A stretch of DNA of 64,000 bases, taken from positions 4,541,001 through 4,605,000 of the forward strand of contig NZ_CP029551.1 in assembly GCF_003173735.1 (NCBI RefSeq), read 5' to 3'. The notes under the pieces were generated by a model. It was not told where the DNA came from, did not search any database, and was given only the letters and a program-made list of their open reading frames with translations. This document shows positions 1 through 64,000 of this stretch, one piece after another (position 1 is the stretch's first letter; every line of letters starts with the position of its first letter). The stretch comes from Methylobacterium radiodurans (GTDB taxonomy: Bacteria; Pseudomonadota; Alphaproteobacteria; Rhizobiales; Beijerinckiaceae). The translations under genes and the position numbers were made by a program.

Positions 1-171
1 CTCGACCGCAAGGCGGAGTACGCCCGCGTGCCGGTGCTGAAGAACCTGCTGCCCGCCCAGGTGCTGATGGGCAATTCGAGCTTCAACACCGGCAACTCGA
101 TCAGCGCCGGCCTGCCGACCTACGCCCGCAACCGCATCGCGGCCTTCGCGGACGCCGTGGCCAAGCGCTGA
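1..171 (+). CDS. C-terminal fragment of an unidentified protein (5' end outside window)
   Basis: Reading frame 1 is open from the first base to a TGA at 169-171 and gives the last 56 residues of a protein that begins upstream of the window. The tail is mixed hydrophobic and basic, with a run of small polar residues (NSSFNTGNSISAG) followed by a helix-like end (ARNRIAAFADAVAKR). High third-position GC supports coding. I do not recognise the family from this fragment and assign no function. The next gene is on the opposite strand and converges on it 39 bp downstream. Confidence 0.6.
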   Translation, partial: LDRKAEYARVPVLKNLLPAQVLMGNSSFNTGNSISAGLPTYARNRIAAFADAVAKR

Positions 172-210
172 GGGACGGAACGCCGGGGCCTTAGCCCCGG
201 CCGCTGTCCG

Positions 211-435
211 CTAGTAACCCCGGTTGCCGATCGTCGGCAGGGTGGGCTGCGTGTAGGCGCGGTTCACGTCGCGGCGGGTCTGGGTGCCGTTGGTGTCGTT
301 GGAGCGGCTGAACGCGTCGGCGCTGAACTGCTGCGCGAAGCCGCTGTCGCCGGTGCTGGTGCAGGCGCCGAGGCCCGCGCAGAGGCAGGCAGCCAGCAGG
401 AGGTGCAGGCGGGTCGGGGAAGGGCTGGTGCGCAT
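211..435 (-). CDS. Small predicted lipoprotein, function unknown
   Basis: A 74-residue protein with a clear type II signal peptide: a basic N-terminus, a hydrophobic stretch at about residues 11-24 and a lipobox ending LGAC with the cysteine at residue 25. The mature part is short, polar and rich in Thr, Ser and Asn (FSRSNDTNGTQTRRDVNRAY). The open frame continues upstream of this ATG, but only this start puts the signal peptide at the N-terminus. It probably sits as a lipoprotein in the outer or inner membrane; no domain was recognised. Confidence 0.6.
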   Translation of the reverse strand: MRTSPSPTRLHLLLAACLCAGLGACTSTGDSGFAQQFSADAFSRSNDTNGTQTRRDVNRAYTQPTLPTIGNRGY

Positions 436-661
436 CGCGGCGTCCTCGCGGGTTCGATCCTGCGGGCCGGCGTGGGCCGCCCGGGCGCTGCCGTCAAGCC
501 TGCGGGCCGGCTCCGCCGTGCCGGTCGGCACGATGCGAGGCGATCGCGCCACGAAAAACTCACCACCCGCGCGGCTTCCGTGCCATGCCCGGCCGCAATC
601 GTGTGGAGGATGGCGGCCTTGCCCTGGCGAATCCGCCCGGCGCGGGCGACAAGCGATCCCG

Positions 662-910
662 ATGAGCAACGTCGTGCCCTTCCGCCAGCGCCAGCCCGTC
701 GCGAAACTCGCCCGTTGCGAGGTCGTCGCGGTCGCGGGTGACCTTCTCACCCTGCTGGAGCAGCTCGAGGACGTGTGCGCCCGGGCCGCCGGCACGGGCC
801 GGCCGCCGCTCGAGGTCGAGCGCACGGTGCAGCACCTGCTCGACGCGGTCGGCGCGGTCGAGCGTGCCCTCGACTGCATCGGCGAGGGCGAGCAGGCCGA
901 GCCCGCCTGA
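662..910 (+). CDS. Small hypothetical protein
   Basis: An 82-residue cytoplasmic-looking protein starting MSNVVPFRQRQ. After about residue 25 it is predicted helical with heptad-like Leu/Val spacing (LLTLLEQLEDVCARA, then VERTVQHLLDAVGAVERAL), which suggests a small helical hairpin. There is no signal peptide and no recognised domain. The frame is open far upstream, but the upstream part overlaps the lipoprotein gene on the other strand and lacks coding character. Short proteins with an NVVPF-type N-terminus are common among uncharacterised alphaproteobacterial genes; the function is unknown. Confidence 0.5.
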   Translation: MSNVVPFRQRQPVAKLARCEVVAVAGDLLTLLEQLEDVCARAAGTGRPPLEVERTVQHLLDAVGAVERALDCIGEGEQAEPA

Positions 911-1009
911 CATTAGCTCTTAAGGAATGCTGAACGTCTGGAACTGTCGCGGTCAACTTCCCGTTGAGCGGACGGACGACGCCCGCGTCACCGTGCCCCG
1001 GAGAAGCCG

Positions 1010-1657
1010 ATGCCCGCGACCAGCCCCCGCCGCGCCGTCCTGGCGCTGACCGCGTTCGGATTGATCACCGGCACCGCCGCCCATGCTCAGGACGGTGGCC
1101 TCTTCGAAGCCCTGTTTGGGCGCCCACAGGCGACGCAGCCGCAGCCGACCGTGCAACCGCAGGTGCAATACCCGACCTACGGATACGGTCAGGAGGGCGG
1201 CTACCGCCAGCGCAGCCGCCGGGCGGCGCGCCCGCAGCTCCGTACCCGCTACACCGCCCTGCACAAGTCCGAGCCGCTGAAGGTGAAGATCACCGACCGG
1301 CAGACGCCTCTCGACATGTCGGCGGGTGCCGCCGCCGCCCTGATGCGCGACGAGACCCTGCGGCCCGGCGACATCGTCATCCTGAAGAGCGGGCCGCAGG
1401 TCTACACCGGCTCCGTCGAGAAGCGCCACACGATGCGCGACTTCGAGCCTGCGCAGAGCTCGCGCCTCATCGGCAAGCAGACGCGCCGTCAGCTCGCCGC
1501 GATGGTGGCGCCAGTGGGCGCCCTGCCGGCCGATGAGGCCCGCCGGGTGCTGGCCCGGTTGAAGCGGACCCCGCGCAGCCCCGCCGCGGTGCCGGAGCAG
1601 GCCGTCGCCCAGGCCGGTGCGATGCGGGTGATCAATGCCTGGACGCCCGCCCGATAG
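1010..1657 (+). CDS. Secreted hypothetical protein
   Basis: A 215-residue protein with a Sec signal peptide at about residues 1-26 (arginines, hydrophobic core LTAFGLITGTA, cleavage after AHA). A Gln/Pro-rich linker follows (QPQPTVQPQVQYPTYGYG), then a basic stretch and a globular region around residues 90-160 with KSGPQVYTGS and KQTRRQLAAMV. Likely periplasmic or cell-envelope associated. The domain is not recognised. It stands alone, followed by about 140 bp of noncoding DNA before the convergent hemolysin III gene. Confidence 0.65.
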   Translation: MPATSPRRAVLALTAFGLITGTAAHAQDGGLFEALFGRPQATQPQPTVQPQVQYPTYGYGQEGGYRQRSRRAARPQLRTRYTALHKSEPLKVKITDRQTPLDMSAGAAAALMRDETLRPGDIVILKSGPQVYTGSVEKRHTMRDFEPAQSSRLIGKQTRRQLAAMVAPVGALPADEARRVLARLKRTPRSPAAVPEQAVAQAGAMRVINAWTPAR

Positions 1658-1797
1658 GCGGCGTCGCTCCCTGCTCCGCTGTTGCCGGACGGCGCATGCC
1701 GTCCGCTCCGTTTTCCTGCACGCACCGCCCGTCGGAGCTGGGCTCTCTCTTGCAAGCGCGGATAGGGCTCCGCTCACGCCATGTCCGGAGCCGGTCC

Positions 1798-2484
1798 TCA
1801 GCTCAGCGCCGCTACGCCCGACATGCTGGCCCAGACGGTGCCATAGTGGCAGGCGGTGGCGGCGAGCACGAAGGCGTGCCAGATCGCGTTCTGGAATGGC
1901 AGGCTGCGCCAGACGTGGAAGACGACGCCGACCGTGTAGAGCGCCCCTCCGATGGCGAGCAGCCACAGGGCGGTCGGCTGGAGCACCGCGATCACCGACT
2001 CGTAGGCGAGGAGCCCGCTCCAGCCGAGCACGAGGTAGAGACCGATCGAGAGCCGGTCGAAGCGGCCCGGGAAGAACAGCTTCACCGCGATGCCGATGGA
2101 GGCCACCAGCCAGATCACTGCGAGCAGTGCCCAGGCGGTCGGCCCGGTGCCCACGAGGGTGACCAGCGGCGTGTAGGTGCCGGCGATCATCAGGTAGATC
2201 AACGCGTGGTCGGCGCGCCGCAGCAGCCACTTGCGCGGGCTCACCGGATAGAGGTTGTAGGTCGCAGAGACGCCGAGCATGCCCACCAGCGCGGTGGCGT
2301 AGACCACCACCGCCACCCGCTCGCCCCAGCCCAGATGGGCGGTGAGCGATGTCGCCACCAGGGCGACCGCGCCGGCAAGCCCCAGCACGACGCCGAGTCC
2401 GTGCACCACCCCGTCCGCGAGGATCTCCCGCTTCGTGTAGTGCCAGGTGAGTGTGAGCGGTCTCCCGTCCTCGGCCAGGAACAT
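1798..2484 (-). CDS. Hemolysin III / PAQR-family membrane protein (TrhA-like)
   Basis: A 228-residue integral membrane protein with seven predicted transmembrane segments. PAQR/hemolysin III landmarks are visible: a first-helix region HGLGVVLGL, the segment RRADHALIYLMIAGTYTP (conserved D-H and GxYTP) and a C-terminal WHAFVLAATACHYGTV. These His and Asp residues form the family's metal site. The family includes E. coli TrhA (YqfA), involved in membrane energetics and fatty-acid homeostasis, so the hemolysin name is historical. The ATG at 2484 is preceded by GGAGGGACAG, a good ribosome binding site. The open frame extends to 2688, but the extension has no such site and is not membrane-like. 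Confidence 0.88.
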   Translation of the reverse strand: MFLAEDGRPLTLTWHYTKREILADGVVHGLGVVLGLAGAVALVATSLTAHLGWGERVAVVVYATALVGMLGVSATYNLYPVSPRKWLLRRADHALIYLMIAGTYTPLVTLVGTGPTAWALLAVIWLVASIGIAVKLFFPGRFDRLSIGLYLVLGWSGLLAYESVIAVLQPTALWLLAIGGALYTVGVVFHVWRSLPFQNAIWHAFVLAATACHYGTVWASMSGVAALS

Positions 2485-2753
2485 CTGTCCCTCCTGCAAC
2501 GCGTGCAGTGTAAGATTTTCGAGGCGAAGTCGTTCCCTATGCAGAGTGCGTAAACACTGGCTATCCACGCCAATCTGCGGGCATGGTGAAGGGTTGTGCT
2601 GCGCAGCAGTCACGTTGCACAGCAAAAGAGCGCATGGAGTCTCGGCGATCTTTGGCGATGCTTGGTGACCCGCGGCGGTTCCGCGCACGCGCTCCGCGCG
2701 CGGACCCTCGCCTCCCTAGGACATCGCCGAGACCGTTTCATGACGGGCCGGGC

Positions 2754-3884
2754 TCAGATGCCGCCGCCCGCCAGTCCCTCGAAGCCGAAGGCGGTCTCGC
2801 CCCCCGCCCGCGCCGGGGCGGGCGCGCCCAGGCTCAGGCGGGCGTGCACCGTCGCCATCATCAGCACGCCCATCGCCAGGACCTGATGGGCGAGGCCGGC
2901 CCAGAGCGGCACGGCCAGCAGCAGGGTGACGATGCCGAGACCCATCTGCGCCACCGTGAGCGCGGCGACGCCCGCGGCGCGGCCCCGCACCCCGCGCGCC
3001 GCCCCGGAAATCCAGGCATCGACCGCGTGGGCGAGGGCTGCCAGCACGATCAGGTAGGCGACGAGGCGGTGGTTGAACTGGACCAGGGTGGTGTTGTCGA
3101 CGAAGTTCTCGATCCAGGGCGTGACCGCGAACAGCTCCGCGTGCGGCGGCACCAGCGCGCCGTCCATGGTGGGCCAGGTGTTGTAGAGCAGGCCGGCATG
3201 CGAGCCCGCCACGAGGCCGCCGAGGAAGATCTGCGCCAGCACCAGGGCCGGCAGCGCGAGGGCTGCGGCGCGCAGCCGCCCCGGCGCCGGCGCGCGCGCG
3301 TCCCGGCGCTCGCCCGCCGCCAGCCAGACGAGGCCGGCAAGGATCAGGCTCGCGAGCGTCAGGTGGATCGCGAGCTTCAGCGGCGCCACCGCCGTCATGC
3401 CGGGCTTGAGGCCGGACGCCACCATGATCCAGCCGACCGTGCCCTGCAGTCCGCCGAGGAGGCCGAGCGCCACGAGCCCGATCCCGAGCCGGCGCCCGAT
3501 GAGGCCGCGCCACCAGAACCAGACCAGTGGCAGGAAGAAGACGAGCCCGAGGACGCGGCCGAGCAGGCGGTGGCCCCATTCCCAGAAGTAGAGCACCTTG
3601 AAGTCGGCGAGCCCCATGCCCTGGTTGAGGATCCGGTACTGCGGCGTGTCGCGGTACTTGTCGAACTCGGCGGCCCAGTCGGCGGCCGAGAGCGGCGGCA
3701 CTGCACCGGTCACCGGGCGCCACTCGGTGATCGAGAGGCCGGAGCCGGTGAGTCGGGTCGCGCCGCCCACCGCCACCATCGCGACCACGAGGGCGGCCAC
3801 GAGGTAGAGCCAGAGGCGTACCGGGTTCGAGCCGCGCGTCGCGCCGCTGAGGTCGTCGGGTCGGCCGTGGATGGAGAGCCGCAT
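2754..3884 (-). CDS. ctaA: Heme A synthase (COX15/CtaA)
   Basis: A 376-residue polytopic membrane protein of about eight helices. It hydroxylates and oxidises the heme O methyl group to make heme A for aa3-type cytochrome oxidase, in the cytoplasmic membrane. Family signatures are clear: GGATRLTGSGLSITEWRPVTG in the first periplasmic region, the heme-ligand histidines in FWEWGHRLLGR and LAIHLTLAS in the first four-helix half, and QFNHRLVAY and LAHQVLAM in the second half, plus GGLVAGSHAGLLYNTWPTMDG between the halves. The two-half architecture and the length match alphaproteobacterial COX15. The start ATG is at 3884. The divergent DUF2842 gene begins 152 bp away, a common pairing in alphaproteobacteria. 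Confidence 0.96.
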   Translation of the reverse strand: MRLSIHGRPDDLSGATRGSNPVRLWLYLVAALVVAMVAVGGATRLTGSGLSITEWRPVTGAVPPLSAADWAAEFDKYRDTPQYRILNQGMGLADFKVLYFWEWGHRLLGRVLGLVFFLPLVWFWWRGLIGRRLGIGLVALGLLGGLQGTVGWIMVASGLKPGMTAVAPLKLAIHLTLASLILAGLVWLAAGERRDARAPAPGRLRAAALALPALVLAQIFLGGLVAGSHAGLLYNTWPTMDGALVPPHAELFAVTPWIENFVDNTTLVQFNHRLVAYLIVLAALAHAVDAWISGAARGVRGRAAGVAALTVAQMGLGIVTLLLAVPLWAGLAHQVLAMGVLMMATVHARLSLGAPAPARAGGETAFGFEGLAGGGI

Positions 3885-4036
3885 CGCGTCGGGTCTGCTT
3901 TTCGGTTACGTCCGCCCCCGGGTTAGGCAATGCCGGCGCCCGGGGCAACGTCCGCCGGTGCCGCTGCGGCATCGCGCGGCTTTGACCCGGACGGGACCGC
4001 CGATACGCGGGCGGATGTTTTTCGAGGAGGATCACC

Positions 4037-4243
4037 ATGCGCCGTCGGACCCGCACCCTGATCGGGACGGTGGGGCTCATCGCCTTCGTGATGCTCTACG
4101 CCCCCCTCGCCATGGCGCTCGCCGACAGTCGCATCTCCCAGCTGCACCCCGCGCTGCAGACGGTGGTCTACTGCATCCTCGGTATCGCCTGGATCTTCCC
4201 CCTGATGCCGCTGATCCGGTGGATGGAGCGGCCCGACGCCTGA
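4037..4243 (+). CDS. DUF2842 small membrane protein
   Basis: A 68-residue protein with a basic N-terminus (MRRRTRTL), two transmembrane segments (about residues 8-28 and 41-60) and the typical C-terminal end PLMPLIRWMERPDA. This is the pattern of DUF2842, a small alphaproteobacterial membrane family of unknown function often found next to ctaA, as here. A strong ribosome binding site (GAGGAGGATCACC) fixes the ATG start. An accessory role in cytochrome oxidase or heme A biogenesis would be inference from context only. Confidence 0.85.
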   Translation: MRRRTRTLIGTVGLIAFVMLYAPLAMALADSRISQLHPALQTVVYCILGIAWIFPLMPLIRWMERPDA

Positions 4244-4332
4244 GACGGCGCGCGAGGCCCCAGATTTCGCCGCACTCCGGGACGAGAAGGCGGGACAGGC
4301 GGCGCGCCCGTTCCCTCCAGCCCCGATAACCG

Positions 4333-4656
4333 ATGCCTCGATCGTTCCCGAGCCGGCCCGTCCTCGCCGGCCTCCTCGTCCTCGCCGCCGGTCCGGCCCT
4401 GGCCCAGGGGACGCCGCGCTCCGTCGGCGAGTGCGAGCGCCTGAAGAACGATCTCGCCTACAACCAGTGCCTCGCGATGTTCGGCCCCGCCGCCCGCAAC
4501 GTGGCGGGCGGTTTCGCGGCGGTCGATGCCTCGGCCGTCCCGCAGGCCGCAATCCCGCAGGCGGAGGAGCCTCAGGCCGAGCCGGCGCGTGGCCGGCGCT
4601 ACCGCGGCCGCCACGGGCGCCAGCGCGCGGTCTTCACTTCGGGCCGGCGGCGCTGA
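4333..4656 (+). CDS. Small secreted hypothetical protein with two cysteines
   Basis: A 107-residue protein with a Sec signal peptide at about residues 1-25 (LAGLLVLAAGPALAQG). The mature N-terminus carries GECERLKNDLAYNQCLAMFG, two cysteines eleven residues apart that could form a disulfide in a helical hairpin. The C-terminal half is Ala/Pro-rich and then strongly basic (RGRRYRGRHGRQR), which may bind nucleic acid or an anionic surface. No family was recognised. It ends 10 bp before the convergent deacetylase gene. Confidence 0.6.
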   Translation: MPRSFPSRPVLAGLLVLAAGPALAQGTPRSVGECERLKNDLAYNQCLAMFGPAARNVAGGFAAVDASAVPQAAIPQAEEPQAEPARGRRYRGRHGRQRAVFTSGRRR

Positions 4657-4666
4657 TCCCGGCCGG

Positions 4667-5728
4667 TCAGCCGATGTCGAGGCGCCGGCCCCGGTTCCAG
4701 GCCAGGAACGGCACGCCCGAGAGCAGACCGCGGAGCGCCGGCGCCGACTGGTGGCAGCCGTTCACCGAGACCCGCGGCAGGGCGTGCGGATGCCCCGCAT
4801 GCGTCGCGAAGAGGTGGCCCGGCCGGGTCGTGACCGCGGTCGCGAAGCCGAGCTCCCGCGCCAGCGCGAACTCGCGCGGGCCCGCCGAGCTGCGGTCGCC
4901 GACCGGGTAGGACAGGTGCCGCACCGGGCGCCCGAGTTCCGCCTCGATCCGCGCCCGGCTCTCCGAGATCTCGCTGCGCGCCGTCCCGGGCGGGTGCTTG
5001 GCCAGCATCGGGTGGCTGCGGGTGTGGGCGCCGAAGCTGACCAGCGGGTCGCGGCCGAGTGTCCGCAGGGCGTCCCAGTCCAGGCACAGCTCCTCCGCCA
5101 CCGTCCCCGGGGCGAAGCCGGCCGCCCGGCAGAGGTCGCCGACCCGGTCGAGCAGCTCCGCCTCCGGGCCGGCCCGCAGGGCGCGGTAGACCGCCTCGAA
5201 GGCGCGGCCCTTCTCGGCCGGATCGCGCGCCGGCAGGTCGATGCGCTGCCCGCCCGCCTCCAGCCGCACCCGGTCGAGGCGCGCCACCGCCCGCTCCAGC
5301 TCGACCCACCAGAGCCGGCCCTCGCCCCCGGCGAAGTCGCTCGCCACGAACAGCGTCCAGGGCGCCCCGTGCCGGGCGAGCACCGGCGCGGCGTGGACGG
5401 CGTTGTCGCGGTAGCCGTCGTCGAAGGTCAGGGCGCAGAAGGGCGGCCCCGCCTCCCGCTGCGCGAGGCGCTCCGGGATCTCGTCGAGGGTGCAGAGCGC
5501 GAAGCCGCGCGCCCGCAGCATTCCGAGCGTCAGGTCGAGGAAGTCCGGCGTGATCGCGAGCAGCCGGTTCGGCGCGAAGGCGGCGGGCGGCTCCGGCCGG
5601 ACGTGGTGGAAGGTCAGGATCAGCCCGCGCCCCCGGGCGACGGGTGCGAGCCAGCGGTCGGCGCCGGTCGCCGCGACCGCCCGGAAGCCGGCCTCGAACA
5701 GGCGGTGGCGGCTGCGGGAGGAGAGCAT
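4667..5728 (-). CDS. Polysaccharide deacetylase (NodB homology domain)
   Basis: A 353-residue carbohydrate esterase 4 protein. Family landmarks are a leading ILTFHHVRPEP, the metal/catalytic motif LTFDDGYRDN (Asp-Asp) and the zinc-binding HTRSHPML (His-x3-His), followed by LSYPVGDRSS. Such enzymes remove N-acetyl groups from GlcNAc-type polymers; CE4 enzymes in holdfast and PGA pathways act on the exopolysaccharide during or after export. No convincing signal peptide is seen, so it may act in the cytoplasm, or the true N-terminus may be processed differently. It is divergent from the GNAT gene and belongs to the polysaccharide region at 4.7-14 kb. Confidence 0.88.
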   Translation of the reverse strand: MLSSRSRHRLFEAGFRAVAATGADRWLAPVARGRGLILTFHHVRPEPPAAFAPNRLLAITPDFLDLTLGMLRARGFALCTLDEIPERLAQREAGPPFCALTFDDGYRDNAVHAAPVLARHGAPWTLFVASDFAGGEGRLWWVELERAVARLDRVRLEAGGQRIDLPARDPAEKGRAFEAVYRALRAGPEAELLDRVGDLCRAAGFAPGTVAEELCLDWDALRTLGRDPLVSFGAHTRSHPMLAKHPPGTARSEISESRARIEAELGRPVRHLSYPVGDRSSAGPREFALARELGFATAVTTRPGHLFATHAGHPHALPRVSVNGCHQSAPALRGLLSGVPFLAWNRGRRLDIG

Positions 5729-5953
5729 GAGGGCGGACCCGGAGCCCGGAGCAGGGCACTGCGGCGAGGTCTATCGGTCGGCGGGTAAAGGAAGACGAAA
5801 GCGGATCTTGATCTGGATTACGAGGACTTCGTTGCGCGCGCGGATGGGCCGCGGTGCCGCGTGAACTTGCGTGCTCTTGCGCGGCCTTCGCGCTACAGGA
5901 CACCGACACGAGCCGCAGTTCCGGACATGCCGGGCCGGCCTCCCGGGGAGTGC

Positions 5954-7132
5954 ATGACGGTTCCGGTCCCTATACCGAGAGACGGCCCGGCCGCCGCGGC
6001 CGAGCCGGGGCTGCGGGCCGAGATCCTGCCCGGCCTCGCGGCCGCCGAGCACCTGTGGCGCAGCCTGGAGGCGCGGGGCGGCACGCTCGCCACGCCCTAT
6101 CAGCGCTTCGCCTGGGTCTCGGCCTTCGCCGAAACCCTGCCCGACCCCGCCGGCATCCGCGTGCTCGCCGTGCGCGACGCCTCCGGGCACCTGCTCTTGC
6201 TGCTGCCCCTGCGGCTGCGCCGGTTCGTGGGCATCCGCACTGCGGGCGTCATCGGCGGCGCCCAAGCGAACTTCCACCTGCCGCTCTTCGCCGGTCCCGG
6301 CGCGGCGGCACTCGCGCCCGAGGCTCTGCGGCGCGCCCTGCGGCGGGCGGGCCGTGCGGCCGGGATCGACGTGTTCGTGCTGGGGTTCCAGCCCCGCCAC
6401 TGGGACGGCACGGCCAATCCCCTGGCGGAGGGGGCGCCGCCGGCCCCGAGCGACGCCTACGGCATGCGGCTCGGCCCCGACCCGGAGGCGAGCCTGCGCC
6501 GCGCCTTCAGCGCGGATGCCCGCAAGAAGCTGCGCGCGAAGGAGCGGCGCCTGAGCGAATCGCTGGGCCCCCTCGCCTATGTTCGGGCCGAGACGCCGGA
6601 GGAGCGCGCCGCCTGCCTCGAAGCCTTCCACGCGCAGAAGGCGGTGCGCCTCGCCGCGCTCGGCCTGTCCAATCCCTACGCCGATCCCGCCATCCGCGCC
6701 TTCTTGGAGCGGGCTGCCGCCGGCCCCGACCCGGCGATGGAGATCCACGCGCTGGTGGCGAGCCGCAGCGGCCGCGTGCTCGCGACCTTCGCGGGGGCGG
6801 TCGATGCGGCCCGGTTCAGCGGCATGCTGACGGCCTTCGATCCCGATCCGGAGGTGGCCCGCTCCAGCCCCGGCGACCTGTTGCTGCAGCACCTCGTGCG
6901 TGACCAGACCGCCCGCGGACGGCGCAGCCTCGATCTCGGGCTCGGCGAGGCGCGCTACAAGCAGAATACCTGCGACGAGATCATCGCGATCGCCCAGCCG
7001 GTCCTGCCCGTCACCCTGCGGGGCCGGGCCTACGCGCTGGCGGCGGCCGGGTTCATCCGGGTGAAGCGCCGGATCAAGCGCGATCCCCGCCTGCTCGGCC
7101 TGATCGGGCGCCTGCGCCGCCTGCGGGCGTGA
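5954..7132 (+). CDS. GNAT/BioF2-like acyltransferase (CelD/HfsK type) for polysaccharide modification
   Basis: A 392-residue protein of the Acetyltransf_6/BioF2-like superfamily, seen as CelD in cellulose clusters and HfsK in holdfast synthesis. Typical parts are an N-terminal PYQRFAWVSAFAETL, a central ADARKKLRAKERRLSE substrate-binding helix region, and a C-terminal second GNAT fold with SPGDLLLQHLVRDQTARG, LDLGLGEARYKQ and a basic tail. It probably transfers an acyl group onto sugars of an exopolysaccharide in the cytoplasm. The ATG at 5954 is preferred; the frame is open to 5861, but that extension is Arg/Pro-rich with no ribosome binding site. It is flanked by the deacetylase and the Wzz/GumC gene, which supports the role. 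Confidence 0.82.
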   Translation: MTVPVPIPRDGPAAAAEPGLRAEILPGLAAAEHLWRSLEARGGTLATPYQRFAWVSAFAETLPDPAGIRVLAVRDASGHLLLLLPLRLRRFVGIRTAGVIGGAQANFHLPLFAGPGAAALAPEALRRALRRAGRAAGIDVFVLGFQPRHWDGTANPLAEGAPPAPSDAYGMRLGPDPEASLRRAFSADARKKLRAKERRLSESLGPLAYVRAETPEERAACLEAFHAQKAVRLAALGLSNPYADPAIRAFLERAAAGPDPAMEIHALVASRSGRVLATFAGAVDAARFSGMLTAFDPDPEVARSSPGDLLLQHLVRDQTARGRRSLDLGLGEARYKQNTCDEIIAIAQPVLPVTLRGRAYALAAAGFIRVKRRIKRDPRLLGLIGRLRRLRA

Positions 7133-7148
7133 CGCCGCCCGCCGCGGC

Positions 7149-9458
7149 TCACGCCGCGGAGAGGCGCAGCTCCATCGGCTCCTCGGTCCGCGTAGGGCGG
7201 CGGGCCGGACGGTTGGCCGGTCGATCCTGGGCCACCAGCACCTGGCCGGCGCCCGCATCCTCGACGAGGCCGAACAGCTCGCCGAGCGCGGGATCGTCCG
7301 CCGAGGCGTTCGAGGCGAGGATCACGCTGTCCATCTGCGGGGCGAGCAGGGTCAGCAGGTCCAGTGCGTCCGGGGCGAGGCGCAGGCGGAAGACGATCCA
7401 GGCATAGGCCTCGGCGGTCGCGTCCACCGTGGTGGCCAGCACCTCGGGCTCGTCCAGCAGCACCTGCGTGTCGACGGAGCCGGTGGCGATCCGCTGCAGG
7501 CCGCCATCCGCCTGGATCACGTCCTGGAACGCCGCCTCGCCGGCGACGAGGTCGGTCAGGCCGGGCTCGTCCGCCTCCTCCTCCGGTCCGTTCAGATCGA
7601 CCGCGAGCGTCGCGGCGTCCGCCGCGAGATGGCGTGCGAGCGCGTCCGGAAGATCGCCGTCCCGGCGCGGCTCGGTCTCGACCACCAGCACCGTCCGGCC
7701 CGCGGCCCGGCGCGGGCCGCGTCCGAGGCGGTCCACCAGCGGGCCGAGGGTGAAGGCGGCCGGACCCGGCGCGGCCGTGCGGTCCTCGGCCGGCGCCTCC
7801 GGGAACTCGGCCTCCGGGAACTCGGCCACGGGGGCAGCGTCGGGCGCGCCGCTGGCGGCCGGTCGGGCTGGGCGCTCGGGCACGTCGGCGTTGGCGGCCC
7901 CGCCGTCCCAGCGGTTCGGCGGCATCGCCTCGGGAAAGCCGTAGGGCTCGGCGCGCCGGACGGAGCGGCCGCGCCCGCCCGGGCCGTCGCCGCCCTCGGG
8001 CGCGTCGCCGTCCCAGGGCGCGTCTCCGCCGCGCGGCGCGCCGGGGCCCGGCTCGGCCAGGAGCCGCCGGCCGACGACCGCCCCGCTCGACAGCAGGAAG
8101 GCGAGCAGCGTCGAGAAGGCGAGGATCGGCAGCTTCTTCGGGAAGGAGGGCTGCTCGGGCCGCACCGCCCGCGAGACGATGCGGGCGTCGGCCGGCGTCG
8201 CGCTCTCGGCGTCGCGGGCGGCCGCCTCGCGGTAGCGGCCGAGATAGGATTCGAGCTGCTCGCGCTGCGCCTTGGCCTCGCGCTCGAGCGCGCGCAGCTC
8301 GACCTCGCTCGAATTGCCCTTCACCACCACGTCGCGCTGCCCGTCGACGGCGGCCTGCAGGCTCTCGACGCGGGATGAGGCGATGCGCGCGTCGTTCTCG
8401 AGGGTGCGCACGATCCGGTCGGCGGCCGCCTTGATCTGCGCGTCGAGTTCGCCGACCTGGGCGGTCAGCTCCTTGATGCGGGGATGGGCCGGCAGCAGCG
8501 TGCGCGACTCGAGCGCGAGCTGGGCGCGGACGGTGATCCGGCTCTCGATGGTGCGGCGGATCAGCTCGTTGTTGGCCACGTCCGGGATCTCGAAGGCGCG
8601 CCCGTCCTTGATCATCTCCTTGATCGACTTCACCCGGCCGGCGAGGTCGGCCTGGATGGTGCGGGCCTGCGAGAGTTGGGTCGAGAGCTCGCCGAGCTGC
8701 TGGCTGGTCAGGCGCTGGCCGGTCGCCGCGGCGGCGGCCACGAGCCCGTTCTTGGCCCGGAAGGCCTCGACCTTCGCCTCGGCCTCGGTGACGCGGCGGC
8801 GGAGCGTGTCGATGTTGCCGCCGAGCCAGGTCGAGGCGTAGCGGGCGGTGTCGACCTTGGCCGCCTCCAGCGAGCCGAGATAGATCTCGGCCACCGTGTT
8901 GGCACCGGATGCCGCGAGGTCCGGGTCGCGCGAGCGGAACTCGACCGTCAGGATGCGCGACTTGCCCGCCGGGTAGACCAGCAGGCGCTCCAGGAAGGCG
9001 TCGAGCACGCGCTCCTCGGCCGGGCGGTCGAGGGGGTTGCGGGCAAGCCCCATGAGCATCAGCGCCTGACGCAGGGGGCCGGGCGCCTCCGCCTCGGCGT
9101 CGAATTCCGGGTTGCCGACGAGCTTGAGCCGGCGCACCGCCTCGCGGGCGAGGTCGCGCGACATCATCACCTGCGCCTGGCTCGCGACCGCCTGCTCGTC
9201 GATCGGCGTCGTCTGGTCGGCGCGCTCCTGCGGGGTGCGGGCGAAGGCGGGGTCGCGGCTCTCCAGGAGGAGCTTCGCCTCCGCGGTATAGCGCGGCGGC
9301 ACGACCTGCACGAAGGCGGCCGCCGCCACGGCGGCGGCCAGCGTCGGCAGCAGGATCCAGGCCCAGGAGCGGCGCAGCAGGCCCGGCAGCTCGGCCACGC
9401 TCACGCCCTCCCCTGAGGAGCGGCCTTCGTGTGTTGCGCGCGGGCTGGAGCGGGACAT
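7149..9458 (-). CDS. Wzz/GumC-type polysaccharide co-polymerase with degenerate BY-kinase-like domain
   Basis: A 769-residue inner-membrane protein. Residues 32-52 are the first transmembrane helix, residues 60-430 a long periplasmic Wzz domain with coiled coil (about 215-420), a Pro-rich motif (RPEQPSFPKKLP) at 432-443, and residues 443-465 the second helix. A disordered Gly/Pro/Asp-rich linker (about 468-565) leads to a cytoplasmic domain at 585-750 with the fold order of a bacterial tyrosine kinase: TVLVVETEP, a Walker A'-like TLAVDLNGP, PGLTDLVAGEAAFQDVI and LQRIATG. The P-loop lysine motif is absent (VETEPRRDGDLP instead of GxxGxGKT) and there is no tyrosine cluster at the C-terminus. 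It should control chain length or export but is unlikely to phosphorylate. It is divergent from the OPX gene. Confidence 0.88.
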   Translation of the reverse strand: MSRSSPRATHEGRSSGEGVSVAELPGLLRRSWAWILLPTLAAAVAAAAFVQVVPPRYTAEAKLLLESRDPAFARTPQERADQTTPIDEQAVASQAQVMMSRDLAREAVRRLKLVGNPEFDAEAEAPGPLRQALMLMGLARNPLDRPAEERVLDAFLERLLVYPAGKSRILTVEFRSRDPDLAASGANTVAEIYLGSLEAAKVDTARYASTWLGGNIDTLRRRVTEAEAKVEAFRAKNGLVAAAAATGQRLTSQQLGELSTQLSQARTIQADLAGRVKSIKEMIKDGRAFEIPDVANNELIRRTIESRITVRAQLALESRTLLPAHPRIKELTAQVGELDAQIKAAADRIVRTLENDARIASSRVESLQAAVDGQRDVVVKGNSSEVELRALEREAKAQREQLESYLGRYREAAARDAESATPADARIVSRAVRPEQPSFPKKLPILAFSTLLAFLLSSGAVVGRRLLAEPGPGAPRGGDAPWDGDAPEGGDGPGGRGRSVRRAEPYGFPEAMPPNRWDGGAANADVPERPARPAASGAPDAAPVAEFPEAEFPEAPAEDRTAAPGPAAFTLGPLVDRLGRGPRRAAGRTVLVVETEPRRDGDLPDALARHLAADAATLAVDLNGPEEEADEPGLTDLVAGEAAFQDVIQADGGLQRIATGSVDTQVLLDEPEVLATTVDATAEAYAWIVFRLRLAPDALDLLTLLAPQMDSVILASNASADDPALGELFGLVEDAGAGQVLVAQDRPANRPARRPTRTEEPMELRLSAA

Positions 9459-9646
9459 GGAGGGCCTTCGACGCGGTACGGGCGGACCTGCCGCCGGCCC
9501 CAACCATGCGCCGTTAAGGTTGAGCACCGGTTAAACGGGCTTTCGCGCCGCGTCCTGGACCCGATCCCGTGTCGTCCGGGTCAGTCTTCATTAACCCTGA
9601 CGGCCTACACCAACGCTCATCTGGTCAATCCGACGGTCATGGTGTG
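9459..9646. promoter_or_regulatory. Divergent promoter region between the Wzz/GumC and OPX genes
   Basis: These 188 bp separate the two divergent export genes and must hold both promoters. The stretch around 9560-9645 is less GC-rich than its surroundings (for example CAGTCTTCATTAACCC). I cannot assign -35/-10 boxes or an operator with confidence. Confidence 0.4.
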
Positions 9647-10219
9647 ATGAACCGGCGCGCTCTGCTCCTGGCACTGACTTCCAGCCTCGCCCTCGGCGGC
9701 TGTCTCCGGCCTGATTTCCGTACCGCGGATCTCGACGCCACGGGGACCGGCTCGATCGGTGCCCGCTACACGCTGGCGGCGGGCGACAAGCTGCGGGTGA
9801 TCGTGTTCGGCCAGGACAACCTCTCGAACATCTACGCGGTGGACGGCGCCGGCCGCATCTCCATGCCGCTGATCGGCGTGGTCGGGATCGGCGGGCAGAC
9901 CACCGCGCAGGCCGCACGCTCGATCGAGGCGAAGCTCGCGGCCGGCTACGTCCGCGAGCCCCACGTCACGGTCGAGGTCGATGCCTACCGGCCCTTCTAC
10001 ATCCTGGGCGAGGTCACGACATCGGGCCAGTACCCCTACGTCAATGGCATGACGGTGGAGAGCGCGGTCGCGATCGCGGCGGGATTCGGCCCGCGGGCCG
10101 CGCGCGACTACGCCGTGCTCACCCGCGCGGGCCCGGGCGGGCTCGTCAACGGCATCGTGCCCATGAGCTACCCGGTCCGGCCGGGCGACACGATCGTGAT
10201 CAAGGAGCGGTTCTTCTGA
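9647..10219 (+). CDS. Polysaccharide export lipoprotein (OPX / Wza-GumB family, short form)
   Basis: A 190-residue lipoprotein with a signal peptide and lipobox LALGGC (Cys at residue 19). The Poly_export (PES) domain spans about residues 40-120 (YTLAAGDKLRVIVFGQDNLS, then GRISMPLIGVVGIGG), followed by one SLBB domain (PFYILGEVTTSGQYPYVNGMTVESAVAIAAGF) and the end GDTIVIKERFF. It lacks the C-terminal outer-membrane helix of E. coli Wza, as do many alphaproteobacterial OPX proteins. It would form the periplasmic/outer-membrane part of the exporter together with the divergent Wzz/GumC protein. The ATG at 9647 is chosen because the lipobox then sits at the normal distance; the upstream extension of the frame is not coding-like. 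Confidence 0.9.
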   Translation: MNRRALLLALTSSLALGGCLRPDFRTADLDATGTGSIGARYTLAAGDKLRVIVFGQDNLSNIYAVDGAGRISMPLIGVVGIGGQTTAQAARSIEAKLAAGYVREPHVTVEVDAYRPFYILGEVTTSGQYPYVNGMTVESAVAIAAGFGPRAARDYAVLTRAGPGGLVNGIVPMSYPVRPGDTIVIKERFF

Positions 10220-10242
10220 TCGCCGCCCCGGCGCCGCTGGGG

Positions 10243-10270
10243 CGTCAGGGCTGGGGCGTCAGGGCTGGGG
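10243..10270. repeat. Two tandem copies of a 14-bp unit
   Basis: CGTCAGGGCTGGGG is repeated twice head to tail, covering the 3' end of the spermidine synthase-like gene. Each copy carries the same in-phase-independent TCA (TGA on the minus strand), so the duplication probably moved or doubled the stop region. It looks like a simple slippage duplication. Confidence 0.7.
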
Positions 10271-10945
10271 CGGGTCGCTGCGCGTCGCGGTCCAGACGAC
10301 GTGCCGCGGCCCGCTGTTCCCGTGCGCGGGGATCCTGGTCTCCACCACCGCGAAGCCGTGGCGCTTCAGGCGCGCCTTGAACTTGCGGTCCGGCGACCCC
10401 GACCAGACGCCGAGGACGCCGCCCGGCTTCAAGGCCCACCGCAGGCGCTTGAGGCCCCAGCCGTCGTAGAGCCGGTTGTTCGCCCGGCGCATCAGTCCCT
10501 CCGGCCCGTTGTCGACGTCGAGCAGGATGACGTCCCAGCCCGCCGCCTCGGACTGGATGAGGCGGTTCACGTCCGTCTCCTGCAGGCTGACGCGGGGATC
10601 GTCCAGGCAGCCCGCGAAGACCGGCGCCAGGGGCCCGCGCGCCCAGGCGGCGACCGCGGGCACCAGCTCGGCCACGACGATCCGCGCCTCCGGCCCCAGC
10701 GCCCGCAGCGCCGCCCGGAGCGTGAACCCCATGCCGAGGCCGCCGATGAGCACGCGCGGGGCGGCCACCGGGGGCAACTGCGCGCAGGCCAGGGCGGCCA
10801 GCGCCTCCTCCGAGGTGCCGCGCGTGCTGTTCATCAGCTCGATCTCGTCCACGACGATCGTGAACTCGTCGTCCCGCTGCATCAGCGCGAGGCTGCGGCC
10901 GCCCCCCGGGACGGGGCCGGTATCGAGGTGAACCCAGGCGGTCAT
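10259..10945 (-). CDS. Spermidine synthase-like methyltransferase-fold protein
   Basis: A 228-residue protein with the Rossmann fold of the polyamine aminopropyltransferase family. Visible features are the nucleotide-binding loop IGGLGMGFTLRAALRAL, an acidic strand end VVAELVPAVAAW, the segment DDPRVSLQETDV and the active-site-like strand DVILLDVDNGPEG. It is shorter than bona fide SpeE (about 280-300 residues) and lacks the N-terminal beta domain, so polyamine synthesis is uncertain; a different nucleophile or a SAM-dependent methyl transfer is possible. The ATG at 10945 is chosen; the frame reaches 11083, but that part is Arg-rich noncoding-like sequence. The stop falls inside a tandem repeat. 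Confidence 0.75.
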   Translation of the reverse strand: MTAWVHLDTGPVPGGGRSLALMQRDDEFTIVVDEIELMNSTRGTSEEALAALACAQLPPVAAPRVLIGGLGMGFTLRAALRALGPEARIVVAELVPAVAAWARGPLAPVFAGCLDDPRVSLQETDVNRLIQSEAAGWDVILLDVDNGPEGLMRRANNRLYDGWGLKRLRWALKPGGVLGVWSGSPDRKFKARLKRHGFAVVETRIPAHGNSGPRHVVWTATRSDPPQP

Positions 10946-11127
10946 GGGCGGCTTTCCGTGAGCCCGTCGCCGGCGCTGCCGGCGCGGGCGCTGCCGGGAC
11001 GGGAGGCGGCAGGATCCGGCGCCGACGTCCGATACCGGCGGGCGCGCGTCAAGGCCGCGCGGCACACGGTCTCCCCTGCTCAAGCGCGGCTTGCCCAGCG
11101 CGGGCGGGAGCGTCTATCAGCGCGGCC

Positions 11128-11379
11128 ATGGCCAAGCGTATCAAATCCCTGCCGCAGGAGCGCGGTTTCGTGCTCTTCGACGTCGTCTACGCGGACGGCA
11201 GCCGCGCCTCGAACCGGCGTGTCCCGGTCGAGATCCTGGGCGGCCTCGACGGCGACGCGCCGGCCGAGCAGCTCATCCTCGAGCAGGACCAGGAGATCGC
11301 CCGGAAGTCCGGGCGCCCGGCCCGCGAGATCCAGAGCCTGTCCCGCTCGCCGATCCCGAGCCCCAAGCTCATCGCCTGA
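11128..11379 (+). CDS. Small hypothetical protein
   Basis: An 83-residue cytoplasmic protein starting MAKRIKSLPQERGFVLFDVVYADGSRASNRRVP, with mixed beta-strand and helix character and a C-terminal Ser/Pro tail (SRSPIPSPKLIA). There is no signal peptide or membrane segment. Codon use fits the genome. The family is not recognised. It lies between the spermidine synthase-like gene and the convergent acyltransferase gene. Confidence 0.6.
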   Translation: MAKRIKSLPQERGFVLFDVVYADGSRASNRRVPVEILGGLDGDAPAEQLILEQDQEIARKSGRPAREIQSLSRSPIPSPKLIA

Positions 11380-11407
11380 GCCTGCGCCATCGCTCCGTCG
11401 GCATCCG

Positions 11408-12547
11408 TTAGGCCGCGTTTGGCGGCGACATCGCGGCCGAGGGGTGGGGCGCCGTGCGCGCCTGCAGCCAAGTGGTGAGCGGCTTCTCCACGAGAGCGTG
11501 GACGAGGAGCGCCACGAGGCACGACAGGACCAGCGAGATGGCCAGCATCGGCCAGAAGCCGAGCCTGTCGTGCAGCCCCGCCGCCATCCAGGCCTTGCGG
11601 AAGCCGAAGATCACGAAGGGGTGGCTCAGGTAGAGCGCGTAGCTGGCATCACCGAGCCGTGCGCCGATCCGGGTGATCAGCTGGCCGGGACCCGCGAGCC
11701 GCCACAGCGGCCCGAGCGCGGCGGCCGCGACGAGTAGCGCCGCCGGCACGCCCCAGCCGAGGACCCGCAGGCCCTCGTTCGGAGTGGTCCAGTCGAGGGC
11801 CTGATGCCCGGAGCCCATCGCGTCCCAGACAAGCGCGGCGACCGCGGTCGCGGCCAGCGCGCCGCGCACCGGCGCCGACAGGCGGACCCCGGCGCGGAGC
11901 AGCAGCGCGAGGCCCATGCCGAAGGCGAATTCGACGAGGATCGGGCGCGTCCAGAAGAAGGCGGCGGCGCCGAACGGTCCCTGCGGCACGGCCGGCACCA
12001 AGGCGCCGAGCAGCACCAGGGCGCCGAGCAGCGTGGCGACGCCCAGCACGGCGCGGTCGCGCGCGAACCCGATGAAAAGTGCGAAGACGCAGTAGAAGAA
12101 CATCTCGTAGTTGAGCGTCCAGCCGAGCGTCAGGATCGGGCGCGGGATGCCGTCGCCGAAGGCGTCGGTCGGCCAGAAGGCGAAGGAGGCCAGGATGTCC
12201 GGCAACGCGGGCAGCACCTTGCCCTCGGTCGCGGCGGCGCGGATCAGCAGCGCGAGGTAGAGCCCGGTGAACAGCCAGTAGAGCGGCGCGATGCGCACGA
12301 GGCGCCGGCCGAGGAAGTGCCCGGCCGCGTCCGGACGGGAGAACAGCCGCTCCGAGCTGTAAACCATGATGAAGCCGGAGATGACGAAGAACAGGTCCAC
12401 TCCCGCCCCCCAGGGCAGGGTGAAGATGCGCTCGAAATCGCCGCCGATCCTGACGCTCTGCACCTTGGCGTCGTGCTGGGCGTGACCGAAGGCCACGGTG
12501 AGCGCCGCGATGCCCCGCAGGATCTGGATGGGAACGATCTGGTTCAT
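11408..12547 (-). CDS. Acyltransferase family 3 (OafA/NodX-like) membrane protein
   Basis: A 379-residue protein with about ten transmembrane helices. Signatures of the family are QILRGIAALTVAFGHAQHD (the H-x10-type N-terminal motif), GVDLFFVISGFIMVYSS and FLGRRLVRIAPLYWLFT. These enzymes transfer acetyl, succinyl or similar groups from cytoplasmic donors to sugars across the inner membrane. The neighbouring O-antigen ligase-like gene on the same strand suggests that it decorates the same exopolysaccharide. ATG at 12547; the frame extends to 12628 without a ribosome binding site. Confidence 0.88.
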   Translation of the reverse strand: MNQIVPIQILRGIAALTVAFGHAQHDAKVQSVRIGGDFERIFTLPWGAGVDLFFVISGFIMVYSSERLFSRPDAAGHFLGRRLVRIAPLYWLFTGLYLALLIRAAATEGKVLPALPDILASFAFWPTDAFGDGIPRPILTLGWTLNYEMFFYCVFALFIGFARDRAVLGVATLLGALVLLGALVPAVPQGPFGAAAFFWTRPILVEFAFGMGLALLLRAGVRLSAPVRGALAATAVAALVWDAMGSGHQALDWTTPNEGLRVLGWGVPAALLVAAAALGPLWRLAGPGQLITRIGARLGDASYALYLSHPFVIFGFRKAWMAAGLHDRLGFWPMLAISLVLSCLVALLVHALVEKPLTTWLQARTAPHPSAAMSPPNAA

Positions 12548-12648
12548 GGGGCCCCGACACGCTCCTGCGCGGCTCTCACGGGAGCGTAGGGCCCGGGGCT
12601 TAACGGGGGCTCTCGCCTCGGCCCGCATCCCGGAGCAGCGTTAAGCGT

Positions 12649-13929
12649 TCACCGCGGCTGCCCGGAGCGGGTCCGCAGCCACGCCCAGCGGGCAGCGTGC
12701 AGGCCCCAGACCATGCCGAGCATCATGTAGACGTGGCGCCACTTCTCGATGTCGATCTGGAAGGCCTGGAGGAAGAACATCAGCAGCGCCGGCCAAGCGA
12801 TCTGGGCAAGGCGCTGGTAGGGGGATGGCGTCAGGCAGAGCCGGAACCCGACCCAGGCCGTCGCGAGCACGATGCCGAGGAACGCGAACCCGGCGATCCA
12901 GCCGCCGTTCGAGAAGGCGCCGATATAGGAGTTGTGCGGCTCCAGGTTGAAGACGCGGCGCCAGCGCAAGGGCCCGAAGCCCTCGGGCCGCTCCAGCAGC
13001 ATCTCCATGCCCCGGCGCTGGTTGCCGAAGCGCCCGGTCTCGCCCTCGTCGTAGTCCTTCGTGGCGACGGCGCGGTCGCTGAATCGGGCCGCGATCCCGT
13101 CCACCGCGAAGAGGCTGCCGATCATCGCAGTCCCGCAGACCAGCGCCACGGCGCCGAGGCCCGCGATGCGGCGGCGCAGCGCCCGGGTCGGTGCGGTGAT
13201 CCAGGCCATCGTGCTCATCAGGCCGATGCCGAGCACGCAGGCGGCCCAGGAGCCGCGCGAGAAGGACAGGAAGATGCAGGCTAGGATGACGAGGAGGCCC
13301 GTGAGCGAGCCGAGGACCCGGCGGGTGCGCCCGGTGATCAGGTTGTGGATCAGGTAGAGCGCCGCGAGGATCAGGAAGGAGCCCAGCAGGTTCGGGTCCT
13401 CGAACACGCCCGAGGCCCGCCCGTCCATCTTGAACAGGACGCCGTCGCCGAGCACGTCGAAGTAGCTGAGGATGCCGCAGACGGCGGCGAACAGGCAGCT
13501 CGCCAGATAGGCGTTCAGGGCGAACGCGACGCGCCGGTGGGTCTCGTCCGAGAAGAACATCACGAAAAAGACGCCGGTGACGATCAGGTAGACCGACTGG
13601 AAGGTCCATTCCCCCGGCAGCGTCTCGTCGAGATAGGGCATCAGCGCGAGGACGAGGCAGGTCCCGTAGATCAGGAGCAGCGCGAAGATCGGGAGTGCCG
13701 CCCGGTGGAAGCGGAGACCCAGCAGCGTCCAGAGCAGCAGGGTCGGGATCGCCACGAAATCGTAGGGCGAGGGTCGCAGGAAGGTGAAGCAGGTGAAGAA
13801 CAGGAACAGCCAGAACAGGCCGTAGGCGAGCGACTCGAGTGCCGCGCGGACGGGCAGGCGGCCGAGCCGGGAGGCGCCCTGGGCCGGGCCGGAGGGGCTG
13901 CCCGATGCGGCGGTGATCGTGGCGTGCAT
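12649..13929 (-). CDS. O-antigen ligase / Wzy-like polysaccharide polymerase
   Basis: A 426-residue inner-membrane protein with about 11-12 transmembrane segments and a large periplasmic loop, in the layout of the Wzy_C/O-antigen ligase superfamily. The loop carries EGFGPLRWRRVFNLEPHNSYI (Arg, Glu-Pro-His), matching the family's PHNxY motif before the last helices; an upstream FEDPNLLGSFL is also typical. It would polymerise or ligate undecaprenyl-linked repeat units in the periplasm. ATG at 13929; the open frame to 14214 runs antisense into the glycosylase gene and is rejected. A Caulobacter holdfast polymerase (HfsC) is a functional analogue. Confidence 0.85.
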   Translation of the reverse strand: MHATITAASGSPSGPAQGASRLGRLPVRAALESLAYGLFWLFLFFTCFTFLRPSPYDFVAIPTLLLWTLLGLRFHRAALPIFALLLIYGTCLVLALMPYLDETLPGEWTFQSVYLIVTGVFFVMFFSDETHRRVAFALNAYLASCLFAAVCGILSYFDVLGDGVLFKMDGRASGVFEDPNLLGSFLILAALYLIHNLITGRTRRVLGSLTGLLVILACIFLSFSRGSWAACVLGIGLMSTMAWITAPTRALRRRIAGLGAVALVCGTAMIGSLFAVDGIAARFSDRAVATKDYDEGETGRFGNQRRGMEMLLERPEGFGPLRWRRVFNLEPHNSYIGAFSNGGWIAGFAFLGIVLATAWVGFRLCLTPSPYQRLAQIAWPALLMFFLQAFQIDIEKWRHVYMMLGMVWGLHAARWAWLRTRSGQPR

Positions 13930-14067
13930 CGGGCGGGGTCCGGACGCTTGCAGGCGTGAAGCGTGGGCAGGATCCACGAGCGCGCTCAGCAAAGCCTTAA
14001 GGGCCTTCGCCTGCGGCGTGCCGTCCGGGGCCGGAACCGCGGGATCGTTCCGCGGATTCGAGCCCGC

Positions 14068-14853
14068 ATGGCCGTTCCCCACAGATACGAGGCGCCCCGG
14101 CGCCCGCGCGGCGCGAAGCCCGATCCGGCGCCCGCGCCCGACCTCGCCGCCAAGGCGCTCGCCGTGCACCGGCTGCTCTGCCCGGTCTACGGCTGCCCGA
14201 TCCCCTATTTCCACGCCCTCGACCCGGTGAGCGAGCTGGTCTCCTCGCTGCTATCGCACCGCACGCGCAACGCGGATTCGGGACGCGCCTTCAAGGCGCT
14301 GCGCGCCCGCTACCCGGACTGGGCGGCGCTGATCGCGGCGCCGACCCCGGAGGTCGAGGCGACGATCGCGGGCGTGACGTGGCCGGAGCTGAAGGCGCCG
14401 CGCATCCAGGCGGTGCTGGCCGCCGTGCGGGAGCGGGCCGGCGCGCTCGATCTCGGGTTCCTCGCCGGGATGGAGGTGGAGGCGGCCCGCGCCTGGCTCG
14501 AGGCCATCCCGGGCATCGGCCCGAAGACCAGCGCTGCGGTGCTGAGCTTCTCGGTGCTCAGGATGCCGGCCCTGCCCGTCGACAGCCACCATCACCGTGT
14601 GGCGCAGCGCCTCGGCTTGATCGGCCCGCGGGTCGATGTCGGCCCCGCGCACCCGATCCTGCGGGCGCAGCTGCCCGCGGCCTGGAGCGCGCAGGACCTC
14701 TACGACAACCACGAGATCCTGATGCTGCACGGGCAGCGCGTCTGCCACCACCGCAACCCGGCCTGCGGCCGGTGCGTGCTCGCCGCGATCTGCCCGAGCG
14801 CGCGGGTCGTGTCGCGGGGTTCCGAGGGGCCCGAGGCCCCTTTCGGCGCCTAA
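14068..14853 (+). CDS. Endonuclease III-like DNA glycosylase/AP lyase with [4Fe-4S] cluster
   Basis: A 261-residue HhH-GPD superfamily protein. The helix-hairpin-helix is at about residues 144-157 (LEAIPGIGPKTSAAVL), with the lyase Lys at 153 and the catalytic Asp at 172 in PVDSHHHRVAQR. The C-terminal iron-sulfur loop has cysteines at 226, 233, 236 and 242 (C-x6-C-x2-C-x5-C). This matches base-excision repair enzymes that remove oxidised pyrimidines and cut AP sites. It differs from the canonical nth product in its extra His residues after the Asp and a longer N-terminus, so it may be a paralogue. ATG at 14068 is favoured; an upstream in-frame ATG at 13963 overlaps the divergent polymerase gene. 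Confidence 0.87.
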   Translation: MAVPHRYEAPRRPRGAKPDPAPAPDLAAKALAVHRLLCPVYGCPIPYFHALDPVSELVSSLLSHRTRNADSGRAFKALRARYPDWAALIAAPTPEVEATIAGVTWPELKAPRIQAVLAAVRERAGALDLGFLAGMEVEAARAWLEAIPGIGPKTSAAVLSFSVLRMPALPVDSHHHRVAQRLGLIGPRVDVGPAHPILRAQLPAAWSAQDLYDNHEILMLHGQRVCHHRNPACGRCVLAAICPSARVVSRGSEGPEAPFGA

Positions 14854-14950
14854 AGGCACTGCAGGCGGGGTCCGGGGCGCGCAGGCCCGGGATTGGCCTC
14901 TCCGGCCCAGCTCTGCCGGGTCGAAGAGGCCAAATGCAGGACTCTGCCCT

Positions 14951-14984
14951 GCACCCGCCAAAGGTCTTCGACCCTTGGGACCCA
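14951..14984 (+). repeat. Intergenic palindromic repeat, copy A
   Basis: GCACCCG is followed by an imperfect hairpin (CCAAAGGTC TTC GACCCTTGG, eight of nine pairs) and a CCCA tail. The same arrangement occurs twice at 58207-58310, which points to a dispersed palindromic element. It sits in the 229-bp gap between the glycosylase gene and trpS. Confidence 0.55.
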
Positions 14985-15082
14985 CGACCACCCGCGCCCA
15001 AGCTTGACCCCGTCCCTGCCACCTGATCAGAAGCCGGGTCCCGCCAGGTCGGCGGGCCTCAGTGAGGCGGGGTAGGCGCGCG

Positions 15083-16144
15083 ATGGCCGCGTTCAACGAA
15101 TTGGTGTTCTCCGGCGTGCAGCCGACCGGGAACCTGCATCTCGGCAATTATCTCGGCGCCATCAAGCGCTTCGTGGAGATGCAGACACGCGACGCGCAGT
15201 GCCTCTACTGCGTCGTCGACATGCACGCGATCACGCTCTGGCAGGACCCGCAGGCCTTGCGCGGCCAGATCCGCGAGGTCACGGCCGCGTTCCTCGCTGC
15301 CGGCATCGACCCGACGCGCTCCATCGTCTTCAACCAGAGCCAGGTGCCGGCCCATGCCGAGCTCGCCTGGATCTTCAACTGCGTCGCCCGCATCGGCTGG
15401 CTCAACCGCATGACGCAGTTCAAGGACAAGGCCGGCAAGGACCGCGAGAACGCCTCGGTCGGCCTCTACGCCTACCCGGTGCTGATGGCCGCCGACATCC
15501 TGGCCTACCGGGCGACGCACGTCCCCGTGGGCGAGGACCAGAAGCAGCACCTCGAGCTGACCCGCGACATCGCCCAGAAGTTCAACACCGATTTCGCCGG
15601 CTCGATCGCGGCCCACGGCCACGGCGAGGACGGGTTCTTCCCCGTGACCGAGCCGCTGATCGGCGGCCCGGCCGCGCGGGTGATGTCGCTGCGCGACGGC
15701 GCGAAGAAGATGTCGAAGTCCGACGCCTCCGACAATTCGCGCATCAACCTCACGGACGACCAGGACCTGATCGCCCAGAAGGTGCGCAAGGCCAAGACCG
15801 ACCCGGACCCCCTCCCCTCGGAGGCGGAAGGTCTGAAAGGCCGGCCCGAGGCCGACAACCTCGTGGGCATCTACGCGGCGCTCGCCGAGACGACCCGCGA
15901 GGCGGTGCTGGCGCAGTATGGCGGCGCGCAGTTCTCGGCCTTCAAGGGCGCGCTGGTCGATCTCGCGGTGGAGAAGCTCGCGCCGATCAACGCCGAGATG
16001 AAGCGCCTGACCGCCGATCCCGGCCATATCGACGCGGTGCTGGCCGACGGCGCCGCGCGGGCCGAGGCCATCGCGGCTCCGACCCTCGACGCCGTCAAGG
16101 ACATCGTCGGCTTCGTGCGCCGCACGCGGCTTGCCGCGGTCTGA
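15083..16144 (+). CDS. trpS: Tryptophanyl-tRNA synthetase
   Basis: A 353-residue class I aminoacyl-tRNA synthetase that charges tRNA-Trp in the cytoplasm. Motifs are [17 protein letters not shown] (HIGH region), the tryptophan-pocket region [38 protein letters not shown] and KKMSKSDAS (KMSKS). The length is as expected. The ATG at 15083 ([11 protein letters not shown]) is preceded by GAGGCGGGG; a further in-frame start at 15062 is less likely. Convergent with the PepSY gene 13 bp downstream. Confidence 0.97.
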
Positions 16145-16157
16145 GACCGAGGACGCC

Positions 16158-17747
16158 TCAGGGCTGCGTCCTGAGGCCGCCCGCGTTGCGTGCCAGCACC
16201 ACGCCCTGCCCCGGCACGCTCTCGCGGCCCTTAGCGTCCCGGGCGGTCGCGCCTCGGGCTGCGGCCTTGCGGGCCGCGAACAGCAGCACCGCGGCAAGCC
16301 CGAGCATCGCCCCGTCGAAGCCGAGGATCACCGCATCGGCCCCCCCGGCGCCGGCGATCCGCATTCCATCGGCCACGGCGACGCCCGCGTAGAGCGCCGC
16401 GCAGGCGGAGAGCATCTCCGACCACGCCCGCCCCTGCGGGCGCAGGACGCCCGCGAGGCCGACCGCGACCCAGACGGCGAAGAACGCCCGCACCTCCCAC
16501 TCGGCCCGGGCCGCGAGGTCGACCGGTAGCAGGCGGTTGGCGAGGAAGAAGGCGGCGATCCCCGCGGGCAGGCCGGCGATCGCCGCGATGTTGAGCCCCC
16601 GCACCAGGCGCAGGCCGAAACCCGGCTTCTCGCCGGGCTTGGGCACCCGCGCGACCGCCCAGAGCAGCAGCCCCGTCGCCACCATCGCGCTCCCGGTGAG
16701 GCCGGACAGGAAGAACAGCAGCCGCAGGACCGGGCCGGCGAAATGCGCCTCGTGCAGGCCGACCATCGTCGAGAAGGTCTTTGTCGCGGGCCTCAAGGCG
16801 CCCTGGCGGACCTCCAGGATCGCGCCGGTCGTCCCGTCGAAGGCGACCTGCGGGTGCTCGTGCGAGAGCCCGTGCGGCTCCTCGAACACCGCCACCACCG
16901 TGGCGTTGGCATCCCGCGGGTTCTGGATCGCGATCCGCTCCAGCGTCTCCGGCACCGCGGCGACGGCCTGGAGCACCATGGGCCCGATCGGCGCCAGCGT
17001 GCCGGGCCGCCCGGCGGGCGGGCGCGGCTTCGTGATCTGGCCGGATTCGTGGAAGAGCGCTTGGGCGTTGCCGTCGTAGGCGGTGCGCACGCCCCAGGGC
17101 ATGTACATGATCGCCAGGGTGACGATGCCCGTGTAGGTGATCATCAGGTGGAAGGGCAGCGCCAGCACGCCGGTGAGGTTGTGCGCGTCGAGCCAGCCGC
17201 GCTGGGCGGACTTCGCGCCGCGCCGGAAGGTGAAGAAATCGGCGAAGATGCGCCGGTGTGTGACGACGCCGGAGACCAGCGCCACCAGCATGATCATGGC
17301 GCAGATGCCGACGATCCAGCGACCCCAGAGCGGGGCCATGTGCAGCTCGAAGTGGAAGCGGTAGAGGAAGTCGCCGCCCTTGGTGTCGCGGACGCGCGCC
17401 GGCTCCCCGGTCGCGGGGTCGAGCAGGACGTGGCCGGTCGGACCGCCGGGCCGGGTCCGCCAGAACAGCTCGGTCACCGGCCGGTCGGGGCGCGGCGGCG
17501 TGACGAACCACCCCCGCGCCTCGGCCGCGTGGACCTGCATGTAGGCGACGCCGCGCTCGACGGCCGCCGCGACGGCCTCCGGCGCGAGCGGCTCCCGGGC
17601 CACGAGCTCCGGCTGCATCCAGCGCGCGATCTCCGGCTTGTAGTAGCTCGCCGTGCCGGTGACGAAGACCGCGAACAGCACCCAGCCGACCACGAGGCCG
17701 GACCAGGCGTGCAGCCACGCCATCGATTGCCGGAAACCGTTGCGCAT
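16158..17747 (-). CDS. PepSY-associated transmembrane helix protein (iron-uptake linked)
   Basis: A 529-residue inner-membrane protein. It begins FRQSMAWLHAWSGLVVGWVLF (helix 1 with the W-LHxWxG signature), has PepSY-like periplasmic segments, a second helix pair around residues 150-230 (LVSGVVTHRRIFADFFTFR, then DAHNLTGVLALPFHLMITYTGIVTLA) and further helices at the C-terminus. Members of this family (PepSY_TM, FhuF/PiuB-like) sit beside TonB siderophore receptors and are thought to act as membrane reductases or in siderophore handling. It starts 9 bp after the receptor stop codon with AAGG upstream, so it is the second gene of a two-gene operon. Confidence 0.85.
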   Translation of the reverse strand: MRNGFRQSMAWLHAWSGLVVGWVLFAVFVTGTASYYKPEIARWMQPELVAREPLAPEAVAAAVERGVAYMQVHAAEARGWFVTPPRPDRPVTELFWRTRPGGPTGHVLLDPATGEPARVRDTKGGDFLYRFHFELHMAPLWGRWIVGICAMIMLVALVSGVVTHRRIFADFFTFRRGAKSAQRGWLDAHNLTGVLALPFHLMITYTGIVTLAIMYMPWGVRTAYDGNAQALFHESGQITKPRPPAGRPGTLAPIGPMVLQAVAAVPETLERIAIQNPRDANATVVAVFEEPHGLSHEHPQVAFDGTTGAILEVRQGALRPATKTFSTMVGLHEAHFAGPVLRLLFFLSGLTGSAMVATGLLLWAVARVPKPGEKPGFGLRLVRGLNIAAIAGLPAGIAAFFLANRLLPVDLAARAEWEVRAFFAVWVAVGLAGVLRPQGRAWSEMLSACAALYAGVAVADGMRIAGAGGADAVILGFDGAMLGLAAVLLFAARKAAARGATARDAKGRESVPGQGVVLARNAGGLRTQP

Positions 17748-17756
17748 GATCGGACC

Positions 17757-20096
17757 TTACCAGCGGTAGCGCAGGGTGGCGAAGACGGTGCGGGGCAGGC
17801 CGTAATAGCAGCCCTGGTAGCCGAAGCAGCCGGTGACGTAGCGCTCGTCGAGCAGGTTCTGGGCGTTGAGCTGGAACTGGAAGCCCTGCAGCGTCGCGTC
17901 GAGGTGTTTCAGGTCGTAGGAGAGCACCGCGTCCACCAGCACGCTCTCGGGCACCTTGAAGGTGTTGGCGAGGTCGCCCCAGGACGGCCCGAGATAGCGC
18001 ACGCCGCCGCCGATCCCGAGACCGAGGAGCGGGCCTTCGCTGAAGCGGTAATCCACGAAGAGTGAGGCGGTCGAATCCGGAACCAAGTAGGGCCGGCGGC
18101 CGAGCAGCGGGACCTGCTGGCCGGTGAGGTCGTTGCGGGTCGTCCCGATGTCGCGGGTGGTGCGGATGTCGATGAGCGAGAAGCCGCCGACGAGGTTGAG
18201 GTTCTCGGTGATGTTGGCGCGCGCCTCGAACTCGATGCCCTGGACGCCGACCTCGCCGGTCTGGACCACGAAGCCGGGATTGGCCGGGTCGGCGTTCGTG
18301 GCGTTCTGGCGCCGGATGTCGAAGGCCGCGGCGGTGAGCAGGATATCGGTGCCGGGCGGCTGGTACTTGATGCCGGCCTCGTACTGGTTGCTCGTGACCG
18401 GATCGGGGATGCGCCCCGCCGTGCCGAAGGTCCTGTCGAAGATGCGCCCCGACGTGATCGGCTCGAACGCCTCGCTGTAGGAGACGTAAGGGGCGATGCC
18501 GTTGTCGAAGAGGTAGAGCAGGCTCGCCCTGCCGGTGAAGGCGTCGGAGGGGACGTCCTGGTTGGCCACTGCGCCCGTCGCGATGGTTCGGGTCGGACCC
18601 GACTGGCGGGCGATGTCGTAGCGGCCGCCGAGCGTCAGCAGCAGCCGGTCGAACTTCACCTGATCCTGGAAGTACACGCCCGTCTGCGTCGAGCTGATCC
18701 GGGCGTCCGAGACGAAGGGCGGCGCCGGGATGTTCATCGCGTAGTTCGGCGCCAGCACGTTCAGGTCAGGCGCCGAGGGGAACTGGCTCGTCAGCGACCG
18801 GGTCTCGAAGGTGCGGTGGTCGACGCCGACCAGCACGGTGTGTCCGAACATCCCCGTGTCGAAATTCGCTACGACGTTGTTGTCCATCGTGTAGGCGTCG
18901 ATGCCGACCTGGGTGGCGATGCGCGCCCGCGGGATCAGCGGCCCGCTGGCGAAGGGCCCGTTCTGGTCCGCGAAGGCGCTGTAGACGCTGCGGTAATCGC
19001 CCTCCGAGCGCAGGTAGCGGCCGGCGGAGTGGAAGCGCAGGTTCTCGTTGACCCGGTGGTCGAACAGGTAGCTGATTGAGGCCTGCGTCCGGTCCGAGCG
19101 CTCGAAGTTGCGGTCGCCGTCGTAGAAGTCGACCGGGAGGCGGCCGGTGATCCCGCTGCCGAAGTTGCGCGCGAAGACCGTGCCGACCGCCGGGAAGCCG
19201 CCGTAGAAACCGGAGAACGGGTCGCGCTCGTAGTTGCCGATCACGGTGAGCTGCGTGTCGGCGGAGGGACGCCAGGTGACGCTCGGATTGATGAAGAAAC
19301 GCTCGACCTGCGTGGTCACCGCGGGGCCGTCACCCTTCCAGCCGAGGCCGACGACGCGGTAGGCGAACTGGTCGGCCAGGGGGCCGGCCTCGGCCGTGAG
19401 CGGACCGCCGACGTCGAAGCCGCCCCGCACCTCGTTGAAGCCGCCGCCCTGCACGAAGAGCTCGCCGTGCCGGACGAATTGCGGGACCTTGGAGACGAGG
19501 TTGACGATGCCCCCCGGTCCCGATTGGCCGTAGAGCACCGAGGCCGGGCCCTTGATGACGTCGACCCGCTCCAGCCGAAAGGGATCGACGGTCGGGAAGG
19601 CGTCGCGGTTGCCGGGCAGCGGCAGGCCGTCGAGGAAGAGGGGCGCCGTGAAGCCGCGGATGTAGAACTGTTCGAGCCGGGTCGAGCCGGCGCCGCCGCG
19701 CTGCTCGGTCGTGACGCTCGGCGTGTAGCGCAGGGCCTGGTTGATCGTGAGCGCGTTCTGGTCCTCGATCTGCTTGCGGCCGATCACGGAGACCGACTGC
19801 GCCGTCTCGAGGATCGGCGTGTCGGTCTTGGTGCCGACCGTGCTGCGGCTGGCGACGTAGCCCGGCACCGCGCCGCTCGCCCCGCCCGGCCCGTAGAGCG
19901 CACCGCCGAGGGTGCGCACGCCCTGCCCCGTGACGCTCAGCTCCGCCAGCTCGATCTCGGTCCCGACCGCGGCCTGAGCCCAGGCCGCCGTTGGGAGCGC
20001 CAGAGCAAATGTTGTCGAGAGAAGCGCTATCCGCAGCGAGCCGTTTAGAGTCGTTACGGAGTTCATCCCTGTCGTGGAGGGGCGGTTCGTCTTCAT
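17757..20096 (-). CDS. TonB-dependent siderophore receptor
   Basis: A 779-residue outer-membrane receptor of the ferrichrome/ferric siderophore type. A signal peptide ends near TAAWAQA (about residue 42). A TonB box-like IELAELSVTGQ is followed by the plug domain (TPILETAQSVSVIGRKQIEDQ, QALRYTPSVTTEQRGG, IRGFTAPLFLDGLPLPG, VDVIKGPASVLYGQSGPGGIVNLVSK) and a 22-strand barrel ending in FATLRYRW with the terminal aromatic residue. It imports a ferric siderophore with TonB-ExoBD energy. The ATG at 20096 has GAGGTCGAGATA before it; an internal ATG at 20066 is weaker. It forms an operon with the PepSY gene, probably iron-repressed. Confidence 0.95.
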   Translation of the reverse strand: MKTNRPSTTGMNSVTTLNGSLRIALLSTTFALALPTAAWAQAAVGTEIELAELSVTGQGVRTLGGALYGPGGASGAVPGYVASRSTVGTKTDTPILETAQSVSVIGRKQIEDQNALTINQALRYTPSVTTEQRGGAGSTRLEQFYIRGFTAPLFLDGLPLPGNRDAFPTVDPFRLERVDVIKGPASVLYGQSGPGGIVNLVSKVPQFVRHGELFVQGGGFNEVRGGFDVGGPLTAEAGPLADQFAYRVVGLGWKGDGPAVTTQVERFFINPSVTWRPSADTQLTVIGNYERDPFSGFYGGFPAVGTVFARNFGSGITGRLPVDFYDGDRNFERSDRTQASISYLFDHRVNENLRFHSAGRYLRSEGDYRSVYSAFADQNGPFASGPLIPRARIATQVGIDAYTMDNNVVANFDTGMFGHTVLVGVDHRTFETRSLTSQFPSAPDLNVLAPNYAMNIPAPPFVSDARISSTQTGVYFQDQVKFDRLLLTLGGRYDIARQSGPTRTIATGAVANQDVPSDAFTGRASLLYLFDNGIAPYVSYSEAFEPITSGRIFDRTFGTAGRIPDPVTSNQYEAGIKYQPPGTDILLTAAAFDIRRQNATNADPANPGFVVQTGEVGVQGIEFEARANITENLNLVGGFSLIDIRTTRDIGTTRNDLTGQQVPLLGRRPYLVPDSTASLFVDYRFSEGPLLGLGIGGGVRYLGPSWGDLANTFKVPESVLVDAVLSYDLKHLDATLQGFQFQLNAQNLLDERYVTGCFGYQGCYYGLPRTVFATLRYRW

Positions 20097-20207
20097 TATC
20101 TCGACCTCGATGCGACGATCGGATGCTCTCATCGTCGCAATTACGCTGGCGTCACGCGGACGTGATCGACCTGATACCAAGAATGCACCCCTTTCCAAGT
20201 GCTATGT

Positions 20208-20224
20208 TATGTAATTATTCTAGA
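20208..20224 (-). promoter_or_regulatory. Candidate iron control element (Irr/ICE-like) upstream of the siderophore receptor
   Basis: On the minus strand, TCTAGAATAATTACATA matches the rhizobial iron control element TTTAGAAnnnTTCTAAA at 10 of 14 fixed positions. It lies about 110 bp upstream of the receptor ATG in an AT-rich island that is unusual for this genome. Irr binds ICE sites in Hyphomicrobiales. The match is imperfect, so this is a hypothesis. Confidence 0.3.
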
Positions 20225-20349
20225 TACAAAGCCGCCTCCGGCCGTCTTCGCGCGACCCGGCGGGGGCGGATATCCGCGGCGCGGAGCCGTCGACAGCGGC
20301 GTTCCGAGGGCGGATCCTGTCGGCCCGCGCAGGCATCACGGAGAACCCC

Positions 20350-20790
20350 ATGAGCGATCCGGCCGACGAGCCGTACGATCTGCGCCGCTTCGTGGCGGCG
20401 CAGCGTGACGTCTACGACACAGCTCTGGCCGAGCTGCGGGCGGGTGCCAAGCGCAGCCACTGGATGTGGTTCATCTTCCCGCAGGTCGCCGGGCTCGGCC
20501 GCAGCCCGATGGCCGAGCGCTACGCCATCGCCTCGCTCGCCGAGGCGCGGGCCTATCTCGCCCACCCGCTGCTCGGGCCGCGGCTGCTCGCCTGCACGCG
20601 GGCCGCGAACGGGCATCCGGGCCTCTCGGCCCGCGCCCTGTTCGGCTCGCCCGACGACATGAAGTTCCGCTCCAGCATGACCCTGTTCGGCCGCGCCGAC
20701 CCGGACGAGCCGGCCTTCGGCGCGGCGCTCGCGGCGTTCTTCGACGGGGAGCCCGACCCGCTCACCCAGGAGCTGCTGGGGGCGGCGTGA
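20350..20790 (+). CDS. DUF1810 family protein
   Basis: A 146-residue protein with the full DUF1810 pattern: YDLRRFVAAQRDVYDTALAELRAG, then KRSHWMWFIFPQVAGLGRSPMAERYAIASLAEARAYLAHPLLGPRL, the segment SPDDMKFRSSMTLF and an acidic end. The family is cytoplasmic and widely distributed but has no established biochemical role. ATG at 20350 with GGAGA seven bases upstream. It is divergent from the TonB receptor and followed by a DUF2171 gene on the same strand. Confidence 0.88.
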   Translation: MSDPADEPYDLRRFVAAQRDVYDTALAELRAGAKRSHWMWFIFPQVAGLGRSPMAERYAIASLAEARAYLAHPLLGPRLLACTRAANGHPGLSARALFGSPDDMKFRSSMTLFGRADPDEPAFGAALAAFFDGEPDPLTQELLGAA

Positions 20791-20887
20791 GAGGAGGCCG
20801 GCCCTGGTGGGTCGCCGCCGCGCGAACCCCGGGCCCGCCCGGTCCGTTGTCCCGAACGGAAACGCTCAGCCGCAGGACGGACCCGCC

Positions 20888-21106
20888 ATGACGATCAATC
20901 TCTCCCTCATCCGCAGCCACATGGAGGTGGTGGGCCCGGACGGCAGCCATGTCGGCACCGTGGACGCGGTCGAGGGCCGGCGGATCCGGCTGACCCGCAA
21001 GGACCCGGCGGCCCACGGCCAGCACCACAGCTTCGACGCCGACCTCGTCGCCGCGGTCGATGACAAGGTCCGGCTCAACACCACGGACCTCGCGGCCGGC
21101 GGCTGA
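20888..21106 (+). CDS. DUF2171 family small protein
   Basis: A 72-residue protein: NLSLIRSHMEVVGPDGSHVGTVDAVEGRRIRLTRKDPAAHGQHH, then a short acidic and beta-rich end. This matches DUF2171, a PRC-barrel-like small domain common in alphaproteobacteria and associated with stress-related gene sets; its function is not established. The ATG at 20888 follows AGGACGGACC, a plausible ribosome binding site. It is convergent with the tautomerase gene 4 bp downstream. Confidence 0.8.
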   Translation: MTINLSLIRSHMEVVGPDGSHVGTVDAVEGRRIRLTRKDPAAHGQHHSFDADLVAAVDDKVRLNTTDLAAGG

Positions 21107-21110
21107 GGGT

Positions 21111-21341
21111 TCAGAGCGGGTCGTAGCCGGGCTTGCGGTAGAGGCTGTCCATCCGGGCGGCGATCTCGGGGCGGTAGACCTGCTCCGCCCAGGCTTCCGG
21201 CGCGACGTCCTCGATCGCGACCGAGACCGCCTTCTCGGAACAGCCCGAACTCGCCATCAGGGCCTGGGTCAGCGCCTCGGCGATCTCGGCCTTCTGCGCC
21301 TCGGATTTGCCGGCATAGAGCTTGACGACGATGTGGGGCAT
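21111..21341 (-). CDS. 4-oxalocrotonate tautomerase-family protein
   Basis: A 76-residue small tautomerase: MPHIVVKLYAGKSEAQKAEIAEALTQAL, so Pro follows the initiator Met and becomes the catalytic N-terminal proline. Ser/Lys at GKSEAQK and a C-terminal RMDSLYRKPGYDPL fit the PptA/4-OT family. These proteins are homo-oligomers that interconvert enol and keto forms; the physiological substrate cannot be read from the sequence. The ATG at 21341 is imposed by the Pro-2 requirement, since the longer open frame to 21404 would bury the proline. Confidence 0.85.
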   Translation of the reverse strand: MPHIVVKLYAGKSEAQKAEIAEALTQALMASSGCSEKAVSVAIEDVAPEAWAEQVYRPEIAARMDSLYRKPGYDPL

Positions 21342-21417
21342 GTCCGGTCCGGTCTCCGCTGGGGGGCGGCGCTCCGCATAGCGCGCGCCGCCCGCCCGCT
21401 CCAAGTCGCCGAGGCGT

Positions 21418-22071
21418 TCAGGCCTCGCCGCGGGCGACGAGGGCCTCGTACTCGGAGACCTCCAGCCGGCCCTCCCGGGCGACGCGGGCCTTGTCGTCGT
21501 CGCTGATCACGTCGCCGGCCAGGTCCAGGCGCTTCCAGGCGGCGAGCGGGGTCTCGCGATCCGGCCGCGGCACGTACTTGTTCTGCTCGATCTTCCGGTA
21601 CTTGTGGATATAGCGCGGGCAGTTGACCCAGATCTTCGTCACGTCCACCCGGACGACGTACTTCGCCTCCGTGTACGCGGACAGAAGCGGGTCGTCGCGC
21701 ATCAGGCGGGCGTGGCCCTGCACGCGGACGCGGTGCGGCGTCTCGAAGTCGATGAACAGCAGGCCGACCTTGGCCTGACCCTCGATGTTGCCCATCGAGT
21801 AGAACATGCCGTTGCCGTCGAAGCCCGGGAAGGCGAGCGTCGTCTGGTCCACGACCTTCACGAAGCCGGTGCCGCCGCCCTTGTAGGACACGGTGGGCAT
21901 CCCGTCCGGATCGACGGTCGAGAGGAAGAACATGTCGCGGCTGCCGATGAAGGCGGCCTCGTCGGGCTGGATGGTCTCGTGCACCCAGTCGGTGTCGAGG
22001 CGGTTCGCCAGCTTGACCGTGCCGAACTCCTCCTGGAGCGCGCGGTGCGCGTCCGAGTAGAGCGATGCCAT
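21418..22071 (-). CDS. Pyridoxamine 5'-phosphate oxidase-like flavin-binding protein
   Basis: A 217-residue protein of the PNPOx-like split-barrel FMN superfamily. It has AFIGSRDMFFLSTVDPDGMPTVSYKGG (conserved split-barrel strand pair), FPGFDGNGMFYSMGNIEGQAKVGLLFIDF and HRVRVQGHARLM. It resembles the general stress/pyridoxamine oxidase-related group rather than PdxH, so a flavin- or F420-dependent reductase role is possible. A strong GGAGGAGACG site precedes the ATG at 22071. It lies downstream of ilvC on the same strand but is separated from it by terminator hairpins. Confidence 0.8.
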   Translation of the reverse strand: MASLYSDAHRALQEEFGTVKLANRLDTDWVHETIQPDEAAFIGSRDMFFLSTVDPDGMPTVSYKGGGTGFVKVVDQTTLAFPGFDGNGMFYSMGNIEGQAKVGLLFIDFETPHRVRVQGHARLMRDDPLLSAYTEAKYVVRVDVTKIWVNCPRYIHKYRKIEQNKYVPRPDRETPLAAWKRLDLAGDVISDDDKARVAREGRLEVSEYEALVARGEA

Positions 22072-22145
22072 TGTAGCGTCTCCTCCGGAGCCTCGTCCTC
22101 GGGCCCTTGAGAGCGGTGTTTAGGCCAAGCCCCGCCCATGAGAAA

Positions 22146-22173
22146 GGCCGGTGCCGCTTCCACGACACCGGCC
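22146..22173 (-). terminator. Rho-independent terminator downstream of ilvC
   Basis: A perfect 8-bp inverted repeat, GGCCGGTG and CACCGGCC, with a 12-nt loop. On the minus strand it is followed directly by TTTCT. It lies about 50 bp after the ilvC stop codon. Confidence 0.7.
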
Positions 22174-22188
22174 CCAGGGCACGACGGT

Positions 22189-22213
22189 GGAGGCCGAGCG
22201 AAGCACGGCCTCC
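22189..22213 (-). terminator. Second hairpin after ilvC
   Basis: A perfect 7-bp inverted repeat, GGAGGCC and GGCCTCC, with an 11-nt loop, lying between the ilvC stop and the main terminator. There is no T-run, so it may stabilise the 3' end rather than terminate by itself. Confidence 0.45.
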
Positions 22214-22224
22214 GAAGTTCCAAA

Positions 22225-23280
<1,056 letters not shown>

Positions 23281-23934
23281 TCAGGCCCGGCCGTACAGGG
23301 CCAGGAACTGCTCGACGGCGCGACCCGCATCGCGCCGGATCTCGCCGGCGTCGAGGGGGAGCGCGTCGCCGAGCAGGAGGCGGATCTGGATGTCGCGGCC
23401 GGCCAGACCGAAGAAGGTCCGGAAGGCCGCCTCGGTGTCGTCGAAGGCCAGCAGCCCGGCCGCGCGGCCCGCCTCCAGCACGGGTTTGACCCGCTCGCCG
23501 ATGGCGAAACGCCCGTTCGCCAGCACGATGGCGCCGAGGTTGCTCTTGCGCGAGCCGGCATGGCCGATCGCCAAGCGGTTGAGCGCGACCGAAGTATCGC
23601 TCGCGATCACCTTCAGCCAAGTCGCGGCGAAGTCCTGAAGGCTCTCGCGCAGGGTGGCCACGTCGAGGGCGTTCAGGGCGTAGCGGCCGGCATGGACTCG
23701 CGAGGCTTGCCAGCGAACGGTCGCGGTGAGCAGCCCGTCGCGGTCGCCGAACCACTTGTAGAGCGTCTCCTTCGAGCAACTGGCCCGGCGCGCCACCGCG
23801 TCCATGGTGAGCTGGTCGCCCTCCTCCACCATCAGCGCGAGCACGGCATCGAGCACCGCCTGCTGGCGGGCGGAGGGCATCTCGGCGGCGGTCTCGGGGA
23901 CCGTCTCGTCCGGTCTGGTGAGGCTCGGCTGCAT
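23281..23934 (-). CDS. TetR/AcrR-family transcriptional regulator
   Basis: A 217-residue repressor with an N-terminal helix-turn-helix at about residues 23-66 (RQQAVLDAVLALMVEEGDQLTMDAVARRASCSKETLYKWFGDRDGLL) and a C-terminal ligand-binding domain of the AefR/TetR_C group (RDIQIRLLLGDALPLDAGEI). A perfect 18-bp palindrome sits 16 bp upstream of the ATG, which suggests autoregulation. The ATG at 23934 is the first start downstream of the palindrome; the open frame further upstream runs through the GST gene and is not used. Possible targets are itself, the ilvC gene downstream and the gst gene upstream. Confidence 0.9.
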   Translation of the reverse strand: MQPSLTRPDETVPETAAEMPSARQQAVLDAVLALMVEEGDQLTMDAVARRASCSKETLYKWFGDRDGLLTATVRWQASRVHAGRYALNALDVATLRESLQDFAATWLKVIASDTSVALNRLAIGHAGSRKSNLGAIVLANGRFAIGERVKPVLEAGRAAGLLAFDDTEAAFRTFFGLAGRDIQIRLLLGDALPLDAGEIRRDAGRAVEQFLALYGRA

Positions 23935-23950
23935 CGGCTGCTTGGCAGTA

Positions 23951-23968
23951 CCGTACCGTACGGTACGG
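23951..23968. promoter_or_regulatory. 18-bp perfect palindrome, probable TetR operator
   Basis: CCGTACCGTACGGTACGG is identical to its reverse complement and contains direct CGTAC steps. It lies between the tetR start (23934) and the gst stop (24018), where the tetR promoter should be. TetR-family dimers bind such palindromes. Confidence 0.75.
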
Positions 23969-24017
23969 CATCGCTCTAAGCCGATTCGCCCCCTTCGGCA
24001 AGGGGGCGCGTTCGGGA

Positions 24018-24656
24018 TCAGCGCGGCAGGTCGAGCCCCTCGCGGGCGAACACCGCCTGCACCGCAGGGCGCTCGGCCATGGCGCGGGCATGCGCCGTCC
24101 AGGCCGGGAAGCGCTCGGCCATGTCGAACCGGCAGGCCGGGCCGCGGCCCCAGGTCCAGAACAGCAGCAGGTAGGGATCGACCACGCTGAAATGGCCGCC
24201 GACCGCCCAGCCGCCGTTCGAGAGGCGCACCTCCGTCATGGTGCAGAGGTCGCCGAACGCGTCGAGGGCCTTGGCCTGGATGCCCGGAAATGCCGCCTCG
24301 TCGGCGGTGTAGCGCTCGGGCCGGCGGATATGCGCGTAGGTCGTGTGGTGGTTGGTGGAGAGCCAGGCCAGCCACTCGTCGGCGACCGCCTGCTCGCGCG
24401 GGTCCGCGGGCCAGAGGGCGGGATGGAGGCGCGCGACGTGGCGCAGGATCGCGGTGTTCTCGGTAAGCACCCAGTCGCCGGTCACGAGGGCGGGCACCCG
24501 GCCGCGCTCGTTCACCGCGAGGTAGCGGGCGGAGCGCTGGTCGCCGGCCTGCAGGTTGAGCCGCTCCGTCTCGAACGGGTGGCCGGCCTCCTCCAGGGCA
24601 ATGTGGGAGGCGAGCGAGCAGGCGCCGGGGGCGTAGTAGAGGGTGGGTGTGGTCAT
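24018..24656 (-). CDS. Glutathione S-transferase family protein (beta-like)
   Basis: A 212-residue protein: an N-terminal thioredoxin fold with TLYYAPGACSLASHIALEEAG (Cys-10 region typical of bacterial beta-class GSTs), the cis-Pro motif GRVPALVTGDWVLTENTAILRHVA, and an all-helical C-terminal domain ending with SVVDPYLLLFWTWGRG. It conjugates glutathione to electrophiles or acts as a thiol reductase in the cytoplasm. No clear ribosome binding site precedes the ATG at 24656. It lies upstream of tetR on the same strand and downstream of the MazEF module. Confidence 0.9.
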   Translation of the reverse strand: MTTPTLYYAPGACSLASHIALEEAGHPFETERLNLQAGDQRSARYLAVNERGRVPALVTGDWVLTENTAILRHVARLHPALWPADPREQAVADEWLAWLSTNHHTTYAHIRRPERYTADEAAFPGIQAKALDAFGDLCTMTEVRLSNGGWAVGGHFSVVDPYLLLFWTWGRGPACRFDMAERFPAWTAHARAMAERPAVQAVFAREGLDLPR

Positions 24657-24709
24657 GGGGCGGGATGCTCACCTTCGTGTGGCGTCGCGTTCGCCTTAGC
24701 GGCCCAGGC

Positions 24710-25060
24710 TCATCCCGAGAAGGTCCGCAGCTTGCCGCGCACCTCCGCGACAACCGCATCGGGCACCGTGCCGAGATGTCTCAGGATCCGCGTGGCCCGG
24801 TCGATGGATCGAACCTGATCGACCAGCACGGCGCCTTCGACAGCCAGGCCGGGCGGCAGGAACATCTTGGTCGGCCAGGGATGCGGATTGCGCGTGATCG
24901 GGCAGACGATCACGCGCCGCGTCAGCACGTTCATATCCGGGTCCGAGACGACGAGGGCCGGACGGATGCCGTCCTGCTCTGTGTCGCGGACCGGACTGAG
25001 ATCAACGAAGAGGCGTTCGCCCGGACCCGGTCGCCAATCAGTACGGGTCGTTGGGGTCAT
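24710..25060 (-). CDS. MazF/PemK-family toxin (mRNA interferase)
   Basis: A 116-residue protein with the PemK/MazF core: GERLFVDLSPVRDTEQDGIRPALVVSDPDMN (conserved R-PALVVS), VIVCPITRNPHPWP (conserved Thr), and GAVLVDQVRSIDRATRIL (DQ-R-D-R pattern). MazF cuts mRNA at short sequence-specific sites. The frame is intact. The start ATG lies inside the last 23 bp of the ancestral antitoxin reading frame, the usual coupled MazEF arrangement. The antitoxin frame upstream carries an internal stop, so either toxin activity is low or antitoxin function is supplied differently. Confidence 0.85.
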   Translation of the reverse strand: MTPTTRTDWRPGPGERLFVDLSPVRDTEQDGIRPALVVSDPDMNVLTRRVIVCPITRNPHPWPTKMFLPPGLAVEGAVLVDQVRSIDRATRILRHLGTVPDAVVAEVRGKLRTFSG

Positions 25061-25328
25061 CGATGATCTCGGAGCCGCGATCGCGACCCCAATCGACGGT
25101 CGGTGGTTCGGCCTCGGGACCGAGCCGACGCATCTCGGCGATCATCTCCGCCATCGTGTAGACCGGCAGGCCGTCGACGTAGCGGCGGCCGGTCCATTGC
25201 TGCGGCTCGGCTTACGGTTTGGAGACGATCTCCACCGTTTCGCCCTCGCGAATGCCGAATTCCTCGGCTTCCGCTGGGTCGAGCCGGACGATGAGGTCGT
25301 CGCCCCAGCGAAGGACTTTGGATTCCAT
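25038..25328 (-). pseudogene. MazE/AbrB-type antitoxin interrupted by an in-frame stop codon
   Basis: On the minus strand the ATG at 25328 opens an AbrB/MazE swapped-hairpin domain (MESKVLRWGDDLIVRLDPAEA, then EEFGIREGETVEIVSKP) that ends at a TAA at 25212-25214 after 38 codons. The same frame continues without any shift to a TGA at 25038 and encodes a typical toxin-binding C-terminus: RRYVDGLPVYTMAEMIAEM, LGPEAEPPTVDWGRDRGSEIID and DDPNDPY. The TGA overlaps the start of mazF by 23 bp. So one nonsense codon separates the DNA-binding half from the toxin-neutralising half. A restart at the ATG at 25154 (38 codons) is conceivable but has no ribosome binding site. Confidence 0.82.
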
Positions 25329-25386
25329 CGCGCAGGCCTGCGGGAGCCGGCGCGCGGGCCGCGCCGCCGGAGATACGTGTCCGATC

Positions 25387-25929
25387 CTACAACGGCTCGG
25401 CGCCGCGGCCCATCGCCGAGATGCCGGTGCGGCAGGTCTCCACCAGGCCGATCACCGTCATCAGGCGCACGAAGCGGTCGATCTCCTCGGTGGTGCCGGT
25501 GAGTTCGAACACGAAGGAGTTCAGCGTGGCGTCGAGCGTCTTGGCGCCGAAGGCGGCGGCCAGCCGCAGCGCCTCGCTGCGGTGCTCGCCCTGGCCCGCG
25601 ACCTTCACCAGGCAGATCTCGCGCTCGATGGCGTTGCCCTGGAGCGTCAGGTCGACGACCCGGTGCACCGGCACCAGCCGGTCGAGCTGCGCCTTGATCT
25701 GCTGGATGACCGCGTCGGTGCCCGAGGTCACGATGGTGATGCGCGAGATGTGGCGCTCGGCCTCCGTCTCGGACACCGTCAGGCTCTCGATGTTGTAGCC
25801 GCGGCCTGAGAACATGCCGGAGATGCGGGCCAGCACGCCCGGCTCGTTGTCGACGATCACCGCGAGCGTGTGGCGGTTGACCGGCTCGACCTTCACCGGA
25901 TCGGGGTAGTGGGTGTTCATCGCGTTCAT
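25387..25929 (-). CDS. ilvN: Acetolactate synthase small (regulatory) subunit
   Basis: A 180-residue protein with an N-terminal ACT domain (HTLAVIVDNEPGVLARISGMFSGRGYNIESLTVSETE, then HISRITIV) and the C-terminal ALS_ss_C domain (EICLVKVAGQGEH, FGAKTLDATLNSFVFELTGTTEEID). It binds valine and gives feedback inhibition and activation of the catalytic subunit. The ATG at 25929 is preceded by ACGAGG; MNAMN gives a second ATG three codons in. The gene is separated from ilvB by a methyltransferase gene on the opposite strand, so the two subunits are not in one simple operon. Confidence 0.96.
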   Translation of the reverse strand: MNAMNTHYPDPVKVEPVNRHTLAVIVDNEPGVLARISGMFSGRGYNIESLTVSETEAERHISRITIVTSGTDAVIQQIKAQLDRLVPVHRVVDLTLQGNAIEREICLVKVAGQGEHRSEALRLAAAFGAKTLDATLNSFVFELTGTTEEIDRFVRLMTVIGLVETCRTGISAMGRGAEPL

Positions 25930-26038
25930 GGCCTCGTCTCTCCCGCCTCTCTTATCGGCCGCACCGCCCCGCGGTGAACCGTTTTCTGAACCCTCGGTTT
26001 CTGGACCCCCAAGGCGCGCCTGTGATACGGCGCCGCCC

Positions 26039-26980
26039 ATGACCTCCCGCCAGCGCGCCCTCGACGCCGTGCAGCCCCGCGGCCGGATCGGCGTCGAGAT
26101 CGGCCCGCTGAACCGGCCGCTGATCCGCCGCGACGACGGCGAGATCCTCTACGCCGACCACCGCACGACCGCGGATCTGCGCACCAAGTACGCGACCCAT
26201 CCCGACGTCACCGGGCCCGACGCCGCCCCGCTCATGGAGGTCGACCTCGTCCTCGAGGGCCGGACGCTGGCGGAGGCGCTGGGTCACCGGGCGCCCGTCG
26301 ACTACATCGTGGCGAGCCACGTGATGGAGCACGTCGCCGATCCGATCGGCTGGCTCGGCGACATGGCCGCGAGCCTTCGCGAGGGCGGCGTCCTGTTCCT
26401 GGCCGTGCCCGACAAGCGCTTCACCTTCGACTTCCGGCGCGCGCCCTCGACCACGGGCGACCTCGTCGCCCACCATCTGGCCGGCGCCACCACGACGAGC
26501 CCGGCCCAGATCTTCGAGCACACCGCCCGCACGGCGAGCGTCGATCTCGTGGCGATCTGGGCGGGCGCGGGCCGCGAGCCCCCGCCCCTCTTCGACAACC
26601 AACTCGTCAGCGCGCTGCGCGACGCGAGGCTGGTGGCCGAGACCGGCACCTATTTCGACGCCCACTGCACGGTCTACACGCCGGTGAGCTTCCTCGCCGT
26701 CTTCGGCGAATTGATCGCCCTCGACCTGATCCCGTTCGAGATCGCCGCGATCGCGCCGACCGAGCACGAGCAGCTGCAGTTCTACGTGAGCCTGCGCAAG
26801 CGCGCCGCCGCGAGCCCGGCCGAGCGGGCCGCCGCGACGCCGCGCCTCGATCTGCGCCGCCACCACGACCTGCCAGAGCCCCCGCCCCCGCCGCCCCTGG
26901 GCTGGCGGGCGCGGGTCGCCCTGGCCTGGCGGGTGCTGCGGACGGGCCGCAGCACCCAGGACGCCGGAGCGCACCGCTGA
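26039..26980 (+). CDS. SAM-dependent methyltransferase-like protein
   Basis: A 313-residue protein. The SAM-binding motif I is likely RIGVEIGPLNRPLI, followed by ILYADH (acidic strand 2), the motif DYIVASHVMEHVADPIGWLGDMAASLREGGVLFLAVPDKRFTFD (strand 4 and the post-motif) and a C-terminal region ending in a proline-rich linker (LPEPPPPPPLGW) and a basic tail. The VMEHV and LREGGVLFLAVPD segments are typical of class I methyltransferases acting on sugars or small molecules. The substrate is unknown. The ATG at 26039 is 109 bp divergent from ilvN and the stop is 18 bp convergent with ilvB. Confidence 0.8.
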   Translation: MTSRQRALDAVQPRGRIGVEIGPLNRPLIRRDDGEILYADHRTTADLRTKYATHPDVTGPDAAPLMEVDLVLEGRTLAEALGHRAPVDYIVASHVMEHVADPIGWLGDMAASLREGGVLFLAVPDKRFTFDFRRAPSTTGDLVAHHLAGATTTSPAQIFEHTARTASVDLVAIWAGAGREPPPLFDNQLVSALRDARLVAETGTYFDAHCTVYTPVSFLAVFGELIALDLIPFEIAAIAPTEHEQLQFYVSLRKRAAASPAERAAATPRLDLRRHHDLPEPPPPPPLGWRARVALAWRVLRTGRSTQDAGAHR

Positions 26981-26998
26981 GAACCCCGAGCGGGATCC

Positions 26999-28774
26999 TC
27001 AGACCAGCATCTTGCCCTCTTCCGAGATGACGTCGCCGAGCTCGACCCCGGTCTCGCCGAGGTAGTCGGACAGGAGCATCTCGTTGTGGGCCTTGCCCGA
27101 GGGGATCATCGGGAAGCAGTTCTCGGTCTTGTCGACGACGCAGTCGAAGATCACCGGCCCGTCATAGGCCAGCATCTCCGCGATGGCGGCGTCGAGGTCG
27201 CCCGGCTTCTCGCAGCGCATGCCCTTGGCGCCGTAGGCCTCGGCGAGCTTCACGAAGTCCGGCAGGCTCTCCGAGTAGCTCTGCGAGTAGCGCGAGCCGT
27301 GCAGCAGCTCCTGCCACTGGCGCACCATGCCCATGTACTCGTTGTTCAAGATGAAGATCTTGACCGGCAGCCGGTACTGCACCGCCGTCGAGAGCTCCTG
27401 GATGTTCATCAGGATCGAGGCCTCGCCCGCGATGTCGATGACCAGCCCGTTCGGGTGGGCGAGCTGCGTGCCGATGGCCGCCGGCAGGCCGTAGCCCATG
27501 GTGCCGAGGCCGCCGGAGGTCATCCAGCGGTTCGGCTCCTCGAACTTAAAGTACTGGGCCGCCCACATCTGGTGCTGGCCGACCTCGGTGGTGACGTAGG
27601 TCTCGCGGTCCTTGCAGGCCTCGTAGAGGCGCTGCACGGCGTATTGCGGCTTGATGATCGTGCCCGACGGCCAGTAGGCGAGGCACTCGCGGGCGCGCCA
27701 GGTGGCGATCTTGCCGAACCAGCCCTCGAGGTTGCTCTTGTCGGGCCGCGACGGCAGGGCGCGCCAGGCGTCCAGCATGTCCTCGAGCACCGAGGCGCAG
27801 TCGCCGACGATGCCGACATCGACCTTGACCACCTTGTTGATCGAGGAGGCGTCGACGTCGATGTGGATCTTCTTCGAGAAGGGCGAGAAGGCGTCGAGGC
27901 GGCCCGTGATGCGGTCGTCGAAGCGCGCGCCGACGCAGATCATCACGTCGCACTCGTGCATCGCGAGGTTGGCCTCGTAGGTCCCGTGCATGCCGAGCAT
28001 GCCCAGGAACTTGTCGTCCGAGGCCGGGAAGGCGCCGAGCCCCATCAGCGTCGAGGTGACGGGGAAGCCGGTCTCGGCCACCAGCTCGCGCAGCAGGCGC
28101 GACGCCTCGGGGCCCGAGTTGATGACGCCGCCGCCGGTGTAGAAGATCGGCCGGCGGGCTCCCGCCATCAGCTCGACGGCCGCGCGGATGCGCTCGCGGT
28201 CGCCATCCACGGCCGGGCGGTAGGTCTTGTGCTGCGAGGACGAGGGCTTCTCGTAGAGGCCGGTCGCGAACTGGATGTCCTTCGGCAGGTCGACGACGAC
28301 CGGGCCCGGACGGCCGTTCTTCGCGACGTAGAAGGCCTCGTGCAGGATGCGCGGCAGGTCGTCGATCGATTTGACCAGATAGTTGTGCTTCGTGCAGTGC
28401 CGGGTGATGCCGACCGTGTCGCATTCCTGGAACGCGTCGGTGCCGATGAGGTGCGTGGGCACCTGGCCGGTGATGCAGACGAGCGGGATCGAGTCGAGCA
28501 TCGCGTCGGTGAGGCCGGTGACGATGTTGGTGGCGCCGGGGCCCGAGGTGACGAGGACGCAGCCGACCTTGCCCGAGGAGCGCGCGTAGCCTTCCGCCGC
28601 GTGGACCGCGCCCTGCTCATGGCGCACCAGCACGTGCTTGACCGCCTCCTGGTGGAAGAGCGCGTCGTAGATCGGAAGCACCGCGCCGCCCGGATAGCCG
28701 AACAGCGTATCGACGCCCTGATCCTGGAAAGCCCGGATGACCATCTCGGCCCCGGTCATGACCTCGCCGCCCAT
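26999..28774 (-). CDS. ilvB: Acetolactate synthase large (catalytic) subunit
   Basis: A 591-residue thiamine diphosphate enzyme. It condenses pyruvate with pyruvate or 2-oxobutyrate in the first common step of branched-chain amino acid synthesis. Visible are [20 protein letters not shown], the catalytic Glu in [15 protein letters not shown], the FAD/central domain ([25 protein letters not shown]) and the ThDP domain ([14 protein letters not shown], then the motif [15 protein letters not shown]). AGGAGGAAGACG before the ATG at 28774 is an excellent ribosome binding site. Upstream lies a leader peptide and attenuator, so expression probably responds to charged branched-chain tRNAs. Confidence 0.97.
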
Positions 28775-28841
28775 CGTCTTCCTCCTCGTCCCGTCTTCGT
28801 CTCGTGTGTCTTCGGTTCGATCAGCCCGGGCCTCAGGCAAC

Positions 28842-28863
28842 AAAAAAGGGCCCCGAGGGACCC
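28842..28863 (-). terminator. Attenuator terminator in the ilvB leader
   Basis: On the minus strand GGGTCC-CTCG-GGGCCC forms a 6-bp stem (one G-U pair) with a CTCG tetraloop, followed at once by six T residues (28847-28842). It lies 67 bp upstream of the ilvB ATG and downstream of the leader peptide, as in amino acid attenuators. Confidence 0.78.
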
Positions 28864-28885
28864 TGCATGCGCCACCGCCCGGATC

Positions 28886-28907
28886 GCGGCCCGTGGATCA
28901 GGGCCGC
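28886..28907 (-). promoter_or_regulatory. Leader (pause) hairpin overlapping the ilv leader peptide stop codon
   Basis: GCGGCCC and GGGCCGC form a perfect 7-bp stem whose loop contains the leader TGA. Its distal arm contains GGGCC, complementary to GGCCC in the terminator's second arm, so the two stems can be mutually exclusive. This is the expected layout of an attenuator switch. Confidence 0.6.
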
Positions 28908-28948
28908 CCCGTCAGTGGCGCTAGCGTTACGATGAGGGCCGTGCGCAT
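28898..28948 (-). CDS. ilvB operon leader peptide
   Basis: A 16-codon open frame, MRTALIVTLAPLTGRP, contains a run of branched-chain residues (Leu-Ile-Val, then two more Leu). Its stop codon lies 34 nt before the terminator hairpin that precedes ilvB. When charged Leu/Ile/Val tRNAs are scarce, a stalled ribosome would favour the alternative fold and read-through into ilvB. No good ribosome binding site is visible, which is the weakest point. It is too short for normal gene finders. Confidence 0.7.
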   Translation of the reverse strand: MRTALIVTLAPLTGRP

Positions 28949-29098
28949 CGCGTGAAGTCCGATCCGGAACCGTTCCTGCCGACGGTCCCAGGTCTGGGCT
29001 CCTGCCGGAAAGTGTCGGGCGTGATAGCGGAGGGGACTCCAACGGTCAACGGGCGCCAGCCACAAAGTTTCACGCTGGCGGGCCGGCGGCGGGCGGCC
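28949..29098. other. Intergenic region between ilvB leader and amidase 3' end
   Basis: Together with the leader this forms a 324-bp gap between the ilvB start and the amidase stop. The upstream part (28949-29060) should hold the ilvB promoter on the minus strand. I see no other gene and no clear -35/-10 pair. Confidence 0.4.
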
Positions 29099-30535
29099 TC
29101 AAGCCTCCGGCGGCCGGCGGCGCTCCACCCAGCCGCTCGCCGCGTCGTAGGCGGCCCCGAGTTCGAGGCAGGCGCGCTCGCCGTGGTTCGGCCCGACGAT
29201 CTGGATGCCGGTCGGCAGGCCGCCGGGGCCGAAGCCCGCCGGCACGGCGAGCGCCGGCAGGCCCGACATCGTCGCCGGGATCACCGTCTCCATCCAGCGG
29301 TGATAGGTGTCCATCGGCCGGCCGGCGACCGCGTGGGGCCAGCGCCAGTCGATCGGGAACGGGAAGACCTGGGCGCACGGGGCGACGAGGAACGGGTAGG
29401 TCTCCATGAAGGCCCGCAGCGCCCGGTACCAGCGCGTGCGCCCCTCCTGCGCCCGGGTGACGGCCTTGGCGCTCAAGGTCAGGCCGCGCTCGACCTCCCA
29501 GGCCGCCTCGGGCTTGAGCTGGGCGCGGGTCGCCGGGTTCTCGTAGAACGGCCGCAGACTGGCCGCGACCGTCCAGGCCCGCAGCGTCAGCCAGTCGCGC
29601 CAGAGCGCCTGATAGTCGAAGGCCGGGTACGCCGCCTCGACCGTGCAGCCGATCGCCCGGAACGTGTCGAGGGCGGCGCTGCCGGTCTCCAGCACGCCCG
29701 GCTCGAAGGGCAGGTGCCCGCCGAGATCGCCCATCCAGGCGATCCGGGTGCCTGTGAAGTCCCGCTCCAGCGGGGCGGCGAAGACGGCCGGATCCTCCCG
29801 GTTCGAGAGGGGCACGCGCGGGTCGTAGCCCGCGACGACCGAGAGCATCAGCCCGATATCGGCCGGCGAGCGCCCGACCGCGCCGAGCACGCCGAGGGAG
29901 GGCGTGAAGAGGTCCGGGCTCTCGGCCGGGATGCGGCCGTGGCTGGTGCGCAGGCCGTAGAGGTTGTTGAAGGCCGGCGGGTTGCGCAGCGACCCGGCAT
30001 GGTCGCTGCCGTCCGCCACCGGCAGCAGCCGGAGCGCCACAGCGACCGCCGCTCCGCCGCTCGACCCGCCGCCGCTGAGCGCGGGATCGTAGGCGTTGCC
30101 GGTCGCGCCGTGAACCGGGTTGAAGCTGTGCGAGCCGAGGCCGAATTCCGGCACGTTGGTCTTGCCGACGAAGATCGCCCCGGCCGCGCGCAGCCGCGCG
30201 ACCATGATCGAGTCGGTCTCGGCCACGCGGCCGCGGAAGATCGGCGAGCCCTGCGTGAAGGGCAGGCCGCGGACCGGATCGAGGTCCTTCACCGCCAGTG
30301 GAAAGCCGTGCAGCGGGCCCGCAGGCTCGCCGCGGGCGAGCTGCGCGTCGCGGGCCTCGGCCTGCCGGAGGAGCCCCGCGCGGTCCTGAAGCCCGACGAT
30401 CGCGTTGACGCGCGGGTTCAGGCGCTCGATCCGGTCGAGATAGACCCGCATCACCTCCGCGCAGGAGACCTGCCGCGCCCGGATCGCCGCCGCCAGCGCG
30501 ACGGCGCCGAGATCCGTGATCGCGTCGGAATCCAC
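29099..30535 (-). CDS. Amidase (amidase signature family)
   Basis: A 478-residue hydrolase. The Ser-cisSer-Lys triad region is visible: HGFPLAVKDLDPVRG (Lys), ALSGGGSSGGAAVAVALRLLPVADGSDHAGSLRNPPAFN (cis-Ser in the GGGSSGG segment and the nucleophile in the GSDHAGSLR segment, where most members have GSDxGGSIR). The C-terminal VPAGFGPGGLPTGIQIVGP is also diagnostic. It cleaves a carboxamide, substrate unknown. The start is a GTG at 30535, five bases after the glk stop codon with GAGG within the glk end, so translation is probably coupled to glk. It is not GatA, since the gat genes are absent and the signature differs. Confidence 0.88.
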   Translation of the reverse strand: MDSDAITDLGAVALAAAIRARQVSCAEVMRVYLDRIERLNPRVNAIVGLQDRAGLLRQAEARDAQLARGEPAGPLHGFPLAVKDLDPVRGLPFTQGSPIFRGRVAETDSIMVARLRAAGAIFVGKTNVPEFGLGSHSFNPVHGATGNAYDPALSGGGSSGGAAVAVALRLLPVADGSDHAGSLRNPPAFNNLYGLRTSHGRIPAESPDLFTPSLGVLGAVGRSPADIGLMLSVVAGYDPRVPLSNREDPAVFAAPLERDFTGTRIAWMGDLGGHLPFEPGVLETGSAALDTFRAIGCTVEAAYPAFDYQALWRDWLTLRAWTVAASLRPFYENPATRAQLKPEAAWEVERGLTLSAKAVTRAQEGRTRWYRALRAFMETYPFLVAPCAQVFPFPIDWRWPHAVAGRPMDTYHRWMETVIPATMSGLPALAVPAGFGPGGLPTGIQIVGPNHGERACLELGAAYDAASGWVERRRPPEA

Positions 30536-30540
30536 CGGCC

Positions 30541-31554
30541 TCAGCCCTGCCGCCACTCGGAGGCGTGGTAGACGAAGCGGTCGCCCTCGCTCGCGAGCGC
30601 CGCGAGCCCGGTGAAGGCCGGATCCTGCACGGTGATGACGCTCGTGGGGATCTCGCGCATCAGCGCGGAGAACGGCGCCTTGTCCTCGAAGGCGGTGCGG
30701 AAATCGCCCTCCTGCAGCACCCGCACGATCCGGGGCGCGATGCCGCCGCCGATATAGACGCCGCCGGTCGCCAGGAAGGTGAGCGCGAGGTTGCCGCAGA
30801 CCCGGCCGAGCAGGCGCCCGAACAGGGCCAGCGCCTCGGCCGCGTGCGGGTCGGCGGCCGCGAGCCCGGCCTCGGTCACGGCCGCCGGGTCGATCCGCTC
30901 GGCCGGGACGCCAGTGCGGACGTGCCGCACGGCCGCGTGCAGCCGCGCGAGGCCGGGGCCGGACAGCACCGTCTCGACGGAGATGCGGCCCTCGGCGGGG
31001 GGCAGCACGTGCCAGACCGCCTCCTCGTCGGGTGTCGCCGGCCCGAGATCGGTGTGGCCCGCTTCCGTGGAGACGATGGCGAGGTGGTCGCCGTAGGGCA
31101 CGAGCGCGGCCGCACCGAAGCCGGTCCCGGGCCCGAGCACCACGCGGGCGCCCGCGGGCGGCTCGACCGGGCAGTCCTTGGCGGGGCCGATCGGGGTGAG
31201 GTCGGTCGGCGCGATGTCGGCCGCGCCCGCCGCCACCGGCACGTAGTCGTTGACGACGACCGCGCGTCCGAGGCCGAAATCGGCCCCGATCCGGGACGGC
31301 GCGACCAGCCAGGGCGCGTTCGTGAGCTGGATCTCCGGCCCGTCCACCCGGCCCGCGATGGCGAGGATCGCCGAGCGTGGAGCCGGACCACGCGCTCCCT
31401 TGGCGAGGGCCGCCCGGATCGCGCTCGTGGGGTCGGGGTGGCCGTGGGTCGGCTCGTGCGAGAGGGCCTGGGGTTCGGCGCCCTTCTCCGGCACGAGCGC
31501 GAAGCGCGCGTTGGTGCCGCCGATATCGCCGACGAGGACCGGGAACTCGAACAT
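30541..31554 (-). CDS. glk: Glucokinase
   Basis: A 337-residue ROK-unrelated Glk family kinase that phosphorylates glucose with ATP in the cytoplasm. The phosphate-1 loop is VLVGDIGGTNARFALV; the sugar region includes LAIAGRVDG and VVVNDYVPVA, the phosphate-2 region is VVLGPGTGFGAAALVP, then VSTEAGHTDLGP and the adenosine motif FLATGGVYIGGGIAPRI. AGAGGAGCG precedes the ATG. It lies between otsB and amidase on the same strand in what looks like a three-gene unit (otsB-glk-amidase); glucose released from trehalose would be a substrate. Confidence 0.93.
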   Translation of the reverse strand: MFEFPVLVGDIGGTNARFALVPEKGAEPQALSHEPTHGHPDPTSAIRAALAKGARGPAPRSAILAIAGRVDGPEIQLTNAPWLVAPSRIGADFGLGRAVVVNDYVPVAAGAADIAPTDLTPIGPAKDCPVEPPAGARVVLGPGTGFGAAALVPYGDHLAIVSTEAGHTDLGPATPDEEAVWHVLPPAEGRISVETVLSGPGLARLHAAVRHVRTGVPAERIDPAAVTEAGLAAADPHAAEALALFGRLLGRVCGNLALTFLATGGVYIGGGIAPRIVRVLQEGDFRTAFEDKAPFSALMREIPTSVITVQDPAFTGLAALASEGDRFVYHASEWRQG

Positions 31555-31596
31555 GCGGACCGCGCTCCTCTGGGCCGGACGGCGGGGACGGGAGGA

Positions 31597-32340
31597 TCAG
31601 GCTCCGGGCAGGGCGTCCGGGTCGAGGGGCGCGCCGTCCGCCCAGGCGGTGAGAAGCTGGCGCACGGCCGCTGGATCGGCGAGGCGCCGGCTCGCGACCG
31701 TGTCGCCGTCGCCGACCCGCACCGAGACGCCCCCGTCCGCATTCACGGACGCGAAGGCGATCTCGTCCGTGCGGTCGTCGCCCAGGAAGACGGCGCGCCG
31801 GCCCGCGTAGGGCGCGGCCTCCAGGAAGGCCCGGATGGCGTGGGCCTTGGTGGCGCTCGCCGGCACGATCTCGCCCACCGCCTTGCCGAGCTGCAGGCGG
31901 TAATCGGCCCCGAGCGCGGCGGCGGCCTCCTTCACGATCGTCTCGGCGCGCTCGGCATCCTCCGGCGCGGCGAGGCGCCAGTGGACCGCGACCGAGGCGC
32001 CCTTGTCCTCGATCAGCACCGCGTCGAGATCTGCGACCCGGGCCTTGAGCCGCTGCACCTCGGCGCGCAGGGCCGGATGATCCTCGGCCCGCCCGCCCGT
32101 CAGCGCCCCGTCGGTGCGGCGCTCGACACCGTGCAGGCCGGCGACGTCGAAGCGGCCGGGGGCGAGGAACCCGTCGATCACGGCGACCGGACGGCCGGTG
32201 ACGATGGCGAGCGCGCCGCCGAGCCGCTCGCGCAGGCGCTCCAGGGTGGGCACGAGATCCGGATCGACCCGCACGGCGTCCGGCCGCGGCGCGATCTCGA
32301 CGAGAGTGCCGTCGAAATCGAGGAACAGGGCAAGGCTCAC
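31597..32340 (-). CDS. otsB: Trehalose-6-phosphate phosphatase
   Basis: A 247-residue HAD phosphatase: LFLDFDGTLVEIAPRPDAV (motif I, Asp-x-Asp nucleophile), IVTGRPVAVIDGFL (motif II), the cap region with GLHGVERR and IEDKGASVAVHWR, and GKAVGEIVPASATKAHAIRAFLE with VFLGDDRTDEIAF (motif III/IV). It dephosphorylates trehalose-6-phosphate to trehalose, an osmoprotectant. otsA is not in the window. The start is a GTG at 32340 with CCGGAG about nine bases upstream. First gene of the apparent otsB-glk-amidase unit. Confidence 0.94.
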   Translation of the reverse strand: MSLALFLDFDGTLVEIAPRPDAVRVDPDLVPTLERLRERLGGALAIVTGRPVAVIDGFLAPGRFDVAGLHGVERRTDGALTGGRAEDHPALRAEVQRLKARVADLDAVLIEDKGASVAVHWRLAAPEDAERAETIVKEAAAALGADYRLQLGKAVGEIVPASATKAHAIRAFLEAAPYAGRRAVFLGDDRTDEIAFASVNADGGVSVRVGDGDTVASRRLADPAAVRQLLTAWADGAPLDPDALPGA

Positions 32341-32488
32341 GCGGCGCGCTCCGGCGGGTCGGGTATCCCACCCGAGCTAGCACGCTGCCGGACGTCGCCG
32401 CAAACGCCCGGCACACGGCGGCCCCAGGGCTCGCCAGGACCCCCTGCCCCGCTATACCTCGCCCATGAGGCGCGAGCGGAGAGTGGCG

Positions 32489-33706
32489 ATGCAGGTTGTG
32501 GCGGATCCGAAGGATCTCGGCCTCTGTCCCGGGCGGCTGGAGCGCATCGACGGCTGGATGCGCCGGCTGGTCGCGGACGGCCGGCTCGCCGGCCTCTCGG
32601 TCTCAGTGATGCGGCGCGGGCAGCTCGCCTTCGCGCGGGCCCACGGCCTCGCGGATCTCAAGCGCGGCACGCCCTTCGGCCTCGATACCGTGACGCGCAT
32701 CTACTCGATGACGAAGCCGCTGACCTCGGTGGCCGTGATGCAGCTCTACGAGGAGGGCCGCTTCCAGCTCGACGACCCGGTCGCGCGCTTCCTGCCGGAA
32801 TTCTCGGACATGCGCGTCGCGACCGGCGGCAACCGGGCCAAGCTCGAGACCGAGCCGGCGCGCCGGACGATCACCATCCGCGACCTCCTCACCCACACGG
32901 CGGGGCTGACCTACGGCTTCATGGAGGCGACGCTGGTGGACGCGCTCTACCGGCAGCAGGGCGCGGACTTCCTGCGCGCCGATGCCACACTCGCCGAGGT
33001 GACCCGGACCGTCGCCGGGCTGCCGCTCCTCGCCCAGCCGGGCGCGGCCTGGAACTACAGCGTCGCCACCGACGTGCTCGGGCGCCTCGTCGAGGTGGTG
33101 TCGGGGGAGGACTTCGCCGCCTACCTGCGCGAGCGCGTGATCCGCCCGCTCGGCATGCACGACACCGATTTCCACGTCCGGCCGGAGAACCGGGACCGCT
33201 TCGCCGCCTGCTACGTCTACGACGGCGAGCGGCGGCTGACCCAGTACGACGACGCGGTCGAGACGGTGTTCATGAAGCCGCCTGCCATCGCGTCGGGCGG
33301 CGGCGGCCTCGTCTCGACGGCCGCCGACTACCTGCGCTTCTGCCGCCTCGTCCTGAACGGGGGCGAGCTCGACGGCGTGCGGCTTCTCGGGCGCAAGACC
33401 GTGGCGCTGATGACCGCGAACCATCTGCGGGGCGACCTCGCCGCGATGGGCACGCCGCGCTTCGCCGAGACCTCCTACGACGGGATCGGCTTCGGCCTCG
33501 GCTTCTCGGTGATGCTCGATCCCGCCCGCGCCCAGATCCTGGGAAGCCCGGGCGAGATCGCCTGGGGCGGCCTCGCCTCGACGGCCTTCTGGATCGACCC
33601 GTCCGAGGAGCTGGCGGTCGTCCTGCTGACGCAGCTCATCCCCTCCTCGGCCCTGCCGATCCGCAAGGAGCTGCGTGTGATGACCTACGCGGCCCTGATA
33701 GACTAG
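32489..33706 (+). CDS. Serine hydrolase, beta-lactamase/class C family (EstB-like)
   Basis: A 405-residue penicillin-binding-protein fold hydrolase with the SxxK nucleophile motif in IYSMTKPLTSVAVMQLYEEG, the YxN-type motif in AWNYSVATDVLGRLVE and the third motif region near LGSPGEIAWGGLASTAFWIDP, where KTG is replaced by a His/Trp-type Gly-Gly. This pattern is typical of esterase EstB and related proteins rather than true beta-lactamases. No signal peptide is seen, so it is probably cytoplasmic. The ATG at 32489 follows GGAGAGTGGCG; an alternative in-frame ATG lies at 32465. The gene is divergent from otsB. Confidence 0.86.
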   Translation: MQVVADPKDLGLCPGRLERIDGWMRRLVADGRLAGLSVSVMRRGQLAFARAHGLADLKRGTPFGLDTVTRIYSMTKPLTSVAVMQLYEEGRFQLDDPVARFLPEFSDMRVATGGNRAKLETEPARRTITIRDLLTHTAGLTYGFMEATLVDALYRQQGADFLRADATLAEVTRTVAGLPLLAQPGAAWNYSVATDVLGRLVEVVSGEDFAAYLRERVIRPLGMHDTDFHVRPENRDRFAACYVYDGERRLTQYDDAVETVFMKPPAIASGGGGLVSTAADYLRFCRLVLNGGELDGVRLLGRKTVALMTANHLRGDLAAMGTPRFAETSYDGIGFGLGFSVMLDPARAQILGSPGEIAWGGLASTAFWIDPSEELAVVLLTQLIPSSALPIRKELRVMTYAALID

Positions 33707-33769
33707 GGCCGGAACAGCGCCCGCCCCGGGGCGTTCAGGGCGAGGTGCCCCGGCGCGGCAGGAGACGGT

Positions 33770-36565
33770 TTGACGGTGGAAGGCGGGGGGACGGTGCGGG
33801 CCGGCGCGGCACAGGGCGAGGCGCCGTGGCGCGGCCTGTTCGAGCGGCTGCACGAGGGTTTGCTGATCGGTGAGGTCGTGCGCGACGCTGGCGGCGCCGT
33901 CGTCGACTGGCGCTACCTCGACGTGAACCCGGCCTGGGAGCGCCTCGTCGGCATCCCGCGCGAGCGGGCCGTCGGCCGCACGCTGCGCGAGTTGATCCCG
34001 GGGATCGAGGAGGCCTGGATCGCGGACGCCGCCCGCGCCGTGGCCGAGGCCGCGACCGTCACCTTCTCGCGGCGCGTGGAGGTGTTCGACCGCTGGTACG
34101 ACGGGCACGCCATCGCGCTCGGCGGCGAGCGCTTCGCCGTGCTGTTCCTGGAATCCACCGCGCGCCGCGACGCCGAGATGCGGCTGCGCGAGGGCGAGGC
34201 GCGCCTGCGCATGGCGGCCGACGCCGCCGAGATCGGGCTCTGGGACCTCGACTGCGCGGACGGGCGCCTGTTCTGGGACCAGCGGGTCCGGGCGATGTTC
34301 GGGGTCTCCGACGACCGGCCGATCGTCCTCGCGGATTTCGAGGCCGCCCTGCACCCGGACGACCGTGCGGCGGTGCGGGCGGTGCTGGACGCCGCCCTCG
34401 ATCCGGCCCGGCGCGCCCTCTACGACGTCGAGTACCGGGCTGTCGGCCTTGACGATGGTGTCGTGCGCTGGGTCGCCGCCAAGGGGCGCGGCCAGTTCGA
34501 CGAGGCGGGGCGCTGCCTGCGCTTCACCGGCACCGCCATCGATGTCGGCGCCCGCAAGGCCGCCGAGACCCGGCTCGCCGAGAGCGAGGCGCGCTTCCGC
34601 AACATGGCCGACCACGCCCCGGTCATGATGTGGGTGACCGATCCCAGCGGGGCTTGCACCTACCTCAACCGGAGCTGGTACGCCTATACGGGCCAGAGCG
34701 AGGCGGAGGGGCTCGGCCTCGGCTGGCTCGACGCGGTGCATCCGGACGACCGCGGCTGGTCGGGCGAGACCTTCCTCGCCGCCAACGCCCGGCAGGCGCC
34801 GTTCCGGATCGAATACCGCCTGCGCGGGGCGGACGGGCGCTACCGTTGGTTCATCGACGCGGCCGAGCCGCGGCTCGCCGAGGACGGGAGCTTCCTCGGC
34901 TATATCGGCTCGGTCGCCGACATCCACGACCGCAAGGAGGCCGAGCAGCGCCTGGTGGACGCCACGCGCCGGCTCGACGCCATCCTCAACAACGCCACCC
35001 AGGCGATCTTCCTGATGGATGAGCGCCAGCACTGCGCCTACATGAACCGGGCGGCCGAGCAGCTCACCGGCTACAGCCTCGCCGAGACCGCCGGGCGCGC
35101 GCTGCACGACGTCGTGCACCACACCCGGCCGGACGGCTCGCCCTACCCCCTCTGCGAGTGCCCGATCGACCAGGCCTTCCCTGAGAACAACCAGGAGCAG
35201 GGCGAGGAGGTCTTCGTCCACCGGGACGGCTCGTTCTACCCCGTGGCCTTCACGGCGAGCCCGATCCGCGACGAGACGGGCCGGCCCATCGGCACGGTGA
35301 TCGAGGCCCGCAACATCGAGGCGGAGCTGCGCGCCAAGGCGGCGCTCGAGGCCTTCAACGCGACGCTGGAGGGGCGCGTCGCCGAGGAGGTCGCCGCCCG
35401 CGAGAGCGCAGAGGCGGCCCTGCGGCAGTCGCAGAAGATGGAGGCGGTGGGCCAGTTGACCGGCGGCCTCGCCCACGACTTCAACAATCTGCTCACCGGC
35501 ATCACCGGCTCGCTCGAACTCCTGCAGACCCGCATGGGCCAGGGCCGGATGACCGATCTCGACCGCTACATCAACGCCGCGCAGGGGGCGGCGCGCCGCG
35601 CTGCCGCCCTGACGCACAGGCTTCTCGCCTTCTCGCGCCGCCAGACCCTCGACCCGAAGCCGACCGACGTGAACCGCCTGGTGGCGGGCATGGAGGAGCT
35701 GATCCGCCGCACCATCGGCCCGTCCGTGACCCTGGAGGTGGTCGGCGCCGCGAGCCTCTGGTCCGCGCTCGTCGATCCGAGCCAGCTCGAGAACGCGCTC
35801 CTGAACCTCTGCATCAACGCGCGCGACGCCATGCCGGAGGGCGGGCGCATCACCATCGAGACCGCCAACCGCTGGCTCGACCACCGCGCCGCCCGAGACC
35901 GCGACCTCGATCCCGGGCAGTACCTGTCGCTGTGCGTCACGGATACCGGCACCGGCATGACGCCCGAGGTGATCGCCAAGGCCTTCGACCCGTTCTTCAC
36001 CACGAAGCCGATCGGCCAGGGCACGGGCCTCGGCCTCTCCATGATCTACGGCTTCGTGCGCCAGTCCGGCGGTCAGGTGCGGATCTACTCGGAGGTCGGC
36101 CAGGGGACGACCATGTGCCTCTACCTGCCGCGCCACCACGGGGCGGCCGAGGGCGCCGAGCCGCTGCCCGACCTCGCCGCCGCACCGCGCGCCGAGCAGG
36201 GCGAGACCGTGCTCGTCGTGGACGACGAGCCCTCGGTCCGGATGCTGGTGACGGAGGTTCTGGAGGATCTCGGCTACACCGCCATCGAGGCGGCGGACGG
36301 GCCCTCCGGCCTGCGCCTGCTCCAGTCCGACATCCGCATCGACCTGCTCGTCACCGATGTCGGGCTGCCCGGCGGCATGAACGGCCGGCAGGTGGCGGAC
36401 GCCGCCCGCGTCGGCCGGCCGGGCCTGAAGGTCCTGTTCATCACCGGCTACGCCGAGAACGCCGCGGTCGGGAACGGGCATCTGGAACCCGGCATGGCGG
36501 TGCTCACCAAGCCCTTCGTCATGGAGACGCTGGCCAGCCGCATCCGCGAGATGATCGAGGGATGA
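33770..36565 (+). CDS. PAS-domain hybrid sensor histidine kinase/response regulator
   Basis: A 931-residue cytoplasmic protein without transmembrane segments. Four PAS modules lie at about residues 22-130, 145-262, 272-388 and 400-515; two end in PAC-type (IDVGARKAAE, VADIHDRKEAE). A coiled region leads to HisKA with the phospho-acceptor His569 (GGLAHDFNNLLTGI), then HATPase_c with the N box ALLNLCINARDAMP, G1 VTDTGTGM, F box FDPFFTTKP and G2 GQGTGLGLSM. The receiver domain (813-930) has the acidic pair in VLVVDDE, Asp863 and Lys914. The start is a TTG at 33770 with GGAG seven bases upstream. Input ligand unknown. It is followed by kaiC-like and HWE kinase genes on the same strand. Confidence 0.94.
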   Translation: MTVEGGGTVRAGAAQGEAPWRGLFERLHEGLLIGEVVRDAGGAVVDWRYLDVNPAWERLVGIPRERAVGRTLRELIPGIEEAWIADAARAVAEAATVTFSRRVEVFDRWYDGHAIALGGERFAVLFLESTARRDAEMRLREGEARLRMAADAAEIGLWDLDCADGRLFWDQRVRAMFGVSDDRPIVLADFEAALHPDDRAAVRAVLDAALDPARRALYDVEYRAVGLDDGVVRWVAAKGRGQFDEAGRCLRFTGTAIDVGARKAAETRLAESEARFRNMADHAPVMMWVTDPSGACTYLNRSWYAYTGQSEAEGLGLGWLDAVHPDDRGWSGETFLAANARQAPFRIEYRLRGADGRYRWFIDAAEPRLAEDGSFLGYIGSVADIHDRKEAEQRLVDATRRLDAILNNATQAIFLMDERQHCAYMNRAAEQLTGYSLAETAGRALHDVVHHTRPDGSPYPLCECPIDQAFPENNQEQGEEVFVHRDGSFYPVAFTASPIRDETGRPIGTVIEARNIEAELRAKAALEAFNATLEGRVAEEVAARESAEAALRQSQKMEAVGQLTGGLAHDFNNLLTGITGSLELLQTRMGQGRMTDLDRYINAAQGAARRAAALTHRLLAFSRRQTLDPKPTDVNRLVAGMEELIRRTIGPSVTLEVVGAASLWSALVDPSQLENALLNLCINARDAMPEGGRITIETANRWLDHRAARDRDLDPGQYLSLCVTDTGTGMTPEVIAKAFDPFFTTKPIGQGTGLGLSMIYGFVRQSGGQVRIYSEVGQGTTMCLYLPRHHGAAEGAEPLPDLAAAPRAEQGETVLVVDDEPSVRMLVTEVLEDLGYTAIEAADGPSGLRLLQSDIRIDLLVTDVGLPGGMNGRQVADAARVGRPGLKVLFITGYAENAAVGNGHLEPGMAVLTKPFVMETLASRIREMIEG

Positions 36566-36702
36566 TCGCGTGATGATCCGCGCCCGGCATTGGCCTCGTG
36601 CGTCGCGGAGGCGGTTTTGGCGCTGCGGCCGGTGGTGTAGAGCAAGAGTCCGTCGGCCCGTCCCCGAGGCCCGACATCGTTTGCCGATCGAGGCGCGCGA
36701 CC

Positions 36703-38199
36703 GTGCAGATTCCCGATAGCGATGCCCAACCCGTGCCCGCGGGCGTGGACGGCCTCGATTACCTCCTGCGCGGCGGCTACGCCCGCAACCGGTCCCATCT
36801 GATCGAGGGCCGGCCCGGCTCCGGCAAGACCACCCTCGCCATGCAGTTCCTGCTGGAGGGCGCGCGGCGGGGGGAGCGCTGCCTCTACATCACCCTGACG
36901 GAGAGCCGCCGCGAGCTGATGAACATCGCCGGGCGGCACGGCTGGTCCCTCGACGGCATCGAGATCGTCGAGCTGGTGCCGCCCGAACTCAGCCTCGACC
37001 CGCGCCAGCAGCAGAGCCTCGTCCACGCCTCCGACCTCGAACTCGGCGAGACCGTGCACCTCGCGATGGCCGAGATCGAGCGGGCCAAGCCCGACCGTCT
37101 GGTCTTCGACAGCCTCTCGGAGATCCGGCTGCTCTCGCAGGGGTCCCTGCGCTACCGCCGGCAGGTCCACGCCCTGCGCAGCTTCCTGCTGATCCAGAAC
37201 ACCACCGCGCTGCTGCTCGACGACCTCACGGCCGAGGCCGACGACCTCAACCTGCACAGTCTCAGCCACGCGGTGATCCGCCTGGAGCACCTCGCGCCGC
37301 TCTACGGTGCGGAGCGGCGCCGCCTGCGCGTGATCAAGATGCGCGGCACCGCCTTCCGGGGCGGCTTCCACGACTACGTCATCCGCCGCGGCGGCCTCGT
37401 GATCTACCCGCGCCTCGTCGCGGCGGACCATCCGGCCAGCTTCCCGGAGGCGCGGATCGGCAGCGGCAACCGCGCCCTCGACGCCCTGGTCGGCGGCGGC
37501 CTCGACCGCGGCACCAGCACGATGCTGATCGGCCCTTCGGGCGTCGGCAAGTCGACGGTCGCTGCGGCCTACGTGATCGCTGCGCTCGAGCGCGGCCAGC
37601 GCGCCTTGATGCTCTCCTTCGACGAGAGCACGAGCGTGCTGATGCGCCGCTGCCGCGGCCTCGGCCTGGACCTCGCCCCCCACGTCGAGAGCGGGCTCCT
37701 GCGCATCGAGCAGATCGATCCGGCCGAGATCTCGCCGGGCGAGATGGCCGCGCGGGTGCAGGACGCGGTCGAGCGCGAGGGCGCCGGCATCGTGGTGATC
37801 GACTCCCTCACCGGCTACCACAACGCGATGCCGGAGGAGCGCTTCCTGCTCCTCCAGATGCACGAGATCCTGACCTATCTGAACCAGCAGGGCGTGGTCA
37901 CGCTCCTGATCCTCGCCCAGCACGGGATGGTCGGCCCGATGAAGGCGGCGGTCGACCTGACCTATCTCAGCGACACGATCCTGCTGTTCCGGACCTTCGA
38001 GGCGGCGGGCGCGCTCCGCCGCGCGATCTCGGTGGCCAAGAAGCGCACGGGCGGGCACGAATCGACCATCCGCGAGTTGCGGATCGACAGCGGCGGAATC
38101 ACGGTCGGCGAGCCGCTGCGGCGGTTCCGCGGGGTGATGACCGGGGTGCCCACCTTCGACGGCGAGGCGGACGCTCTCCTGCCCAACCCCGATGCCTGA
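36703..38199 (+). CDS. KaiC-like two-domain RecA-fold ATPase
   Basis: A 498-residue protein with two tandem KaiC domains. Domain 1 has Walker A at 36-43 (GRPGSGKT), the catalytic-Glu region YITLTESRREL and Walker B LVFDSLSE. Domain 2 has Walker A at 277-284 (GPSGVGKS), LSFDESTSVL and Walker B IVVIDSL, ending in RAISVAKKRTGGHESTIRELRI and VGEPLRRFRGVMTG. By eye the cyanobacterial phospho-site pair Ser431/Thr432 aligns to Thr420/Tyr421 (VDLTYLSDTILL). There is no KaiA or KaiB gene here, so a circadian oscillator is not implied. The start is a GTG at 36703 with GAGG about ten bases upstream. The stop overlaps the HWE kinase start by 8 bp, so the two are co-translated. Confidence 0.9.
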   Translation: MQIPDSDAQPVPAGVDGLDYLLRGGYARNRSHLIEGRPGSGKTTLAMQFLLEGARRGERCLYITLTESRRELMNIAGRHGWSLDGIEIVELVPPELSLDPRQQQSLVHASDLELGETVHLAMAEIERAKPDRLVFDSLSEIRLLSQGSLRYRRQVHALRSFLLIQNTTALLLDDLTAEADDLNLHSLSHAVIRLEHLAPLYGAERRRLRVIKMRGTAFRGGFHDYVIRRGGLVIYPRLVAADHPASFPEARIGSGNRALDALVGGGLDRGTSTMLIGPSGVGKSTVAAAYVIAALERGQRALMLSFDESTSVLMRRCRGLGLDLAPHVESGLLRIEQIDPAEISPGEMAARVQDAVEREGAGIVVIDSLTGYHNAMPEERFLLLQMHEILTYLNQQGVVTLLILAQHGMVGPMKAAVDLTYLSDTILLFRTFEAAGALRRAISVAKKRTGGHESTIRELRIDSGGITVGEPLRRFRGVMTGVPTFDGEADALLPNPDA

Positions 38200-39238
38200 A
38201 CCCGCCCTGCCGGTCCTGATCCTGGCGCCGCAGGGGCGGGACGCCGAGGTCGCCACCTCCATCCTGACCGAGGCCGGCATTCCGAACCGGATCTGCGCCT
38301 CGTTGCCAGAGCTGGTGGAGGCGCTGGACGGCGCGACCTGCGCGGTCGTGACCGAGGAGGCCCTGCTCGCGGCCAACCGCCAGATCCTGGCAGACTGGGT
38401 CGCGCGCCAACCCCCCTGGTCGGACTTTCCCTTCATCCTGCTGACCCTGCGCCGGGGCCACCCCGACCCGCGGCTCGCCGAGGCGCTCGGCAACGTCAAC
38501 TCCCTGGAGCGGCCCTTCCACCCCTCCACGCTCGTGATGGCCGCGCGCTTCGCGGAGCGGGCGCGCCGCCGCCAGCACGATGCGCGGGCCCATCTGGAGG
38601 AGCGCGAGCGCACCGCCGAGCGCCAGGCCTTGCTGATCCGCGAGTTGCACCACCGGGTGAAGAACACGCTGGCCACAGTCCAGGGGCTGCTCGGCGCCTC
38701 GGCGCGGGCGGCTACCAGCGTGGATGCCTTCTACAACGCCTTCTCGGCGCGCATCATCTCGCTCGCCAAGACCCACAACCTGCTGACCGAGGATTACTGG
38801 CAGCAGGCCTCCTTGCGCGAGATGCTGGTCAACGAGCTCGGCCCCTACGACGACGAGCGGGGCGGGCGCATCCGGCTCGACGGGCCGGCGGTCGAGCTGA
38901 TCGGCGATCTCGCCGTGCCGACCGGCATGGCGATCCACGAACTCACCACCAACGCCGCCAAGCACGGCGCGCTCTCGACGCCGGAGGGGCGCGTCGCGGT
39001 GCGCTGGGACGTGCGCGAGGCGGAGGGGGCCCGCGTGCTGCGGCTCGACTGGCGCGAGAGCGGCGGCCCGCCGGTCGCCGAGCCGACCCGCAGGGGGTTC
39101 GGCTCGACGCTGCTCCAGCGGGTTCTGAAGATCCAGTGCGGCGCGGAGATCGCGTTCGCCTACGAGCCGGCGGGCCTGCATTTCCACATGGAGGTGCCGC
39201 TGCCCGACCAGCGCACCGTGCCGGCCTACGAGGGCTGA
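38192..39238 (+). CDS. HWE-family histidine kinase with N-terminal receiver-like domain
   Basis: A 348-residue cytoplasmic kinase. Residues 7-120 form a CheY-like fold (VLILAPQGRD, then CAVVTEEALL where the phospho-acceptor Asp would be, and SLERPFHPSTL where the conserved Lys would be), so the receiver is degenerate. The kinase core begins ALLIRELHHRVKNTLATVQ with the likely phospho-acceptor His154, the HWE histidine box HELTTNAAKHGAL (249-261) and the W-x-E motif LDWRESGG, then GFGSTLLQRV. HWE kinases often act in general stress or light signalling. The ATG lies inside the last codons of the kaiC-like gene, which strongly suggests a shared pathway. Confidence 0.9.
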   Translation: MPEPALPVLILAPQGRDAEVATSILTEAGIPNRICASLPELVEALDGATCAVVTEEALLAANRQILADWVARQPPWSDFPFILLTLRRGHPDPRLAEALGNVNSLERPFHPSTLVMAARFAERARRRQHDARAHLEERERTAERQALLIRELHHRVKNTLATVQGLLGASARAATSVDAFYNAFSARIISLAKTHNLLTEDYWQQASLREMLVNELGPYDDERGGRIRLDGPAVELIGDLAVPTGMAIHELTTNAAKHGALSTPEGRVAVRWDVREAEGARVLRLDWRESGGPPVAEPTRRGFGSTLLQRVLKIQCGAEIAFAYEPAGLHFHMEVPLPDQRTVPAYEG

Positions 39239-39245
39239 GGACGCC

Positions 39246-39458
39246 TCAGATCAGCGCCGCCGCGACGGCGAGCAGGCCGGCCAGGAGCCCGGCGAGGCCT
39301 GCGCCGGCGAGCACCGCGGCGCGCAGGCGGCCCGGACGTTGGTTGTCGTTGCAGGCCGGCGGCAGCGCGCTCGGGAAGCGGCGCCACTTGCGCGAGAAGG
39401 AGGGCGCGTCCTGGAGGGCGCCGGGCCTCGGCGCGTCGGGCTGGTGGCGGCAGGACAT
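39246..39458 (-). CDS. Small single-span membrane protein, hypothetical
   Basis: A 70-residue protein: MSCRHQPDAPRPGALQDAPS, a basic mid-part (FSRKWRRF, CNDNQRPGRLR) and a C-terminal transmembrane helix of Ala/Leu/Gly to the end (VLAGAGLAGLLAGLLAVAAALI). It looks like a tail-anchored inner-membrane protein with the N-terminus in the cytoplasm. No family is recognised. It is convergent with the HWE kinase gene, with 7 bp between the stops. Confidence 0.5.
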   Translation of the reverse strand: MSCRHQPDAPRPGALQDAPSFSRKWRRFPSALPPACNDNQRPGRLRAAVLAGAGLAGLLAGLLAVAAALI

Positions 39459-39564
39459 GGACCGTTGGGCCGGTGCGAGGCGTCCCGGGGAGACGAGCGC
39501 AGCATAGCACGGGCGCGGGCCGGCACCACAGCGGATGCCGGCCCGCGCGATCCGCCCGAGCGGG

Positions 39565-40224
39565 TTACTCGGCGGCGGGCTTGGGGGCGGCACCCTGCGG
39601 CTTGGCGGCCGGCTTCGCCGCGGCGGTGCCCGCGGGCGCGGCGGTCGAGCCCGTGGCGGCGGGCTTGGCCGGCAGCCACTCGGGATCGGAGCGGGGACCG
39701 CCGGGGCCGTTGGTCGGGCCGGTGAGCTGGCCCGGCAGCACGTCCGTGACCTTGTTCCAGGTCTGCGACTTGCACAGGAAGGCGATCAGGCAGCCGCGCA
39801 CGGTCAGCTCGCCCGGCGTCTCGGACCAGATCGTCACGTCGTAGGACTTGCCGTCCTCCGAATTGTAGATCCGGCCCTCGTAGCGGGCATCCGCGTTCGG
39901 CTTCAGGCCGAGGATGAGCTGGTGGCCGAGGGAGGCCCGGGCCTGCTTCTTCGGGTCCGGGTTCTTGAAGTCGATCCGGGGCTGGCCCTTGTCGTTGAGC
40001 GGCACCTTCAGCCACACGACGTAGCCGCAGAGGTTCTTCTCGGCCGGGCCGCACTTCTCCATGCGGATGCGGGCGCGCCCGTCCTCGGTGAGGAAGGTGC
40101 CGGTCGCGTCCGCCGGGGTGGCGGCATGGCCCGCGCCCGTCAGGCCAGCCAGCAGCGCGGCCGGCAGCATCGCGCGCCGGAGGCCGGCCCGCACTGTGCC
40201 CGCCGCGATCAGTCGAAACGTCAT
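39565..40224 (-). CDS. DUF2147 secreted protein
   Basis: A 219-residue protein with a Sec signal peptide at about residues 1-35 (LLAGLTGAGHAATPADATG). The DUF2147 domain follows: TGTFLTEDGRARIRMEKCGPAEKNLCGYVVWLKVPLND, then GHQLILGLKPNADARYEGRIYNSEDGKSYDVTIW and VRGCLIAFLCKSQTWNKV, with paired cysteines. The end is an Ala/Pro/Lys-rich disordered tail of about 50 residues (AAKPAAKPQGAAPKPAAE). A periplasmic lipid- or carbohydrate-binding calycin-like role is often suggested for the family, but the function is not known. GGGAG precedes the ATG at 40224. Confidence 0.86.
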   Translation of the reverse strand: MTFRLIAAGTVRAGLRRAMLPAALLAGLTGAGHAATPADATGTFLTEDGRARIRMEKCGPAEKNLCGYVVWLKVPLNDKGQPRIDFKNPDPKKQARASLGHQLILGLKPNADARYEGRIYNSEDGKSYDVTIWSETPGELTVRGCLIAFLCKSQTWNKVTDVLPGQLTGPTNGPGGPRSDPEWLPAKPAATGSTAAPAGTAAAKPAAKPQGAAPKPAAE

Positions 40225-40433
40225 GCCATACTCCCAAGCGAAGCGGGCCGCGCCCCTCCGGCCCCGCTCGTCTGCACACTGTCCCGGCAGCCCCTCGACC
40301 CCTCGCGGGGCGGGCTGGCCTGTCGGGGTCCGCAATCCGCCCCGAAGTTGACCGCATCATGACGTCCGGTGAGATCTCGCACCGATCCGGCATCCCGCCG
40401 CATTCAGATCCCCGGCTTCATCCCTGCGCCTGC

Positions 40434-41345
40434 ATGATCGTCCGCCCGCGCCCGAACCTCCTCGCCATCCTGTTCACGCTGCGGGGCTCGATCCTGCCGC
40501 AGGTCGCCCCGACCGTGCTGGGGCTGGCCGCCTTCGCCTGCCTCGTGGTGGCCGCCGAGCAGCGCTGGCCCGAGGCCTTCCCGGTCACCGCGGGGATCGG
40601 CCCGTTCACGCTGATCGGCCTCGCGCTCTCGATCTTCCTGAGCTTCCGCAACAACGCCTGCTACGAGCGCTGGTGGGAGGCCCGCAAGCTCTGGGGCGGG
40701 CTGATCGTGGAATCGCGCGGCCTCGCCCGCGCGCTGAATGCCCTCCTGCCCGGCACCGGGGAGGCCGCCCTGCGACGGGCCGCCCTGCGGCGCGTCGCGG
40801 GCTTCGCCCACGGCCTGCACGCGCGCCTGCGCGGCGCCGATGAGGCGGCGGCGGTCGCGCCCTGGCTGCCGCCGGGCGAGGCGCCGGGCGGCCTCTGCCC
40901 GACGGACGCGGTGCTGGCGGGTCTCTCGGCCGACCTCGCCGGGGCGATGCGACGGGGGGTCCTCAGCGACGTCCTGTTCGGGCTGCTGGAGCGCAAGCTC
41001 GCCGACCTCTCGGCGATCCAAGCGGCCTGCGAGCGCATCCGGACGACGCCCCTGCCCTTCGCCTACACGCTGCTGCTCTACCGCACGGCCTGGCTCTACT
41101 GCCTCTTCCTGCCGGTCGGCCTCTCCGGCTCGCTCGGCTGGGCGACGCCGGCCGCGGTCGCGCTCGTGGCCTACACCTTTTTCGGCCTCGACGCGCTGGG
41201 CGACGAACTGGAGGAGCCCTTCGGCACGGACCCGAACGACCTGCCCCTCGACGCGATGCTGCGCACGGTCGACGCGATCGTGCTCGACGCGCTCGGCGAG
41301 CCGGTGCCCGAGCCGCTGGAGCCCGAGAAGTTCCTGCTGCGCTGA
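40434..41345 (+). CDS. Bestrophin-family ion channel protein
   Basis: A 303-residue protein of the bestrophin/UPF0187 family. It has MIVRPRPNLLAILFTLRGSILPQ, then GPFTLIGLALSIFLSFRNNACYERWWEARKLWGGLIVESRGLAR, the most conserved block (NN-x-YERWWEARK-x-WG), and the C-terminal half FLPVGLSGSLGWATP and YTFFGLDALGDELEEPFGTDPNDLPLDAM. Bacterial bestrophins form pentameric cation or anion channels in the inner membrane. ATG at 40434 is chosen since it begins the conserved MIVRPRPN; an upstream in-frame ATG at 40359 adds 25 unconserved residues. Confidence 0.93.
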   Translation: MIVRPRPNLLAILFTLRGSILPQVAPTVLGLAAFACLVVAAEQRWPEAFPVTAGIGPFTLIGLALSIFLSFRNNACYERWWEARKLWGGLIVESRGLARALNALLPGTGEAALRRAALRRVAGFAHGLHARLRGADEAAAVAPWLPPGEAPGGLCPTDAVLAGLSADLAGAMRRGVLSDVLFGLLERKLADLSAIQAACERIRTTPLPFAYTLLLYRTAWLYCLFLPVGLSGSLGWATPAAVALVAYTFFGLDALGDELEEPFGTDPNDLPLDAMLRTVDAIVLDALGEPVPEPLEPEKFLLR

Positions 41346-41377
41346 GGCGATGCCGGGCCCCCTTCCGGCGCGGCTGG

Positions 41378-41908
41378 CTAGATCCGGGTCGGCGGCCGGT
41401 CCAATCCCGGGCCCAGCGCCCGCTGCATCAAGAGGGTGTCGAGCCAGCGCCCGTGCTTGTAGCCGACCCCCGGGAGGCTGCCTGCGGGCACGAAGCCCGC
41501 GCCCGCGTGCAGGGCAACGGAGGCGTCGGACCCAGGATGCGCGATCACCGCCACGAGCCGGCGCGCGTCGAGGGCCGCGCAGGCCGGGATGAGGGCTCCG
41601 AGCAGCGCGCGCCCGACGCCCTGCCCCCGCGCCTCCGGCGCAACGTAGACGGAGGTTTCCAGCGTCGACCGGTAGGCCGCGCGCGTCCGGTAGAGGCCGG
41701 CATAGGCGTAGCCGACGACCAGGGCGCCGCGTGCCGCCACGAGCCAGGGCAGGCCCGCCGCGAGGAGTTCCGCATGCCGGCGGCCCATCTCCGCCTCGCT
41801 CGGCGGTTCGGTCTCGAAGGTCGCGGTGCCGTTCAGCACGGCCTCCGCGTAGATCCGGGTGATCGCCCCGATGTCACCGGGACCCGCTTCGCGCAGCGTC
41901 AGCGTCAT
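41378..41908 (-). CDS. GNAT N-acetyltransferase (phosphinothricin acetyltransferase-like)
   Basis: A 176-residue GNAT protein: LREAGPGDIGAITRIYAEAVLNGTATFETEPPSEAEM at the N-terminus, ETSVYVAPEARGQGVGRALLGALI with the acetyl-CoA pyrophosphate loop (RGQGVGRAL), and ARRLVAVIAHPGSDASVALHAGAGFVPAGSLPGVGYKHGRWLDTLLMQRAL, the pattern of the Pat/YwnH group. These enzymes acetylate phosphinothricin, methionine sulfoximine or related amino acid analogues in the cytoplasm. It is convergent with the bestrophin gene. Confidence 0.88.
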   Translation of the reverse strand: MTLTLREAGPGDIGAITRIYAEAVLNGTATFETEPPSEAEMGRRHAELLAAGLPWLVAARGALVVGYAYAGLYRTRAAYRSTLETSVYVAPEARGQGVGRALLGALIPACAALDARRLVAVIAHPGSDASVALHAGAGFVPAGSLPGVGYKHGRWLDTLLMQRALGPGLDRPPTRI

Positions 41909-41990
41909 GCCGGCACGCTAGCGGTGGCGCGGTTTCGCGGCAACGCGGGCGCCCGCTCGCACCATCCCCCGCCCTGCCGCCGACGCGGAG

Positions 41991-42020
41991 AAGGGGCCGG
42001 CGCCCGCGCGCCGACCCCTT
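41991..42020 (-). terminator. Hairpin terminator after the four-cysteine protein gene
   Basis: AAGGGG-CCGGCGC and GCGCCG-ACCCCTT form 13-nt arms around a 4-nt loop. In the minus-strand RNA the single mismatch becomes a G-U pair, so the stem is complete in that orientation only. It begins 27 bp after the gene's stop; the T-run is poor (CTTCTCC). Confidence 0.6.
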
Positions 42021-42046
42021 CGAGACGTCCGATTGTGGGAGGCCGC

Positions 42047-42253
42047 TTACTCGGCCGCGGTCACGTCGGCGGTGAAGTGCCCGCACCAGTCCTGCGAGGC
42101 GACGACGGGCCACAGGCCCTTCGACTCCGGGGCCGGCTGGCTGACCGGGGGGTTGAAGCGGCACAGGCCCTCGTCGCCCGAGGCCTGGGCGCCGTTGAGC
42201 TTGTGGTCGTCGAAGAAGCGGCAGCTCTCGCAGGAGGCGTTGGTACCGGCCAT
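42047..42253 (-). CDS. Small four-cysteine protein (putative metal-binding)
   Basis: A 68-residue protein with a C-x2-C pair (CESCRFFDD), a third Cys in GLCRFNPPVSQP and a fourth in DWCGHF. The spacing suggests binding of zinc or an iron-sulfur cluster. Similar small proteins with CxxC, CR-x-PP and DWCG motifs occur across alphaproteobacteria and phages, without a known function. The ATG at 42253 starts MAGTNASCESC; an in-frame ATG at 42283 adds ten residues but has no better context. It is divergent from the BLUF gene. Confidence 0.75.
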   Translation of the reverse strand: MAGTNASCESCRFFDDHKLNGAQASGDEGLCRFNPPVSQPAPESKGLWPVVASQDWCGHFTADVTAAE

Positions 42254-42494
42254 GGTCAGGTCTCCGTTCGCGTGGTGATCCATCGCGGGCTGCCGGCCGT
42301 CCGAGCCGGCACCTCGCTCGCGAGTTCTTAATTAGAACAACTCAAAAGAAGCGTCAATGGAGCCGCCTGCGCGGCAGGACGACGCCGTGCCGCGGAACGG
42401 GGTTTATCCCCGGCCTGCCCTGTGATGATGTGCGCTCCCGCCGTTCGGCCGGCGCGCCGAGCCGCCTCTCCCGGAGTTACGCACAGGACCGTCC

Positions 42495-42947
42495 TTGTTC
42501 CGTCTGATCTACAAGAGCGCGGCGCGCCACGAGGCGGAGGAGATGTTCCGGGCGCCCAACCTGCCGGCCATTCTGGAATCCTCGCGTCGGCGGAATGGCG
42601 AGCACGGCATCTCCGGCGTCCTCGTCTATACGGGTACCGGGTTCCTGCAGGTGCTGGAGGGCGGACAGGTCGAGGTCCTGGCCGTGTTCGAGCGCCTGCT
42701 TGTCGACCGGCGCCACCGCAGCGTCTCGGTGATCGAGATGGGCGAGGCCGAGCGGCGCCTGTTCGGCACCTGGTCGATGGGCTTCCTGGGGGCTTCGCCG
42801 GAGGCCGACGCGCGGCTCGAGGCCGCGCTCGGGCCCGTTTCGGGGCTTGAGCGGGATCCCGTGCGCCGGGTCGAGCTCCTGCGCTCGACGCTGCTCCTGC
42901 TCGTGGACGCGCCGATCAGCCTGCTCTGGCGCGAGGGCCCGATCTGA
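42495..42947 (+). CDS. BLUF-domain blue-light sensor protein
   Basis: A 150-residue protein with a single BLUF (FAD) domain at residues 1-95 and a short helical C-terminus. Key residues are present: Tyr6 (FRLIYKSAA), Asn34 in RRRNGEHGISGVLVY, the conserved Gln in FLQVLEGG (switch glutamine) and FGTWSMGF with the Trp/Met near the flavin. BLUF proteins change hydrogen bonding at the flavin upon blue light and act through partner proteins. No effector domain is fused here, so a partner is needed. The start is a TTG at 42495 with AGGA nine bases upstream. A strong terminator follows. Confidence 0.92.
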   Translation: MFRLIYKSAARHEAEEMFRAPNLPAILESSRRRNGEHGISGVLVYTGTGFLQVLEGGQVEVLAVFERLLVDRRHRSVSVIEMGEAERRLFGTWSMGFLGASPEADARLEAALGPVSGLERDPVRRVELLRSTLLLLVDAPISLLWREGPI

Positions 42948-43054
42948 TTCCGGTGCGGGCACGAAGTTTTCGCGGAACGGAGCCGGCGACCTCCGGTTCA
43001 CCCGATACGGCACGGCGGCGTGCCGGACGCTCGGAGCGTTTCCTCCCCTGACTC

Positions 43055-43084
43055 GGGCCGCCCGCACGGGCGGCTCTTTTTTTT
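43055..43084 (+). terminator. Rho-independent terminator after the BLUF gene
   Basis: GGGCCGCCC-GCAC-GGGCGGCTC forms a 9-bp stem (one G-T) with a GCAC loop, followed by eight T residues. It is oriented for plus-strand transcription and ends 7 bp before the convergent dppF stop codon. Confidence 0.9.
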
Positions 43085-43090
43085 GCGTAG

Positions 43091-44073
<983 letters not shown>

Positions 44074-44077
<4 letters not shown>

Positions 44078-45054
44078 GCGGCTTCTCCGCGCCCGTCGTA
44101 GAGGTGGCAGGCGACCCGCGTCCGCTCGACCGCGACCGGCTCCGGCCGCTCGCTCCGACAGCGCCCGAACACGTTCGGGCAGCGTGGATTGAAGGCGCAG
44201 CCCGGCGGGATCGCGGTGAGCCGCGGCATCGCGCCGGGAATCTGGGTCAGGCGCTCGGCGGTGTCGCTGAGCGTCGGGATCGCGCCCATCAGGCCGCGGG
44301 CGTAGGGGTGGTGGGGCGCCCGCACCACGCTCTCCACCGGGCCGATCTCGGCGATGCGGCCCGAATACATCACGGCGACCCGGTCGGCGGCCTCGGCGAT
44401 CACCCCCATGTCGTGGGTCACCAGCATCACGGCGGTGCCGCGCTCGCGGCAGAGGCGCTTGAGGAGCGCGATCACCTGGGCCTGGACCGAGACGTCGAGG
44501 GCCGTCGTCGGCTCGTCGGCGATGATCAGCTCGGGCTCGGCCGCGAGCGCCAGCGCGATCACCACGCGCTGGCGCATGCCGCCGGAGAACTCGTGCGGGT
44601 AGCCGTCGATGCGCCGCTCGGGCGCCGGGATGCCGACCTCGGTGAGGAGATCGATTGCCCGGGCCCTGGCGGCCTTGGCGGAGAGGTCGGTGTGGGTGCG
44701 GATCGTCTCCACGATCTGCTCGCCGACCCGGTAGAGCGGGTCGAGGGAGGTCAGCGGGTCCTGGAAGATCATGCCGATGCGGCGCCCCCGCACCCGGCGC
44801 ATCTTCTCGGGTGGCAGGTTGTCGATGCGCTCTGAGCCCAGCCGGATCTCGCCCCCGGCGATGCGGCCGGGCGGGTCGATCAGCCCGATGACGGCCGCGC
44901 CCGTCACCGACTTGCCGGCCCCGGACTCGCCCACCACGCCCAGGATCTCGCCGCGGCCGATGTCGAAGGAGACGCCGTCGATGGCGGTCAGCGTGCCCCG
45001 GCGCGTCTCGAAGACGACGCGCAGGTCGCGCACGGAGAGGACGGTGTCGCTCAT
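44074..45054 (-). CDS. Oligopeptide/dipeptide ABC transporter ATP-binding protein (DppD-like)
   Basis: A 326-residue ATPase. Walker A is GVVGESGAGKSVTGAAVIG, the Q loop IFQDPLTSLDPLYRVG, the signature EFSGGMRQRVVIALALA, Walker B LIIADEPTTALDVSVQ and the switch His VTHDMGVIAEAA. It ends with HPYARGLMGAIPTL and the cysteine tail GCAFNPRCPNVFGRCRSERP. The VVFETRRGTLTAIDG start is typical of DppD. The ATG overlaps the dppC stop (ATGA) and its own stop overlaps the dppF start, so translation is coupled on both sides. It pairs with DppF to drive import through DppB/DppC. Confidence 0.94.
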
Positions 45055-46016
45055 TGCAGCTTCGGGTTCAGCGCGTCGCGCAGCCAGTCGCCCAGCAGGT
45101 TGATGGCGATGACGAGGCCGGCCAGCGCGATGCCGGGGAAGGCCACCACCCACCACTCGCCCGAGAACAGGAACCGGTTGCCGGTGCGGATCAGGGTGCC
45201 CAGCGAGGGCATCGTCTCGGGCAGGCCCGTGCCGAGGAACGACAGGGTCGCCTCGGTGATGATCGCGAGCGCGAGGTTGATGGTGGCGATGACGAAGACC
45301 GGGCCGGTGACGTTCGGCAGGACGTGCCGCACCATGATGACGGGCGTGGACAGGCCGATCAGGCGGGCGGCCTGCACGTAGTCCTTGCCGCGCTCCACCA
45401 TCACGGAGGAGCGCACGGTGCGGGCGTATTGCACCCAGAAGGAGAGCCCGATCGAGACCACGATGAGGAGGATCGTGGCGTTGGTGTCCAGCGCCCCGCC
45501 GAAGGAGGCCTTGGCGACGCCATCCACCACAAGCGCGATCAGGATCGCCGGGAAGGTCAGCTGCACGTCGGCCACGCGCATGATGATCGTGTCGAGGACC
45601 CCGCCCACGTAGCCCGCGACGAGCCCGAGCCCGATGCCGAGCGTGCCGGAGACCAGGACGCCCAGCATCCCGACGATCAGCGAGAGGCGCAGGCCGTAGA
45701 GCACCGCCGAGAGCACGTCGCGGCCCTGGTCGTCGGTGCCGAGCAGGAAGGATGCCTGCCCCTCCGCCTTCCAGATGGGCGGCAGGTTCGAGTTGAGCAG
45801 GTCGAGCTGTGCCGGGTCGTAGGGGTTCTGCGGCACGATCCAGGGCGCGGCGAAGGCGAGCGCGAACAGCAGCACGGTCGCCACGAAGGCCGCCATCGCC
45901 GTCTTCGAGCGGCGGAAGCTCGCCCAGAGATCGGAATCGAGAAGGCGCGCCAGCCGGGACCGGGCGGGGTGCCGGACGTCCGGGGCCTCGGCGGCATCGT
46001 CCATCGCGGCACTCAT
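45051..46016 (-). CDS. Oligopeptide/dipeptide ABC transporter permease (DppC-like)
   Basis: A 321-residue inner-membrane permease with an N-terminal OppC_N segment (SFRRSKTAMAAFVATVLLFALAFAAPWI), FLLGTDDQGRDVLSAVLYGLRLSL, and the cytoplasmic EAA loop YVQAARLIGLSTPVIMVRHVLPNV followed by GPVFVIATINLALAIITEATLSFLGTGLP. Six transmembrane segments are expected. The ATG at 46016 overlaps the dppB stop in ATGA; the frame is open upstream to 46187, but that part runs out of frame within dppB. It partners with DppB. Confidence 0.94.
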   Translation of the reverse strand: MSAAMDDAAEAPDVRHPARSRLARLLDSDLWASFRRSKTAMAAFVATVLLFALAFAAPWIVPQNPYDPAQLDLLNSNLPPIWKAEGQASFLLGTDDQGRDVLSAVLYGLRLSLIVGMLGVLVSGTLGIGLGLVAGYVGGVLDTIIMRVADVQLTFPAILIALVVDGVAKASFGGALDTNATILLIVVSIGLSFWVQYARTVRSSVMVERGKDYVQAARLIGLSTPVIMVRHVLPNVTGPVFVIATINLALAIITEATLSFLGTGLPETMPSLGTLIRTGNRFLFSGEWWVVAFPGIALAGLVIAINLLGDWLRDALNPKLQ

Positions 46017-46993
46017 GCGGCGCGCCCCACGCTGGTGCGGAGCCGGGGATCGACCACCGTGTAGAGGATGTCGACCACGAGGTTGATCGTCACGAAGATC
46101 GCGGCCACTAGCAGCAGGTAGGCCGACATGATCGGGATATCTACGTTCTGCACCGCCTGGACGAAGAGCAGACCCATGCCGGGCCACTGGAACACCGTCT
46201 CGGTGATGATCGAGAAGGCGATGACCGAGCCGAGCTGAAGGCCCGCGATGGTGATGACGGGCACGAGCGTGTTCTTCAGGGCGTGGCCGAGATGGATGGC
46301 GCGGGTGGACAAGCCGCGGGCACGGGCGAAGCGGATGTAGTCGGTGCGCAGCACCTCCAGCATCTCGGCCCGGACGAGCCGCATGATCAGGGTCATCTGG
46401 TAGAGGCCCAGCGTCACCGAGGGCAGGATCAGGGCCTTCAGGCCCGAGACGGTGAGGAAGCCCGTGGTCCAGCCCCCGATCCGCACCGTGTCGCCACGCC
46501 CGTAGGAGGGCAGCCAGCCGAGCGTCACCGAGAACAGGAAGATCAAGAGGATGCCGATCAGGAAGGTCGGCAGCGAGACGCCGACGAGCGAGATCGCCTG
46601 GAACAGCTTGGCGAGAAACGTGTCCCGCTTGAGGGCGCAGTAGACCCCCATCAGGATGCCGACGCCGAGGGCGAAGAGCGTGGCGCAGAAGGCCAGCTCC
46701 AGCGTCGCCGGGATGCGCTCGGCCAAGAGCGCCGTCACCGGCTGACGGAACTGGTAGGAGATGCCGAAATCGCCCCTGAGGACGTTTCCGGCATAGCGCC
46801 CGAATTGCACCAGCATCGGGTCGTCGAGGCCGAGGCTCCTGCGGATCTCGGCCCGCTCGGCGACCGGCGTGTCCGGTCCGACGATCTGGTTCACGGGGTC
46901 GCCCGCGAACCGGAACATGGCGAAGGCGATCAGGCCGACGACGCCCAGCACCACGAAGGCCTGGGCGAGGCGGCGGATCAGGAACGCGAGCAC
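46013..46993 (-). CDS. Oligopeptide/dipeptide ABC transporter permease (DppB-like)
   Basis: A 326-residue permease: LAFLIRRLAQAFVVLGVVGLIAFAMFRFAGDPVNQIVG at the N-terminus (typical OppB helix and GDP motif), PATLELAFCATLFALGVGILMGV, the EAA loop YIRFARARGLSTRAIHLGHALKNTLVPVITIAG and ETVFQWPGMGLLFVQAVQNVD. The start is a GTG at 46993 (GTG-CTC-GCG), preceded by GAGGCGG. It lies 10 bp after the substrate-binding protein gene. Confidence 0.94.
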   Translation of the reverse strand: MLAFLIRRLAQAFVVLGVVGLIAFAMFRFAGDPVNQIVGPDTPVAERAEIRRSLGLDDPMLVQFGRYAGNVLRGDFGISYQFRQPVTALLAERIPATLELAFCATLFALGVGILMGVYCALKRDTFLAKLFQAISLVGVSLPTFLIGILLIFLFSVTLGWLPSYGRGDTVRIGGWTTGFLTVSGLKALILPSVTLGLYQMTLIMRLVRAEMLEVLRTDYIRFARARGLSTRAIHLGHALKNTLVPVITIAGLQLGSVIAFSIITETVFQWPGMGLLFVQAVQNVDIPIMSAYLLLVAAIFVTINLVVDILYTVVDPRLRTSVGRAA

Positions 46994-47003
46994 GCTTGCC
47001 GCC

Positions 47004-48599
47004 TCAGGGCTTCTTCGACACCCAGTAGAGGTAGAGGTAGTTATCCGGGCGCTGGGTCAGCGTGACTTTCTTCGACACGCCCCATGCGAGCGCCTGCTGG
47101 TGCAGCGGGATGTAGCCCCAATCGGCAGAAATCGTGTCGAAACCCTCCTTGATCAGGGCGTCGCGCTTGGTCTTGTCGGTCTCCTGCTCGACCTTGTCGG
47201 CGATCTCGTCGATCTTCGGGTTGCAGTAATTGCCGATGTTCCAGCCGCCGCGGCCGGATTTCGGGTCGTTCCGGCAGCCCGCGATCTCGTACAGGATGTT
47301 GTGGCTGTCCTGCGAGGAGGGCGTCCAGCCGACGAGGTAGAACGAGGTGTCGTAGGCGGGCGCCAGCACCTTGGCGAAGTATTTGGCCTTGGGCTGGGCG
47401 TTGAGGTTCACCTTCACGCCGACCCGGGCGAGCATCGAGACGACGGCCTGACAGATCGCCTCGTCGTTGACGTAGCGGTCGTTCGGGCAATCCATCGTGA
47501 GGGTGAACCCGTCCGGGTAGCCCGCCTCGGTCAGCAGCGCCTTGGCCTTCTTCGGGTCGTAGGCCGGGCGCTTGAACTCGCCCGAGCGGTCGTAGAGCGA
47601 GGGGGCGATCAGGATCGCGGAAGGGGTCGCCTGACCGCGCATCACGCGCTTGGCGATCGTGTCCTCGTCGATGGCGAGGTAGAAGGCCTCGCGCACACGC
47701 TTGTCCTTGAACGGGTTCTTGCCCTTGACGCTCGAATCCTTCAGCTCGTCGCGCCACTGGTCCATGCCCAGGAAGATCGTGCGCAGCTCGGGGCCGGCCA
47801 TCACCACGGCGTTGCCGCTCGACTCGACGCGGGGCTGGTCCTGCAACGGCACAGGATCGATCCAGTCGACCTCGCCGGACAGGAGCGCGGCGACGCGGGT
47901 GGCCGAGTTGCCGATCGTGGTGAAGACCGCCTCGTCGAGGTTCGACTCGACCTTGCCCCAGTAGCCGGGGAATTTCTTGAACACCGTGCGCACGCCCGGC
48001 TGGTGCTCGGTGACGACGAAGGGGCCGGTGCCGTTCTCGTTCAGCGTGGCGAAGCTCGGCGAGGTGGCGGTCGGGGCCGAGGGCTGGACGGCGTTGTTCT
48101 TCTCGGCCCAGGTCTTCGACATGATGTACCAGGTCGGGAACTGGGCGATCGCGATCGGGTTCGGCGTCTTCAGCTTCATGTCGACGGTGTAGTCGTCGAC
48201 CTTCACGAACTCGGCGTCGGCCGGCACGTTCGTCTGGAAGTTGGAGCCCGGCGCGCGCACGCGCTGCACCGAGAAGATCACGTCGTCGGCGGTGAAGGGC
48301 GAGCCGTCGTGGAACTTCACGCCCTTGCGCAGGTGGAAGCGCCAGCGCGTCGGCTCCGGCGTCTCCCAGGATTCGGCGAGCGCGGGCACGAACTTCATGT
48401 CCTTGTCGCGCATGATCAGCGCTTCGTAGACGGCGCCGTGCATCCCGATCGTGAAGGTCTCCTTCAGCGAGTAGGGATCGAGCGACTTGATGTCGCCCTG
48501 GAAGGCGAAGCGGAAGACGTTCTGGGCCTGCGCGAGGGACGAGCCCCCGAGGAGGCCCAGGGCGAGTCCGGCGGCGAGCAGCGCGTTCTTCATCGGCAT
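47004..48599 (-). CDS. ABC transporter periplasmic substrate-binding protein, peptide type (DppA/OppA-like)
   Basis: A 531-residue SBP family 5 protein. The signal peptide is at about residues 1-25 (KNALLAAGLALGLLGGSSLAQAQ); then FRFAFQGDIKSLDPYSLKETFT, the family block WRFHLRKGVKFHDGSPFTADDVIFSVQRV, NGTGPFVVTEHQPG, VREAFYLAIDEDTIAKRVMRGQ and the C-terminal GYIPLHQQALAWGV. It binds peptides, or another ligand of this family such as a sugar or nickel, and delivers them to DppBC. First gene of the operon. The start is uncertain among clustered ATGs (48599, 48593, 48629); 48599 places the signal peptide best. Confidence 0.93.
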   Translation of the reverse strand: MPMKNALLAAGLALGLLGGSSLAQAQNVFRFAFQGDIKSLDPYSLKETFTIGMHGAVYEALIMRDKDMKFVPALAESWETPEPTRWRFHLRKGVKFHDGSPFTADDVIFSVQRVRAPGSNFQTNVPADAEFVKVDDYTVDMKLKTPNPIAIAQFPTWYIMSKTWAEKNNAVQPSAPTATSPSFATLNENGTGPFVVTEHQPGVRTVFKKFPGYWGKVESNLDEAVFTTIGNSATRVAALLSGEVDWIDPVPLQDQPRVESSGNAVVMAGPELRTIFLGMDQWRDELKDSSVKGKNPFKDKRVREAFYLAIDEDTIAKRVMRGQATPSAILIAPSLYDRSGEFKRPAYDPKKAKALLTEAGYPDGFTLTMDCPNDRYVNDEAICQAVVSMLARVGVKVNLNAQPKAKYFAKVLAPAYDTSFYLVGWTPSSQDSHNILYEIAGCRNDPKSGRGGWNIGNYCNPKIDEIADKVEQETDKTKRDALIKEGFDTISADWGYIPLHQQALAWGVSKKVTLTQRPDNYLYLYWVSKKP

Positions 48600-49006
48600 C
48601 GTCAGAGCATCACACCGCATGCGCATCATGTCCACGCTTCGACCGGGAGGCCCTGTCGGAGGACCGGGAAGTACCCTCGCCGGTATGCGGAACTTGTGCC
48701 AGCAAGCTTGAGCGCTGCGCAACCGGGCCTTGCGGCCCTTGTCCTAGCGGGGCTCCGCCATCGACGCGGCGCCTGGCCGCAGCGGGACCACGTTGCCCCC
48801 GAAGTTTGCCAAGACTGTCCAGTCGACCGACACCGCCCGCGCGGGCTGTACGCGCGCGGCGCGCGGCTTGTCGGCAAGGTGCCGCTTCAGGCGCGGGCTG
48901 TATCGGCGCCGTGCGAGCCAGCCGGGCAGCGCCCCTCTGTTCCGTCCTGGCATCACCGCGTTCCCTCACCGTGTCGGCAGACCCGTGGGCCAGAATGCAC
49001 GGGAGC

Positions 49007-49046
49007 GCTGCGGGAGCATCCTCCGATCAGAGGATGCCCCCGCAGC
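49007..49046. other. Long near-perfect hairpin in the gene-poor region
   Basis: Arms of 17 nt (GCTGCGGGAGCATCCTC and GAGGATGCCCCCGCAGC) with one mismatch enclose a 6-nt loop. There is no T-run on either side, so it is not a standard terminator. It could be an RNA element, a protein-binding palindrome or a single copy of a palindromic repeat. Confidence 0.6.
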
Positions 49047-49144
49047 GGCCAACGATTCGGACGAAAGCAGGCCGGGATGGCGTTGGCGGCAATCCAAGAT
49101 CGGGTCGGCGCTCCGAGCGGCCTCGGTTGGTGCTGACAAGCCTT

Positions 49145-49220
49145 CCGACGCATTCGGAAACGTTATTGGGATAGAATTTTCTGTGAGATCGCTGCACCGA
49201 ATGCGTTTTGCCGACGCATT
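49145..49220. promoter_or_regulatory. Direct and inverted repeats upstream of mucR
   Basis: CCGACGCATT occurs at 49145-49154 and again at 49211-49220. The second copy is part of an inverted repeat AATGCG-N9-CGCATT (49200-49220). Between them lies the AT-rich ATAGAATTTTCTG. MucR/Ros proteins often repress their own genes, so these are candidate operator sites. Confidence 0.4.
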
Positions 49221-49291
49221 TGACTATCGGCTGTCTTGACGGATCGTGGCGCCTGCCCTTTCTCTCGAACCGTTGTGGTCGGGAGGTCGTC

Positions 49292-49873
49292 GTGTCGGAA
49301 AGTGATGAAGTTCTAGGGTCGGATCAGATCGAGCTGACGGTTGATATCGTCTCGGCTTATGTCTCGAACAATCATATCCAAGCCGTCGATCTTCCGACGC
49401 TGATCGGCACCGTGCACGCCGCGCTCGGTGATCTGTCGAAGCCGGCCGAGCAGGCCGAAGCCCCGGCCGAGAAGCTGACACCGGCCCAGATCCGTAAGTC
49501 GATCACGCCGGACGCGCTGATCAGCTTCATCGACGGCAAGCCCTACAAGACGCTGAAGCGCCACCTCACCAAGCACGGGCTGGACTTCCAGGCTTACCGC
49601 CAGCGCTTCGGCCTGCCGGCCGACTACCCGGCCACCGCCGCCAGCTACTCCGCCAAGCGCTCGGAACTGGCGCGCAGCCTCGGCCTCGGCCGCAAGAGCG
49701 AGGCCGCTGCCCTGGACACCGCGCCGGCCGAGACGGTCTCCGAGCCCGAGGAGGCGCCGGCCGAGGCGCCGAAGACGCGGGGGCGCCGCAAGGCTGCCGA
49801 GACGCCCACGCCGGCGCCTGCACCCGCCAAGGGGCGGGGCCGGAAAAAGTCCGCCGCCGAGGCGGCCGAGTAG
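49292..49873 (+). CDS. MucR/Ros-family transcriptional regulator
   Basis: A 193-residue regulator. The N-terminal part is IELTVDIVSAYVSNNHIQAVDLPTLIGTVHAAL (oligomerisation region of MucR); then the DNA-binding region KSITPDALISFIDGKPYKTLKRHLTKHGLDFQAYRQRFGLPADYPATAASYSAKRSELARSLGLGRK. The zinc-finger cysteine of Ros (usually in DYIVCLEDG) is replaced (ALISFIDG), as in other metal-less MucR paralogues. A basic Ala/Pro-rich tail follows with AT-hook-like GRGRKK. The start is a GTG at 49292 with a strong GGGAGG. MucR proteins control exopolysaccharide, motility and symbiosis genes. Confidence 0.9.
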   Translation: MSESDEVLGSDQIELTVDIVSAYVSNNHIQAVDLPTLIGTVHAALGDLSKPAEQAEAPAEKLTPAQIRKSITPDALISFIDGKPYKTLKRHLTKHGLDFQAYRQRFGLPADYPATAASYSAKRSELARSLGLGRKSEAAALDTAPAETVSEPEEAPAEAPKTRGRRKAAETPTPAPAPAKGRGRKKSAAEAAE

Positions 49874-49889
49874 CACGAGCACGCCGGAT

Positions 49890-49914
49890 GGCGCGGGTTC
49901 TCGATACCCGCGCC
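49890..49914. terminator. Hairpin between convergent mucR and Tlde1 genes
   Basis: GGCGCGGGT and ACCCGCGCC form a perfect 9-bp stem with a 7-nt loop, 16 bp after the mucR stop. It lies between two converging genes and may act for both; no T-run is present, so intrinsic termination is not assured. Confidence 0.5.
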
Positions 49915-49927
49915 GGATCCGCCTCGG

Positions 49928-51070
49928 CTAGCGGCCGAACAGGCTCTGCGCCACGGCGGGCAGGCGGTCCTGCCGGCTGCCGGCAACCACGACGAGCCGG
50001 CGGACCTCGCCGCGCAAAAAAGCCCGCAGGAAGCGATCGTAGTTGCGGAACACGACGCAACCGTTCGAGGCACCGCTCGGACCGAGCATGTAGGTGTGGG
50101 CGAGCAGCCCGACCCGATTGTGCACAGCGCCGCTCCCGCCGACCGGGTTGAGCCGGATCGCCCGCACCCCGTGGAACAGCGCCTCGCGCTCGGTCAGCAG
50201 GTAGGTGCCGGGCGGCGTGGCGCCGCGCATCGTCAGGTGGACGAGCTTCGGGTTGTCCTGCGCCGGGCCGAGGCCCGAATGCGCCTCCAGCACCTCGCCG
50301 CTCGGCAGGGTCACGGTGCGGGCGGTGATGTCGTAGATCGCCGTCGCCTCGGCCGTGGGCTCCGGCACGAGCGTCCGGCGCGGGATCGCCGCGACGGGAT
50401 CGCGCTCCAGGGAGGCGTAGGCCATCGCCGTCTCCGGCCGCGTCTCGGGCGCCGGCCGCGTGCCGAACACCGCGTCGAAGAAGGAGCGCTCGGCCGCCGC
50501 GTCAGCCTGGGGCTGGACGACAGCCTGCCGCTGGGCCCGGGCGGCCAGCCGCTGGCGCCCCGCGGTGCGAGGCCTTTCCGCCTCGGGGCGAAGTTCCGCC
50601 GGGCGCGGCATCGGCAACGGTACGGTCTGCTCGGCGAGCCGGACCGGCTCGGGCTTGCGCGCCTGCGCCTCGGCGAACTTCGGGGCGGCGGCCGGCGCAA
50701 CCGGAACGGCAGAGGCGGCGGGCGACGGCGCGAAGGCCCGCGGCGGTGTCGCGACCGAGAAGGAGCGCGTGCCGGTTCCGAGGATCGGCGTCGGATCGAG
50801 CATCCAGGCGACGCGGGCCGGCGCGGGCCTCGGCGGATCCGCCGGAGATCTGCCGGTCTGCGCTGCCGCCTGGGCCCGCTCGACCTGGGGCGGGCGCGCC
50901 TCAGGCGCCTGGGGCTCGGGCAGGTAGAAGCGGGCGAGCACCGCGCAGGCCATCGTCGCGGCCGCCGCCGGTCCCATAAACCCGCCGAGGAAACGCCCGA
51001 GGAGCCCGCGACGCGGGCGGCGGTGCGGGTGACGGACGCGGTGCGCGGACGGATACGCGGGCACGGTCAT
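49928..51070 (-). CDS. Tlde1/DUF2778-domain protein (L,D-transpeptidase-like) with membrane anchor
   Basis: A 380-residue protein. The N-terminus is basic (RRPRRG) with a transmembrane segment around residues 25-45 (FMGPAAAATMACAVLARFY); a long Pro/Ala-rich periplasmic linker (about 50-245) leads to the C-terminal DUF2778/Tlde1 domain: YDITARTVTLPSGEVLEAHSGLG, PPGTYLLTEREALFHGVRAIRLNPVGG, and the HxxxLG-type and Cys motif AHTYMLGPSGASNGCVVF. In characterised members the Cys/His pair cuts or exchanges tetrapeptide stems. A house-keeping peptidoglycan role is likely, since no type VI secretion genes are nearby. ATG at 51070; the frame is open to 51151. Confidence 0.83.
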   Translation of the reverse strand: MTVPAYPSAHRVRHPHRRPRRGLLGRFLGGFMGPAAAATMACAVLARFYLPEPQAPEARPPQVERAQAAAQTGRSPADPPRPAPARVAWMLDPTPILGTGTRSFSVATPPRAFAPSPAASAVPVAPAAAPKFAEAQARKPEPVRLAEQTVPLPMPRPAELRPEAERPRTAGRQRLAARAQRQAVVQPQADAAAERSFFDAVFGTRPAPETRPETAMAYASLERDPVAAIPRRTLVPEPTAEATAIYDITARTVTLPSGEVLEAHSGLGPAQDNPKLVHLTMRGATPPGTYLLTEREALFHGVRAIRLNPVGGSGAVHNRVGLLAHTYMLGPSGASNGCVVFRNYDRFLRAFLRGEVRRLVVVAGSRQDRLPAVAQSLFGR

Positions 51071-51252
51071 GCGGGTTACTCGGCTACGCGGGCCCCGCAC
51101 GGGACGCGGACGACCGGCCGCCGCTCGGCGCGCGAGCGAACGGGGCGGCACCGGCCTGTTCGGGAAACATCAACCTTGACGGAAGCCTATTGAGCGGCCG
51201 GTTTGGTTAACCTTCAGATAAGCCCGGCGCCGTTTCGAAGACCTTCGGCTCG

Positions 51253-51621
51253 TCAGCGCCCGAGGATGCCGAGCCAGGACGAGACCGGGTCGAGCACGTA
51301 GGCGGCGACCGAGGCCGCCCAGCTCCGCGCCCGGGCGCCGAGCGAGCGCTCCGCCTGCGTCCCGCCGCGCGCCGCCATCAGGGCCGCCACGACGGCGTCC
51401 TCGCGCTCGCGGCAGGCGTCGAGGGCGTTGCGCTGGTCACCCGCACGGCTCTGGCCCGGGGGCTGGTGGCCGGAGGCCTCCCGTAGGCACTGGTGCCAGG
51501 CCTGCTCCAGCCGCTCGATCTCGCCCTGAGGCCGCGTCGGCCCGGTGCCGAGGCCGAGCGACGGCCCGGCGGCGAGGGCGCCCGCGAGAGCGAGGACGAG
51601 GCGGAGCACGGGGCGGCGCAT
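51253..51621 (-). CDS. Secreted hypothetical protein
   Basis: A 122-residue protein with a signal peptide (MRRPVLRLVLALAGALAAGPSLG). The mature part is helical and charged (QGEIERLEQAWHQCLREAS) with a second Cys in LDACREREDAVVAALMAARGG and an amphipathic C-terminal helix (AASVAAYVLDPVSSWLGILG). The two cysteines may form a disulfide bridging two helices. Periplasmic; no family is recognised. The long open frame upstream in the same phase is a GC artefact antisense to the FAD enzyme gene. Confidence 0.6.
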   Translation of the reverse strand: MRRPVLRLVLALAGALAAGPSLGLGTGPTRPQGEIERLEQAWHQCLREASGHQPPGQSRAGDQRNALDACREREDAVVAALMAARGGTQAERSLGARARSWAASVAAYVLDPVSSWLGILGR

Positions 51622-51831
51622 ACCCGGACCTATCGCCGATTCGTAGGCCTCAAGGCAAGAACGAAGGGGCAACGGATCTCGGGCTGTCCGCCGCACGCCC
51701 CGGCGGGCCACGAAAGGACTAAGTCCACGGATCAGCGGATTAGTTTCGCAGCCTTGCTTATCGTCAGCCTGCCCGAACCGGGAATCAGGCCGACGACCGG
51801 CGGCCGGGGATCGGGCGCGCAGGGGGGCACC

Positions 51832-53040
51832 ATGCCGGACGGGACGGTTGACGGAGCACGCGCCGAGATCGCGATCGTGGGCGGCGGCCTCGCCGGCTCG
51901 CTCGCCGCGGCCATGCTGGGCCGGGCGGGGCGCGACGTGGTGCTGATCGATCCGCACGCCGTCTACCCGCCGGACTTCCGCTGCGAGAAGCTGGAGCAGG
52001 GCCATATCGAGGTCCTGCGCCGCACCGGCCTGGCCGAGCCGGTGATCCGGGCCGCGACGCGTGCCGACACGCTCTGGATCGCCCGCTTCGGCCGCGTCGT
52101 CGACAAGGTGCCCTTCCGCCAGTACGGCCTCGCCTACGACAGTCTCGTCAACGCGGTGCGGGAAGAGATCCCGCCCACGGTGCGGATCCTGCGGACGGTC
52201 GCCGACGCGGTCGAGCCGGACCCGGTCCGACCGCGCGTTCACCTGCCCGGCGGCGGTGCGGTCGCGGCCCGCCTCGTGGTGCTCGCGAGCGGGCTGAACT
52301 GGCGGTTGCGCGAGGACCTTGGGATCCACCGGGATCTCGTCAGCGCCTGCCATTCGGTGACCGTCGGGTTCGACATTGAGCGCGCCGACGGCCTGCCCTT
52401 CGCGTTTCCGGGACTGCAGTACAACCCGGAGCGCTACGACCAGGGCCTGGCCTACCTGACCCTGTTCCGGATCGGTGCGAGCGTGCGGGCGAACCTGTTC
52501 CTGTACCAACCCTTGCGCAGTCCCTGGCTGGCCCGGTTCCGGGCCGATCCCGACGCCGCCCTGCGCGAGCTGATGCCGCGGCTGGAGCGCCTGATCGGTC
52601 CCTATCGGGTAGCAGGCCCGGTCAAGGTCCGGCCGACCGACCTGCACGTCGCGCACGGGATCGAGAAGCCGGGTGTCGTGCTGGTGGGCGACGCCTTCGC
52701 CACTCCCTGCCCGGCGACCGGTACGGGCTCGCTCAAGGTCTTCACCGACGTGGAGCGGCTCTGCAACCACCACGTCCCGGCCTGGCTCGCCGGGCCGGAG
52801 ACGGGGACGGACAAGGTCGCGGCGTTCTACGCCGATCCGGTCAAGCGGGCCTGTGATACCCTCTCGGCCGCCAAGGCGTTCGAGCTGCGGGCGCTCTCGA
52901 CCGGTTCCGGCCTGTCCTGGTCGCTCCGGCGCTGGCTGCGCTTCTTCTTGCGCCTCGCGCGCTGGAACCTGCGCCGCATGCTGCGGTCCCCGCGCACCCG
53001 GTTGGACCGCGCGGGGGTGCGGGGCGCCGACGCCGTCTGA
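51832..53040 (+). CDS. FAD-dependent oxidoreductase/monooxygenase
   Basis: A 402-residue flavoprotein of the PHBH-like superfamily. The dinucleotide-binding motif is IAIVGGGLAGSLAAAMLGRAGRDVVLIDPH at residues 10-38, the second FAD motif is LVVLASGLNWRLREDLGI, and the GD motif is VVLVGDAFATPCPATGTGSLKVFTDVERL near residue 285. The substrate-binding sheet lies between them. Probable hydroxylation or dehydrogenation of an aromatic or polyprenyl-like compound; halogenase or geranylgeranyl-reductase-type activity is also possible. The ATG at 51832 is preceded by AGGGGGGCACC. It stands alone between hypothetical genes. Confidence 0.85.
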   Translation: MPDGTVDGARAEIAIVGGGLAGSLAAAMLGRAGRDVVLIDPHAVYPPDFRCEKLEQGHIEVLRRTGLAEPVIRAATRADTLWIARFGRVVDKVPFRQYGLAYDSLVNAVREEIPPTVRILRTVADAVEPDPVRPRVHLPGGGAVAARLVVLASGLNWRLREDLGIHRDLVSACHSVTVGFDIERADGLPFAFPGLQYNPERYDQGLAYLTLFRIGASVRANLFLYQPLRSPWLARFRADPDAALRELMPRLERLIGPYRVAGPVKVRPTDLHVAHGIEKPGVVLVGDAFATPCPATGTGSLKVFTDVERLCNHHVPAWLAGPETGTDKVAAFYADPVKRACDTLSAAKAFELRALSTGSGLSWSLRRWLRFFLRLARWNLRRMLRSPRTRLDRAGVRGADAV

Positions 53041-53243
53041 GCGGACAGCGTGCCGCAGGAGGCGGCACCATTCCGCCAGAATGCCGTGCTGCAATCCGGC
53101 ATCGCCCCGAGCAGGCTCAAGGGCGCCGCAACGGTGCCGGTCCGGTCTCCCTCGCCCGCACCCGGCGCGGTGCTGGCGCCGGGATCGGCCGCGTTTCGGC
53201 CCGCTTCCTGCACCCGCCCCGATCCTTCCAGGGTTCCCGATCG

Positions 53244-53747
53244 ATGCTGCGCCTGATCCCCTTCTGCCTGCTCCTCGCCACACCCGCCCTCGCCGCCGAG
53301 GCTGTGACTGGCCACCCGACCGTGATCGACGGCGACACGATCGATGTGCGGGGCCGGCGCATCGACCTCTACGGGATCGACGCGCCCGAGGCCGCGCAGA
53401 CCTGCGAGACCGCGTCCGGCACGCCCTACCGCTGCGGGCAGGCCGCCGCCGCGGCCCTGCGCCAGCAGATCGGCAGCGCCGCGGTCACCTGCGAGCCGCA
53501 AGGTCCCGCCGCGAAGGAGCGCCTGACGGCGCTCTGCCGGGCGGGCAGCACCGATCTCTCGGCCTGGATGGTCGGGCACGGCCACGCGCTCGCGCTCCGG
53601 GAGGCCGCGCAGGGCTACACGCATCAGGAGCGCCGAGCCTGGGCGACCCGCAAGGGCATCTGGGCCGGGGTGTTCGAGGAGCCGGCGGATTGGCGCCACG
53701 CGCAAAGCCGCGCGAAGGCGTTGGCGAGCGCGCAGGCCAGCGATTGA
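53244..53747 (+). CDS. Secreted thermonuclease (SNase)-like protein
   Basis: A 167-residue protein with a signal peptide (LIPFCLLLATPALAAEA). The SNase-like OB fold shows VIDGDTIDVRGRRIDLYGIDAPEAAQTC (metal-binding Asp residues and Glu of DAPE) and then KERLTALCRAGSTDLSAWMVGHGHALALRE and QERRAWATRKGIWAG, typical of the family. By eye, the catalytic arginine position preceding LYGIDAPE (R-L/I-R-LYGIDAPE in most relatives) is Asp here, so nuclease activity may be weakened. Periplasmic. ATG at 53244; no clear ribosome binding site. Confidence 0.85.
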   Translation: MLRLIPFCLLLATPALAAEAVTGHPTVIDGDTIDVRGRRIDLYGIDAPEAAQTCETASGTPYRCGQAAAAALRQQIGSAAVTCEPQGPAAKERLTALCRAGSTDLSAWMVGHGHALALREAAQGYTHQERRAWATRKGIWAGVFEEPADWRHAQSRAKALASAQASD

Positions 53748-53808
53748 GAGGTGGCGGACGCGAGAGGGGCCGCCCGGACGGCGCCTCGATCGTCCTGTGC
53801 GCCGCGCG

Positions 53809-54048
53809 CTAGAGAGCGCTGCTGCGGCGCCCGGCCGGCTTGACCCTGCGGGGCTTCGCCGATGCGACGCGGTGCCGCTGCGCGCGGGCGGGACGAGCCT
53901 CCCGATCGAGCCGCGGCCGGTCGTGGATGTCCCCGAAATAGTCGGCGCCGCTCATGCCGAAGGCGCCGCCGGCCACAGGGCCGTCCACCGTCTGCGCCGC
54001 AGCGGGCACGGAGACGAGCAGCAGGGCGAGGAGCAGGAGCGGGCGCAT
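53809..54048 (-). CDS. Small secreted hypothetical protein
   Basis: A 79-residue protein with a signal peptide (RPLLLLALLLVSVPAAAQT). The mature part has DGPVAGGAFGMSGADYFGDIHDRPRLDREARP followed by a strongly basic tail (RAQRHRVASAKPRRVKPAGRR). Periplasmic or envelope associated; unknown. It is followed on the minus strand by 61 bp of noncoding DNA and lies next to the HAD gene. Confidence 0.5.
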   Translation of the reverse strand: MRPLLLLALLLVSVPAAAQTVDGPVAGGAFGMSGADYFGDIHDRPRLDREARPARAQRHRVASAKPRRVKPAGRRSSAL

Positions 54049-54091
54049 GGCGCGAGCATAGCCGGGACCGGCCGGTCGCGTCGAGCTGGCG

Positions 54092-54763
54092 TCAGCCGGT
54101 GCAGGCCGGGTCGGCCTCGCGGCCGAACAGGGCGCCGAGCGCGGCCGCGTTGTCCACCACCGTGACCGCCCCGGCCGCGTAGAGGGCGCCGGGGACGTGA
54201 TAGCCCCAGCCCACGCCGACCGGGGCCGCGCCCGCCGCCACCGCCATCGCCATGTCGTAGGAGGTGTCGCCGACCATCACAGTCGCGCCCGGGCCGAGGC
54301 CCGTCTCGGCCATGGCCTGGAGCAGCATCGCCGGGTCGGGCTTCGAGGGCGCGTCGTCGGCACTCTGGGTGGTGCTGAACCAGCCCTCCCAGCCCTGGAC
54401 CTCGATCAGGTGGTTCACGCCGCGGCGCGACTTGCCGGTGGCGATCCCGAGCAGCACGTCGTCCCGCGCGTGCAGCCGGGCCACGAGCTCGCCCATGCCG
54501 GGAAACAGCGGCTCCTCGTAGGTCGGGTCGAGCCGCAGGGTCTGGAAGGCGCGCTTGTAGCTCTCGGAAAGCGACTGCACCGGCCCATCCTCGCCGACGA
54601 GGCGGCGGAAGGCCTGCGGCAGCGACAGGCCCACGACCGAGAGCGCCTCCGCGCGCTCGGGCGCCGGGATGCCGTGCTCGGCGAACGCCATGCCCTGCGC
54701 GGCGACGATGAGATGCTGGCTGTCGACGAGCGTGCCGTCGACGTCGAAGACGATGAGCTTCAC
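54092..54763 (-). CDS. HAD-family hydrolase (phosphoglycolate phosphatase-like)
   Basis: A 223-residue HAD-IA phosphatase. Motif I is KLIVFDVDGTLVDSQ; the helical cap follows; motif II is LLGIATGKSRRGVNHLIE, motif III KPDPAMLLQAM and motif IV VMVGDTSYDMAMAVAAG. In many alphaproteobacteria a homologue lies next to rluC, as it does here with one gene between. It removes phosphate from a small metabolite; phosphoglycolate is a guess. The start is a GTG at 54763 with a weak ribosome site. Cytoplasmic. Confidence 0.88.
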   Translation of the reverse strand: MKLIVFDVDGTLVDSQHLIVAAQGMAFAEHGIPAPERAEALSVVGLSLPQAFRRLVGEDGPVQSLSESYKRAFQTLRLDPTYEEPLFPGMGELVARLHARDDVLLGIATGKSRRGVNHLIEVQGWEGWFSTTQSADDAPSKPDPAMLLQAMAETGLGPGATVMVGDTSYDMAMAVAAGAAPVGVGWGYHVPGALYAAGAVTVVDNAAALGALFGREADPACTG

Positions 54764-54797
54764 GGCCGGGCGCGGCTCTGCCGCCTCCTCTGGGTCC

Positions 54798-55205
54798 TCA
54801 CGGGCGCGGCCCGGGCTGGGCGGGGGGCTGCGCCTGCGGGGCCGCGCCCCGTACCGCCGGGGGCTGGCGCGGGCGCTCGTAGCCGAGCCGGCAGCGGATG
54901 AGGAAGCGCCGCCGTCTGCCGCCCTGCAGGCCCCGCTGGTGCGAGGCCCGGTTGCAGCTCGCGTAGGAGGGGCGGCGGCGTTCGGCGCGGCCACCGCCGG
55001 CTGCTGGACGCGCCGGGGCGGCTTGCGGCGCTTGAGACTGGGCCTGCGGCTGCGCCGGCGGCGCTGGGGATTTGGCCTGCGGCGCCTGCTCGGCCGGCGC
55101 GGCGGGGGGCTGCGGCGCCGGACGGGGCGGCTGCTGGGCGAGCGCGAATGTCGCCGATCCGAGCAGGCTCAGGGCGGCGAGCCGGGCCAGCGTGGCGTGC
55201 TTCAT
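54798..55205 (-). CDS. Secreted proline-rich protein with PsiF-like motif
   Basis: A 135-residue protein with a signal peptide (ARLAALSLLGSATFALAQ). A Pro/Ala/Gln-rich region spans residues 25-75. Then follows YASCNRASHQRGLQGGRRRRFLIRCRLG, with the C-N-x-A and G-L-x-G-x-x-R-x-x-F-x-x-C spacing of PsiF repeats, although E. coli PsiF has two copies and this has one. The end is Pro-rich again. PsiF is phosphate-starvation inducible in E. coli with unknown function. Family assignment is by eye. Confidence 0.6.
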   Translation of the reverse strand: MKHATLARLAALSLLGSATFALAQQPPRPAPQPPAAPAEQAPQAKSPAPPAQPQAQSQAPQAAPARPAAGGGRAERRRPSYASCNRASHQRGLQGGRRRRFLIRCRLGYERPRQPPAVRGAAPQAQPPAQPGPRP

Positions 55206-55369
55206 GTCGATGAGGTCTCACCGCGCGGTTCGCAAGACGGGCCTGCGGACCGGTCACGCGCCGGGCCGCCTCCGCGAGAATATTGTTCGACGCACGCGCT
55301 TGCCAAGCCGCCTCGCCGAGCCGCCTCGGCCCCCTCGCCAAACCGCACGCACGGGGACCCAGCGCCGCC

Positions 55370-56785
55370 TCAATCCTCCGGCGCGTCGACCACCGGGTCG
55401 TAGCGGGCGGCGTCGAAGCCGAGCAGGTTCCAGCTCTGGGCCATGTGCGGCGGCAGCGGCGCGCTGACGTCCACTGGCCGGCCGGTGCGCGGGTGGGGGA
55501 TCACGATGCGGCGAGCCAGCAGGTGCAGCCGGTTCTGGATGCCGCCGGGCAGCGCCCAGTTCTCGACGTCGAAATATTTCGGGTCCCCGACGATCGGGTG
55601 TCCGATATGGGCGGCGTGCGCCCGCAACTGGTGGGTGCGTCCCGTCACCGGCTTGAACGAGATCCAGGACAGCTTCTGCGCCGCCTGATCGACCATCGCG
55701 TAGTAGGTGAGCGCGTGGGAGGCGCCCTCCTCGCCGTGCTTGGCCACCCGCATGCGGGCATCCGCCTCGGCCGGCTCGTCCTTCACCAGATAGGTCGAGA
55801 CCCGGCCCTGGCGCACCTTCGGCACGCCCGCCGTCAGCGCCCAGTAGATCTTGCGCGCGGCGCGCGAGCGGAAGCTCTTGGCGAGGGTCGAGGCGGCGAG
55901 CCGGGTCTTGGCGACGATGAGGCAGCCGGCCGTGTCCTTGTCGAGCCGGTGGACGAGGCGCGGCTTCTGCCCGTCCGGGCCGGTGAGCGCGTCGAGCAGG
56001 CCGTCCACGTGCCGCACGGTGCCCGAGCCGCCCTGGACCGCGAGGCCGAAGGGCTTGTTCAAGACCATCATGTCCTGGTCCTCGTAGAGGATCAGCGAGC
56101 GCACAAACTCCGCGTCGTCCCGGTCGCGCACTGGGTTGCGCGGGCGAGGCGCCTCCGCGTCGAGCTTCAGCGGCGGCACGCGCACGCTCTGGCCCGGCGC
56201 CAGCCTGTCTTGGGATTTCGCCCGCTTGCCGTCGATCCGGAGCTCGCCCTTGCGCACGAGGCTCTGGATCCGGGTGAAGGGGAGTTGGGGAAACCGCGCG
56301 GTGAGGAAGCGGTCGACCCGCATCCCGTCCTCGTCCGGCTCGACCGTCAGGGTCTGCACGCCGGAGGCCAGGGTGGCGGAGGCCGCCGCGCGCTGCTCGC
56401 GCCGGCTCGGGGCGGGTGCCGCCGCGGGGGCGGCGGGCGTGCGCGGGGCGTCGGTGCGCCGCGGCGCACGCTCTGCCCGGGGCTTCTCGGTCCGGGACTT
56501 CTCGAGGCGGACCTTCGCGGGCGCGGGCGCCTCCGCGTCGACCGGTGACCAGGGCTGGCGCGCGTCGCGCTCGTCGCCGCGCAACTGCGCCGCGCGCTGG
56601 GCCGCGTCGAGGGCGCTGCTGCGCGGGCCGGTGCGGGCGCGCTCCGGGCGCGCCGGACGCGGCCCGCGGCTCGCGCCGCGTCCGGCGGCCGGACCCTTCG
56701 GGGGGCCCTTGGGCGGCCCTTTGCCCGCGCTGGAGCCGCGGCCGCCCTTTCCGGGGCCGCCGCGATGGGGAGGCTTCTGCGTCAT
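55370..56785 (-). CDS. RluC/RluD-family 23S rRNA pseudouridine synthase with long basic N-terminal extension
   Basis: A 471-residue protein. Residues 1-150 are disordered and rich in Gly, Pro, Arg and Lys (HRGGPGKGGRG, RGASRGPRPARPER). The S4 RNA-binding domain follows (MRVDRFLTARFPQLPFTRIQSLVRKGELRIDGKR), then the pseudouridine synthase core with catalytic Asp in LVHRLDKDTAGCLIVAKT, FGLAVQGG, and GRTHQLRAHAAHIGHPIVGD. It converts specific uridines of 23S rRNA to pseudouridine. The extension is about 150 residues longer than E. coli RluC. ATG at 56785; a start 12 codons further upstream is possible. Confidence 0.92.
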   Translation of the reverse strand: MTQKPPHRGGPGKGGRGSSAGKGPPKGPPKGPAAGRGASRGPRPARPERARTGPRSSALDAAQRAAQLRGDERDARQPWSPVDAEAPAPAKVRLEKSRTEKPRAERAPRRTDAPRTPAAPAAAPAPSRREQRAAASATLASGVQTLTVEPDEDGMRVDRFLTARFPQLPFTRIQSLVRKGELRIDGKRAKSQDRLAPGQSVRVPPLKLDAEAPRPRNPVRDRDDAEFVRSLILYEDQDMMVLNKPFGLAVQGGSGTVRHVDGLLDALTGPDGQKPRLVHRLDKDTAGCLIVAKTRLAASTLAKSFRSRAARKIYWALTAGVPKVRQGRVSTYLVKDEPAEADARMRVAKHGEEGASHALTYYAMVDQAAQKLSWISFKPVTGRTHQLRAHAAHIGHPIVGDPKYFDVENWALPGGIQNRLHLLARRIVIPHPRTGRPVDVSAPLPPHMAQSWNLLGFDAARYDPVVDAPED

Positions 56786-56840
56786 GCGGCCGCTGCTATC
56801 ATCCTGGCCCGACGGCGACAATTCGCCGGCGCGCGATTCG

Positions 56841-58088
56841 TCATGCGCCGCGCCGCGCGGCCTCGATCGTCAGACCGACGCCGACCGAGCCGAAGGTATC
56901 GCCGTCCACCACCCGGGCGCCCGGTACGCAGGCGGTGAGCGCGGCCCGCACGTGCGGCAGGCCGGTCGAGCCGCCGGTGAGGAACAGCGCATCGATCCGC
57001 TCCGCGCCGATCCCGGCCTGCGCGAGGCAGCGCCCGACGCGCCCGCCGATGCGCTCGGCCAAGCTTCCCGTCTGGGCGCCGAGGCTCTCCTGGTCGACGG
57101 CCGCCCGGAGTCCGCGCTCCACGAAGCCGAGATCGAGGCTCGCCGTGCCCCTGTCGCTCGCGCCGATCTTGGCGCCCTCGACCGCGATGGCGAGGCCGTG
57201 GCCTCGCTCGGCCTCGACCACATTGTAGAGCCGGTCGATCAGATCCGGCCGGGCGGCGTCGCGGCGGGTCTCCTCAATCTCCCGCAGGGTCTTGGGGTTG
57301 TAGAGCCGGTTGATGCTCGACCACGTCGCGAGGTCGTGAAAATAGGCGTTCGGCACCGCGAGGTCGCCGCGCTTCATCGGGCTCCCGAGGCCGAGCAGCG
57401 GCATCACGGTGCCGAGGCTCAGCATCCGGTCGAAATCGGTGCCGCCGATCCGCACGCCGTCATTGGCCAGGATGTCGTCGGCGCGCTCCGCCCGCGCGTG
57501 GCGCTCGGGCGAGAGGCGCACGATCGAGAAGTCCGAGGTGCCGCCGCCGATATCGGCGATCAGCGCGATCTCCTCGGCGCGTACGCCCTGCTCGTAATCG
57601 AGCGCGGCGGCGATCGGCTCGTACTGGAAGGACACGCTCCGGAAGCCGATCGATTCGGCGATCTCCCGCAGCGTCGCCTCCGCCCGGCGGTCGCCCTCGG
57701 GATCGCCGTCCACGAAATGGACCGGACGGCCGTGCACCACCGCGTCGAAACCCGTGCCGGCGGCTTCCTCCGCCCGCGCCTTCACGGCGGCGAGGTAGCG
57801 GGCGATGACGTCGCGGAAGCGCAGGCGCTCGCGCCCGAGCGGGGTCGTCTCCTCGACGAGGCCGGAACCCAGCACCGACTTGAGGCTGCGCATCAGCCGG
57901 CCCGGCACGCCCTCGACATAGGCCTCGGTGGCGGCCCGCCCGATGATCGGGGGCCGTCCGGGCGCGAAGAAGATCGCGGAGGGGACCGTGAGGTGGCGGC
58001 CCTCCAGGGGGACGAGTTCGGGTCGGCCGGCGGCGCTGCGGCCGAGGGTGGTGTTCGAGGTGCCGAAATCGAGGCCGCAGGCCGCCAT
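56841..58088 (-). CDS. Hsp70 family protein, YegD-like
   Basis: A 415-residue actin/Hsp70-fold ATPase without the DnaK substrate-binding domain. It has GLDFGTSNTTLGRS (phosphate 1), FQYEPIAAALDYEQG and IALIADIGGGTSDFSIVRL (connect/phosphate 2), NDGVRIGGTDFDRML and LFLTGGSTGLPHVRAAL (adenosine). This matches E. coli YegD and its alphaproteobacterial relatives; the role is unknown and may be chaperone-like. ATG at 58088 with GGAG eight bases upstream; a TTG codon at 58091 precedes it. It sits between rarA and rluC on the same strand, where crcB is common in relatives. Confidence 0.9.
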   Translation of the reverse strand: MAACGLDFGTSNTTLGRSAAGRPELVPLEGRHLTVPSAIFFAPGRPPIIGRAATEAYVEGVPGRLMRSLKSVLGSGLVEETTPLGRERLRFRDVIARYLAAVKARAEEAAGTGFDAVVHGRPVHFVDGDPEGDRRAEATLREIAESIGFRSVSFQYEPIAAALDYEQGVRAEEIALIADIGGGTSDFSIVRLSPERHARAERADDILANDGVRIGGTDFDRMLSLGTVMPLLGLGSPMKRGDLAVPNAYFHDLATWSSINRLYNPKTLREIEETRRDAARPDLIDRLYNVVEAERGHGLAIAVEGAKIGASDRGTASLDLGFVERGLRAAVDQESLGAQTGSLAERIGGRVGRCLAQAGIGAERIDALFLTGGSTGLPHVRAALTACVPGARVVDGDTFGSVGVGLTIEAARRGA

Positions 58089-58206
58089 CAACGCTCTCCG
58101 GCGCAGGAATCGTGGGGATCGGACGGGTAAGGGCCGGCCGCTCTACAGGCCGTCGTCCCGCCGGTCCAGAGCCTGAGGCGCGGGGTGGGTCGGCGTCGGA
58201 CAATCC

Positions 58207-58243
58207 GGGGGATCCCAAAGGGCCTTAGGCCCTTTGGCGGGGT
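58207..58243 (-). repeat. Intergenic palindromic repeat, copy B1
   Basis: A perfect 10-bp hairpin, CCAAAGGGCC-TTA-GGCCCTTTGG (58215-58237), carries on the minus strand a CCCCG flank and a GGATCCC tail, as copy A at 14951-14984 does in the other orientation. It lies in the 234-bp gap between the Hsp70-like and rarA genes. Confidence 0.6.
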
Positions 58244-58277
58244 CCGTGGCGCGTTGCCCCGGGGCAGGCTCCGTCCC

Positions 58278-58310
58278 GCACCCGCGGAAGATGTCGACCT
58301 TTGGAATCCA
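58278..58310 (+). repeat. Intergenic palindromic repeat, degenerate copy B2
   Basis: GCACCCGC followed by GGAAGATGTCGACCTTTGGAATCCA resembles copy A (GCACCCGCCAAAGG ... CCTTGGGACCCA), in the same orientation. With B1 it forms an inverted pair within 105 bp, a usual layout for dispersed REP-type elements. Confidence 0.5.
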
Positions 58311-58322
58311 GAACCTCCGGGC

Positions 58323-59648
58323 TCAGTCCTCGCCGCGGCGCTCCCGGCGCAAGCGCTCCCAGTGCTCTAGGCGGTCGCGGTAGCGGCTCTCCATGCCGCG
58401 CTCGGTCGGCGCGTAGAAGTGCTGGCGGCCCAGCCGCTCCGGCCAGTAATCCTGGCCCGAGAAGGCGTCGGGCTCGTCGTGGTCGTAGCGGTAGCCCTCG
58501 CCGTAGCCCATGCGCTTCATCAGCTTGGTCGGCGCGTTGAGGATGGTGCGCGGCGGCGGCAGGGAGCCGGCGGCCTTCGCGACCCGGGTCGCCGCCTTGT
58601 AGGCCTCGTAGACCGCGTTCGATTTCGGCGCGCAGGCGAGGTAGACCGTGACCTGCGCCAGCGCCAACTCGCCCTCGGGCGACCCTAAGAAGTCGAAGGC
58701 GTCCTTGGCGGCGGTGGCGACGACGAGCGCCTGCGGGTCGGCGAGCCCGATATCCTCCACCGCCATCCGCACGAGGCGGCGCGCGATGAACAGGCGGTCC
58801 TCGCCGCCGTCGAGCATCCGGCAGAGGTAGTACAGGGCAGCGTCCGGGTCGGAACCCCGCACGGTCTTATGCAGCGCGCTGATCAGGTTGTAGTGCCCCT
58901 CCTGCGCCTTGTCGTAGATCGGTGCGCGGCGCTGCACGATCTCCTGCAGCGTCTCGGCGTCGAGCGTCTCGCCGGGCCGGGCCGAGCGCCAGACCTCCTC
59001 GGAGAGCGTGAGCGCGGCCCGCCCGTCGCCGTCCGCCATGCGGACCAGCACGCCGCGCGCCTCCTCGTCGAGCGGCAGGGCCTGGCCGGTCAGCGCCTCG
59101 GCGCGGGCGAGCAGCTTGGCCACCGCCGCGTCGTCGAGGCTGCGGAACAGTAGGACGCGCGCGCGCGAGAGCAGCGCCGCGTTCAGCTCGAAGGACGGGT
59201 TCTCCGTTGTGGCGCCGACGAGCGTCACCGTGCCGTCCTCCATCACCGGCAGGAAGGCGTCGAGCTGGGCTCGGTTGAAGCGGTGGATCTCGTCCACGAA
59301 CAGAAGCGTGCCCTGCCCGCCCTGGCGGCGCCTGCGCGCCGCCTCGAACACCTTGCGCAGGTCCGGCACGCCCGAGAAGATCGCCGAGATCTGCTCGAAA
59401 TGCAGGTCGGTCTGGTCGGCGAGCAGCCGCGCCACCGTGGTCTTGCCGGTGCCGGGCGGGCCCCAGAAGATCAGCGAGCCGAGGCTCTTGGAGCGCAGGA
59501 GCCGGGTCAGCGCCCCGTCCGGCCCAGTCAGGTGCTCCTGGCCCACCACCTCGTCGAGCCGGGCCGGCCGCAGCCGGTCGGCGAGCGGTCGGGGGGCGTT
59601 GGGATTCTGCGGTGGCGTCGGCTCGGAGGAGGCGAAGAGGTCGGACAT
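58323..59648 (-). CDS. rarA: Replication-associated recombination protein A (RarA/MgsA, AAA+ ATPase)
   Basis: A 441-residue clamp-loader-like AAA+ ATPase that acts at stalled replication forks. It has [25 protein letters not shown], Walker A FWGPPGTGKTTVARL, Walker B LLFVDEIHRFNRAQLDAFLP, sensor 1 TLVGATTENPSFELNAALLSRARV, sensor 2 GDGRAALT, and the tetramerisation domain with YNLISALHKTVRGSDPDAALYYL and LPPPRTILNAPTKLMKRMGYGEGYRYDHD. ATG at 59648; the upstream frame extension to 59801 runs through a palindromic repeat and is not coding. It lies downstream of degP, a typical alphaproteobacterial order. Confidence 0.96.
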   Translation of the reverse strand: MSDLFASSEPTPPQNPNAPRPLADRLRPARLDEVVGQEHLTGPDGALTRLLRSKSLGSLIFWGPPGTGKTTVARLLADQTDLHFEQISAIFSGVPDLRKVFEAARRRRQGGQGTLLFVDEIHRFNRAQLDAFLPVMEDGTVTLVGATTENPSFELNAALLSRARVLLFRSLDDAAVAKLLARAEALTGQALPLDEEARGVLVRMADGDGRAALTLSEEVWRSARPGETLDAETLQEIVQRRAPIYDKAQEGHYNLISALHKTVRGSDPDAALYYLCRMLDGGEDRLFIARRLVRMAVEDIGLADPQALVVATAAKDAFDFLGSPEGELALAQVTVYLACAPKSNAVYEAYKAATRVAKAAGSLPPPRTILNAPTKLMKRMGYGEGYRYDHDEPDAFSGQDYWPERLGRQHFYAPTERGMESRYRDRLEHWERLRRERRGED

Positions 59649-59718
59649 CGGCGCATCAACACCGGTCCGGCGCGGGCCGGCAAGCCCGCGCCGCCGGCAA
59701 TTCCCTGCCGCTCCCCTG

Positions 59719-59820
59719 GAGCCGTTCCCGATCGCGTTGCAATCGGGAACGGCTCTAGTCCCTTGTTTTGACGCGCTCTCTTGTGCCGAACCGGCGTCCA
59801 CTTCGGCGGAGAGCGCTCTA
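59719..59820. repeat. Compound intergenic palindromic repeat at the degP 3' end
   Basis: Two nested structures lie in tandem. The first is a perfect 14-bp inverted repeat (GAGCCGTTCCCGAT / ATCGGGAACGGCTC) with a 9-nt loop at 59719-59755. The second has outer arms GCGCTCTC/GAGAGCGC (59773-59780, 59809-59816) and inner arms GCCGAA/TTCGGC around a CCGGCGTCCAC loop. Between them is TTGTTTTGACGCG. The second unit resembles the TTGTTTTGACGCG-type intergenic repeat dispersed in many Hyphomicrobiales genomes. It ends in CTCTAG, so the degP stop codon is in the element. Confidence 0.65.
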
Positions 59821-61302
59821 GCCCCCGAACACCGAGGTCAGCACCTCGCCGCCGCGGTTGATCGCCACCTCCCACATGCTCATCGGGTTGCGCGTCAGGC
59901 GCTCGATGTCCTTGGTCGAGGTGACGGGCGCGCCGTTGATCGCCAGCACCATGTCGCCCTTGCGCAGGCCGGCGCGGGCGGCGAACGAGTTCTCCTCCAC
60001 CGCCTGCACGGTCACGCCCTCGGAGGGGAAATCGACCTGCATCTCCTCGGCCACCGCCGGCGAGGTGTTGACGAGGGTGGCGCCGAGGAACGGCGAGCGG
60101 GTGCGCACCTTCACGGGCTCGCGCGGGCGGGTCTCCGGGGCGGGCCCGAGCTTCACCGGCAGGGTCATGCGGCTGGTGCCGCGCAGGATGCCGAACTTGG
60201 TCTGGCCCTGGATGCCCTTGAGCGCGAAGCGGTAGCCGAAGGCCTCCGGGTCGTCGACCGTCTGGCCGTCGACCGAGAGGATCAGGTCGCCGCGCTTCAG
60301 GCCGGCCTCCTCGGCCGGGCTCTTCGGGACGAGGTTGGCCACCAGCACGCCGGTCGGGTGGTCGAGGCCCATGCTCTCGGCGATGTCGGGGGTGACGTTC
60401 TGGACCCGCGCGCCGAGCCAGGGCCGGCGCACCGTGCTGGCCCCGCCCTTGGCCGAGTCCACCACCGCCTTGACCATGCTGGCGGGGATGGCGAAGCCGA
60501 TGCCGTGGCTGCCGCCGGACTGCGAGTAGATCGCGGTGTTGATGCCGACGAGCTGTCCGCGCAGATCCACCAGTGCCCCGCCCGAGTTGCCCGGGTTGAT
60601 CGCCGCGTCGGTCTGGATGAAGAACTGGTAGTCCGACGAGCCGACCTGGGTGCGGGCGAGCGCCGAGACGATGCCCTGCGTCACCGTCTGGCCGACGCCG
60701 AACGGGTTGCCGATCGCCATCACGAAGTCGCCGACCTCCAAGCCTTCCGAATCGCCGAAGGGCATCGCGATCAGCCCGCCCGTCGGGTTCTTGATCTTGA
60801 TCACCGCGAGGTCCGTGCGGGGATCGCGCAGGACGATCTGGGCCTCGAACTCGCGCTTGTCGGCGAGCGCCACCCGCACCTCGTTCATGTTGTCGATGAC
60901 GTGGTTGTTCGTGATGATCAGCCCGGACTCGTCCAGGATGACGCCGGAGCCGAGGGAGCGCTGCGCCCGCTCGCCGGGCAGGCCGCGGGGCCCGCGCCCG
61001 CCGCTCTCCTCGCCGAAGAAGCGGCGCATGAACTCCTCCATGGCGTTCGCCCGCGCGTTCGAGCGCTTCTCGACATGGGAGGCGTAGACGTTGACCACGG
61101 AGGGCGAGGCCCGCTTCACCACGGGTGCGAAGGAGAGCTGCACCTCGCCCCGGCTCTGCGGCACGGGCTTGGTGGCGAGACTCTCCTTGGCGGCGTAGGG
61201 CTCCGGCGTCTTCTGCTGGGCCTGCGCGGCCTGGGTGAGGGTCGCGAGCGCCAGGGTAGCGCCCGTGGCGGCGCAGAGGATGGGCGCGAGGGTGCGAGGC
61301 AT
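59818..61302 (-). CDS. degP: Periplasmic serine protease/chaperone, DegP/DegQ (HtrA) family
   Basis: A 494-residue HtrA protease. Signal peptide at about residues 1-27 (ATLALATLTQAAQAQ); the trypsin-like domain shows the catalytic His in IITNNHVIDN, Asp in RDPRTDLAVIKI and Ser in TDAAINPGNSGGALVDLRGQ. Two PDZ domains follow (about 290-380, with GVLVANLVPKSPAEEAGLKRGDLILSVDG; and 400-490, with VTVQAVEENSFAARAGLRKGDMVLAING). It degrades or refolds misfolded envelope proteins. GGAG lies eight bases before the ATG at 61302. The TAG stop is part of a palindromic repeat. Confidence 0.95.
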   Translation of the reverse strand: MPRTLAPILCAATGATLALATLTQAAQAQQKTPEPYAAKESLATKPVPQSRGEVQLSFAPVVKRASPSVVNVYASHVEKRSNARANAMEEFMRRFFGEESGGRGPRGLPGERAQRSLGSGVILDESGLIITNNHVIDNMNEVRVALADKREFEAQIVLRDPRTDLAVIKIKNPTGGLIAMPFGDSEGLEVGDFVMAIGNPFGVGQTVTQGIVSALARTQVGSSDYQFFIQTDAAINPGNSGGALVDLRGQLVGINTAIYSQSGGSHGIGFAIPASMVKAVVDSAKGGASTVRRPWLGARVQNVTPDIAESMGLDHPTGVLVANLVPKSPAEEAGLKRGDLILSVDGQTVDDPEAFGYRFALKGIQGQTKFGILRGTSRMTLPVKLGPAPETRPREPVKVRTRSPFLGATLVNTSPAVAEEMQVDFPSEGVTVQAVEENSFAARAGLRKGDMVLAINGAPVTSTKDIERLTRNPMSMWEVAINRGGEVLTSVFGG

Positions 61303-61433
61303 GCCGGGCTCCGGATCTGGGGACCGCACGCGACGGCTCCGGAGGCGCGGCGCGAGAAGGCGCGCCCGGGGCCGGATCGCTCTGGTCGTCTGGGGGCTCA
61401 TATCGCGCCCGGATGCGGCGGGCGAGTGGCCGT

Positions 61434-62255
61434 TCAGGTGCGCAGGAAGTCCAGCAGGTCGGCGGTCAGGCGTTCCGCGTGGGTGAAGGGCACGGCGTGC
61501 GGCGCGCCCTCGTAGGCGACGAAGCGCGCGCCCGGGATCGCGGCCGCCGCGTCCCGACCCGAGATATCCACCGGCACGGTCTGGTCCGCATCGCCATGGA
61601 TCACCAGCGTCGGCACCTTGAAATGGGGGAGATCGGCCCGGAAATCCGTCTCGCCGAAGGCGCGCACGCACGCGACCGTCGCCTTGGGCGAGGCCAGCAT
61701 GGCGAGGTTGCCGGTCCATTCGATAAGTTCTGTCGAGGACGGCGAGGAGAACACGCCGACGCCGAAGAAGGTCTTTGCGAAGTTCGCCAGGAAGTGTGGG
61801 CGGTCCTGCTTGAGGCCGTCGATCATGCCCTCGAAAACGGAGCGGTCGACGCCGTCCGGGTTATCGGCGCTCTTCAGCAGGTAGGGTGGCACGGCCGAGA
61901 CCAGCACGGCCTTCGCGACGCGCGCGCCCCCGTGGCGGGACATGTAGCGCGCGATCTCGCCGCCGCCCATCGAGAAGCCGACGAGCGCGACGTCCTGGAG
62001 GTCGAGCCCGTCCAGCACCGCCTTCAGGTCGTCCGCGAAGGTGTCGTAGTCGTAGCCCGTCCAGGGCTGGTCGGAGCGGCCGAAGCCGCGGCGGTCGTAG
62101 GCGATCGTGCGGAAGCCCGCCTCCGTCAGCGCTGGCTGCTGGTACTCCCACATGTCCGCGTCGAGTGGCCAACCGTGGATCAGCACGATGGGGCGCCCGC
62201 TGCCCCAGTCCTTGACGTAGAGCCGCGTCCCGTCCCCGGTCTCGATGAAGGCCAT
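61434..62255 (-). CDS. Alpha/beta hydrolase (non-heme haloperoxidase-like)
   Basis: A 273-residue alpha/beta hydrolase. It has IVLIHGWPLDADMWEYQQPAL (oxyanion hole), the nucleophile Ser in VALVGFSMGGGEIARYMSRHG, the acid Asp in VIHGDADQTVPVD and the His in YEGAPHAVPFTHAERLTADLLDFL. This is the cofactor-free haloperoxidase/perhydrolase pattern, so a general esterase or perhydrolase is likely; the natural substrate is unknown. The ATG at 62255 follows AGAGGACCGCG. Cytoplasmic. Confidence 0.93.
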   Translation of the reverse strand: MAFIETGDGTRLYVKDWGSGRPIVLIHGWPLDADMWEYQQPALTEAGFRTIAYDRRGFGRSDQPWTGYDYDTFADDLKAVLDGLDLQDVALVGFSMGGGEIARYMSRHGGARVAKAVLVSAVPPYLLKSADNPDGVDRSVFEGMIDGLKQDRPHFLANFAKTFFGVGVFSSPSSTELIEWTGNLAMLASPKATVACVRAFGETDFRADLPHFKVPTLVIHGDADQTVPVDISGRDAAAAIPGARFVAYEGAPHAVPFTHAERLTADLLDFLRT

Positions 62256-62358
62256 CGCGGTCCTCTTCCCACCCGGCGGCGCTGCCGCCCGCATCCGACG
62301 AGGGAAGTCGGCGCGGACCGGAACGTTCCGGCCCGCGCGGGGCTCCGGAGGCCGGCGC

Positions 62359-62844
62359 TCAGGCCGCCTGCGTCTGGCGCGCGGCGCGGCGGCGCTTGGG
62401 CGCCTCGGCGGCGGGCGCCGGCTCGGGCTCCGGCTGGCTGCGGCGCTGCTGGCCGAGGCCGAGGGCGCGGGCCAGCTCCGAGCGCTGCTCGGAATAGCTC
62501 GCGCTGGTCATCGGGTAGTCCCGCGGCAGGCCCCATTTCTCGCGGTAGGCCTCGGGCGTGAGCCCGCGCAGGGTCAGGTGGCGGCGCAGCGTCTTGTAGG
62601 GCTTGCCGTCCTCGAAGCTCACGAGATGCTCGTGCGTGATCGAGCGGCGGATCTCCTGGGGCGTCGCCTTCTGCGGTCCTGGCGCCGGAGCGTCCTTCCC
62701 GGCGAGCCCCGAGAGTGCGCCGTGCACGAGGCCGAGCAGGCCCGGCAGCTCGCTGCCCTGGACATGGTTGTTGCTGACATAGGCGGAGACGATCTCCGCC
62801 GTGAGCGCGACGAAGCGTGTTTTGTCAACTTCAGGTTCTGTCAT
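62359..62844 (-). CDS. MucR/Ros-family transcriptional regulator (second copy)
   Basis: A 161-residue paralogue of the MucR protein at 49292-49873. It shares TAEIVSAYVSNNHVQGSELPGLLGLVHGAL and the DNA-binding core RRSITHEHLVSFEDGKPYKTLRRHLTLRGLTPEAYREKWGLPRDYPMTSASYSEQRSELARALGLGQ. The Ros zinc-finger cysteine is absent here too (LVSFEDGKPY) and the second His of the finger is replaced by Arg-Gly. A basic C-terminal tail (KRRRAARQTQ) follows. ATG at 62844 with AGGA ten bases upstream. Probable global repressor. Confidence 0.9.
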   Translation of the reverse strand: MTEPEVDKTRFVALTAEIVSAYVSNNHVQGSELPGLLGLVHGALSGLAGKDAPAPGPQKATPQEIRRSITHEHLVSFEDGKPYKTLRRHLTLRGLTPEAYREKWGLPRDYPMTSASYSEQRSELARALGLGQQRRSQPEPEPAPAAEAPKRRRAARQTQAA

Positions 62845-63189
62845 GCTGCAATATCCTGCGCGTTGGTCCGCCCGGTTCACCGCAGACCGAAAGTCGAGTT
62901 GCGCCGATGCGTCGTTCGATACAATCGAATCCGGAAATCAGGTCAAGGCAAAACCTCAATGATGCGTAGCAAAACCCGGCTATGCGCTTGTGGAAAGTTG
63001 CGCTCGGCTCAACGTCTGAGCAGTTTTTGTTCATCACATCATTGTGATTTCTGAAGTGGATCGAAGACTATGCGGCGTTGCCGTGCGCTCGGTCGGCGAT
63101 CCTCGGCGGAGCGCGGACGCGCGAAAGCCCGGCGCCCTGTCGGGGTGCCGGGCTTCCCGCGTCGCGGTCGGGTCGCTGGGGCGATACGC
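62845..63189. other. 345-bp region between mucR and argC with two inverted repeats
   Basis: No gene is seen. The region holds the promoter side of the second mucR and the 3' flank of argC. TTCGAT-ACA-ATCGAA (62915-62929) and ATCACA-TCAT-TGTGAT (63033-63048) are perfect inverted repeats in a stretch that is less GC-rich than the genome, and could be binding sites for MucR itself or another regulator. A terminator hairpin lies at 63125-63155. Confidence 0.5.
63125..63155 (-). terminator. Hairpin terminator downstream of argC
   Basis: AAGCCCGGC and GCCGGGCTT are a perfect 9-bp inverted repeat with a 13-nt loop, 34 bp after the argC stop. In the minus-strand transcript it is followed by TCGCG after TTT, a short T-run. 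Confidence 0.6.
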
Positions 63190-64000
63190 TCAGCCGTCGA
63201 GGCCGAGCATCAGCCCGATATTCTGCACGGCGGCGCCCGAGGCGCCCTTGCCGAGATTGTCGAGCCGCGCGACCAGCACCGCCTGCCGGTGCGTGTCGGA
63301 GCCGAAGACGCGCAGCTCCAGCCGGTCGGTGTCGTTCAGGGCCTCGGGTTCGAGGCGCTCGCGGTGCACGCCCTCCTCCGCGCCCGGCACCACGCGCACG
63401 AGCGCGCGGCCGGCGTACCAGTCGGCGAGCGCGGCCTCGAGATCGCCCGCCGCCGGACGGCCCGGCAGCGCGTCGAGATGGAGAGGGATGCTGACCAGCA
63501 TGCCCTGGCGGAAGTTACCCACCGAAGGGATGAAGATCGGACGGCGCGTCAGGCCGCTATAGGTCTGCGTCTCCGGCAGGTGCTTGTGGCCGAAGCCGAG
63601 ACCGTAGAGCAGGAAGGGCTCGGCCTCTCCGGCCTCGTAGCGCTCGATCATGCCCTTGCCGCCGCCGCTGTAGCCGCTGACCGCGTTGATGCTGATCGGG
63701 AAGTCCGCCGGGATCAGCCCGCCCTCGACGAGGGGGCGCAGGAGCGCGATGGCCCCAGTGGGGTAGCAGCCCGGATTGGCGACCCGCCGGGCCCCGGCGA
63801 TCACCTGGTCCTGCTCACGGGTGAGCTCGGGAAAGCCGTAGGCCCAGCCGGGGCTGACCCGGTGGGCGGTGCTGGCGTCGAGGATCTTCGGACCGCCCTC
63901 CGGCAGCGCGTCGGCGAGCGCCACGGTCTCCCTGGCCGCGTCGTCCGGCAGGCAGAGCACGACGAGGTCGACCTCGGCCAGCAGAGCGCGCTTCACCGCC
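63190..64000 (-). CDS. argC: N-acetyl-gamma-glutamyl-phosphate reductase, 5' end outside window
   Basis: Frame open from the window edge to a TGA at 63190, giving the last 270 or so residues. It has VVLCLPDDAARETVALADAL, DASTAHRV, the catalytic Cys in RVANPGCYPTGAIALLRPL, SGYSGGGKGMIERYE, FGHKHLPETQ and the conserved end GKGASGAAVQNIGLMLGL. It reduces N-acetylglutamyl phosphate to the semialdehyde in arginine synthesis, using NADPH. This is the short type-2 form of alphaproteobacteria. The first Met seen (GTG at 63996) is not the true start; the NADPH-binding N-terminus lies beyond 64000. Confidence 0.95.
   Translation of the reverse strand, partial: AVKRALLAEVDLVVLCLPDDAARETVALADALPEGGPKILDASTAHRVSPGWAYGFPELTREQDQVIAGARRVANPGCYPTGAIALLRPLVEGGLIPADFPISINAVSGYSGGGKGMIERYEAGEAEPFLLYGLGFGHKHLPETQTYSGLTRRPIFIPSVGNFRQGMLVSIPLHLDALPGRPAAGDLEAALADWYAGRALVRVVPGAEEGVHRERLEPEALNDTDRLELRVFGSDTHRQAVLVARLDNLGKGASGAAVQNIGLMLGLDG

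Follow-up and report, generated by a model that had tools for sequence, protein, structure and literature searches.

In cyanobacteria, the N-terminal domain of SasA is KaiB-like, and the pseudo-receiver of CikA is C-terminal. SasA is a histidine kinase that serves KaiC specifically, by way of this N-terminal domain (PMC3164672). The pseudo-receivers of CikA and KaiA are receiver folds that act in Kai signalling without phosphorylation chemistry, and that of CikA binds KaiB, as summarized in the relevant sections of a 2025 review (PMC12632262). The same sections describe the switching mechanisms of bacterial pseudo-receivers as a mystery, and state that few or no functionally important residues are common to all of them (PMC12632262). 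Outside cyanobacteria, a pair made of KaiC and a dedicated kinase, "Nt_HK", was described in 2011 in Ramlibacter, with RT-PCR of the operon (PMC3164672). In Methylobacterium (Methylorubrum) extorquens AM1, a kaiB-less kaiC2-kaiR2 cluster coexists with a separate kaiC1-kaiB2-kaiB1 cluster, and kaiC2 affects UV resistance and plant colonization (PMC8069551, PMC12573494, in their pertinent parts). KaiC2 was reported there to be phosphorylated under UV or heat, to require a Ser for this phosphorylation, and to act via LabA (PMC8069551, same parts).

The locus studied here lies in a window of 64,000 nucleotides of Methylobacterium radiodurans (NZ_CP029551.1, positions 4,541,001 to 4,605,000), and consists of the following features, given in window coordinates:

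33770..36565, + strand: PAS-rich (four-PAS) hybrid kinase, judged to lie outside the conserved module
36703..38199, + strand: KaiC-like ATPase with two domains; 498 aa when read from GTG 36703 (PF06745, 221.7 bits in two stretches)
36808..36834, + strand: CI P-loop GRPGSGKTT, motif intact
37531..37557, + strand: CII P-loop GPSGVGKST, motif intact
37960..37965, + strand: Thr-Tyr aligned with the cyanobacterial Ser431-Thr432 phospho-pair
38192..39238, + strand: HWE histidine kinase with pseudo-receiver (348 aa; 8-bp overlap with kaiC)
38192..38590, + strand: N-terminal pseudo-receiver domain, residues 1-133 (AlphaFold2 fold, receiver matches)
38642..38887, + strand: HWE_HK dimerisation/phospho-acceptor region, residues 151-232, with His154 (PF07536)

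As the preliminary description had it, the two genes overlap by 8 bp; the start codon of the kinase is the ATG at 38192-38194 and the kaiC stop codon the TGA at 38197-38199. That description had also drawn the four-PAS kinase just upstream into the module, a reading that is ruled out by gene order: whole-gene synteny extends to this kinase in only 2/10 named loci of HWE clade A (see below), L071 and L072, which are from the two nearest species. In L074 and L075, an opposite-strand match (78%) covers the C-terminal ~380 residues of the four-PAS kinase alone. The comparison covers the named loci; in the remaining clade A loci the flanking sequence amounts to about 1.5 kb.

Membership of the ATPase in the KaiC family is clear from its whole-protein PF06745 score in the Pfam scan (221.7 bits; cut-off 26.6) and from its closest relatives in the PDB, which are KaiC proteins. 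Its reading frame is open from 36598 and has GTG, not ATG, at 36703 (codon 36). Since alignments with homologues mostly start around codon 30-46, this GTG is a plausible start codon, though the start is not settled. Both P-loops are present, as noted earlier, and GxxGxGK is conserved at CI in 108/110 loci, the other two being gapped at this site, and at CII in 109/110. Against the circadian KaiC equivalog TIGR02655 the protein scores 139.3 bits, below the NCBIfam cut-off of 546.25. By alignment it has, instead of the Ser-Thr pair of circadian KaiC (Ser431-Thr432 in the cyanobacterial protein), the Thr-Tyr already pointed out in the preliminary description (Thr455-Tyr456 in the frame from 36598, T420-Y421 from the GTG). 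The first CI catalytic Glu is replaced by Ser or Thr in 110/110 loci; the canonical ATPase timing of KaiC therefore cannot be assumed.

The kinase belongs to the HWE histidine kinases (PF07536, 87.6 bits versus a cut-off of 22.8); in the Pfam scan it matches HWE_HK and HisKA_2 and has no HisKA (PF00512) match. The acceptor His154 is invariant across 85 aligned kinases. Structurally, its core is closest to that of Brucella LOV-HK (5epv), in which a LOV sensor occupies the place of the pseudo-receiver. LvrB (8vc9) likewise combines a receiver with a kinase core, but its receiver is phosphorylated.

Residues 1-135 of the kinase were modelled by AlphaFold2 as a (beta-alpha)5 receiver fold (pLDDT 91, pTM 0.88), and receivers fill the match lists for this domain. 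The CheY-like N-terminus lacking the acceptor Asp and the conserved Lys, as first described, is borne out: in alignments Glu55 and Arg107 occupy these positions. Among 85 kinase rows, the acceptor column holds Glu in 77, Asp in 6 and Ser in 2, the Lys column holds Arg in 84, and Asp occurs in none at the columns taken for the DD pair. Other residues of the domain are invariant over the same rows, namely D17, E56, Q73-x-x-W76-S77-D78, P108 and R127-Q128. This family is invisible to Pfam: 38192-38590 has no match at E<=1, PF00072 included, and 0/80 copies of the domain match any family at E<=0.001. The authors of PMC3164672 likened the N-terminal domain of the Ramlibacter-type kinases both to SasA/KaiB and to a receiver. 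In profile comparisons with hhalign, the present domain aligns with six receivers at a probability of 73.7% (E 2.9e-5), versus 0.2% over 7 columns with six KaiB rows; on this comparison with KaiB sequences, the KaiB/SasA-like alternative is rejected. Neither KaiB nor SasA chains appear among the matches listed for the domain, an absence that carries no weight. By predicted fold and by profile, the domain is thus of the receiver type with its phosphorylation residues lost, and not KaiB-like.

Among the closest known systems is Ramlibacter tataouinensis Rta_04330/Rta_04340, of the "dark-blue" KaiC group. There, the gene for a KaiC with Ser/Thr-Tyr stands directly before that of a dedicated kinase whose N-terminal domain is conserved, the two genes are co-transcribed, and the cluster is without kaiB (PMC3164672). 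As judged from the published description, the present locus has this arrangement and the Thr-Tyr site class, and its N-terminal domain may be the one conserved there. It differs in that the Ramlibacter-type kinases are drawn with HisKA and HATPase_c whereas the present one is of the HWE type, and in that no kaiB was reported elsewhere in such genomes whereas the present genome has kaiB (PMC3164672). The pseudo-receiver domain is also borne by three loci (L095, L096, L114) of Variovorax, which belongs to the same family as Ramlibacter. The arrangement itself is therefore not new, and, together with the kaiC2 phenotypes of M. extorquens, the Ramlibacter pair supersedes the initial remark that no described role was known for it (PMC3164672, PMC8069551). 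In AM1, the phosphorylated residue is likewise at the first site, Ser426 there (PMC8069551) and Thr in the present KaiC. In same-genus genomes, 3/11 Ser-Tyr KaiCs have Ser at 426 if numbering begins at a particular one of several candidate ATGs. This suggests, indirectly, that AM1 KaiC2 falls in the Ser-Tyr branch, whose kinases have HisKA, and is indirect evidence that kaiR2 may encode a kinase of the pseudo-receiver family.

The KaiC/pseudo-receiver-kinase pair is conserved. It is kept in 77/80 named loci (one contig stops at kaiC and two loci are without the kinase), a biased figure because these loci, the best 80 of 160 confirmed hits, were picked by likeness to the window KaiC. It is also kept in 30/30 loci from related genomes, window included, a set that overlaps the named loci (L012 with L071, L015 with L076). 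Of 60 KaiC places with >=52% identity in relatives, 43 were examined and 41 have the pair. Among the 25 full-length matches listed to the window kinase, 24 adjoin a KaiC place. Co-occurrence of the domain with this type of KaiC was counted in 289 alphaproteobacterial genomes, a sample that was not chosen for KaiC and includes the present genome; scoring took in up to 14 domain candidates and up to 5 KaiC candidates from each genome. The domain was found in 18 genomes, this type of KaiC in 19 and both in 18 (Fisher p ~1e-27), and all 19 places with the domain lie 17-72 bp downstream of a KaiC match on the same strand. The pair hence occurs beyond chance.

It is not obligatory. In a related genome (G011), an orphan kinase of the same type as the present one (L203:5159-6199, 74% identical over 340 residues) has the pseudo-receiver and no KaiC in the surrounding 11 kb; KaiC copies are present elsewhere in that genome. 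Strict exclusivity of the domain to KaiC neighbourhoods is ruled out by this kinase. Conversely, KaiC occurs without the domain in L131 and L139, as a second copy in L163 and in L168, and as a 37%-identical KaiC in G075.

The absence of KaiA and KaiB announced in the preliminary description is upheld for kaiA, for which the genome has no PF07688 match (the S. elongatus control was positive), but is only local for kaiB. A genome search uncovered two kaiB genes (G000:C1:3903113-3903657) right after a second, canonical KaiC; the kaiB component of a KaiABC oscillator is present in this genome, unlinked to the 36703-39238 locus. M. extorquens AM1 likewise has its kaiB genes in a cluster apart from kaiC2. 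KaiB elsewhere in the genome was among the refuting conditions named in the preliminary description, but pairs are found in genomes that have none. In the alphaproteobacterial sample, 14/18 genomes with the pair are without a KaiB match, and this distribution rules out dependence of the pair on KaiB. Some genome-level association remains, since KaiB is enriched among pair genomes (4/18 versus 6/271, p 0.002).

The core that follows the pseudo-receiver differs among loci. Of 107 kinases, 84 were passed on to the Pfam scan set; the 85 kinases scanned comprise 66 with HisKA and 18 with HWE_HK. In the trees and the identity comparison, "HisKA" denotes the absence of a match to the window HWE core; in two loci used below, L167 and L169, HisKA was confirmed by Pfam. 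A single clade of HWE-linked KaiCs was rejected (dlnL 254, p 9e-13; 31 rows omitted as canonical KaiC, duplicates, fragments or long branches), as was a single clade of HWE cores (dlnL 130, p 2e-86; L011, L071, L040, L168 and short hits omitted). The domain tree alone, from which 9 rows and short hits were omitted, rejects a single HWE clade just marginally (p 0.045). The cores of clades A and B are 40% identical to each other, and a clade A core is 58% identical to a PAS-HWE kinase of the same genus. The trees require 3 core changes (13 rows omitted, duplicates and fragments) or 5 (the KaiC clade test), and some of these may be reversals when L167 and L169 are included; at least two HWE recruitments are concluded because the two core clades arose separately, not from change counts.

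The domain itself follows KaiC. Across 113 loci, the KaiC and domain identity matrices correlate (r=0.825), a value reached in 0/2000 permutations. In bins of equal KaiC identity, domain similarity is about alike across different and same cores (0.41/0.40, 0.46/0.46, 0.61/0.59 and 0.69/0.72, the last bin resting on 4 cross-core pairs). Judged from these comparisons, the domain sequence tracks KaiC whatever core comes after. In Methylobacteriaceae, two unrelated HWE cores occupy the place of HisKA; the working half of the kinase seems to have been exchanged on two or more occasions, with the putative KaiC-facing half retained. On sequence grounds, KaiC and the pseudo-receiver are a near-constant unit with an exchangeable transmitter.

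The phospho-pair could at first sight be related to the core, being Thr-Tyr in 34/34 HWE-linked loci and, in 73 non-HWE loci, Ser-Tyr in 62, Thr-Tyr in 10 and Ser-Phe in one. An adaptation of the Thr to the HWE core is ruled out: L167 and L169 have Thr-Tyr with HisKA cores, and their KaiCs branch among those of HWE clade B. The phospho-site residue tracks KaiC lineage, and gives no evidence of coupling to the kinase core.

We favor, with a probability of roughly 0.6, a KaiB-independent switch made of two proteins, KaiC and its pseudo-receiver kinase. KaiC would autophosphorylate at the CII Thr, which is equivalent to the Ser required in M. extorquens KaiC2, and the pseudo-receiver would read its nucleotide or phospho-state by direct binding. 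The long helix after the pseudo-receiver would relay this state to the kinase core. The core would then pass the signal in trans to a response regulator, and stress control (UV/heat) is the probable context. Replacing the core while keeping the KaiC-reading half, as with the two unrelated HWE cores found where relatives have HisKA (often in hybrid kinases with a C-terminal receiver), would direct an unchanged KaiC input toward different response regulators.

Signalling would thus run from KaiC to the pseudo-receiver. It is unlikely that it runs the other way, the kinase docking on KaiC through its pseudo-receiver to control KaiC phosphorylation or turnover, with KaiC as the output. Adjacency, co-occurrence and co-inheritance establish a partnership and not its direction, and the phosphorylation and LabA-mediated action reported for M. 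extorquens KaiC2 in the pertinent part of PMC8069551 would suit such a scheme. That one combination of KaiC and pseudo-receiver is followed by varied transmitter classes is nevertheless easier to accommodate with the transmitter at the output end. To our knowledge, phosphorylation of KaiC Ser/Thr by histidine kinases is not established, which also counts against this direction.

Rather improbable too is a stand-alone hourglass or timer of the kind proposed for Ramlibacter (PMC3164672), where KaiC would keep time without KaiB and the kinase would be a SasA-like readout. The first phospho-position is indeed Ser or Thr in 107/107 loci with the domain, but the second is Tyr (Phe in one), the CI Glu pair reads Ser/Thr-Glu, and neither the missing kaiA match nor the profile of the N-terminal domain fits this proposal. 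Ordinary genetic linkage of a degenerate receiver kinase with a KaiC paralogue, devoid of direct functional coupling, would explain the KaiC copies without a kinase and the kinase without KaiC; it is very hard to reconcile with the 19/19 adjacency in a sample not chosen for KaiC, with a pairing kept across unrelated cores and with the invariance of non-catalytic residues, and we consider it highly improbable.

Within the two-protein switch, a more specific proposal, to which we give slightly less than even odds, is that reading KaiC is the dedicated function of the pseudo-receiver. Glu-bearing and non-phosphorylatable, it would bind KaiC directly, needing neither a KaiB-like domain as in SasA nor KaiB as in CikA, and would place under KaiC control whichever core follows it, be it HisKA or either of the two HWE types of separate origin. 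The domain differs from the SasA domain in being receiver-like and from the CikA pseudo-receiver in being N-terminal and in occurring, with its pair, in genomes without KaiB. Searches of the open-licence literature gave no description of KaiC kinases with an HWE core. What is new here is the assignment of the domain to the receivers, its near-constant adjacency to KaiC, its tracking of KaiC across cores, and the two HWE cores in Methylobacteriaceae, all at the strengths given above.

KaiC proteins occur far more widely than clocks do, and little is known of their output beyond the cyanobacteria. The pseudo-receivers described here form a family outside Pfam with an invariant signature and, judging from neighbouring genes, a single main partner. 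Different cores naturally stand behind this domain, so that whether the domain alone may confer KaiC control would be addressable with natural proteins of one genus.

Judged from the sequences, KaiC and the pseudo-receiver that forms residues 1-133 of its kinase are inherited as a unit, behind which the transmitter varies. The KaiC member of this pair is encoded in the window by the following gene:

36598-38199, (+) strand, KaiC-like open reading frame with two PF06745 domains

Its start region lacks an ATG, and a GTG at 36703 coincides with the onset of most homologue matches. The closest solved structures are KaiC proteins. As the preliminary description had stated, both P-loops are present and intact, and the cyanobacterial CII Ser-Thr pair aligns to Thr-Tyr (positions 455-456 of the long ORF). 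In the family alignment, all 110 loci have Ser or Thr in place of the CI pair's first catalytic Glu; CII has Asp-Glu in 109 of them. Both the altered CI site and the second phospho-site, occupied by Tyr, speak against a canonical clock.

The kinase gene begins at 38192, within the final kaiC codons, which bears out the 8-bp overlap, and its product has an HWE_HK domain (Pfam), acceptor His included. For the first 133 residues Pfam gives no match, even with the threshold relaxed to E<=1; the predicted model gives them a receiver fold from which the catalytic residues are gone, in agreement with the degenerate receiver proposed earlier. A long helix spans residues 111-173. Asp occupies the acceptor column in 6 of 85 kinases (Microvirga L110, L111, L115 and L120; L116 and L130), yet the DD pair and the Lys are missing. 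A BLUF blue-light sensor gene lies 3.3 kb past the kinase (42495-42947), and likewise downstream of the pair in M. gregans (L071) and M. hispanicum (L072).

The preliminary description had left open whether the gene pair is conserved, and it is. Among the best 80 named loci of 160 confirmed hits, picked by likeness to the window KaiC, the domain lies directly downstream of KaiC in 77; one contig stops at kaiC and two loci (L131, L139) are without a kinase. It adjoins KaiC in 30/30 loci of related genomes, the window's own counted, and follows 12 of 14 additional KaiC copies, one of which repeats L036. The pair is present in 41 of the 43 places examined, out of 60 KaiC places with at least 52% identity in related genomes. 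In 289 alphaproteobacterial genomes, chosen irrespective of KaiC except that the window's own was included, 18 have the domain, 19 the window's KaiC type and 18 both; all 19 domain copies sit 17-72 bp past the KaiC match on the same strand, and the sole genome with KaiC and no domain (G075) has a KaiC 37% identical. The two Methylobacterium soli KaiC copies (L131:2386-3855, L139:2692-4149), with a Thr-His phospho-pair and no kinase downstream, are apparently orphaned.

Inheritance of KaiC and domain together is also reflected in their correlated identities (r=0.825, 113 loci; 0 of 2000 permutations as high), the domain identity at a given KaiC identity being about equal for matching and differing cores. 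HisKA was found in 66 and HWE_HK in 18 of 85 kinases (Pfam scan), the HWE-type loci found belonging to Methylobacteriaceae (Methylobacterium, Microvirga) or to genomes of the window's own genus. On the KaiC tree, HWE-linked KaiCs form separate groups amid KaiCs of the other core type, a single clade being rejected (dlnL 254, p 9e-13). The HWE cores themselves fall into two groups that are not mutual kin (single clade rejected, dlnL 130, p 2e-86); they are 40% identical between groups, versus 58% between clade A and a same-genus PAS-HWE kinase. With the short tree of the domain alone, the rejection of a single HWE clade is marginal (p 0.045). The nearest natural exchange separates L167 (HisKA plus a C-terminal receiver) from L031 (HWE), with KaiCs 83% and domains 75% identical. 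The direction of each exchange is an inference from the trees.

KaiB occurs in 10 of the 289 genomes. Because it is found in only 4 of the 18 that have the pair, and in 5 of 17 same-genus genomes carrying the window's own pair type, the KaiC/pseudo-receiver pair is without need for KaiB. The earlier claim of a missing KaiB holds locally but not for the genome, which encodes two kaiB adjoining another KaiC:

L003:3326-7425 (G000:C1:3901326-3905425), second kai cluster, in the order canonical KaiC, two tandem kaiB, PAS hybrid kinase

By eye, this canonical KaiC has a charged C-terminal extension. The layout is that given for M. extorquens kaiC1-kaiB2-kaiB1, beside kaiC2-kaiR2, in a review (PMC8069551).

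The preliminary description knew of no described role for the arrangement. The KaiC-kinase pair, its Thr-Tyr class and, in Ramlibacter, its co-transcription are, however, already in print (PMC3164672), and the kind of system is therefore known. In the open-licence papers searched, we found no account of an HWE version of the KaiC kinase, of kinase-core exchange behind KaiC and pseudo-receiver, or of the domain as a KaiC-tied receiver family.

Mechanistically, KaiC would bind the pseudo-receiver, its state could set kinase activity via the 111-173 helix, and the HWE core would signal in trans, a candidate target being PhyR, which we assume by family knowledge only. PhyR is the general stress regulator in these bacteria (PMC12573494). 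The review cited above for the kai layout reports that M. extorquens KaiC2 requires Ser426 both to be phosphorylated and to act in plant colonization, and that KaiC2 regulates UV resistance negatively (PMC8069551). Among 11 Ser-Tyr KaiCs from same-genus genomes, 3 have their Ser at 426 when counted from one of the possible ATGs; KaiC2 may therefore fall within the Ser-Tyr branch of the window's family.

One related genome holds a kinase of the same build (pseudo-receiver plus HWE core, QPPWSD signature kept) with no KaiC within the surrounding 11 kb, its KaiC copies lying on other contigs:

L203:5159-6199 (G011:C5), (-) strand, orphan pseudo-receiver HWE kinase, 74% identical to the window kinase

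For asking whether the domain can function with a KaiC from another part of the genome, this orphan offers a natural control. Genomes G028, G006 and G020 each carry several KaiC/pseudo-receiver-kinase pairs of differing branches and core types, making partner specificity among paralogues testable inside one strain.
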